From Bacillota bacterium (lineage in GTDB: Bacteria > Bacillota > Dethiobacteria > DTU022): a stretch of 32,836 nt of DNA. Below the pieces are notes generated by a model, which was given only the letters and a program-made list of their open reading frames with translations, had not been told where the DNA came from and did not search any database. Numbering within the stretch: the first letter of the stretch is position 1; the number at the start of each line of letters is the position of its first letter. The position numbers and the translations under genes were made by a program. Positions 1 to 32,836 of this stretch are shown in pieces. The stretch covers positions 1 through 32,836 of the forward strand of contig JAABTH010000009.1 of NCBI GenBank assembly GCA_011389985.1, in the 5' to 3' direction.

Positions 1-649
1 TAGGATGAGGAAATACAAAATCTTCAATAATCTGCAGGGGTTCTTTCGTAATGAAATTTCCATTTTCATAATAAATAGGAGCTTCGGAAACGCACTCATC
101 GATAAATGTGTCGGGTGAAAAATATAAAGCTAACTCATATCCTTCAACGTAAGAAACATCTGCGTCACGGACAAGAATATCATCAACGCTGTCCATCTGG
201 TCTGCCAGATAGCGGGCGAAGATATTACTGCATCCCGGGTCGATACCGATACCGCAAAGAGCAAGCAGGTCGGATTTTTTGAAGTGATCATCCAGGGCCA
301 GTTGTTCTGAAATGTCTATCTTGCCGGGTAATTCAAGCAGTGTTTCACAGGCAAGGTCCATATAATGGCATTTACCTGCGAGGCAGGCTTCCATGACTAT
401 CAAATTGTAACGGGGCACAGTCGCATTGATTAGAATATCCACATTGGAAGCCAGTTTTGTAACTGCGCTGAGATCGGATGCATCTACCACAATTCCTTTT
501 AAAATATTGCTCTCCAGATCATTAATAACGTTTTCTACCACTTCCGGTTCAAGATCTGCACATATTATCTCAGCAAATTTTCCGGTACGGGTGGCCGATT
601 TGGCAATAACTCTGCCAACGCCACCAAGGCCTAATATTGCCAGTTTCAT
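1..649 (-). CDS. Saccharopine dehydrogenase-like NAD(P)-dependent oxidoreductase (5' part only)
   Basis: The first 216 codons of a gene running off the left edge. It starts at ATG 649-647, preceded by a good GGAGGG site (655-660). The protein opens with a beta strand and a Rossmann dinucleotide loop, GLGGVG at residues 7-12. Next come an acidic residue at the end of strand 2 (ICADLEPE), the strand VDILINATVP and the segment YMDLACET, the usual order in saccharopine dehydrogenase-family NADP-binding domains. A GIGIDPGCSN segment follows, matching the GxDPGx(T/S)N stretch of saccharopine and carboxynorspermidine dehydrogenases. The substrate cannot be told because the C-terminal half is outside the window. 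It could serve lysine or polyamine metabolism. No neighbour on the same strand is visible to decide this. Confidence 0.8.
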   Translation of the reverse strand, partial: MKLAILGLGGVGRVIAKSATRTGKFAEIICADLEPEVVENVINDLESNILKGIVVDASDLSAVTKLASNVDILINATVPRYNLIVMEACLAGKCHYMDLACETLLELPGKIDISEQLALDDHFKKSDLLALCGIGIDPGCSNIFARYLADQMDSVDDILVRDADVSYVEGYELALYFSPDTFIDECVSEAPIYYENGNFITKEPLQIIEDFVFPHP

Positions 650-694
650 TATATCCCTCCATTTATTATAATAACGTGATCACTTGCTTACATT

Positions 695-736
695 CCCGGC
701 AAGATATTTCTTATTATTAAGAAATATCTTGCCGGG
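695..736. repeat. Long perfect inverted repeat in divergent intergenic region
   Basis: Arms 695-713 and 718-736 are perfectly complementary (19 bp, beginning CCCGGCAAGATATTTC) around a 4-nt loop. A short T-rich stretch (TTTCTT) follows on the plus strand. It lies between two divergent genes, about 46 nt upstream of the minus-strand start at 649. It could therefore be a hairpin in the 5' leader of that gene, a plus-strand terminator left from a lost gene, or a double-stranded protein-binding site. Apart from this and the repeat at 865-935, the 414-nt gene-free interval 650-1063 shows only an AT-rich stretch and a small GTGATCAC palindrome (677-684). Confidence 0.75.
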
Positions 737-864
737 TTTCTTATTAATTAGATTTCCTGCCAGATAAAATCAGGGGGCATAGAGCGTTATGCAAATTCAA
801 ATTTATTTACAATAATCATTTTATTTGAAGTTCCCTGTCTTTTTTTAAAGCTATTCATTAATAT

Positions 865-935
865 ACGCAATAATTATGCCAAGGGACTTTTTTTTAGAAA
901 CAAAAAAATGAATAATCTTGGCATAAAAGTTGCGT
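865..935. repeat. Nested imperfect inverted repeat upstream of the lipoprotein/symporter genes
   Basis: Three complementary arm pairs nest in order: ACGCAA 865-870 with TTGCGT 930-935, TATGCCAAG 875-883 with CTTGGCATA 917-925, and a T7/A7 pair (889-895 with 902-908). Together they can fold into one long hairpin about 130 nt upstream of the lipoprotein start. It may be a leader-RNA structure or an operator. No known riboswitch consensus was recognised. Confidence 0.5.
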
Positions 936-1063
936 GTTTTTAATATTGTGTAATTAAATTTTCTTATGATCAGGAGGTATGCCGGACAAAATATGCATAA
1001 AATTTTTATCAGTAATTTTTATGTAATGGGTTTAAAATATATTAGGAAAAGGGGGATATTGAA

Positions 1064-1681
1064 ATGAAAAAAGTTTTGATTTTTATTGTTTTTATTCTTG
1101 TTTTGGGACTTTCCCTGGGTTTGGCTGCAGGCTGTGGTGAGCAGGCGGCTGAGGATGACGCATCTCCGGTAGATGACCCTGAAATCTATGATTTTCCGGA
1201 GAATAATGAGGCAATGGATAAAGTCCTGGCTATTGTAACTGAACTGGGTGACCGCTTGAATGAGGCAGATGGCTATTATGGAGATCTCCATGATGTGGTT
1301 GTTGAGAACGGTAACAGGCAGGGTCCGGAACATGATGAACTTTATGCACTTTTCAATGAGTGGATTTATGAAGTGGAGGCAACCTACCTCTATAGCTTTA
1401 TCGATGGCGGTGGAGACTATAACCTGATTATCGTTGATGGCGCTGAGCCGGAAGACATGGATCCCTACGGAACCGAGTATGAAAAAGAACCATGGACCGT
1501 TGAAGCCTATGCCACAGGAGAACCACAGGTTTCTTTAACCACATGGATGGACGATTATGGCTATGGTTTGCAAAAGTCTGCTTATGCTCCGGTATTTAAT
1601 TCTGAAGGTGAAATATCTTTTCTGCTCGGTATAGATTATCCTGTACCCGAGCTTGAAGAATTTGAAGAAATCATGGAGTAA
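1064..1681 (+). CDS. Stand-alone Cache-like sensor-domain lipoprotein
   Basis: A 205-residue protein with a lipoprotein signal peptide: a basic MKK start, a hydrophobic core to residue 20, and the lipobox LAAGC with the acylated cysteine at residue 24. The mature part is very acidic. It has a predicted long helix (NNEAMDKVLAIV...) followed by segments like the extracellular PAS/Cache fold of chemoreceptors and sensor kinases: WTVEAYATGEP, then SAYAPVFNSEGEISFLLGID, comparable to the usual 'y.PV.d..G...gvlgvD' strand pair. There is no transmembrane helix, HAMP or output domain after it. It would therefore be a ligand-binding module tethered outside the membrane. The site GGGGG (about 1050-1055) precedes the ATG. 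The next gene downstream is a symporter, so a substrate-capturing or sensing role for that transporter is a reasonable inference. The family call is from motif pattern only. Confidence 0.6.
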   Translation: MKKVLIFIVFILVLGLSLGLAAGCGEQAAEDDASPVDDPEIYDFPENNEAMDKVLAIVTELGDRLNEADGYYGDLHDVVVENGNRQGPEHDELYALFNEWIYEVEATYLYSFIDGGGDYNLIIVDGAEPEDMDPYGTEYEKEPWTVEAYATGEPQVSLTTWMDDYGYGLQKSAYAPVFNSEGEISFLLGIDYPVPELEEFEEIME

Positions 1682-1708
1682 AAAGATTTTTATGCTTGAC
1701 CAATATAA

Positions 1709-1740
1709 TAAACGGAGGGTCTTGTACTACCCTCCGTTTA
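1709..1740 (+). terminator. Hairpin between lipoprotein and symporter genes
   Basis: Arms 1709-1720 and 1729-1740 pair over 12 bp (core ACGGAGGGT/ACCCTCCGT) around an 8-nt loop. No T-tract follows, so it is a poor intrinsic terminator. It more likely acts as a partial terminator or as an mRNA end-protecting or processing hairpin that sets different levels for the lipoprotein and the symporter. Confidence 0.5.
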
Positions 1741-1776
1741 GCATAAATTACCTCAGAGATGGAAGGAGGGCTATTT

Positions 1777-3387
1777 ATGGAAGATGGTGCAATGTTTGGC
1801 CATATTTCAGGCTGGATTTATCTTGGATTGATAATATATATAGCTATTGTTGTCGCTATCGGAATTTATTTTTCCCGTGGTATTAAAGAATGTGATGATC
1901 ATGTTGTGGGTGGCAGAGATATTTCTTTTGTCTACCTGGTCGGTTCCACCGCTGCCACCTGGCTTTGTGCCGGGGCTATTCTTGGCGCTGCCGGTTATGC
2001 CTATATGTTCGGTTTCCAGGGAATTATTTATGACCCCTGGGCACCGGCCCTGACCCTTGTATTAAGCGGGGTATTCCTGGTTTATCGTTTACGTCAGGCC
2101 GGTTATACTTCGATTGTCGATTTCTATGATAATCGTTATGGACGTCAGATGAGTGTATTATTTATGATTATTCAGATTATCGGAACCATGTCCTGGCTGG
2201 CCGGCCAGATGGTTGCAGCCGGAGTCCTTGTGCAGGTGACTACCGGTTTTAGTTATGCTATCTCTGTCGTTATCGGCACAATTGTTATTATAGCCGTAAC
2301 ATACAGTGGCGGTCTGAAAGCGCTCTCCAGGCTTGATACTATGAATACTGTATTAATCATAGTCGCTCTTTTAATCCTATTCCCGGCAGTAATCAAGGGC
2401 GTTGGAGGATGGGATTTTTTTGTCAACAATGCCAGGGTCTGGGATAAGTTACCGCCTTTCACATTGTGGCCTGTTTCAGATGCGCGTGGTTTTCTCTACT
2501 ATGTTGGCCTGTTTGGCTGGATTGCCTATATTGCCGCCTGGCTTGGGGTGGGGCTGGGTGATTTAAGCTGCGCGATCCTGATGCAGCGCGCCTTAGCCGC
2601 CAGAACGGCAAAAACAGCTTCCGGTGGTTTTATCACTGCCGGAATTCTCTACCTTATAATTGCCATGATACCGGTTATGATCGGCATTGCCGTTTTCACC
2701 TATGGGTTCAGATTGGCAAGCCCAATTGAGAACGAAAAAGTCTTAATCTGGGCTGCCCAGAATTTTATGCCTGATTGGTATGCTGTCTTTTTCATTGTCA
2801 TGGTAGCCGGGGCGATTATATCAACTGCAGGCGACAGTGTCTTAATCAATTCCACCTTACTCGGACATAATGTCTACCGCTACTTCAGGCCAAAAGCAAC
2901 TACTGTCGATACCCTGAAGGCTGTGCGCGTTGCCATACCGGTAACTGCGATTATCTGTATGATTATAGCTATCGCTTTGCCTTCTTTGTATAAACTGATT
3001 GTATTTGCCGGTTGTATCGGTTTGCCCACGGTGGTGCCGGCCTTTATTGCCGGTCTCTTCTGGAGCAAGGCGAATCTTAAAGGGGCAGTTTCTTCTTTCT
3101 TTGCCGGGGTAGTGACGTGGGCGATCGGTTTTGCATGGGCCCTGCCTTTTACAATTGAATCTAACTGGTATATGGTCGATTTTGAAGTTTGGTACTGGGT
3201 AGACGAGGGTATCTGGGACGCCCTTTTCTTTGCTACTATACCGGCAGTCGTTGTCTGTATAATTACGCTTATAGTAGTCTCGCTGAAAACCCAGAAATCA
3301 GATCCGCCCAAGCCAATGTTAAATGCCCAGGGTGAGAATATGGTAGATAAGCCTATGTTTTTCTGGTCGAAGAAGCAAGAATCTTAA
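1777..3387 (+). CDS. Sodium:solute symporter (SSS) family transporter
   Basis: A 536-residue polytopic membrane protein. An in-frame ATG lies at 1759, but the strong GGAAGGAGGG site at 1761-1770 sits inside that extension and 6 nt before the ATG at 1777, so 1777 is the better start. About 13 hydrophobic segments can be seen. Family signs are the N-terminal helix followed by a VGGRDIS segment (the 'aGR.l' region after TM1), the TAATWLCAGAILGAAGYAY helix, RLRQAGYTSIVDFYDNRYGR before TM4, and the VTYSGGLKALSRLDTMNTVLI stretch corresponding to the family's 'GGl.AV..TD..Q' region. These proteins import a solute using the sodium gradient. The substrate is not decidable here. It follows the Cache-like lipoprotein and probably shares its transcript. 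Confidence 0.9.
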   Translation: MEDGAMFGHISGWIYLGLIIYIAIVVAIGIYFSRGIKECDDHVVGGRDISFVYLVGSTAATWLCAGAILGAAGYAYMFGFQGIIYDPWAPALTLVLSGVFLVYRLRQAGYTSIVDFYDNRYGRQMSVLFMIIQIIGTMSWLAGQMVAAGVLVQVTTGFSYAISVVIGTIVIIAVTYSGGLKALSRLDTMNTVLIIVALLILFPAVIKGVGGWDFFVNNARVWDKLPPFTLWPVSDARGFLYYVGLFGWIAYIAAWLGVGLGDLSCAILMQRALAARTAKTASGGFITAGILYLIIAMIPVMIGIAVFTYGFRLASPIENEKVLIWAAQNFMPDWYAVFFIVMVAGAIISTAGDSVLINSTLLGHNVYRYFRPKATTVDTLKAVRVAIPVTAIICMIIAIALPSLYKLIVFAGCIGLPTVVPAFIAGLFWSKANLKGAVSSFFAGVVTWAIGFAWALPFTIESNWYMVDFEVWYWVDEGIWDALFFATIPAVVVCIITLIVVSLKTQKSDPPKPMLNAQGENMVDKPMFFWSKKQES

Positions 3388-3435
3388 GCAGTGAGTTGGG
3401 TTATTTAATTCTGTTTTAATATGCATGGCTTAATA

Positions 3436-3472
3436 ATAAGGCGCTCGGGCAGTTAAAACCCCGGGCGCTTAT
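3436..3472. terminator. Hairpin between convergent symporter and prenyltransferase genes
   Basis: ATAAG plus CGCTCGGG on the left (3436-3449, one bulged G) pairs with CCCGGGCG-CTTAT on the right (3460-3472), giving a GC-rich stem with a 10-nt loop. It lies midway between the ends of two convergent genes, as expected of a bidirectional terminator. The flanks are AT-rich but lack a strong T-run. Confidence 0.5.
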
Positions 3473-3512
3473 CTTAAATAAGTTGACTGATCTGCCAGCC
3501 CTTAAAATATTT

Positions 3513-4445
3513 TTAAAATATTAAAGTGAGCAGGGCTGCTGCGATCATCGTTATTCCGGTTAATTGGTAGACCTGAATGGTTTTGGCGTTGGCTTCAACC
3601 AAAAGCGGAATGTTATCATAATGCTCACGGGCAACTTTAACCGCTTTAACAGCCGGAGGCAGGCTGATAAAAGGAAGCAGCCAGAGAAAGCTTTTACTGA
3701 AAACAGCTAAAATAAGCAGGAAAAGATAAGCAAGGCCGAAAAGCAAAGCATAGACACTTACTCCTTTTTTTTTGCCCAGACGGACCACACCGTTCATTTT
3801 GCCACCTTTGAGATCTGCTTCGTAATCGGGAAACTGGTTGATCCATAGAACATTGGCAATGATAAAGCCAAGAGGCAGGGAGGCGATAACTACCAGCAGG
3901 CTAATCGTTCCTGTCTGAACCAGGTATGTTCCTGTAGTGATCAAGGGGCCAAAGGTAAAGCCGACTGCGAGTTCTCCAAATCCACGATAAGCAAGTTGGA
4001 AGGGTGGAAGGCTGTAGAAAAGGGCGAAGAAAACACCTGCCAGCCCAAACCAGAATACGGAAAACTCTCTGAAAGCAACAATATAAAGTCCCAGCAGGCA
4101 GCCAGTAAAGATTGTGATTATTCCTATAACCAGGTTTTCTTTAAGAGTTAGTTTGCCGTCAATGATTGTTTTTTTGCCACCGCTGAACGGAGTTCGTTTG
4201 TCGGGGGTAACGAAGCGGTCTACGCCGCTCAAATAGTCAATATATTCGTTTATGGCGTTTTTACCTATTTCTAAAAGATAGACGGCAACTACTCCAACCA
4301 GAAACCAGTACCAGTTGAATTTTGCCGATTGGGCAAAGGCCAGAGCGCCACCGACCGCCATAGGTATAGTTGAAGCGATCCATATTTTCGGGTCGGCAAT
4401 CTGTAAGAAACCGTTCCAAAAGCGCTTTAAATCGCCTTTATTCAT
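3513..4445 (-). CDS. UbiA-family prenyltransferase (MenA-like)
   Basis: A 310-residue integral membrane protein with about eight or nine hydrophobic helices. Both aspartate-rich motifs of the UbiA superfamily are present: N66-x3-D70-x5-D76 in NAINEYIDYLSGVD, and D207-x3-D211 in NQFPDYEADLKGG. These bind Mg2+ and the polyprenyl diphosphate that is transferred to an aromatic or lipid acceptor. The RTPFSGG segment after motif 1 resembles MenA (dihydroxynaphthoate prenyltransferase). No other menaquinone gene is in the window, so the acceptor is uncertain. An upstream ATG at 4490 is possible but lies deep inside the aspartate kinase gene. The ATG at 4445 has ACGGAG about 9 nt before it and overlaps the kinase stop (ATGAATAA), typical of translational coupling. 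Confidence 0.85.
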   Translation of the reverse strand: MNKGDLKRFWNGFLQIADPKIWIASTIPMAVGGALAFAQSAKFNWYWFLVGVVAVYLLEIGKNAINEYIDYLSGVDRFVTPDKRTPFSGGKKTIIDGKLTLKENLVIGIITIFTGCLLGLYIVAFREFSVFWFGLAGVFFALFYSLPPFQLAYRGFGELAVGFTFGPLITTGTYLVQTGTISLLVVIASLPLGFIIANVLWINQFPDYEADLKGGKMNGVVRLGKKKGVSVYALLFGLAYLFLLILAVFSKSFLWLLPFISLPPAVKAVKVAREHYDNIPLLVEANAKTIQVYQLTGITMIAAALLTLIF

Positions 4446-5688
4446 TCTGATTATCTCCGTCATGTTTAGGATCTGTTTGATCAAGACCAAAGGCCTTATG
4501 AACTGCCCTTACTGCCAGTTCACCATATTTTTCTTCAATAACACAGGAAATCCTGTATTCAGAAGTGCTGATCATCTCAATATTGATATTTTCCTCGGAA
4601 AGCGACTTAAACATTCTGGCGGCGACTCCGGGGTTAGTTTTAATGCCGATACCAACAGCAGAAACCTTTACGATATTATTGTCGGCAAGCATTTCCAGGG
4701 CTCCGACTTCTTCAGCTACTTTATTTACCAGGACCCGTGCTTTTTCGAGGTCAGTTGTTGGAATAGTGAAAGTAAAATCGGCAAATCCGTCAATGCTTGC
4801 ATTTTGAATAATCATATCTACATTGATCGATGTCTCTGCCAGTGGTGACAATATTTTGTATGCTATTCCCGGGCGGTCCGGAACACGAATCAGTGAGATT
4901 TTTGAAACGTTTCTTTCCAGGGTAACTCCCTTAATAACCGAGTTTTCCATAACTTCCTCCTCATTAACTATCCAGGTCTGCCTTTCTCCGCCAAAAGATG
5001 ATTTAACTACCAGCGGCACCTGGTACTTCTGGGCTAGTTCTACAGAACGGGCGTGCAGCACTTTAGTACCCAGTCCGGCAAGCTCCAGCATTTCCTGGTA
5101 AGATATTTTTTTTAAATGTCTTGCCTTGGGGCAGATGTTGGGATCGGCCGTATAAACACCGTCAACATCGGTATATATTTCACAGCAATCGGCTTTTAAT
5201 GAAGCAGCAAGAGCTACCGCTGTTGTATCAGATCCGCCGCGCCCCAGGGTGGTAATGTTTCCATTATTGCTGACCCCCTGAAATCCTGCAATGACTGGAA
5301 TTACACCTTCATTGATAGCATCATGCAGAATTTCGGTCTGCAAGTCGACTATACGGGCCTTGGTATGAACTTCGTCGGTAATTAAAGGCAGCTGCAGCCC
5401 AAGGTACGATTTGGACCGATGTCCAAGACTTTCAAGCGTAATAGCCATAAGCGCTGCACAAGACTGTTCGCCTGTTGCGACAAGGGCATCCTGCTCACGC
5501 CCCGGGGGGCTGACCATAACCTGTGACGCCATGTTCAGCAATCTGTCCGTTTCACCGCTCATAGCAGAAACAACTACAGCCACTTTATTACCCTTGCGTT
5601 TGGTATTTACAATACCCATTGCTACTCTTCTGATATGATCAAGAGATGCAACAGAAGTTCCACCGTATTTTTGGACAATTAGAGACAT
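4438..5688 (-). CDS. lysC: Aspartate kinase
   Basis: A 416-residue protein that phosphorylates L-aspartate, the first step to lysine, threonine, methionine and diaminopimelate. The amino acid kinase domain opens with IVQKYGGTSVA (the KxGGTS nucleotide-binding motif). It carries SAMSGETDRL, the GRGGSDTTAVALAASL loop and YTDVDGVYTADP, all hallmark aspartokinase segments. Two C-terminal ACT domains follow (around ISLIRVPDRPGIAYKIL and VSAVGIGIKTNPGVAARMF), the usual site of allosteric control by lysine and/or threonine. A GTG nine bases upstream (5697) could also initiate, but the ATG at 5688 is better spaced from AAAGG and gives the standard family N-terminus (MSLIVQKYGG). It overlaps the prenyltransferase gene by 8 nt. 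Confidence 0.95.
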   Translation of the reverse strand: MSLIVQKYGGTSVASLDHIRRVAMGIVNTKRKGNKVAVVVSAMSGETDRLLNMASQVMVSPPGREQDALVATGEQSCAALMAITLESLGHRSKSYLGLQLPLITDEVHTKARIVDLQTEILHDAINEGVIPVIAGFQGVSNNGNITTLGRGGSDTTAVALAASLKADCCEIYTDVDGVYTADPNICPKARHLKKISYQEMLELAGLGTKVLHARSVELAQKYQVPLVVKSSFGGERQTWIVNEEEVMENSVIKGVTLERNVSKISLIRVPDRPGIAYKILSPLAETSINVDMIIQNASIDGFADFTFTIPTTDLEKARVLVNKVAEEVGALEMLADNNIVKVSAVGIGIKTNPGVAARMFKSLSEENINIEMISTSEYRISCVIEEKYGELAVRAVHKAFGLDQTDPKHDGDNQNE

Positions 5689-5865
5689 CAGAATCACGCA
5701 CCTTTGCTACGAAGCACTGCTGCCAGTAGAAAATTAATGTTTTTATTCTCTCACATTAACTCAGCCCCGACAAGCCTTTTTAAGACTCTTTTATTACATT
5801 AACGGTTTTGTAGTGTTATTTTATTACTTCTACTTTAATTTTTATTCTAAATTTGTGGCCCTGAT

Positions 5866-6996
5866 CTAGAACATTTCCAGAAAAGCTTGCAGCCTGGTTT
5901 TTATTGCTTCTTCCGGCTCAAAACTGTAGTTGTCGTCAATCAGCAGCATGGGCAAACCCTCTTTTTTAAGGTAATCACGCAGATCGGGGTAGTCAAATTT
6001 GTGAGGGTCACAGAATGAAATACAGTAACCTACTATTCCGTCAACATCGTATTCCCGGGCTCTTTCAAGGAGGTAGTCGAAGCGCTTAATCCCGGGGCCG
6101 CGATCTGTGCGGGGGCACTGAAAGTTTACGAAGTAATGTTCAGTTAGTCCATCATAGGGATCGGCAGTTACAGGAATATCTTTTTCCCAGACCCTGAAAC
6201 CGATGCATGTGTCGTCAGCGACAACTGCTCCACCTGCTTCTTCGATTATTTTAAAAAGAGCGGGATCATCGATAATGCTTCCCCAGATCATAATCCGCGG
6301 TTTATTGCCATTTACCGGCCTTCTAGATGCAAACTGAACCTCTTTTTCACTTAAGAGCCGGTTGAATGAGTCAACTGGTAGTGTTCCTCCCGCCAGTAGT
6401 AGTTCAAAAATTTCGCTGCCTTCGAGGCGGGGTGGTTTTTCTTTGCGCTGTTTGAGTAACCGTCTTATAATGTCACGATTTTTATTATATGAAATAATTT
6501 CATTACTGAGTTTTTGATCCGGTACATCCTGGCCGGTAAATTTTTCAAGGCTCTCTCTGAAAAAACCCAGTTCGCGTTTGTAAAAGCGCTGAGCCCAGGG
6601 CGTTAACTGGTGGGGAACATTAAAAAGATAAGAATAAGGCAGAGGGTGATAGTAGGTCCAGATCCCATATAGCCTTTGAACCATATCACAACTATGTGAA
6701 ATTACCAACCCATCAAGGAAATCATATTTACCTTCTACTGCCCTGGCCAGAATATTACGCACATATGTACAGCCGTAGGGTTCCGAATAAGCATCGGCAG
6801 ATGAAGTGTCTTTCCCGGGTTTTCCTGTGATTCGGTAAGGTATTGCTCCGGCAGCGCTGATGATTTCAGGTGGGGCAAAGCAGCATATATATCCGATAAC
6901 CGGTTTACCGGTTTTCGTTTTAATGCGGCGTATTTCATCTTCATTTAATTCTGTAGAGCCATTTACGTTATTGGCAGGCTGATCATTAACTGTCAT
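5866..6996 (-). CDS. 2-hydroxyacyl-CoA dehydratase / benzoyl-CoA reductase-type subunit (HgdB-like)
   Basis: A 376-residue protein of the 2-hydroxyacyl-CoA dehydratase superfamily. These cytoplasmic Fe-S enzymes use an ATP-energised electron to make ketyl radicals from hydroxyacyl-CoA, or to reduce aromatic acyl-CoA. Family marks are GYICCFAPPEIISAAGAIP (the 'GY.C...P.Eli.AaG' motif; Cys38/39), GCTYVR with Cys76, SHSCDMVQRLY with Cys103, and late GYCISFCDPHKFDYP, which is close to benzoyl-CoA reductase-type subunits. It ends with IKTRLQAFLE, the same string found near the end of the adjacent gene. The ATG at 6996 overlaps the upstream stop by 11 nt and is preceded by GGAGGT, so the two are co-translated. 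The ASKHA activator and CoA-transferase that usually accompany these enzymes are absent here, so the substrate is unknown. Confidence 0.8.
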   Translation of the reverse strand: MTVNDQPANNVNGSTELNEDEIRRIKTKTGKPVIGYICCFAPPEIISAAGAIPYRITGKPGKDTSSADAYSEPYGCTYVRNILARAVEGKYDFLDGLVISHSCDMVQRLYGIWTYYHPLPYSYLFNVPHQLTPWAQRFYKRELGFFRESLEKFTGQDVPDQKLSNEIISYNKNRDIIRRLLKQRKEKPPRLEGSEIFELLLAGGTLPVDSFNRLLSEKEVQFASRRPVNGNKPRIMIWGSIIDDPALFKIIEEAGGAVVADDTCIGFRVWEKDIPVTADPYDGLTEHYFVNFQCPRTDRGPGIKRFDYLLERAREYDVDGIVGYCISFCDPHKFDYPDLRDYLKKEGLPMLLIDDNYSFEPEEAIKTRLQAFLEMF

Positions 6997-8332
6997 TGAT
7001 CTTACCTCCTTCTTTTGCCCTGTCTACTGTTTCAAGAAATGCTTGAAGTCTTGTTTTTATCTGGGCATCCGACCAGAGCCGAGGATCGGCCATGTCGCTT
7101 TCAAATACCAGTGAAGGCACACCTGCTTTGGCCAACCGGTTCTTGGTATGAATCTCGCCAAAAGATACTGCCCGGCATGATCTTGTTAAATGCATAATTG
7201 CCCCGTTCAGGCTGAAATCATCAACAAGCTCATCAAGCAGACTGCTGCCGACGAAACCGCCAAAAACAGCTGGATTGCATAACTCGGGCATCGCTTCAGA
7301 TCCATAATCGTGCATTTTAACTGCTCTTTGCCATGTTCGCCTGACAATTGCCTCTAAAGGGTCTGATAAATCGACATCAAAGAAATCGCCTACATTATAG
7401 GTGGATTCATAGGCAAAAACTGCCCCAAATGATTCAAGGTAATTAAATATCCCCATGTTAAACCATGGTGGCAGGCCGAACCATATAAAGCGATATTTTT
7501 CCTCTTCAACAATACCGACTCCACGTTCAACCCTGTCTTTGACTTCTTCATACATCTCCCGGTAAAAGTCGACTGCTTCCTGGTCACCTACCAGGTACAT
7601 CTGGGGGATGATCGCATGGAAATAATCTGTTGAACCCATTGGCGTTGGTACTGCCTTACGCAGGGCAAGAGTATCGCGCCAGTAACCCAGCGCCTCATGC
7701 GATAAAGATAGAATATCTCTAAGCATGTTCAAATCAAGCTTTTTGCCTGTCTGCTTTTCGAGGAATTCAATCTGACCGGCAAGGTCTTCTCTTAAGAGGG
7801 TCAGGTAATGTTCCTCGATGCGTGGATTGTGCGGGTCTATATCCCATGGCGGAGCCAGGGGATCACTGCTGTAAACGGGCACATTAAAAAATCGGGTGGC
7901 TACCGACTGAAACCATTTCCAGCGTGGTTCGCAGATAAACCCGGAGCCGAGTAACATTGCCGGTGTGCCCATACCGCCTGGCAGTGGAGACTCTTCGGGT
8001 GCTTCTCCGGTTTCTTTAAACAACTTGCAATAACCCATGGTATTGGTAACATATGAACAAAGTTCAGGTGAATAGCCATCGCCTTCGGCAACTTCGATAA
8101 ATTTTGGGGCGACCAATCTGCTGGCGCACATTGTGCCGAAATTTTCAGGCCACTCAAAAAGCAGGTCAAATGCTTTAAGCAGTTCGGGCGGAACCCCTAC
8201 CATACACCAGGCCAGCGGTTCGTTACTGAAACGCCTTTCCATCATTCGCATAAAAAAGCGCGGCAACATATCTTTCATTTTACGGGTGGTTTCCAGATGG
8301 CGGATAGCCCGGCTCATTTCACTGTGGGACAT
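6986..8332 (-). CDS. 2-hydroxyacyl-CoA dehydratase family protein, larger subunit
   Basis: A 448-residue partner of the gene at 5866-6996. The reading frame stays open to 8548, but the ATG at 8332 has an excellent GGTAGGAGG site just upstream. The extra 72 residues look non-coding and run into the divergent promoter region. Fold-level matches to the superfamily include the C-terminal stretch SCRAVSFGEI... followed by AGVPSLVFESDMADPRLW and then IKTRLQAFLE. This parallels the 'Cr......lp.L.le.D..D.R......qi.tRi.aFlE' ending of dehydratase and benzoyl-CoA reductase subunits. Several cysteines (MCAS, PELCSY, GYCKLF, ELCNP, SCRA) could ligate a cluster. It is probably the heterodimer partner or paralogue of the downstream subunit. 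The reaction cannot be assigned from sequence. Confidence 0.75.
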   Translation of the reverse strand: MSHSEMSRAIRHLETTRKMKDMLPRFFMRMMERRFSNEPLAWCMVGVPPELLKAFDLLFEWPENFGTMCASRLVAPKFIEVAEGDGYSPELCSYVTNTMGYCKLFKETGEAPEESPLPGGMGTPAMLLGSGFICEPRWKWFQSVATRFFNVPVYSSDPLAPPWDIDPHNPRIEEHYLTLLREDLAGQIEFLEKQTGKKLDLNMLRDILSLSHEALGYWRDTLALRKAVPTPMGSTDYFHAIIPQMYLVGDQEAVDFYREMYEEVKDRVERGVGIVEEEKYRFIWFGLPPWFNMGIFNYLESFGAVFAYESTYNVGDFFDVDLSDPLEAIVRRTWQRAVKMHDYGSEAMPELCNPAVFGGFVGSSLLDELVDDFSLNGAIMHLTRSCRAVSFGEIHTKNRLAKAGVPSLVFESDMADPRLWSDAQIKTRLQAFLETVDRAKEGGKINDS

Positions 8333-8486
8333 TATTTTTCCTCCTACCTCATTACAGGAATACCCGGTGGATAGAAATTGTAATGATGCTCTCAATAATT
8401 CTTTAAAGTTTAACTCATATCCTGCCGCAGGCTTAAAATGATTAATGATTTTCTTAATGAAAAAGTGAATTGGCGTCTTCATTGCG

Positions 8487-8515
8487 TTGACAGTCTCTAA
8501 TCTACATGCTACCTT
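8487..8515 (+). promoter_or_regulatory. Predicted promoter of hisG
   Basis: A consensus -35 TTGACA (8487-8492), 17-bp spacer, and -10 TACCTT (8510-8515) with an extended TGC just before it. The implied start is near 8522, leaving about 28 nt before the ATG at 8550. The -10 is weak but the extended element supports the call. Confidence 0.5.
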
Positions 8516-8549
8516 AATACTACTTGTAAAAATAAAAGGAGCGAGCAAA

Positions 8550-9422
8550 ATGAATAAATTAAAGCTGGGTCTGCCTGCCGGCAGCTTACAGAATACAACT
8601 CTCGAGATGTTTAAGAAGGCCGGCTATAATATACATATTGGAGAGCGCTCTTACTATCCGTATATTGATGATGAAGAAGTAGAGTGCGTTCTAATGCGGG
8701 CCCAGGAAATACCGCAATATGTTGAAGAAAAAGTGTTGGATGTTGGCCTTACCGGTAAGGATTGGATCACTGAAACAGCAGTAGATGTAATTGAAATGGC
8801 CGATTTAAATTATTCCAAGCGTGGGTTAAGGCCGGTTCGCCTGGTTCTGGCTGTTCCCCAGGACTCACCATTTGAAAAAGCGGAAGACCTTTCCGGTAAA
8901 AGAATTGCCACGGAACTGGTTGAAACAACCAAAAGATATTTTGCAGAAAAAGGAATAGATGCATCTGTTTCATTTTCATGGGGAGCCACCGAAGTTAAAC
9001 CGCCGCTTTTAGCCGACGCTATTGCCGAGCTAACTGAAACAGGACGTTCTCTTAAAGCAAACCAGCTCAAAGTAATTGAAACTATTCTGGTTTCCACTCC
9101 CAGGGTGATCATGAATAATGAAAGCTATAAGGATGTATGGAAGAAAAAGAAAGTTGATAATATGATCACTCTGCTTAAAGGGGCTCTTTTAGCTGAACAG
9201 AAAGTAATGTTGAAAATGAACGTTCACAGTGATAACCTGGGAAAAATAGTTGATTTACTGCCTGCCTTGCGCAAGCCGACCATATCAAATCTTTGTTCTG
9301 ATAACTGGGTGGCAGTAGAAACAGTAGTGGACGAACATAAGGTCCGCACTTTGATATGTGAACTTCAGGAAGCTGGGGCAGAAGGTATCCTCGAGTTTCC
9401 GATGAACAAAATTATTCCATAG
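8550..9422 (+). CDS. hisG: ATP phosphoribosyltransferase, long form
   Basis: A 290-residue enzyme joining ATP and PRPP in the first step of histidine biosynthesis. The start is the ATG at 8550 with AAAGGAGCGAG upstream; the frame is open further 5' but lacks a site there. N-terminal LKLGLPAGSLQ and LTGKDWI match the periplasmic-binding-protein-like catalytic fold. IATELVETTKRYF and the FSWGATEVKPPLLADAI segment form the PRPP/ATP site region. About 75 C-terminal residues after MNNESYKD form the regulatory ACT-like domain typical of the long, HisZ-independent form, which is feedback-inhibited by histidine. No other his gene is in the window, so this is a stand-alone copy. The next gene starts 57 nt downstream on the same strand. 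Confidence 0.92.
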   Translation: MNKLKLGLPAGSLQNTTLEMFKKAGYNIHIGERSYYPYIDDEEVECVLMRAQEIPQYVEEKVLDVGLTGKDWITETAVDVIEMADLNYSKRGLRPVRLVLAVPQDSPFEKAEDLSGKRIATELVETTKRYFAEKGIDASVSFSWGATEVKPPLLADAIAELTETGRSLKANQLKVIETILVSTPRVIMNNESYKDVWKKKKVDNMITLLKGALLAEQKVMLKMNVHSDNLGKIVDLLPALRKPTISNLCSDNWVAVETVVDEHKVRTLICELQEAGAEGILEFPMNKIIP

Positions 9423-9479
9423 ATTAATGGTAATTTTTGCAAAAAGATTGCCTATACTTAAACAAAGAGGGTGTAAAAT

Positions 9480-10421
9480 ATGAGTGATGAAACAAAAAAT
9501 GTAATGGAGCGAGTAAAAACTATCCAGCCTATGCCATTACTGGCTGTAATAGCAGTTTTGCTTGTTGCGGTGATTGTCCTATCTGTTATGTTAGTGCAGC
9601 TAAATGGCCGGCAGCAGGAAGCAAGCAGTGAAGAAGCAGTGGCTATGGTTAACGACGAACCGGTTTTAAAAGATGAGCTTTTCGAAATTATGTATGCCCA
9701 GGGAGGTGCTGACGCTCTTGAGCAATTGATTGCCAGAAAGTTAATTGCCCAGGAAGCGGCAAACGTTGGCATAGCGGTTACCGAGGAAGAGCTCGATGAA
9801 GAAGTTGATTCCATCATTGGTGAAAGTTTTCAGGGTTCCAGGGAAGATTTTCTTACTGTTCTTGAATCTTATGGTATTAGTGAAGAGTCTTTCCGTGAAG
9901 ATGCGCGGCTTAACCTATTGGTTAGAAAGCTGGCCATGACTGAGATAGACCCCTCGGAGGAGGATCTGATCGAGTTTTTTGAGAATAACACCTCCCTTTT
10001 CGAACAACCGGAAACAGTAGAAGCCAGGCATATTCTGGTTGAAACTGAAGATGAGGCTGACGAGATTCTTGCCTTGCTTCGTGATGGTGGAGATTTTGCC
10101 GAACTTGCAGCAGAAAATTCAATTGACCTTTCAAATAAAGATGATGCCGGCTATTTAGGATATTTCGGCCGGGGAGAGATGGTTCAGGAGTTTGAGGACG
10201 TGGCATTTAGTTTGGAGACAGGAGATATCAGCGATCCTGTTGAAACCACTTTTGGTTTCCATATAATTGAGTTGATTGATCGTACTGAAACAGTTGAAAT
10301 TGAATATGAAGATGTAAGTGATGATGTAATGGAAGCTATGATCGAAGAGAGGGTTCCACAGGTTATTAACGAGCTTGTTCAAACCCTCTATGAAAAGTCA
10401 GAGATCGAATATCTTCTTTAA
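9480..10421 (+). CDS. Membrane-anchored PpiC-type peptidyl-prolyl isomerase (PrsA/SurA-like foldase)
   Basis: A 313-residue protein. Residues about 18-40 (PMPLLAVIAVLLVAVIVLSVM) form one N-terminal transmembrane anchor with no lipobox cysteine, unlike classical PrsA lipoproteins. The rest should face the cell-wall side. Residues about 55-165 resemble the SurA/PrsA chaperone domain (VAMVNDEPVLKDEL, then LIARKLIAQEA). A PpiC rotamase domain follows: VEARHILVETEDEADEI, GGDFAELAAENSID, GYLGYFGRGEMVQEFEDVAF, and ETTFGFHIIEL. Such proteins help secreted proteins fold. The protein is strongly acidic. A GAGGGTG site lies 6 nt before the ATG. It follows hisG closely and may be read through from it. 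Confidence 0.88.
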   Translation: MSDETKNVMERVKTIQPMPLLAVIAVLLVAVIVLSVMLVQLNGRQQEASSEEAVAMVNDEPVLKDELFEIMYAQGGADALEQLIARKLIAQEAANVGIAVTEEELDEEVDSIIGESFQGSREDFLTVLESYGISEESFREDARLNLLVRKLAMTEIDPSEEDLIEFFENNTSLFEQPETVEARHILVETEDEADEILALLRDGGDFAELAAENSIDLSNKDDAGYLGYFGRGEMVQEFEDVAFSLETGDISDPVETTFGFHIIELIDRTETVEIEYEDVSDDVMEAMIEERVPQVINELVQTLYEKSEIEYLL

Positions 10422-10447
10422 AGATATCTGGTGAAATAAGTATTATA

Positions 10448-10488
10448 AAGACAAACGCCTTTTTCTGTTTGAAAAAGGCGTTTGTCTT
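10448..10488. terminator. Bidirectional terminator-like hairpin
   Basis: A perfect 18-bp stem (10448-10465 with 10471-10488) encloses the 5-nt loop TGTTT. The arms include an internal T5/A5 run, so either strand shows a stem with U-rich parts. It sits between the convergent foldase and GatD genes. Confidence 0.7.
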
Positions 10489-10538
10489 GAATAAATAGAT
10501 TAAAGCATTTCCGGCCTTTATTCACCCTTACCCCGTTT

Positions 10539-11300
10539 TTAAGCCCTGCTAGACATTCTTTTATGTTTTTTTGAACCGGTCAGCTCAATTGCAGCCTTGT
10601 GTGCTTCTTCCTCCATATAATCATCAAGTTCGGACAACCGGGTGTCCTGGTTACGGTATGCCAGGGCTTTTTGCAGTAAGTAGTCAGTCAGCCAGGGGTT
10701 TTTAGGTAAGAGAGAGCCGTGCAGATAAGTGCCAATAACATTTTTATAAGTAGCGCCTTCAGTTTTGTCCAATCCGTTATTGCCGAATCCGGATACAACC
10801 TCACCAAGTGGTTTTAATGAAGGGCCAAGGTAAGTTCTACCTGCATGGTTTTCAAACCCGACCAATGTTTTACTTGGGTTCCAGAGAGTGCAGTTAATTA
10901 TAGCGTTGCCGATTAACCTGTTTTTACCGGCTTCTGTATGCATATCCATTATTTCAAGACCGCCTATTTTTTCACTATCAGCAGTTATATAATAACTGCC
11001 GAGCAGTTGGTAAGATCCACAAACTGCGAAAATAGTCATGCCTTCTTCGACAGCCCCATGCAGTTCTTTTTTTCGTTTTTTAAGGTCTGCTGCAACCAGT
11101 TTTTGATCGCTGTCCTGGCCGCCGCCCATAAAAAGAAGATCACAATTAGCAAAATTTATATTGTCTCCCGGCTCAACGGGAATTATATTCAGCTTTATAC
11201 TGCGCCATTCGGCCCTGCGTAATAAAGACAACATGTTTCCCCTGTCGCCGTAAAGGTTAAGCTGCCCCGGGTAAAGGTGATAAATATTGATTTCAGCCAT
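10539..11300 (-). CDS. gatD: Lipid II isoglutaminyl synthase, glutamine amidotransferase subunit GatD
   Basis: A 253-residue class-I glutamine amidotransferase-like protein (CobB/CobQ type). It supplies ammonia from glutamine to MurT for amidation of D-glutamate in the lipid II stem peptide. The nucleophile is Cys94 in FAVCGSYQLLG. The conserved histidine is His194 in GTYLHG, and the GGGQDSDQ loop is also typical. The length matches GatD (about 240-250). Its ATG at 11300 overlaps the MurT stop by one base (TAATG), so the pair is translationally coupled, as expected for a heterodimer. The basic C-terminal tail (KKHKR) is slightly long for the family. Confidence 0.93.
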   Translation of the reverse strand: MAEINIYHLYPGQLNLYGDRGNMLSLLRRAEWRSIKLNIIPVEPGDNINFANCDLLFMGGGQDSDQKLVAADLKKRKKELHGAVEEGMTIFAVCGSYQLLGSYYITADSEKIGGLEIMDMHTEAGKNRLIGNAIINCTLWNPSKTLVGFENHAGRTYLGPSLKPLGEVVSGFGNNGLDKTEGATYKNVIGTYLHGSLLPKNPWLTDYLLQKALAYRNQDTRLSELDDYMEEEAHKAAIELTGSKKHKRMSSRA

Positions 11301-12751
11301 TATTTATCCTCCCAGTATGGTTTACCAAGTCCCATCCTGTTCAAGTGACGCCTGATTTCGAGCATGGCTGTATAAGAAGGAAGGATAAAAAGGGTCCCCC
11401 CTGAAGCTGTTTTAGCCAGGGCTGATTGAAGCGCTTTTTCTGTATTTTTGTTAATATCAATTAAATCCGGCATTATACCGGCGTACTTAAAACGTACTGC
11501 CATATCCCATGCCCGCAGCCCGGAAGAAATAACTGCAGAAAGCTGAATATCTCGGGAGGAAAGCTGTTCGAAGTCTACATCCCACAGCCAGGATACATCA
11601 GTTCCGTCTGCAATTTTATCGTTTATAGCCACCATTAAAGAAAGATCACCTTCCCTGTTCAATACTGTTCGCAATACCTCATTTGCTCCGACCGGATTTT
11701 TGATAAGAGCGATTACTACTTTTTTGTTTTTGTAGGTAAATTGCTCCATACGGCCGAAGGAAGGGGTTGCCTTCTCAAGGGCACAAATTATTGTTTTTGC
11801 AGGAATATCCAGGGCAAAAGCGCAGCTTATTGCCGCCAGAATGTTATATAGATTGTAGCGACCGAGCAGGGGACAATTAAACTTCAACAGCCCACCGGGG
11901 TATTGAACCTCCAAACGGGAACTGCCGGTTCTGTTTTCCTCGTAACCAGTGAGCTTGATATCAGGTTCAGGTCTGCTGTAACCACAATTGGAGCAGTAGA
12001 AGTGACCTATGTGGGCATAATAGATCCGCTTATAAGCAAGTTCATTAAAGCACTGCGGGCAAATTTTCAGATCCTTAACTGAATCCTGAATATGATCTAC
12101 AGGCAGTTCTATGTCGATTCCATAGGTTAACCTGCAATGATTTTCGCTGCCTGCCAGTGCAACCAGAGATGGGTCATCAGCATTTATTATCTGGAAACCT
12201 CCTGCAGGTTGTGCCTCTAAGCCCTGCCGGATTGTATTCTGGATTCTATCTATTTCGCCATAGCGATCAAGCTGGTCCCGGAAAATATTAGTAACGATGA
12301 TCACCCCGGGCTTAAGATTATTTACAACACCCGGAAAAGCTCCTTCGTCAACTTCCATCACGGCATAATCAGTACTAATATTGCCTGATAAAGAGGCCGC
12401 TTCAACAAAAGCTGTTGCCACTCCCCAGGACATATTAGAACCGGACTGGTTATGAACATATGAAGAACCGAATTCTTTCATTATGGAGGTGATCAGGGCA
12501 GCAGTTGTTGTTTTACCATTGGTTCCGGTTACAACAAGGCTGCCTTTACCTGTTTCATGGGCAAGTTTAGAAACAAGGCCGGGTTCAATTTTTTGAGCAG
12601 TTCGCCCCGGCAAGGTAGTGCCACCTCTGCCCAGTATCCTGGTTGCCGCAATCAGCGTTTTTCCTACTATGACAGCTGCAGCAATTTTAATTTTAAAAAG
12701 GCGGTTATTAAAACCGCCTTTGTCAGTTACCTGCTTATGCTTGTTACGCAC
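11300..12751 (-). CDS. murT: Lipid II isoglutaminyl synthase, Mur ligase-like subunit MurT
   Basis: A 483-residue Mur ligase-family ATPase that activates the stem-peptide D-glutamate for amidation by ammonia from GatD. The P-loop GTNGKTTT is at residues 76-83. A four-cysteine zinc ribbon characteristic of MurT lies in the central domain (CPQC at 231-234, CSNC at 253-256). C-terminal features include AINDKIADGTDVSWLWDVDF, the 'n....DG.DvSWiwD.df' DUF1727 signature. The only possible start is GTG 12751, 22 nt past the CBS stop, with a weak and distant AAGGGA site. Codons 11-19 contain a terminator-like hairpin. It probably belongs to a CBS-MurT-GatD operon. Confidence 0.92.
   Translation of the reverse strand: MRNKHKQVTDKGGFNNRLFKIKIAAAVIVGKTLIAATRILGRGGTTLPGRTAQKIEPGLVSKLAHETGKGSLVVTGTNGKTTTAALITSIMKEFGSSYVHNQSGSNMSWGVATAFVEAASLSGNISTDYAVMEVDEGAFPGVVNNLKPGVIIVTNIFRDQLDRYGEIDRIQNTIRQGLEAQPAGGFQIINADDPSLVALAGSENHCRLTYGIDIELPVDHIQDSVKDLKICPQCFNELAYKRIYYAHIGHFYCSNCGYSRPEPDIKLTGYEENRTGSSRLEVQYPGGLLKFNCPLLGRYNLYNILAAISCAFALDIPAKTIICALEKATPSFGRMEQFTYKNKKVVIALIKNPVGANEVLRTVLNREGDLSLMVAINDKIADGTDVSWLWDVDFEQLSSRDIQLSAVISSGLRAWDMAVRFKYAGIMPDLIDINKNTEKALQSALAKTASGGTLFILPSYTAMLEIRRHLNRMGLGKPYWEDK
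12691..12721 (-). terminator. Terminator-like hairpin inside the 5' end of murT
   Basis: On the minus strand, AAAGGCGGTT (12721-12712) pairs with AACCGCCTTT (12706-12697) around a 5-nt loop, followed by TTAAAATTAAAATT. This looks like an intrinsic terminator for the upstream CBS gene, yet it lies within murT codons 11-19. It may attenuate transcription into murT-gatD. Confidence 0.5.
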
Positions 12752-12772
12752 TTGCGTATATTCACGTCCCTT

Positions 12773-13237
12773 TTACAGGTTGGCCAGGCACTGCACCATG
12801 TCGGACCTTGTTATAATACCAACCAGCTTATTATCTTTGTCGACAACCGGAACTCGGTTAATTTTGCGACGGTTCATCAATCTTGCTACTTCATTTGCCG
12901 GCTCGTCCTCATTTATTGTATATACTTTTTTAGTCATTATCTGGCTCACCCTGGTAGTGTGCAGCATGTCAAATCCCCTGCGCATGCTGGCAAGATCATT
13001 AATGTCGGCATAAGGAGAAACCCATCCGGAAAGATTGGATAGAGGAATTACATTTATTGAATGAGAGTATCTGATAATATCAGTGTCAGAAATAACACCT
13101 ATAACTCTGTTTTCCTCATCTACTACGGGAAAACCGCTGAAACGTTTTTCGGCTAACAGTTCCAGAACTTCTTTAACAGATTGGTTTTCTGTTACACTTT
13201 GGGCTGGTGAAGTCATGATATCTTTCGCAGTTTGCAT
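12773..13237 (-). CDS. Tandem CBS-domain protein
   Basis: A 154-residue protein made almost entirely of two CBS repeats. The first begins AKDIMTSPAQSVTENQSV and ends VIGVISDTDIIRY. The second begins VSQIMTKKVYTINEDEP and ends LVGIITRSDMVQCL. A CBS pair forms a Bateman module that binds adenine nucleotides (AMP/ATP, sometimes SAM) and normally regulates a partner. There is no fused effector domain. AGGGAGGT lies 5-6 nt before the ATG. It lies just upstream of murT on the same strand, but nothing in the sequence shows a functional link to cell-wall synthesis. Confidence 0.9.
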   Translation of the reverse strand: MQTAKDIMTSPAQSVTENQSVKEVLELLAEKRFSGFPVVDEENRVIGVISDTDIIRYSHSINVIPLSNLSGWVSPYADINDLASMRRGFDMLHTTRVSQIMTKKVYTINEDEPANEVARLMNRRKINRVPVVDKDNKLVGIITRSDMVQCLANL

Positions 13238-13338
13238 TTTTTACCTCCCTGCTTTTTCAAATCATAGTTGCCATAAAATTAATATTTCTACAATAAACCC
13301 ATGTTTCCTGCATCATAATGCGGTGCATGAATATAAAA

Positions 13339-15180
13339 TTATTGCATCTTTCTGAATGGCAGGGCATCCACAAAAAATTCCTGGAAGTCGGGTCGAGTTG
13401 AGAGCTCCATGTGAATTACTGTTTTTGGCAGGGTAAAGGCCCTTTTACGCATCGTCATGGAAGCAAGAGCCATTCTGGCCCCATCGCCAGCCGCGTTTCC
13501 AATTGCGATAATTTTTTCGGCGGGCATTTGCGGCAACAATCCGATTCCGAGAGCGCTTTCCTTGCGAACATAGTTTCCGAAGGCTCCCGCCAGTAAAACT
13601 CTGTCGAGATCCTTTACGCTGATGCCGGCTTCTTTTAAAAGAATCATCAGGCCGGCATTAATAGCTCCCTTGGCCAGCTGTAGTTCGCGCAGATCTCCCT
13701 GGGAGATTACAATATCTTCACCTGTCTCTGAATCTTTTCCAGAAACCAGGATAAATTCATATCCACCTTCGCCCCGGCGCAGCCTATCTTTAAATTGCGC
13801 AGGAACTTTATCCGGGTTTTCTTCCGGATTAACAAAACGACCGCTTGGTTCTACCAGTCCTGCATCAAGCAGGGCCGAAGCGGCATCAATCAAACCTGAA
13901 CCGCAGATTCCGCAGGCAGGGGCATCATCAATCATGCCTAATTCAATTCTACCTTTTAGGTAGCTGACAGTTTCAATCGCGCCGGCTGCGGCACGCATGC
14001 CCTGTTTAATCTGGGCGCCTTCGAAAGCGGGTCCGGCTGCTGTGGAACAGGCCATTAGTTTGCCATTTGCTCTCAGAACCAGTTCACCATTGGTACCAAT
14101 ATCTATGGCAGCACAATTGTCACCGGGTTGGTCAAGATCTGCGGCCAATATAACCCCAACTGTGTCTGAACCAACATAACCGGCAATATTAGGCAGAAAG
14201 ATTACCCGTCCTGAAGGATTAATCCTGATTCGAATTTCAGCAGCTTCCACTTCAAGAGCTTTGCTGTAAGCCGGTATAAAGGGAGCCGGAGCCAGATAAG
14301 TAGGATCAATTCCCATAAATAAATGGCTCATCGTTGTGTTGCCGACGGCAATCACTTCATAGATCCTGTCGCGGGCAATTTTGGTTTTTCTCAGCAAGTC
14401 GTGGAGAATCTTATTGACCGCCTCTATTACTTTATCCTGGAGCTGCTTAAGGCCGTCTTTAGACTGAGAAGCGTGAGTTATTCTGGAGATCACATCGGCG
14501 CCATAGATATTCTGCGGGTTGGTAACTGCAGCTACGGCAATTACTTTGGCGCTGTTTAAATCGATCAGTGATCCGACAATAGTGGTAGTGCCGATATCAA
14601 AAGCTACTCCGTAAAGCTGATCTGTGGTATCTCCAGGTTCTATAGATAAGATGCGGTTGCCGCTGACAGCCGTTGTAACAGAGTAGCTGTTTTTCCTCAA
14701 CATAGAGGGAAAATTAGTCAGTTCGCGTGGTTTCACCTGAAGTTCGCCACGTTTAAGTTCCGCCAACAGTCTTTCCAGGTCGGCAGTTTGGTCTTTCACA
14801 GCAGGGCGACTCAGTTTCACAGCAATTTTTTCCACCGCCGCTTCAGCTTGCAAAATTTCAACTCCTCCGGCCAGAGTTGTTTTACGGGTATGCGCATCCT
14901 TCTGTACAGGTACTTCAATAGTGCAATTGCCTTCAACTGTTCTCTGGCAGGCCAAAGCCCATCCTGCTTTTAATTCAGCCTTCGATAGATGCTTAATCTC
15001 TGCGGCAGTTGCCTCGCCGCAGCTACCATCAGTAATCTTAACCCTGCATTTACCACAGGTTCCTTTTCCGGCGCAGTCTCCTTCGATATAGAGGCCTGCA
15101 TCATCTGCCGCTTTTAATAAATTAGTTCCTGTTACAACATCAATTTCTTTATTCTGGGGTATAAATTTGACTAGAGGCAT
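13339..15180 (-). CDS. Ferredoxin-ASKHA protein, RACo/RamA-like activator of corrinoid proteins (DUF4445)
   Basis: A 613-residue protein with an N-terminal plant-type [2Fe-2S] ferredoxin domain: ligands Cys36, Cys42, Cys45 and Cys78 in DCAGKGTCGKC...ACQR. A linker follows, then a large ASKHA ATPase-like domain with VAFDIGTTTIVGSLIDL, AAIDIGTNGELVL and LAGAFGNYVRKE. Proteins of this architecture use ATP to push an electron onto the inactive Co(II) cofactor of corrinoid methyl-transfer proteins, restoring Co(I) in acetogenesis or methylotrophic demethylation. AGAAGGAG lies 10 nt before the ATG. No corrinoid protein or methyltransferase is adjacent, so its client is elsewhere in the genome. Some unlinked copies may serve other metalloproteins. 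Confidence 0.88.
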   Translation of the reverse strand: MPLVKFIPQNKEIDVVTGTNLLKAADDAGLYIEGDCAGKGTCGKCRVKITDGSCGEATAAEIKHLSKAELKAGWALACQRTVEGNCTIEVPVQKDAHTRKTTLAGGVEILQAEAAVEKIAVKLSRPAVKDQTADLERLLAELKRGELQVKPRELTNFPSMLRKNSYSVTTAVSGNRILSIEPGDTTDQLYGVAFDIGTTTIVGSLIDLNSAKVIAVAAVTNPQNIYGADVISRITHASQSKDGLKQLQDKVIEAVNKILHDLLRKTKIARDRIYEVIAVGNTTMSHLFMGIDPTYLAPAPFIPAYSKALEVEAAEIRIRINPSGRVIFLPNIAGYVGSDTVGVILAADLDQPGDNCAAIDIGTNGELVLRANGKLMACSTAAGPAFEGAQIKQGMRAAAGAIETVSYLKGRIELGMIDDAPACGICGSGLIDAASALLDAGLVEPSGRFVNPEENPDKVPAQFKDRLRRGEGGYEFILVSGKDSETGEDIVISQGDLRELQLAKGAINAGLMILLKEAGISVKDLDRVLLAGAFGNYVRKESALGIGLLPQMPAEKIIAIGNAAGDGARMALASMTMRKRAFTLPKTVIHMELSTRPDFQEFFVDALPFRKMQ

Positions 15181-15330
15181 TTTTTATAAACTCCTTCTAA
15201 CTGTTACTCTCCCTTTTCCTGCGGAAAGAGTTGGGATGAGAGTGCGGTTTTTTGCAGCTCACTTTATCTTAAATATATTATAGAATGGTTTTACATATTA
15301 TAATTCTAATTTACGGATACCGTCAATTAT

Positions 15331-15360
15331 AAACAAAAAGCAACCCTTAAGCAGGTTGCT
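15331..15360 (-). terminator. Intrinsic terminator of the tRNA-Arg gene
   Basis: Reading the minus strand, AGCAACC (15360-15354) pairs with GGTTGCT (15345-15339) over an 8-nt loop and is followed by TTTTGTTT. It starts 10 nt past the tRNA CCA end. Confidence 0.8.
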
Positions 15361-15369
15361 CCTGGCAGT

Positions 15370-15444
15370 TGGTGCGCCCGCAGGGATTCGAACCCCGACT
15401 TCAGGCTCCGGAGGCCTGCGTGATATCCCTTTCACTACGGGCGC
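15370..15444 (-). tRNA. tRNA-Arg (anticodon CCG)
   Basis: A full cloverleaf on the minus strand. The acceptor stem GCGCCCG (15444-15438) pairs with CGGGCGC (15380-15374). The D arm has a GTGA/TCAC stem. The anticodon stem CAGGC/GCCTG holds the loop CTCCGGA, giving anticodon CCG, which reads the CGG arginine codon. The T arm CGGGG-TTCGAAT-CCCTG has one G-U pair. The discriminator is A, and CCA is encoded in the DNA (15372-15370). It has its own promoter and terminator, so it is a single-gene unit. Confidence 0.95.
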
Positions 15445-15465
15445 CTGATAATTTTGCACAAAAAC

Positions 15466-15494
15466 ATAATACCACCTGCCCCCTTCCAAGTCAA
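15466..15494 (-). promoter_or_regulatory. Sigma-A-type promoter of the tRNA-Arg gene
   Basis: Minus-strand -35 TTGACT (15494-15489), exactly 17 bp spacer, -10 TATTAT (15471-15466), about 22 nt before the mature tRNA 5' end. The near-consensus quality fits a stable-RNA gene. Confidence 0.8.
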
Positions 15495-15584
15495 ACAGCG
15501 GTGCTACAAAAAAAGCATGTCATTTTATCCCACAAATAAGTTCCAAATGTAAAAACATATTACCAATAAAATTGAACCGGATTG

Positions 15585-15613
15585 TTGTTTAACTTTAAGT
15601 TCTATTGTAGAAT
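15585..15613 (+). promoter_or_regulatory. Predicted promoter upstream of the DUF2937-like gene
   Basis: -35 TTGTTT (15585-15590), 17-bp spacer, -10 TAGAAT (15608-15613), placing the transcript start near 15620 and leaving about a 60-nt leader before the ATG at 15680. Confidence 0.55.
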
Positions 15614-15679
15614 TGATAAGAGATACTGAACTACTTGGACAAGAAAAAAAGTTCTGTTATTTTTTGGGAGGTTAGGTTG

Positions 15680-16216
15680 ATGATAAAAATACGTGGTGGG
15701 CCGCTTAAGGTTTTGGATGGTCTAGCAGATCGTATTTCCGCTGCTGTTGGTGCAGTTGCTTTCTCCCAGTTTCCCCAGTTTTATGGTCAGTATATGCAGC
15801 GTCTCGGCGGCCACTTAGATGAGGCCCGTAGAATGCTCGATCAATACATAAAGGCCGCTGCAGCATTAAATTTAACCCTTGAAGAATATATCCACGAACA
15901 CCTTGAATCAGGGAGCTCTGTCTTTATATCATCAGGTGAGATTATGCAAAGCCTGGTTGAACGCTATGAAGCTCTGGAAAAGGCATATATGGCGTTGAAC
16001 GATGCCAATATATACAACAGGTGGTACGTATTTTTAAGAGAAGTTGACTGGTCTATTGCAGCTGGTACCTGGCAGAATTTCGTACCCGGTGTGCCCACAA
16101 CCACTGAAGGACTAGTCTATGCTTTAACCGGTCTTTTACTGGGCTGGGCAATCTACAGTTTCTTCAAATATGTTGTTTCCATCCCTTTCAGTTCAACCGC
16201 GGATCCCAAAGCTTGA
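15680..16216 (+). CDS. DUF2937-like protein with a C-terminal membrane helix
   Basis: A 178-residue protein of unknown function. The frame is open to 15635, but GGGAGGTTAGGTTG sits directly before the ATG at 15680, which is the better start. The order of features resembles the DUF2937 family: a short hydrophobic N-terminal segment (GAVAFSQFPQFYGQYMQRL), HLDEARRMLDQY, a charged helical middle with HLESGSSVF and LVERYEALEKAY, then WQNFVPGVPTTTEGLVYAL leading into one transmembrane helix (LTGLLLGWAIYSFFKYVV). In that family the equivalent end is 'y.VPl...gl..g..gLLL.w'. The assignment is from recalled family pattern. That family is mostly reported from Gram-negatives, so this would be an unusual host. 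It precedes the ymfF/ymfH pair by 80 nt on the same strand. Confidence 0.55.
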   Translation: MIKIRGGPLKVLDGLADRISAAVGAVAFSQFPQFYGQYMQRLGGHLDEARRMLDQYIKAAAALNLTLEEYIHEHLESGSSVFISSGEIMQSLVERYEALEKAYMALNDANIYNRWYVFLREVDWSIAAGTWQNFVPGVPTTTEGLVYALTGLLLGWAIYSFFKYVVSIPFSSTADPKA

Positions 16217-16296
16217 AGAAGGTAAAGGAAAAGCACCACATTATTTTAAAAATAGGGCAGGGGTGCCGTCCCTGACTTATTGAAGGAGGTCAGGTT

Positions 16297-17598
16297 TTGT
16301 CAGAAGCTTACTCAATTCATTATTTGCCAAACGGAATAAGATTACTTTTATTAGCCACCAAAAAGTTCAAAACAATTTCACTGGGGCTGTTTGTCCACCA
16401 GGATCTAAAATCAGAGACGGTAGCTTTAAATGCCCTGCTTCCCTCGGTTCTTGAACAGGGTTGCCGAAAATATCCCGATTACCTTACCTTACAGCGAAAG
16501 CTGGAAAATCTATATGGTTCTGAGCTGTCTACAGATATCCTGAAAAGTGGGGAAAGACATATTATTGCATTTGGCCTGGAATCAGCTCATGACAGATTTC
16601 TCGGTGAAAATGGCAGGTTATTGAAAGATACTGTTTCTGTACTCAGTGCTGTTGTCGGCGATCCGCTGCTAAACGATGGGGCGTTTCATAAAGGCTACGT
16701 TAATCAGGAAAAAAACCAACTGGTTAAAGACATAAAAGCTTTGCTTAATGATAAAGCAGCTTATGCGATGGAACGCTGTTTGTCTGAAATGTGTGCAGAT
16801 GAACAATTTGGGATCTATAAGCTGGGTCGAATTGAAAATTATAATAATATTGATGCCGATATGCTTTACCGACATTACAGGGAACTTCTTTCAGAAAGCC
16901 CAATCGATCTTTATGTGATTGGCGATCTCGATGAGGCGGAAGTTTTAAATACTGTAACCGAGGCCTTCACTTTTCCCCGCAATAAAAGTCAGGTTAAACT
17001 TTCACCAGTTGATATTAACCGTTCCGTCAATGGCGTTCGCACTATAGAAGAGGAAATGACCGTTAACCAGGCTAAGATGGTGCTTGGTTATCGTACATAT
17101 ACCGGATTTGACGATCTTTTACACTGTCCGCTGCTTGTCTACAGCGGAGTGCTTGGTGGTTTTCCCCATTCAAAGCTGTTTATGAAAGTACGTGAGGAGG
17201 CCAGCCTGGCCTATTATATCCACACCCGGCTGGAAAAACATAAAGGGCTCATGGTTATTGCTGCCGGCATTAATGCCGCTGACTATGAGAAAGCCAGGGA
17301 GATTATTAACTGCCAGCTTGAAGATATGATTGAAGGCCGCATCAGCACGGCTGAGCTTGAAAATACCAAGCGAGGACTGGTTAACCAGCTGCTTTCCCGT
17401 CAGGACAGTCCCACTCAGCTAATCTCCTTTCACTTGGACGGAGTAGTCGGTAGTAAAATTTACACCTTCGAGGAGCTAATTGCCGGAATAGAGGCCGTGG
17501 AAATAAATGAAATACAGGAGGTAGCCGGGCGAATCATGCTCGATACTGCTTACCTGCTGAAGCCCCGGGGAAGTGAGGTTATCAATCATGGAAATTAA
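16297..17598 (+). CDS. ymfF: M16-family peptidase-like protein YmfF (inactive-type partner)
   Basis: A 433-residue M16 (pitrilysin-like) fold protein. The TTG at 16297 is the start, set by AAGGAGGT about 8 nt upstream. The N-terminal LPNGIRLLLLAT strand is typical. The zinc motif HxxEH is missing: the equivalent helix reads LLPSVLEQGCRKYP. It is therefore predicted to be non-catalytic. The C-terminal half has GGFPHSKLFMKVREEASLAYYI, the conserved substrate-cradling segment of the second M16 domain. In Bacillota such a protein pairs with an active M16 member (YmfH). The pair has been linked to 5-aminopentanol modification of elongation factor P. Neither efp nor ymfI is in the window. Confidence 0.85.
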   Translation: MSEAYSIHYLPNGIRLLLLATKKFKTISLGLFVHQDLKSETVALNALLPSVLEQGCRKYPDYLTLQRKLENLYGSELSTDILKSGERHIIAFGLESAHDRFLGENGRLLKDTVSVLSAVVGDPLLNDGAFHKGYVNQEKNQLVKDIKALLNDKAAYAMERCLSEMCADEQFGIYKLGRIENYNNIDADMLYRHYRELLSESPIDLYVIGDLDEAEVLNTVTEAFTFPRNKSQVKLSPVDINRSVNGVRTIEEEMTVNQAKMVLGYRTYTGFDDLLHCPLLVYSGVLGGFPHSKLFMKVREEASLAYYIHTRLEKHKGLMVIAAGINAADYEKAREIINCQLEDMIEGRISTAELENTKRGLVNQLLSRQDSPTQLISFHLDGVVGSKIYTFEELIAGIEAVEINEIQEVAGRIMLDTAYLLKPRGSEVINHGN

Positions 17599-18889
17599 TT
17601 ACAGGCTGATCGAAAACAAAGCTCTGCAGGAATCTCTTTACCATTACCGGATCAATCCGGGAATGGATCTTTACATTCTGCCCAGGGCAGATTACCGGAA
17701 AAAATATGCAATATTTTCAACCCGTTTTGGCTCTATTGATAACTCTTTCAGGGTAGAGCCCGAAGAGGAAATAACAACTTTACCAGATGGTGTCGCTCAC
17801 TTTCTTGAGCACAAACTATTTGAAGATGAGCAGGGCAACGTGTTCGACCGCTTTGCTGCTCTTGGGGCTTCGGCGAATGCTTTCACATCTTTTACCCAGA
17901 CTACTTATCTTTTTTCCTGCACGGCTAATTTTGAACAGAACCTGACGGAACTGCTTAATTTTGTTCAGGAACCGTATTTTACTGAAGAAACAGTGAGAAA
18001 AGAACAGGGAATCATTGGGCAGGAAATAAAAATGTATGAAGATCATCCTCATTGGCGGGTTTTCTTTAATTTACTCGAATCACTATATCGGGAACACCCT
18101 GTCCGAAATGATATTGCCGGTACTGTTGAAAGCATATCAAAGATTACTCCAGATCTGCTTTACCGCTGTTATAACACCTTTTATCATCCCACCAATATGG
18201 CAGTATTTATTGTCGGAGATCTTGATCCTGCCATTGTTGCAGCGCAGGTTGAAGCTAATTTTTCTGCCCGGGGTTATAAACATATGGGAGCCATCGTGCG
18301 CCGTTATCCTGAGGAGCCCAAAGAGATTATGCAAGAAAAAGCAGTTCAGAAGTTAGTAGTTTCAGAGCCTGTATTTTACCTGGGTTTCAAAGATATTGTT
18401 GTAGATAAGCTTAGCGGGCGCGATGTAATGCACCGGGAAATACTGATGGAACTGGTGCTTGATACTTTATTTGGAACAAGCGAAAAACTATACAATGATC
18501 TATACAAGGCTGATTTAATTGATGAAGGGTTTGGGTTTGAATATGCAGCTGAAAGCACATATGGATATACGATGATTGGGGGGGAAACGAAAGACCCGGA
18601 TCAACTATATGATCGGATCATGTCAGAGATAAAAAATGCTCAGAAAAACGGCATTAGCGAGGAGCAGTTTGAACGCCATCGCCGAAAGATATTGGGTAGT
18701 TATATCAGGAAATTTGATTCACTTGAATTTATAGCGAATAACTTTTTGGCTTATAAGTTCAGGGATACCAATCTGTTCGAGCTTCCCGGTGTGCTTAATG
18801 AAGTAAGTAGAGAGGAAGCGCTTGCCCTGATCGAAGAAAACCTGAATTCTGAGAGACATGCCGTATCTCTCGTTTTACCGTCAGAGTAA
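17588..18889 (+). CDS. ymfH: M16-family zinc metallopeptidase YmfH
   Basis: A 433-residue M16 peptidase with the inverted zinc motif intact: GVAHFLEHKLF gives His71, Glu74 and His75. Further glutamates suited to complete the site lie in EQGIIGQEIKMYEDHPHW about 75 residues on. The family segments SANAFTSFTQTTYLF and YHPTNMAVFIVGDLDP are present, and LFGTSEKLYNDLYKADLID marks the second domain. The start chosen is ATG 17588, which overlaps the ymfF stop by 11 nt, with GTGAGG upstream; a GTG at 17573 is also in frame. The overlap indicates coupled translation of an active/inactive M16 heterodimer. Confidence 0.88.
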   Translation: MEINYRLIENKALQESLYHYRINPGMDLYILPRADYRKKYAIFSTRFGSIDNSFRVEPEEEITTLPDGVAHFLEHKLFEDEQGNVFDRFAALGASANAFTSFTQTTYLFSCTANFEQNLTELLNFVQEPYFTEETVRKEQGIIGQEIKMYEDHPHWRVFFNLLESLYREHPVRNDIAGTVESISKITPDLLYRCYNTFYHPTNMAVFIVGDLDPAIVAAQVEANFSARGYKHMGAIVRRYPEEPKEIMQEKAVQKLVVSEPVFYLGFKDIVVDKLSGRDVMHREILMELVLDTLFGTSEKLYNDLYKADLIDEGFGFEYAAESTYGYTMIGGETKDPDQLYDRIMSEIKNAQKNGISEEQFERHRRKILGSYIRKFDSLEFIANNFLAYKFRDTNLFELPGVLNEVSREEALALIEENLNSERHAVSLVLPSE

Positions 18890-18991
18890 GAAAAGGGTTT
18901 TTTCCATTTCCTCAAGACGAGTTTTACTCCACACTATAACTGATACCAATAGAATAATGGTATGAAAGGGTAGAGATTTATTTTTTCATAT

Positions 18992-19387
18992 ATGAAAAAG
19001 GTTGATAATAAACAGAAAGCGATTATACTCTTGACCCTTTGGGGTCCGGTTGTACTGCAGATGTGTATCATATTTTATTTTTCTTCCCAACCGGCTGGTA
19101 GTGTAGTTGTTGAAGAATTTCCTTTTTCGACTTCCTTGGGCCATCTTGGCGGTTATTTTATACTGGGTTTATTGCTTTATCGTGCTTTCAATTCCGGGCA
19201 CTTTGCATGGAGCCGGAAATCGGCCTTAATAAGCCTAGTAGCAGGTATTATATATGCAATGAGCGATGAATTTCACCAACTGTTTGTTGCCGGGCGCCAG
19301 GCATCATTAAGCGATGTTGTCTTAGATACTATCGGCCTCCTCCTATTTATAATCATGCTTAGAATAAAATCTATGACCGGTAAATGA
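18992..19387 (+). CDS. VanZ-like family membrane protein
   Basis: A 131-residue membrane protein with four hydrophobic helices. Family signature features are FYFSSQPAG after the first helix, a conserved His before TM2 (LGHLGGYFILG), and the stretch AMSDEFHQLFVAGRQASLSD followed by VVLDTIG. VanZ itself gives low-level teicoplanin resistance, but most homologues are small envelope proteins of unknown role, and nothing here suggests a resistance cluster. The ribosome binding site is weak (GAAAGGGTAGAG about 25 nt upstream), so expression may be low. It lies 102 nt after ymfH. Confidence 0.85.
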   Translation: MKKVDNKQKAIILLTLWGPVVLQMCIIFYFSSQPAGSVVVEEFPFSTSLGHLGGYFILGLLLYRAFNSGHFAWSRKSALISLVAGIIYAMSDEFHQLFVAGRQASLSDVVLDTIGLLLFIIMLRIKSMTGK

Positions 19388-19405
19388 TCCCAACATTTGT
19401 TAAGG

Positions 19406-19434
19406 TTGATTTTTCCCGGCGGGTGCGGTAAAAT
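19406..19434 (+). promoter_or_regulatory. Promoter of the aminotransferase-reductase fusion gene
   Basis: -35 TTGATT (19406-19411), exactly 17-bp spacer, -10 TAAAAT (19429-19434). The predicted start is near 19441, about 44 nt before the ATG. It lies just beyond the VanZ-like stop (19387), so the fusion gene has its own transcript. Confidence 0.7.
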
Positions 19435-19446
19435 AATCCCATTGGC

Positions 19447-19464
19447 GTGCACACATATGTGCAC
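19447..19464 (+). promoter_or_regulatory. Candidate operator: double GTGCAC palindrome
   Basis: Two copies of the palindrome GTGCAC (19447-19452 and 19459-19464) flank ACATAT and enclose the 10-bp palindrome CACATATGTG. The element sits at about +6 to +24 of the predicted transcript, a typical repressor roadblock position. It could alternatively form a small 5'-UTR hairpin. Confidence 0.5.
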
Positions 19465-19484
19465 ATAATTTTGGGAGGTTTACT

Positions 19485-22112
19485 ATGAACAACTTCACCC
19501 GTTATGTAAATCCGCATCTGGGCGAGATGCTTGAAAGCATCAAGCTTGATCAAAAATATGTACGTGGCGAAGGTTGTTATCTCTTTGATGACAATGAAAA
19601 CCGCTACCTTGACTGTATTGCTGCTTACGGGGCTTTACCCTTTGGTCATAATCCACCGATGATATGGGAAGCCATTAACAATTTTCAAAATTCAATGGAG
19701 CCGAGCTTTATTCAGCCTTCAGCGCTTGACGCTGCCGGTGAACTGGCACGCCTTTTGGCTGAGCTATCTCCGGAAGGTCTTGAATTCGTTACATTTGCAA
19801 ACAGTGGCGCAGAGGCTATTGAGGCAGCTATAAAGCTCTGCCGTTCTTCAACCGGACGCCCTGGCATTCTTGCCACCGAAAACAGTTTTCATGGAAAAAC
19901 ATTTGGCGCATTATCTGCAACGGGTAACCTCGGTTATCAGAAGCCTTTTAATGCTCCGGCGGAACATTTTAGTCATATACCCTATGGTGATACTCACGCC
20001 CTCGAGAAAGAACTGAAGGCAAAGCCTAAACATTATGCCGCATTCCTGGTCGAACCGATTCAGGGAGAAGGCGGTATTATCGAGCCGCCTGCAGGTTACC
20101 TCTCCAGGGTTAGGGAGATATGCAATGAACATGGCGTCCTTCTTGTCTTCGATGAAGTTCAGACCGGACTGGGCCGGACAGGAACTCTATTTGCCTGCGA
20201 GGAAGAAAATGTAGCTCCCGATGTTATGGTTTTAGCCAAAGCTCTTGGCGGTGGCATTATGCCTATCGGTGCATGTATCAGTAGTGAAGCTGCTTATAAT
20301 GAAGATTTTGGTCTCAAGCATTCATCTACTTTTGCCGGTAATTCGCTTGCATGCCGCGTTGGTTTGAAAGTGCTCGATCTGCTCTCTGAAGATAATAAGA
20401 GCTTGTTAAAAAGTGTTCGTGAAAAAGGCAAGGTTTTAAAAAAAGGCCTGAAAGAGTTACAGATGAGATATCCCGCCTTGATCAGAAACATTCGCGGCAG
20501 GGGCCTTATGCTCGGTATTGAGTTCTATATGAACCGAGAAAATTTTCCCGGCTCTCTCTTAGGTATTATGGCCGAGCAGGAGCTGTTAACCCCGGCCATT
20601 TCATCCTATCTGCTCAATGTTGAAAAAGTGCGGGTTGCCCCGACTCTGAACGGAAATGCTGTGATCAGAATTGAGCCGCCGCTTATTATCAATGACGAGC
20701 AATGCCGTCAGGCACTGACAGGAATTGAAGCCATGCTTGAAGTATTGAGTGAAGGCAGCACTGCCCGGTTTCTCGCTTACCTGGTGCGCTCTGATTCTGA
20801 AGTTAAAAATGGACGTTACGTTCCTTTTGTTCCCTATCCGGCGCCAAATTATATCCCGGATGGTAATAAAGAAGAAGGCCGTTTTGCTTTTCTCGTCCAT
20901 GCTCTTGATCTTAAAAGCTATCCCCAGTTTGATAACAGCCTGCTTTCTTTTAGCCAGGATGAACTTGCCGATCTGACAAGCCGTTTTAATGGTATGGTTG
21001 AGCCATTTGTAGCCGGAAAGACAAAAATAAAAGCAATATCAGGCCGTGAAGCTTACGGTGAATTTATTGCTCTGTCACGCACCACTGATGATTTTATTGA
21101 ACTTCCGCGCAGCCAGGCATTAGCCGAGCTAAAAGCAGCTGTCGCCATGGCCAGGGAACGCGGTGCTAAAATTGTCGGCCTGGGAGCTTTTACTGCCGTG
21201 GCTTCAATGGGAGGTCTATACTTGAAAAATGAAGGGATACCGATCACTACCGGTAACAGCTATACAGTTGTATCTGCTGTAGAGGCGGTTAATACCGCTA
21301 CTGAAAGACTGCAGATCGACCGTTCTGAAACCACTGCTGCTATTGTCGGTGCTGCCGGGTCAATTGGCCGGGGTATATCTCTTTTACTTTCTGAAACAGT
21401 ACCCCGCCTTATACTAATCGGTAATCCAAACAACCAGACTTCGAGCGAAAGGTTGCATATTGTTGCCGCTGAAATTTACCGTTACCAGTCGGCGCTGCTT
21501 CGCCAGGGACGTCCTTTGAAAGATGGCAGCATGGCTCATCTTCTGGCCGACTGTAGTCAATTGCCGGATCCGGAAGCACCGATGGATAAATTTGAAGAAT
21601 TTGTCGATGGCAAAGGCAGGGAGCTTGGCTTGATCGAATTTTCTACTGATATAGATGCTGTATTAGCCAGGGCCGACATTGTGATCAGCGCTACAAGCGC
21701 TACTGATAAAGTAATTCATGCCGGCAACTTAAAAACGGGAGCAATTGTCTGTGACATTTCCCGACCGGCCAATGTCAGTGAAGAGGTTGATGCCGCCCGT
21801 CCCGACGTTTTGGTTATAGACGGTGGAGTGGTCGAAGTTCCCGGCCATCCTTCGCTGGGTTGGGATTTCGGTTTTGAGGAAGGTCTTGCTTATGCCTGTA
21901 TGGCAGAGACAATGCTGCTAGCCCTTGAGCAACATTATAAGCATTACAGTCTCGGATCATCCGGCGTAAACCTTGAGACAATATTACAGACACGCTACTG
22001 GGCTGAAGAGCATGGTTTTAAACTGGCAAACTTCCGCAGTTTCAACCGTCCCTTGAGTGAAGATAGCTGGCAGAGACTTTTAAAAACACGCCAGGAACTG
22101 GTCGCCCGCTGA
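19485..22112 (+). CDS. Class-III aminotransferase fused to acyl-ACP reductase-like (AAR-like) domain
   Basis: An 875-residue two-domain protein. Residues 1 to about 430 are a complete fold-type I PLP aminotransferase (ornithine/acetylornithine/GABA group): NSGAEAIEAAIK at 107-117, SFHGKTFGALS, VFDEVQTGLGRTG with Asp223, and the PLP lysine Lys252 in LAKALGGG. Residues about 460-860 resemble cyanobacterial long-chain acyl-[ACP] reductase: GLGAFTAV (565-572), TTGNSYTVVSAVEAV, the Rossmann loop VGAAGSIGRG (621-630), IDGGVVEVPG, and YACMAETMLLALE. Cys805 in the last segment aligns with the acyl-thioester cysteine of the Synechococcus enzyme (Cys294). The inferred activity is reduction of an acyl thioester to an aldehyde, then transamination to an amine. 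Substrate chain length is unknown. GGGAGGT lies 6 nt before the ATG. Confidence 0.85.
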   Translation: MNNFTRYVNPHLGEMLESIKLDQKYVRGEGCYLFDDNENRYLDCIAAYGALPFGHNPPMIWEAINNFQNSMEPSFIQPSALDAAGELARLLAELSPEGLEFVTFANSGAEAIEAAIKLCRSSTGRPGILATENSFHGKTFGALSATGNLGYQKPFNAPAEHFSHIPYGDTHALEKELKAKPKHYAAFLVEPIQGEGGIIEPPAGYLSRVREICNEHGVLLVFDEVQTGLGRTGTLFACEEENVAPDVMVLAKALGGGIMPIGACISSEAAYNEDFGLKHSSTFAGNSLACRVGLKVLDLLSEDNKSLLKSVREKGKVLKKGLKELQMRYPALIRNIRGRGLMLGIEFYMNRENFPGSLLGIMAEQELLTPAISSYLLNVEKVRVAPTLNGNAVIRIEPPLIINDEQCRQALTGIEAMLEVLSEGSTARFLAYLVRSDSEVKNGRYVPFVPYPAPNYIPDGNKEEGRFAFLVHALDLKSYPQFDNSLLSFSQDELADLTSRFNGMVEPFVAGKTKIKAISGREAYGEFIALSRTTDDFIELPRSQALAELKAAVAMARERGAKIVGLGAFTAVASMGGLYLKNEGIPITTGNSYTVVSAVEAVNTATERLQIDRSETTAAIVGAAGSIGRGISLLLSETVPRLILIGNPNNQTSSERLHIVAAEIYRYQSALLRQGRPLKDGSMAHLLADCSQLPDPEAPMDKFEEFVDGKGRELGLIEFSTDIDAVLARADIVISATSATDKVIHAGNLKTGAIVCDISRPANVSEEVDAARPDVLVIDGGVVEVPGHPSLGWDFGFEEGLAYACMAETMLLALEQHYKHYSLGSSGVNLETILQTRYWAEEHGFKLANFRSFNRPLSEDSWQRLLKTRQELVAR

Positions 22113-22127
22113 AAATTATGTTAGAAT

Positions 22128-22193
22128 GATCAGCAGTTAAAAGCACCTGGTAATTTTGGCTTACTTAAAAAGGCCAAGCCGGGTTTGCTGATC
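22128..22193 (+). promoter_or_regulatory. Structured leader upstream of proS
   Basis: An outer stem GATCAGCA (22128-22135) / TGCTGATC (22186-22193) encloses an inner hairpin TTGGC (22156-22160) / GCCAA (22173-22177). It occupies most of the gap between the fusion gene and proS. It may be a regulatory leader or the terminator region of the fusion gene. There is no T-tract directly after the outer stem. Confidence 0.4.
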
Positions 22194-22239
22194 TATAGTG
22201 ACAACACTAATCCTAACAGGTTCAGAAAGGGTGGTTGGC

Positions 22240-23712
22240 GTGGAAGGAAAAAACGGGCGCGGAAACAGGGGGCAGAATAAGGAGTTTGTCAAGGAGATCA
22301 CCCCGAAAGCGGTCGATTATTCTCAGTGGTATATCGATGTAATATTAAAAACAAAAATGATGGACTATTCACCGGTAAAGGGTTTTATGGCTATTCGCCC
22401 TGCCGGTTATGCCATTTGGGAAAAGATTCAGGAACAGATGGATCGCCGTTTTAAAGATACGGGGCACCAGAATGCTTATTTCCCGCTGCTAATTCCGCAG
22501 AGTCTGCTTCAGAAAGAGGCAGAGCACGTTGAAGGATTCGCTCCTGAAGTGGCCTGGGTCACCAAGGGCGGTAATGAAGTGCTCACCGAACCGCTCCTTG
22601 TGCGTCCCACTTCCGAGTCAATTATATGTGATTTTTACTCTCGCTGGGTTCAATCATGGCGTGATCTACCCATATTAATCAACCAGTGGTGTAATGTGGT
22701 CCGCTGGGAAAAATCAACCAAACCCTTTCTTCGTACCTCCGAGTTTCTATGGCAGGAAGGCCACACATGCCATCGCACGGAAGAGGAAGCTGAAGCAGAA
22801 ACTCTGCAGATGCTTAATGTCTATAAAGATTGCATCGAAAAAGAAATGGCCATACCGGTAGTTGCCGGCAGAAAAACAGAAAGAGAAAAGTTTGCCGGCG
22901 CCCTGCGCACTTATTCAGTTGAAGCTTTGATGAGTGATGGACGCGCCCTGCAGGCCGGAACATCTCATAATCTTGGACAACATTTTGCAAAAGTATTTGA
23001 TATCACTTTCCTCGATCAGGACGACCAGCTTAAGCATGTCTGGCAGACATCCTGGGGAGCTTCCACTCGTCTGATCGGTGCCCTAATCATGGTTCACGGA
23101 GATGATCGTGGTCTGGTTCTACCACCGCGCCTGGCACCGATCCAGGTTGTCATCGTTCCCATTCTTACCAAAAAAGATCGCGAACGTGTTCTTGCGTCAG
23201 TTGGCGAACTTGAAGGGCAGTTAAAAAATGATATCAGGGTGCAACTTGACGACAGGGAAGAATATTCCCCCGGCTGGAAATTTAACGATTGGGAAATGCG
23301 CGGCGTTCCCCTGCGTATAGAAATTGGCCCCAAAGATCTGGACAAAGGCCACGTAGTGCTGGTTCGCCGTGATACTGGTGAGAAAGAGTTTGTCTCGCGC
23401 GAAGAACTGGCAGATAAACTGCCGCTGCTGCTTGAACAGATTCAGAATGACATGTACAAAAAAGCAGTTGATTTTCGTGAAGCGAATACCCGCAGAGGTT
23501 CGGATTACGAAGAATTTAAAAAGATTATGGATAAGGAACGCGGTTATTTTGTCGCCTCCTGGTGCGGAAATTCAGCTTGCGAAGAAAAAATTAAAAATGA
23601 CACCAGGGCAACCATTCGTTGTCTCCCTTTTGATATGGAACCTGAAGATAAAAATTGTTTTGCCTGCGGTGAGAAAGCGGCGGCATTGGCCTATTTTGCC
23701 CGGGCCTATTGA
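22240..23712 (+). CDS. proS: Prolyl-tRNA synthetase, archaeal/eukaryotic type
   Basis: A 490-residue class-II aminoacyl-tRNA synthetase charging tRNA-Pro. It is the short ProS type lacking the bacterial editing insertion. KEFVKEITPKAVDYSQWYIDVI is the standard N-terminus of that type. Motif 2 lies in CNVVRWEKSTKPFLRTSEFLW and motif 3 in the GASTRLIGALIMVHGDDRGL region. The C-terminal zinc-binding extension has four cysteines (SWCGNSACEE and NCFACGEKA) and ends in tyrosine, as in this type. The frame is open to GTG 22198, but AAAGGGTGG about 5 nt before the GTG at 22240 favours that start; GTG 22231 is an alternative. It is followed 67 nt later by the folate enzyme gene. Confidence 0.93.
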   Translation: MEGKNGRGNRGQNKEFVKEITPKAVDYSQWYIDVILKTKMMDYSPVKGFMAIRPAGYAIWEKIQEQMDRRFKDTGHQNAYFPLLIPQSLLQKEAEHVEGFAPEVAWVTKGGNEVLTEPLLVRPTSESIICDFYSRWVQSWRDLPILINQWCNVVRWEKSTKPFLRTSEFLWQEGHTCHRTEEEAEAETLQMLNVYKDCIEKEMAIPVVAGRKTEREKFAGALRTYSVEALMSDGRALQAGTSHNLGQHFAKVFDITFLDQDDQLKHVWQTSWGASTRLIGALIMVHGDDRGLVLPPRLAPIQVVIVPILTKKDRERVLASVGELEGQLKNDIRVQLDDREEYSPGWKFNDWEMRGVPLRIEIGPKDLDKGHVVLVRRDTGEKEFVSREELADKLPLLLEQIQNDMYKKAVDFREANTRRGSDYEEFKKIMDKERGYFVASWCGNSACEEKIKNDTRATIRCLPFDMEPEDKNCFACGEKAAALAYFARAY

Positions 23713-23779
23713 TTAATATTATAGTAGAGAATTCATTAGTGCAGATAATTAAGAGACCTTAGGATACCGGGAGATAACA

Positions 23780-24370
23780 ATGGAAAAGAAGGAACTACGT
23801 AAAAAAATTATAGATTTAAGAGATAGGCTTACGCCACCAGAAATTTATGAGAAAAGCTCACTGATTGCAGAAAAACTTTTTAACCTTCCTGCCTATGAAT
23901 ATGCCGGGGCAGTTATGTTTTTTATTTCATTCGGTAGTGAGGTTGACACAAGAGATATGGTTGAAGAAACGATTAAAAGGGGCAAGCTGGCGCTTGCCCC
24001 AAAAGCTTTACCAAAAACCCGCGAGCTGATCTCATCTAAGGTGCTTAACTGGAGCGAAGATCTTGCCCCGGGCGCTTATGGCATCCCTGAACCGTCAGAT
24101 GATATGCTTCGTCCCTGTGACCCCGGTATTATTGACCTGTTAATAGTACCCGGCGTGGCATTTGATCTAAAAGGCAACCGCCTCGGTTACGGTGGAGGCT
24201 ACTACGATCGCTTTTTCCCCCTCTTAAAACCGGGAACACCTCTTGTTGCCCTTGTCTATGATTTTCAGATTCAACCGGATATTCCGGTTGAATCATGGGA
24301 TTGTCCTGTGGATATTATAATAACCGAAAAGCGAATCATCAAGGCAAAAGATTTAAATATATCCAGTTAG
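23780..24370 (+). CDS. 5-formyltetrahydrofolate cyclo-ligase
   Basis: A 196-residue enzyme converting 5-formyl-THF plus ATP to 5,10-methenyl-THF, which returns a stored folate to the one-carbon pool. Family features are the N-terminal KKELRKKIIDLRDRLT basic helix, FFISFGSEVDTRDMV, LLIVPGVAFDLKGNRLGYGG with the GYGGGYYDRF ATP-binding loop, and the terminal PVESWDCPVDIIITEKRII. The length is normal. The ATG at 23780 has CCGGGAGA upstream. It is probably co-transcribed with proS, ending at the terminator at 24412. Confidence 0.92.
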   Translation: MEKKELRKKIIDLRDRLTPPEIYEKSSLIAEKLFNLPAYEYAGAVMFFISFGSEVDTRDMVEETIKRGKLALAPKALPKTRELISSKVLNWSEDLAPGAYGIPEPSDDMLRPCDPGIIDLLIVPGVAFDLKGNRLGYGGGYYDRFFPLLKPGTPLVALVYDFQIQPDIPVESWDCPVDIIITEKRIIKAKDLNISS

Positions 24371-24411
24371 GTCCAATAATGACTTTAATAGACATCTAAA
24401 CTCTAAACGTA

Positions 24412-24436
24412 AGCGTCAAAACAAATCTTTGACGCT
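24412..24436. terminator. Bidirectional terminator between folate ligase and TetR genes
   Basis: AGCGTCAAA (24412-24420) pairs with TTTGACGCT (24428-24436) around a 7-nt loop, followed by ATTTCTTT on plus and TTACGTTT on minus. It overlaps the TetR stop codon (24435-24437) and serves both convergent genes. Confidence 0.75.
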
Positions 24437-25067
24437 ATTTCTTTACTCTGCCGCCGCCATTAAAATAGCCGTTAAAGAGCATATTGATAATTATACTCGC
24501 GATATGTTCCAGATCGCTTTCATTTTCGTTTACAACTTCCCAGATAAAACGATCCACAAGTAAAATATAAGCTTTGGCAACGGTCTGGATATCAAATTCG
24601 TCTGCCAGCTTTTTTTCCTGTGAATAAGCGAACGATTTAGCTGAGCTTTTAATAAACTGATCAATAATGCTATGCCAGTGAGCGGCAATGGAAGGTGACT
24701 GGCCTAGCGCCTCCTGGTATACTCTCATAATCGGGCGGTGTTGTTCAGAAAGGCGGAATGAAGTAAGCACAAGTTCGAAGTATGCAGAACGGGCCTCTTC
24801 AAGTGTCTTGGGGGAAAATGGTACCTCAAGGAGATTGTAAAATTCATCTAGAACATTATCAACAACTTTATTAAGGATATCATCTTTGCCTTTGAAATGA
24901 CTGTAAACCGTTCCATAGCCTACATTTGCCTGCTGGCTTATCTTCGCTATGGTTGTTTTGGCGTAGCCTTCATTAAGAAAAACATCTAGAGCGGTATCAA
25001 GTATTAATTTTCGGGTAATCCGACTGCGCAGATAACGGCGCGGTCTCCTTGGAGCATTTTTTTCCAC
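24435..25067 (-). CDS. TetR/AcrR-family transcriptional regulator
   Basis: A 210-residue one-component repressor. The N-terminal HTH matches TetR regulators: RKLILDTALDVFLNEGYAKT, then TIAKISQQANVGYGTVYSHF with the recognition helix ending in the usual Y-x-H/Y-F. The variable ligand-binding domain follows (residues about 75-210). A basic N-terminal tail (RRPRRYLRSR) precedes the HTH. The start is GTG 25067, fixed by AAAGGAGGT 9 nt upstream. It is divergent from the metallophosphoesterase gene. TetR proteins often control a divergent neighbour and themselves, but the ligand and targets are unknown. Confidence 0.9.
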   Translation of the reverse strand: MEKNAPRRPRRYLRSRITRKLILDTALDVFLNEGYAKTTIAKISQQANVGYGTVYSHFKGKDDILNKVVDNVLDEFYNLLEVPFSPKTLEEARSAYFELVLTSFRLSEQHRPIMRVYQEALGQSPSIAAHWHSIIDQFIKSSAKSFAYSQEKKLADEFDIQTVAKAYILLVDRFIWEVVNENESDLEHIASIIINMLFNGYFNGGGRVKK

Positions 25068-25114
25068 AGTGATAGGACCTCCTTTAACGAACTAAATCTA
25101 AATAATTTAATGAC

Positions 25115-25143
25115 ATTCTATCATTTTATTAAAATATTTGCAA
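25115..25143 (-). promoter_or_regulatory. Promoter of the TetR-family gene
   Basis: Minus-strand -35 TTGCAA (25143-25138), 17-bp spacer, -10 TAGAAT (25120-25115). The imperfect dyad TGACATTCTATCA (25111-25123) overlaps the -10 and is a possible autoregulatory site. Confidence 0.6.
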
Positions 25144-25257
25144 AGCTTATTTGTAAAATAAAAATATACTAATAAGCAGAAAAAAGCCCCTTTTGCATTC
25201 CGCTTGTTAATTTAGTAGGATAAAGGAAAGTTAAATAAATAAACTCGAGGGATAAGC

Positions 25258-25950
25258 ATGGGGATATACGCAATTGGCGATCTGCACCTTTCACACCAGC
25301 AGGACAAGCCAATGGATATATTTGGTGAAGGCTGGGACAACCACATTGAAAAAATTAAGTATAACTGGAACCGAATTGTCGAAGATGACGATTTGGTTAT
25401 AGTTGTTGGAGATATTTCCTGGGCAATGCATTTACCTGAAGCTGTTCCGGATCTGGAGTGGGTATCAAATCTCAGGGGCACCAAGCTATTGATCAGGGGT
25501 AATCACGATTACTGGTGGTCATCTATTGGCAAGGTTCGGGCTTCTCTTCCGCAAAATCTTTATGCTTTACAAAACGATTGTTTTAACTGGGGTGAATATA
25601 CTATCTGTGGCACCAGGGGTTGGATCTGCCCCGGTGAAGAAGGTTTTGACAATGAAGATGATAAAAGAATTTACTTAAGAGAGGTGCAGAGACTTAAGCT
25701 CTCTTTAGAGAGCTCCAGGCTTATAGATGCTAAGAAGATTATAGCGGCGCTTCATTTTCCGCCTTTTAACAGGAAAAATCAACCAAGCGCTTTTACCGCT
25801 TTAATTGAACAGTATAAAGTTGAAATTTGTGTGTTTGGCCATATCCATGACGATGGCAGAAACTATATATTCCAGGGTGAGAGAAATGGGATACTCTATC
25901 ATTTTGCCGCAGCCGATGGTATCGGGTTTTCCCCGCTCAGGCTTGTGTAA
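25258..25950 (+). CDS. Calcineurin-like metallophosphoesterase
   Basis: A 230-residue cytoplasmic phosphoesterase with all five conserved blocks of the family: GDLHLS at residues 7-12 (metal-binding Asp8 and His10), VVGDISWAM, IRGNHDYWW, AALHFPPFN, and FGHIHDDGR. The GHxH block completes the dimetal site. Its substrate cannot be read from sequence; this group includes many uncharacterised predicted phosphohydrolases. The start is ATG 25258, with CGAGGGATAAGC directly upstream. It is divergent from the TetR gene. Confidence 0.88.
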   Translation: MGIYAIGDLHLSHQQDKPMDIFGEGWDNHIEKIKYNWNRIVEDDDLVIVVGDISWAMHLPEAVPDLEWVSNLRGTKLLIRGNHDYWWSSIGKVRASLPQNLYALQNDCFNWGEYTICGTRGWICPGEEGFDNEDDKRIYLREVQRLKLSLESSRLIDAKKIIAALHFPPFNRKNQPSAFTALIEQYKVEICVFGHIHDDGRNYIFQGERNGILYHFAAADGIGFSPLRLV

Positions 25951-26013
25951 ACTTTTTCCGGTTTCAGCAGGATTGCCGTAGAAAAAAGGGGAAATATTAT
26001 AATGGTTTAAGTA

Positions 26014-26041
26014 TCCTGAAGATGTAATTCAGGAGATTTTT
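26014..26041 (+). terminator. Weak terminator after the metallophosphoesterase
   Basis: TCCTGAA (26014-26020) pairs with TTCAGGA (26028-26034) around a 7-nt loop, followed by GATTTTT. It is located between the phosphoesterase and the redox operon. The remaining sequence to 26193 is AT-rich with no recognised element. Confidence 0.5.
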
Positions 26042-26193
26042 AAAAGCCCGGGAACGATAAATGTCATCCCTAATTGAAATTCCTTTGATTATCAGTTCCT
26101 ATACTAAAAAACGCCGGGGTTAATCTGTAGAATCCGGTTTGAGAAATTAATTTAAAATCTTTAAATTCTGATCTTTTAATGGAGGTTAACTAT

Positions 26194-26682
26194 TTGAGCA
26201 GAGAAACTGAAGCCGTAATGACAGAACAGATCGATATAACGGCAATAGAAGAAATTATTGAACCTTATATTAAAAAGAAAGAAATGGTGATTCCTGTTCT
26301 GCAAAAAGTTCAGGAACACTTTGGCTATCTGCCCCGACCGGCTATAGAAGAGGTGTCCCGCCTGATGCGCATACCTTTAAGCCGCCTGTACGGAGTAGCC
26401 ACATTTTATGCCCAGTTTAAAATGAAACCACGGGGAAAATACATTATCCGGGTTTGCAAGGGAACAGCCTGCCATATTCAGGGCAGCCCAAAAATTGCTG
26501 AAAGAATAGAAGAAACCCTGGGCATTCAAAGCGGAGAAACAACTGATGACCTGCGATTTACCCTGGAAGAGGTTGCATGTATTGGCGCCTGTGCCCTGGC
26601 CCCTGTTATTATGATTAACGACGATCCGCACGGCCGGTTGACTCCGGATAAAATAAAAAGCATACTTGACAGCTACAAGTAA
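26194..26682 (+). CDS. nuoE: NuoE/HndA-like [2Fe-2S] subunit of NAD-linked redox complex
   Basis: A 162-residue thioredoxin-fold [2Fe-2S] subunit, equivalent to the 24-kDa subunit of complex I and to the small subunit of NAD-linked or bifurcating hydrogenases and formate dehydrogenases. The four cluster cysteines are in VCKGTACHIQG and ACIGACALAP. VLQKVQEHFGYLP and LYGVATFYAQF are typical helices. A frame-open ATG at 26179 contains the GGAGG site itself, so the TTG at 26194, 7 nt after GGAGGTTAAC, is the likely start. It is the first gene of the formate dehydrogenase-type operon. Confidence 0.9.
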   Translation: MSRETEAVMTEQIDITAIEEIIEPYIKKKEMVIPVLQKVQEHFGYLPRPAIEEVSRLMRIPLSRLYGVATFYAQFKMKPRGKYIIRVCKGTACHIQGSPKIAERIEETLGIQSGETTDDLRFTLEEVACIGACALAPVIMINDDPHGRLTPDKIKSILDSYK

Positions 26683-26698
26683 AGGCAGGAGGTTACTG

Positions 26699-26878
26699 AT
26701 GGAAAAATTTATTGATCACTGCTGTGAAAAATGTACCCATACCAAAGAAACACCCTGTAAGGATTTTATACGTTGTTGCGTTGAAGGCCCAATTTGCCAT
26801 GAAGATCCGGCCTGTGTTGCAAAACGTAAAGCAATTATTGAAAAGGTTGCAATCAATGATCAGTTTGTAATCTGCTGA
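26699..26878 (+). CDS. Small cysteine-rich protein, unknown function
   Basis: A 59-residue protein with nine cysteines (8, 9, 12, 20, 26, 27, 33, 39 and 59), including CCEKC and RCCVEG pairs, a C-terminal cysteine, and a helix-like KRKAIIEK segment. The start is ATG 26699 with an excellent AGGAGGT 6 nt upstream. It begins 16 nt after the NuoE-like stop, so it is a genuine operon member. The spacing suits an Fe-S or zinc site, but no family was recognised. Its place between the NuoE- and NuoF-like genes suggests a small extra subunit, cluster-assembly aid or electron-transfer peptide of the complex (inference). Confidence 0.75.
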   Translation: MEKFIDHCCEKCTHTKETPCKDFIRCCVEGPICHEDPACVAKRKAIIEKVAINDQFVIC

Positions 26879-26991
26879 AGCCTTTTCAATAGAGTTATTT
26901 AACACTTGGTATCTGTAATACTCACCATTGTATTACTTTTTACCCCTTCAGGTAGCATTGATTGTAGAAGAAAGAAGGAGGTCCGAAAAAT

Positions 26992-28809
26992 TTGTATGAA
27001 AAACACTTGATGATATGCGGGGCTACAGGCTGCCTCTCATCAGGCTCACAAGCGGTTGAAGAGGCCCTGATCAAAGAACTGAAAAAACATAAAATTAAAG
27101 ATAAGTTTCGCCTTGTTATGGGCGGTTGCCCTGGGTTCTGCGAGGTTGGCCCGATTATAGTAGTCTATCCTGATGAAGTATTCTACTGCCGTCTCAAACC
27201 AAAACATATGGCCGAAGTGGTTGAAAAACACCTCCTTGAGGGTGAAATAGTAGAACATTTACTCTACAAGGGTCCTGATACAGAGGCGCCGGCCCGTTTT
27301 TTTGATACAATCCCTTTTTATGCAAAACAGAAGTTTAATGTATTACGTAACAGCGGCATAATTGATCCTGAAAGTATTGATGAATATATAATGCGTGGTG
27401 GTTACCGGGCCTTTTCACGTGCCCTTGCAATGGAGCCGGCTGAAATATGCGAAGAGGTAAAATCAGCCGGTTTACGCGGCCGGGGAGGAGCCGGCTTTTC
27501 AACAGGTCTCAAATGGGAGTTCACCCTTAATGCCTCCGGCCAGAAGAAATACGTGGTCTGTAACGCTGACGAAGGCGATCCCGGGGCATTCATGGATCGC
27601 TCCATACTTGAAGGCGATCCGCATGCGATCTTAGAGGGTATGTTAATCTGCGCTCGGGCTACAGGCGCAAATGAAGGCTATGTATATTGCCGGGCTGAAT
27701 ATCCACTGGCAATTAAAAGGCTGAAAATTGCCATTGACAAGGCGGAAGAGTATGGACTGCTTGGCGAAAAAATACTTGGCTATGATTTCAATTTCAAGAT
27801 CAACATAAAAGAAGGCGCCGGCGCTTTTGTCTGCGGTGAAGAGACTGCGCTGCTTGCTTCTATTGAAGGGAAACGGGGAATGCCCCGCCCGCGTCCGCCA
27901 TTTCCGGCTCAATCAGGTCTTTTTGGTAAACCGACAACAATCAACAATGTTGAAACACTTGCCAATATCCCCCTCATAGTAAAAGAAGGAGGCGCCGCTG
28001 AATTTGCATCTGTCGGTACCGAGGGCAGCAAAGGAACCAAGGTATTTGCCCTGGCCGGAAAAATTCGCAATACCGGCCTTTGCGAAGTACCGATGGGCAT
28101 AACCGTCCGTGAAATAATTTATGATGTGGGCGGCGGAATTAAAGGCGGCCGGAAATTTAAAGCGGTGCAGGCCGGAGGCCCTTCCGGTGGCTGTATTCCG
28201 GCTGAACAGCTTGATCTGCCAATAGATTATGATTCTTTGAATAAAGCCGGGGCGATTATGGGTTCCGGGGGACTCGTAGTTATGGATGAACGTACATGTA
28301 TGGTTGATCTGGCCCGTTATTTCTTAAGCTTTACCCAGAAGGAATCCTGTGGCAAATGTACACCCTGTCGTGAAGGAACCAAACGGATGCTGGAAATACT
28401 GAACAGGATAACTGAAGGAGAAGGTAAACTTAAGGATCTGGATGTTCTTGACAGTATGGCTTACAGCATTAAAGACAGTTCCTTATGCGGTCTGGGACAA
28501 ACCTGCCCTAACCCCGTTTTAAGCACAATCCGCTATTTCCGTAATGAGTATGAAGAACATATCACTGATAAATTTTGCAGAGCCGGTGTTTGTAAACCGC
28601 TTTTTAATTACAGGATCGATGCCGATAAGTGTACAGGATGCACTGTCTGTGCCAAAGCCTGTCCGGTTAATGCCATCAGTGGAGAAAAGAAAAAGCCGCA
28701 TGAGATTAATCTCGATCTATGCACCAACTGCGGCAACTGTATTGAAAAGTGCCGCTTTGACAGTATTATCATTGAACCTGTAGGGAGGGAAGCAGATGTC
28801 AGCAATTAA
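26992..28809 (+). CDS. nuoF: NuoF/HydB-like NADH-binding flavoprotein subunit with extra Fe-S domains
   Basis: A 605-residue diaphorase subunit. Order of domains: an N-terminal thioredoxin-like [2Fe-2S] domain (Cys9, Cys14, Cys46, Cys50); the FMN/NADH domain with GLRGRGGAGFSTGLKW at 160-175 and NADEGDPGAFMDR at 191-203; a SLBB segment (VQAGGPSGG); the [4Fe-4S] N3-type site CGKCTPC plus Cys499; and a C-terminal 2x[4Fe-4S] ferredoxin (CTGCTVCAKAC, CTNCGNCIEKC). This layout is shared by clostridial NAD(P)-linked and electron-bifurcating hydrogenases and formate dehydrogenases. The start is TTG 26992 after AAGGAGGT. Its end overlaps the FdhA start by 14 nt. Confidence 0.92.
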   Translation: MYEKHLMICGATGCLSSGSQAVEEALIKELKKHKIKDKFRLVMGGCPGFCEVGPIIVVYPDEVFYCRLKPKHMAEVVEKHLLEGEIVEHLLYKGPDTEAPARFFDTIPFYAKQKFNVLRNSGIIDPESIDEYIMRGGYRAFSRALAMEPAEICEEVKSAGLRGRGGAGFSTGLKWEFTLNASGQKKYVVCNADEGDPGAFMDRSILEGDPHAILEGMLICARATGANEGYVYCRAEYPLAIKRLKIAIDKAEEYGLLGEKILGYDFNFKINIKEGAGAFVCGEETALLASIEGKRGMPRPRPPFPAQSGLFGKPTTINNVETLANIPLIVKEGGAAEFASVGTEGSKGTKVFALAGKIRNTGLCEVPMGITVREIIYDVGGGIKGGRKFKAVQAGGPSGGCIPAEQLDLPIDYDSLNKAGAIMGSGGLVVMDERTCMVDLARYFLSFTQKESCGKCTPCREGTKRMLEILNRITEGEGKLKDLDVLDSMAYSIKDSSLCGLGQTCPNPVLSTIRYFRNEYEEHITDKFCRAGVCKPLFNYRIDADKCTGCTVCAKACPVNAISGEKKKPHEINLDLCTNCGNCIEKCRFDSIIIEPVGREADVSN

Positions 28810-31240
28810 ATTGACTATTGATGGAAGAGAAATAGAAGTAGAGCCCGGAACTACCATACTTGAAGCTGCAAGGCAAATTGGCGCTGATATTCCTACCTTC
28901 TGCCATGATCCCGAACTTCCTCCCAATGGCGCTTGCCGTATTTGTGTTGTTGAAGTAGAGAAAGCGCGTGCTCTTGTTGCTTCTTGTGTAACTCCTGTTG
29001 CTCCCGGTATGGTTATCCATACAGAGTCAGAGCGGGTTGTGAGAGCCCGTAAAGAGATATTGAACCTGCAAATAGCGAACCATCCCCTGGTCTGTATCAC
29101 CTGCGAAAAAACAGGTGAATGTAAGCTGCAGGATTACTGCTACAGATACGGGGTTTCAGACAGTGGATATGTCGGGGAGGTTAAAGATCTGCCTCTTGAT
29201 GACAGTAATCCCTTTTTCGTTCGTGATATGAATAAATGTATTCTGTGCGGCATATGCGTCGGCAAGTGTCAGGATGTAGTCGGAGCCGGTGCTATTGACT
29301 TTACAAAACGTGGTTTTATTAGTAATGTGGGGCCTGCTTATGAAGACAAAATAGAGGATTCAACCTGTGTTTTTTGCGGCCTTTGTATAGACAGTTGCCC
29401 TGTTGGAGCCCTTATCCCGAAAGTTGGTCGGGGAAAGGGACGACCATGGGAAATAGAAAAAACGAGAGCGATCTGCCCGTACTGTTCTGTTGGCTGTGGT
29501 ATCAATCTGCATGTCCGGGGTAGTGAGATCATAGGTGTTACCGCCGATCAGCAGAGCCCGGTCAACCGGGGGCACCTGTGCGCCAGGGGTAAATTCGGCT
29601 GGGATTACCAGAAGAGCAGTGAAAGACTAACAGTTCCCCTGGTTAAATCCAACGGGGTCTTTGTTGAAGTCAGTTGGGAGGAGGCCCTTGGTCTGATTGT
29701 AGATAATATTGAAGATGTGCGAAACCGTTATGGCTCTTTGAGCCTGATGGGTCTCTGTTCACCAAAAGCAACTAACGAAGAAAGCTACCTTTTCCAGAAA
29801 TTGATTAGAAGTCTTGGTTCAAACAATGTCGACAGCTACACCAGGCATTGTCATGCACCATCAGTTAATGCCCTGATGAAAGCGCTGGGCAGCGCAGCTA
29901 TGACCAACAGCATTGAGGAACTTACAGGTACGGAAGCAATATTTATTATTGAAGCCGATCCGCTCGACAGCCATCCAATTATCGGTTACCGGGTTCGGGA
30001 AGCTGTCCGGTCAGGGGCAAAGTTAATTGTGGCCAATGAAAAGGCTGTCGGACTTAGTGATATTGCCCATTACTTCTTTGCTCTTGAACCAGGTGGTGCT
30101 CTGGCCCTGGTTAATACAATGTCTAATGTAATTCTTGAGGAAGGTTTACACGATCAGGCTTTCATCGGAAAGAGAACCGAAGGTTTTGAAGCTTTCAGGA
30201 AAGCAATTGCCGGCTATACTCCTGAATTTACTGCAGAATTAACCGGGTTAACTGAAGCTGAAATTCGTACTGCAGCCCGTGTTTATGCCGGAGTTGAAAA
30301 GGCGGCCATTATTTCCAGTGCTGTAATCAGGGAAGAAGAAGGCGGAGACCAGCTGGTTTTAGCTCTTGTTAACCTGGCCTTGCTTACCGGAAATCTTGGA
30401 AAAAACTCGTGCGGCCTTTACCTTCCCTACAGCGAGAACAACCTGCAGGGTTGTGCCGACATGGGCGCACTTCCCGCTGTTCTAACCGGTTACCAGCAGC
30501 TTAAAGAAAAAGCAGTGCGTGAAAAATTCTCGAAAGCCTGGAAAATTCCGATCAGTGAAAAAGAAGGTTATTCTGCCGCCGACATTTTTAATACGAAAAA
30601 AGAATCTTCCATAAAAGCGATGTTTATACTCGGTGAAAATCCGGCTGCCTGCGGCGAAGAACATGAGAAAACGGCTGAAATACTTAAAAGCCTCGATTTT
30701 CTTGTGGTTCAGGATATTTTTATGACTGAAACAGCTGCGCTTGCAGATGTGGTATTACCGGCGATTGCCTTTGCTGAAAAACTGGGTACTTACACAAATA
30801 CAGAAAGACGGGTTCAGTTAAACCGGCCTGCGGTTGAACCACCCGAAGAAGCATATCCCGATTGGGAGGTTATTGCCGAACTGGCCGGCTGGCTCGGTTT
30901 TGAGTGGAATTATGACAGTCCCGAGGATATCTTTAATGAAATGGCTGCACTTACACCTCAGTATAGTGGAATATCTTATGAACGAATTGAAGCTGAGGGC
31001 ATCCAGTGGCCCTGCCCGGGCAAGAATCATCCGGGCACCAGGTACCTTTATGAAGGTCGTTTTGGTCGGGGATTGGGTCTTTTTTCTATCATTGAGCTTG
31101 ATCATTCCCGTAAGTTTGATCAAAAACCCTTGCCGGAAATCCATTCAATAGGTGAACATGGTTGTCAATGTATTAGTGACAGCATGAGAAACCACTCAGT
31201 GATAAGCTCTATGAAGAAAAATAGAGGGGGTGAAAGTTAG
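28796..31240 (+). CDS. fdhA: Formate dehydrogenase catalytic subunit, C-terminally shortened
   Basis: An 814-residue molybdopterin oxidoreductase (formate/CO2). Domains: [2Fe-2S] ferredoxin (Cys36, 47, 50, 64); NuoG-type His-Cys [4Fe-4S] (His96, Cys100, 103, 109); 2x[4Fe-4S] ferredoxin (Cys148-158, Cys191-201); Mo/W domain [4Fe-4S] (Cys227, 230, 234, 262); then the molybdopterin core. The metal ligand is Cys352 in TRHCHAPSV (codon TGT at 29849), followed by His353, so it is a Cys-type rather than a selenocysteine enzyme. After WPCPGKNHPGTRYLY the protein soon ends. The C-terminal dinucleotide-binding domain (about 120-130 residues, present in relatives near 890 residues) is missing and replaced by a tail of about 40 non-matching residues. 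GGGAGGG precedes the ATG. The stop overlaps the next start by one base. Confidence 0.88.
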   Translation: MSAIKLTIDGREIEVEPGTTILEAARQIGADIPTFCHDPELPPNGACRICVVEVEKARALVASCVTPVAPGMVIHTESERVVRARKEILNLQIANHPLVCITCEKTGECKLQDYCYRYGVSDSGYVGEVKDLPLDDSNPFFVRDMNKCILCGICVGKCQDVVGAGAIDFTKRGFISNVGPAYEDKIEDSTCVFCGLCIDSCPVGALIPKVGRGKGRPWEIEKTRAICPYCSVGCGINLHVRGSEIIGVTADQQSPVNRGHLCARGKFGWDYQKSSERLTVPLVKSNGVFVEVSWEEALGLIVDNIEDVRNRYGSLSLMGLCSPKATNEESYLFQKLIRSLGSNNVDSYTRHCHAPSVNALMKALGSAAMTNSIEELTGTEAIFIIEADPLDSHPIIGYRVREAVRSGAKLIVANEKAVGLSDIAHYFFALEPGGALALVNTMSNVILEEGLHDQAFIGKRTEGFEAFRKAIAGYTPEFTAELTGLTEAEIRTAARVYAGVEKAAIISSAVIREEEGGDQLVLALVNLALLTGNLGKNSCGLYLPYSENNLQGCADMGALPAVLTGYQQLKEKAVREKFSKAWKIPISEKEGYSAADIFNTKKESSIKAMFILGENPAACGEEHEKTAEILKSLDFLVVQDIFMTETAALADVVLPAIAFAEKLGTYTNTERRVQLNRPAVEPPEEAYPDWEVIAELAGWLGFEWNYDSPEDIFNEMAALTPQYSGISYERIEAEGIQWPCPGKNHPGTRYLYEGRFGRGLGLFSIIELDHSRKFDQKPLPEIHSIGEHGCQCISDSMRNHSVISSMKKNRGGES

Positions 31241-32592
31241 TGAGCAGTTATTATTTCTCCGATCATTTTACCTGGGGAGCTGCCACAGCCTCTTACCAGA
31301 TTGAAGGCGCACATGATCTTGACGGTAAAGGTGAATCGATCTGGGACCGTTTTTCACACACCCCCGGTACAACCTGGAATGGTGAAACAGGTGATGTTGC
31401 CTGTGATCATTACCACCAGTATGAAGAAGATCTCAAACTGATTTCTGCAATAGGTCTGAATAGCTACCGCTTTTCTATTTCCTGGCCTAGAATATTTCCT
31501 GCCGGCGGCGGTAAACCCAATAAAAAAGGCCTTGATTTTTATCGCCGTTTGGTCGAAGAGCTAAACAGGTCCAATATCAAAGCGGCTGTTACCCTGTATC
31601 ACTGGGATCTGCCCCAGGTATTGCAGGACAAGGGTGGTTGGAATAACCGCGATACAGCCCGATACTTTGCCGATTATGCCGCATATCTCTACGAATATCT
31701 CGATCTGCCGGTTGATATGTGGATAACCATCAATGAACCATGGGTTATTGCCGTCCTTGGCCATGCTTTTGGTGTTCATGCTCCCGGAATTACTGATTTT
31801 AATGTAGCCTTACAGGTATCGCACAACCTGCTTTTAGGGCACGGGCTGGCAGTAAAAGCATTTCGCGAAGCAAAAAGGGTTGGTGAGACGATCGGAATAA
31901 CCCTGAACCTGACTCCGGTACAGCCTTTAACTGACAGCGCCGCAGATATTGAGGCGGCCAGTCGTTCTGACGGATTTATGAACAGATGGTTTCTTGATCC
32001 GCTCTTCAGGGGAAGTTACCCCAAGGATATGGTTGAGATTTTCTCAAGGACATTTTCACTGCCCCTTACGGAAAAAGATGATGCTGCCATTATTGCCGAA
32101 CCAATTGATTTTTTAGGAATTAACAACTACACGAGGGTGCTGGTTGAAGCTAGCGGCGATGAAAATGCCTTCATGGGAAACCCGGTAAACCCTCCTGATG
32201 CTGAATACACAGAGATGGGCTGGGAAGTATATCCCCGGGGCATATATGAGCTGCTGACCAGGGTTAACCGCGATTACAGCACGCTGCCTCTTTATATAAC
32301 TGAAAACGGCGCTGCTTTTCCCGATGAGCTTCAAAAAGACGGCACTGTTGATGATCCCCGCCGCATTAACTATCTACAGGCTTACCTGCATGAAACCTGG
32401 AAAGCACTTGAAGAAGGTATTCCCCTGAAAGGCTATTATGTCTGGTCCCTAATGGATAATTATGAATGGGCTTTTGGTTACAGTAAGCGTTTTGGCTTAA
32501 TTTACATCGATTTTGAGAATAGGAAACGTTATCTTAAAAACAGCGCTTATTGGTACAAAAAAGTGATCAGCCGCAATGGTTTGGAGCTGTAA
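31240..32592 (+). CDS. GH1 family beta-glucosidase
   Basis: A 450-residue glycoside hydrolase of family 1, cleaving beta-glucosides or related beta-glycosides by a retaining mechanism. The N-terminal signature FTWGAATASYQIEGA (residues 10-24) is present. The acid/base Glu166 is in TINEPW and the nucleophile Glu355 in YITENGA. The sugar-binding segments LYHWDLPQ and WSLMDNYEWAFGY are present too. Normal length, no signal peptide, so cytoplasmic. The GTG start at 31240 overlaps the fdhA stop (TAGTGA) and is preceded by GGGGGTG. Its position inside a formate dehydrogenase operon, between fdhA and fdhD, is unexpected. No sugar transporter or regulator is next to it. Confidence 0.93.
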   Translation: MSSYYFSDHFTWGAATASYQIEGAHDLDGKGESIWDRFSHTPGTTWNGETGDVACDHYHQYEEDLKLISAIGLNSYRFSISWPRIFPAGGGKPNKKGLDFYRRLVEELNRSNIKAAVTLYHWDLPQVLQDKGGWNNRDTARYFADYAAYLYEYLDLPVDMWITINEPWVIAVLGHAFGVHAPGITDFNVALQVSHNLLLGHGLAVKAFREAKRVGETIGITLNLTPVQPLTDSAADIEAASRSDGFMNRWFLDPLFRGSYPKDMVEIFSRTFSLPLTEKDDAAIIAEPIDFLGINNYTRVLVEASGDENAFMGNPVNPPDAEYTEMGWEVYPRGIYELLTRVNRDYSTLPLYITENGAAFPDELQKDGTVDDPRRINYLQAYLHETWKALEEGIPLKGYYVWSLMDNYEWAFGYSKRFGLIYIDFENRKRYLKNSAYWYKKVISRNGLEL

Positions 32593-32638
32593 ACGAGTGT
32601 TACCTTTAATTGCTATCCTCAATAGATGAGGTGTTTTG

Positions 32639-32836
32639 ATGGAATCTAAGCGTTCCATGATTAAAAATATTATCAGGCTTCGCGGTAACAATCGGGAAAA
32701 AATTGAAGATGAAATAGTTATCGAGGCGCCGGTAACTATATACCTCAACGGAAACGAGTTGGTTACCCTGCTCTGCACCCCGGAGAAGATCGATCGCCTC
32801 GCTCTGGGGTTTCTGAGATCAGAAGGTATTCTTACT
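32639..32836 (+). CDS. fdhD: Formate dehydrogenase accessory sulfurtransferase FdhD (5' part)
   Basis: The first 66 codons of a gene cut by the window end. VTIYLNGNELVTLLCTPEKI followed by LALGFLRSEGIL is the characteristic N-terminal region of FdhD, which passes sulfur from a cysteine desulfurase to the Mo/W cofactor so that formate dehydrogenase becomes active. The start is ATG 32639 with ATGAGGTG about 6 nt before it. It lies 46 nt after the GH1 gene and very likely serves the FdhA of the same operon. Confidence 0.9.
   Translation, partial: MESKRSMIKNIIRLRGNNREKIEDEIVIEAPVTIYLNGNELVTLLCTPEKIDRLALGFLRSEGILT

Follow-up and report, generated by a model that had tools for sequence, protein, structure and literature searches.

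A fused class-III aminotransferase and thioester reductase in anaerobic Bacillota, a probable acyl-thioester-to-primary-amine enzyme outside pigment clusters

In this work we have analysed a stretch of 32,836 nucleotides (the window) from a member of the Bacillota (Dethiobacteria; contig JAABTH010000009.1, assembly GCA_011389985.1), in which an aminotransferase (TA) and a thioester reductase (TR) are joined in a single protein of 875 amino acids. We consider it probable that this protein is a TamH-type enzyme which converts acyl thioesters into primary amines, that it is controlled by the helix-turn-helix protein F9, and that it represents, in fused form, a TA and TR pair of the Bacillota which lies outside any pigment cluster. 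Many related anaerobic Bacillota carry TA and TR as two separate conserved genes. The fused TA-TR architecture itself has been described before, in bacterial pigment pathways. An earlier sequence-only reading of this DNA had proposed an acyl-to-amine enzyme and stated that no pathway with such a fusion was described; the latter statement was mistaken, as TamH (PMC9594044) and PigE (PMC8341465) have both been described, while the acyl-to-amine function is still the best supported one. The products which that reading had suggested, an alkylamine lipid or a signal molecule, are speculative.

The fused protein and its known homologues

The gene is an uninterrupted frame which starts with ATG and is preceded by the ribosome-binding site GGGAGG at 19473-19478 (Table 1). 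The presence of an aminotransferase and an AAR-like reductase in this one frame of 875 codons, as claimed from the letters alone, was confirmed by Pfam, phmmer and profile searches and by conservation, and all the motifs quoted in that claim were found where they had been placed. The nearest solved structures of the TA domain are the TA of PigE and the putrescine aminotransferase YgjG, and its Lys252 sits within AKALGGG. The TR domain contains a GxxGxxG motif (G622-G628) and matches both the TR of PigE (phmmer E=1.1e-23, profile 5.6e-35) and the structures of the acyl-ACP reductase AAR (phmmer E=1.9e-14, profile 1.2e-24). The phmmer alignment places Cys805 opposite the catalytic Cys294 of 6jzq, at a position where chain 6jzz has Ser, and this agrees with the proposal that Cys805 occupies the position of the AAR acyl-enzyme cysteine. 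Lys252 and Cys805 are both invariant in the 68 fused proteins, the window protein and its relatives (Table 1). The C-terminal half might instead have belonged to an unrelated dehydrogenase family lacking the thioester cysteine, but it groups with AAR and PigE and has retained that cysteine. When the whole fusion was used as the Foldseek query, only transaminases were found among the 50 matches listed. Could the fused frame have arisen from an assembly join or a chimeric contig? This is ruled out, because the gene is kept at the same locus across the family, and because the TA-TR order is found in 76 of the 78 loci with a usable frame, among the best 80 loci of the genome collection.

Table 1. 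Features of the window around the fused gene
Feature	Position	Strand	Evidence or remark
Two M16-peptidase-family genes, TA-locus markers	16297-17598, 17573-18889	+	Pfam; synteny
Sigma-70-type promoter: TTGATT (19406-19411), 17-bp spacer, TAAAAT (19429-19434)	19406..19434	+	Sequence; pattern kept in 27 aligned fused loci
Dyad GTGCACACATATGTGCAC, candidate operator	19447..19464	.	GTGCAC-N6-GTGCAC between -10 and start codon
Fused TA-TR gene, 875 aa	19485..22112	+	Frame conserved in family
Class-III PLP aminotransferase (TA) domain, residues 24-417	19554..20735	+	Pfam PF00202 (Aminotran_3), E=1.9e-98
Lys252 codon, PLP-binding lysine	20238..20240	+	Invariant in 68/68 fused proteins
AAR-type thioester reductase (TR) domain, residues about 466-875	20880..22109	+	Profile matches: PigE N-terminal half, AAR
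Cys805 codon, putative acyl-enzyme cysteine	21897..21899	+	SeAAR C294 column; invariant in 68/68 fused proteins
proS, right-hand locus marker	22198-23712	+	Pfam; synteny
5-FTHF cyclo-ligase, right-hand locus marker	23780-24370	+	Pfam; synteny

The window protein therefore has what is expected of an enzyme of the TamH/PigE type, namely a class-III TA with its PLP lysine, followed by an AAR-type TR with GxxGxxG and Cys. PtTamH from the tambjamine YP1 pathway of Pseudoalteromonas tunicata is likewise a TA-TR protein with GxxGxxG and a catalytic Cys, and together with the ACP-loading TamA it converts a C12 acid in vitro through the aldehyde to the C12 amine, using NADH and L-Glu, whereas C12-CoA is not accepted (PMC9594044). 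The order of the N-terminal class-III TA and the C-terminal AAR-type TR is the same in both proteins; this comparison follows the published description of PtTamH, and the pigment-pathway enzyme sampled in the TA tree is PigE. The two genes differ in their surroundings, as TamH is encoded in a pigment cluster with the ANL-ACP enzyme TamA, whereas the window gene has a housekeeping context and an F9-type operator. PigE of Serratia (NF053554, PDB 4ppm), which acts in prodigiosin synthesis, reduces the thioester and then transaminates the aldehyde (PMC8341465). It contains both domains and, among the sequences of solved structures, is the best match of either half of the window protein, although its domain order is reversed, TR-TA. 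The TA of PigE clusters with the fused Bacillota TAs in the TA tree (support 0.998). The cyanobacterial long-chain AAR (6jzq/6jzy, TIGR04058) is a homologue of the TR, with the catalytic Cys294 and the nucleotide-binding loop aligned, but it is a single-domain protein which hands its aldehyde to an O2-dependent oxygenase. YgjG (PDB 4uox) is another class-III TA and has the N-terminal VNP motif in common with the window protein; however, it is monofunctional and forms its own clade in the TA tree. The window protein scored 558.4 bits with the PigE equivalog NF053554 (cut-off 850), and its TR half scored 80.8 bits with the AAR equivalog TIGR04058 (cut-off 449.7), with C805 as the equivalent of Cys294. 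Because it falls below both equivalog cut-offs, it should be named neither PigE nor AAR. The putrescine aminotransferase models TIGR03372 and NF008570 gave 301 and 338.2 bits, below their cut-offs of 658.65 and 612.

Genomic setting and the separate genes of relatives

Within the window family, the fusion was found in 28 of 36 genomes, several of the remaining ones being incomplete. Carriers of the fusion include soda-lake Syntrophomonadaceae, Dethiobacter-type bacteria, Halanaerobiales, Lutispora (for example the culturable L. saccharofermentans, L106), Symbiobacteriaceae and Limnochordia, and the records of the best 80 loci are titled Bacillota/Firmicutes or subgroups of these, save two bins titled Desulfovibrio and Atribacteria. 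The fused gene of the family is flanked by the two M16 genes and by proS and the 5-FTHF cyclo-ligase gene, with a VanZ-like gene additionally present in the window. Neither an acyl-activating enzyme nor an ACP nor an amine-using gene was seen adjoining the fused gene, and no bipyrrole or TamA-like genes were seen in its neighbourhood, which is thus not that of a tam or pig cluster; the housekeeping context rules out a pigment or natural-product cluster. At a few loci (L122, L133 and L147) a DapB-like gene comes after the fused gene, and a link to lysine/DAP was dropped because so few loci have this neighbour. Beside the M16 genes the window also encodes a DUF2937 protein (15635-16216, E=9e-42), and further away, at 5866-8548 on the minus strand, there are two adjacent frames which by eye resemble 2-hydroxyacyl-CoA dehydratase-type subunits.

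The split form of the pair occupies two loci. The standalone TR, about 365 aa long, is found between F7 and greA within the conserved gene order dusB - F9 - F7 - TR - greA - lysS. The separate TA of about 465 aa adjoins both M16 genes in several genomes, often near proS, where the window has its fused gene. Each of the two is closest to the corresponding half of PigE. The separate TA is sister to the fused TAs (support of the joint clade 1.0 in the tree without PigE), and when PigE is added, the fused TAs and PigE form one clade. One genome, G158, has both genes together, with the TA (3133-4533 of locus L213) directly followed by the TR (4571-5653). Of the 299 genomes of the phylum sample, 97 contain the separate TA, and 93 of these also have the standalone TR, a count uncorrected for phylogeny; among the 202 genomes without a separate TA, the standalone TR occurs in 55, so that it is present in 148 genomes in total. 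Other genomes of the sample carry the fusion. In about 50 genomes a standalone TR occurs although neither a separate nor a fused TA was recognised, and 21 of these have a third type of TA. This third type (about 420 aa; for example in G139, G104, G170 and G203) shares about 49% identity with the separate TA, and it occurs mostly in genomes which have the TR and no separate TA, the TR being present in 22 of 22. Another arrangement was seen in G360 (L211, 1-15001), where F7 is followed by a fused TA-TR gene and then by a further separate-type TA.

What has happened to the separate reductase in genomes which carry the fusion? In the genome of the window, the TR locus has kept dusB, F9, F7, greA and lysS, and there is no reductase in the 262 bp between F7 and greA. 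Among the genomes of the class sample which have kept a standalone TR, this TR lacks the catalytic Cys in 7 of 8 with the fusion compared with 2 of 22 without a detected fusion (Fisher p=1.3e-4, uncorrected for phylogeny), and those TRs in the fusion genomes have usually lost other conserved residues as well. In another family, the Cys is replaced by Trp in G098 and by Gly in G275, both of which have the fusion; Trp is also present in G176 and G204, which belong to the genus of G098 and whose fusion status was not checked directly. G078 has the fusion and a standalone TR which still contains Cys. Loss of the Cys is not exclusive to fusion genomes, because decayed TRs also occur without a detected fusion (G112, G335, G202, G094, G200, G315 and G249). 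Decayed paralogues without the Cys (L068:4821-5885, L046, L065, L166 and L222-L224) remain as open frames in place and are possibly non-enzymatic. The simplest reading of these sequence patterns is that the fusion took over the role of both separate genes. Such a replacement would link the TA and TR activities to each other even if TamH were left out of account.

The promoter dyad, F9 and F7

The dyad GTGCACACATATGTGCAC is the sole exact GTGCAC-N6-GTGCAC in the 1.9-Mb genome of the window, and with one mismatch allowed there is a single further site, inside a thiolase-like frame. Dyads with at most one mismatch were found at most 120 bp from the fused gene at 50 fused loci and only five times elsewhere in 984 kb; two of these five lie upstream of the F9-F7 part, at loci where the fused gene follows F7. 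With at most two mismatches, the dyad precedes F9-F7(-TR) at 36 of the 38 loci which contain F9 and at none of the 12 loci which do not (p=7.5e-10), and in the genome of the window GATCACAAAACTGTGCAC is located upstream of F9 (L150, F9 at 6470). It also precedes the adjacent TA-TR pair of G158, and no GTGCAC-type element was seen upstream of the separate TAs at 13 loci (L198-L210). F9 is a small protein whose weak match to HTH_31 is below the cut-off. A TetR gene at 24435 is not a favoured candidate for the regulator, because it is F9 with which the dyad co-occurs. We infer from this association that F9 is the cognate regulator of the dyad, and most likely an autorepressor because the dyad lies just downstream of the -10 box. 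F9, F7 and TR, fused or not, would then form one regulon even where they are unlinked, as in the genome of the window. The dyad and F9 make up a candidate two-operon regulon with an unrecognised family of regulator.

F7, a protein of about 300 aa, is present in 225 of the 299 phylum genomes (in the genome of the window at L150:7032-7928, contig C5) and lies upstream of TR in many loci. It has no match in Pfam or NCBIfam and no convincing sequence match in the PDB. Its AlphaFold model (pLDDT 90) loosely resembles AAR (TM 0.52), and, judged by this model, F7 may act with TR as a partner which has a diverged AAR fold. PMC9425974 mentions a family of unknown function "annotated as quinate 5-dehydrogenase", of which F7 is a candidate member only. 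F7, TR and TA are found mostly in spore formers because most of the sampled genomes are spore formers, 256 of the 299 having spoIVA. A sporulation-specific role is unlikely, since the genome of the window (96.8% complete) and G007 (99%) lack spoIVA and have nevertheless kept the fusion. Other members of the family and most of the phylum sample have spoIVA, and it may be that sporulation has been lost in these two.

Proposed reaction, alternatives and significance

The acyl-to-amine function is the best supported because it has been demonstrated for the two-domain PtTamH and because PigE carries out the equivalent reactions. By analogy, Cys805 of the C-terminal domain would accept the acyl group from an acyl-ACP (or acyl-CoA), and reduction of the thioester with NAD(P)H would yield an aldehyde. 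This aldehyde would be handed to the N-terminal class-III transaminase, which, with PLP/PMP and with glutamate or another amino donor, would turn it into a primary amine. What the sequences show are the domains, their catalytic residues, the pairing and exchange of split and fused genes, the common operator and its association with F9. The direction of the reaction, the acyl substrate and its chain length, the preferred cofactor and the amine product are all predictions of this scheme. So is the control of the gene: F9, encoded with F7 at another locus, probably represses it at GTGCAC-N6-GTGCAC.

Could the enzyme work in the opposite direction, the TA deaminating a primary amine and the TR oxidizing the aldehyde to an acyl thioester, in the catabolism or detoxification of amines? 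In principle each half-reaction can run backwards, the TA scores almost as well against YgjG as against PigE (290 vs 295 bits), and a dedicated operator would also suit an inducible catabolic enzyme. We nevertheless regard this as unlikely, as the characterised homologues AAR, PigE and TamH all reduce thioesters, two separate YgjG-like transaminases are encoded in the same genome (L002 and L003), and no linked transporter or catabolic genes were seen. The affinity of the TA to putrescine/ornithine-type transaminases, and the DapB-like gene downstream at a few loci, might also point to a substrate other than a fatty acyl group, such as a thioester which is short or polar, or a different activated carboxylate, leading to, for example, a diamine or amino alcohol precursor. 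The chance of this seems small to us, given that the TR profile matches are the long-chain acyl-ACP reductase and the medium-chain PigE and that the DapB link is confined to those few loci.

It is also conceivable that the reductase is the essential activity, producing an aldehyde or alcohol together with F7, and that the transaminase merely scavenges surplus aldehyde. The standalone TR with F7 indeed occurs in more genomes than the recognised separate TA does (148 vs 97), but the TA nearly always occurs with TR (93/97, and 22/22 for the third type of TA) and the fusion seems to have replaced both genes, so that we give this explanation a low probability. Finally, the architecture is the same as that of TamH, as it would be if this were a tambjamine or prodiginine gene like those of Pseudoalteromonas or Serratia; with no bipyrrole or TamA-like neighbours seen, and with a conserved context of M16, proS and 5-FTHF cyclo-ligase genes, this is hardly credible. 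A TamH-type conversion of acyl thioesters to primary amines, controlled by F9, is therefore the reading which we prefer.

The setting appears to be new: a TA and TR pair, separate or fused, outside pigment clusters and with a predicted switch. Our literature searches on alkylamines, on AAR with a transaminase in clostridia and on TamH-like fusions in Firmicutes returned nothing relevant beyond TamH, and in the literature found, pigment pathways are the only setting described for the conversion of fatty acids to amines by an AAR-type reductase and a transaminase. Whether the module of TR and TA, split or fused, with F7 and with F9 acting on GTGCAC-N6-GTGCAC is an undescribed conserved set of many anaerobic Bacillota is, in our judgement, an evenly balanced question. 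If it is, these bacteria would have a regulated pool of a long-chain amine or amine-derived lipid which has so far gone unrecognised. The module makes the question of whether anaerobic Bacillota produce primary alkylamines, and why, directly testable in culturable relatives. It would also place TamH, PigE and the separate Bacillota genes in a single evolutionary frame and add many natural enzymes for amine biocatalysis.
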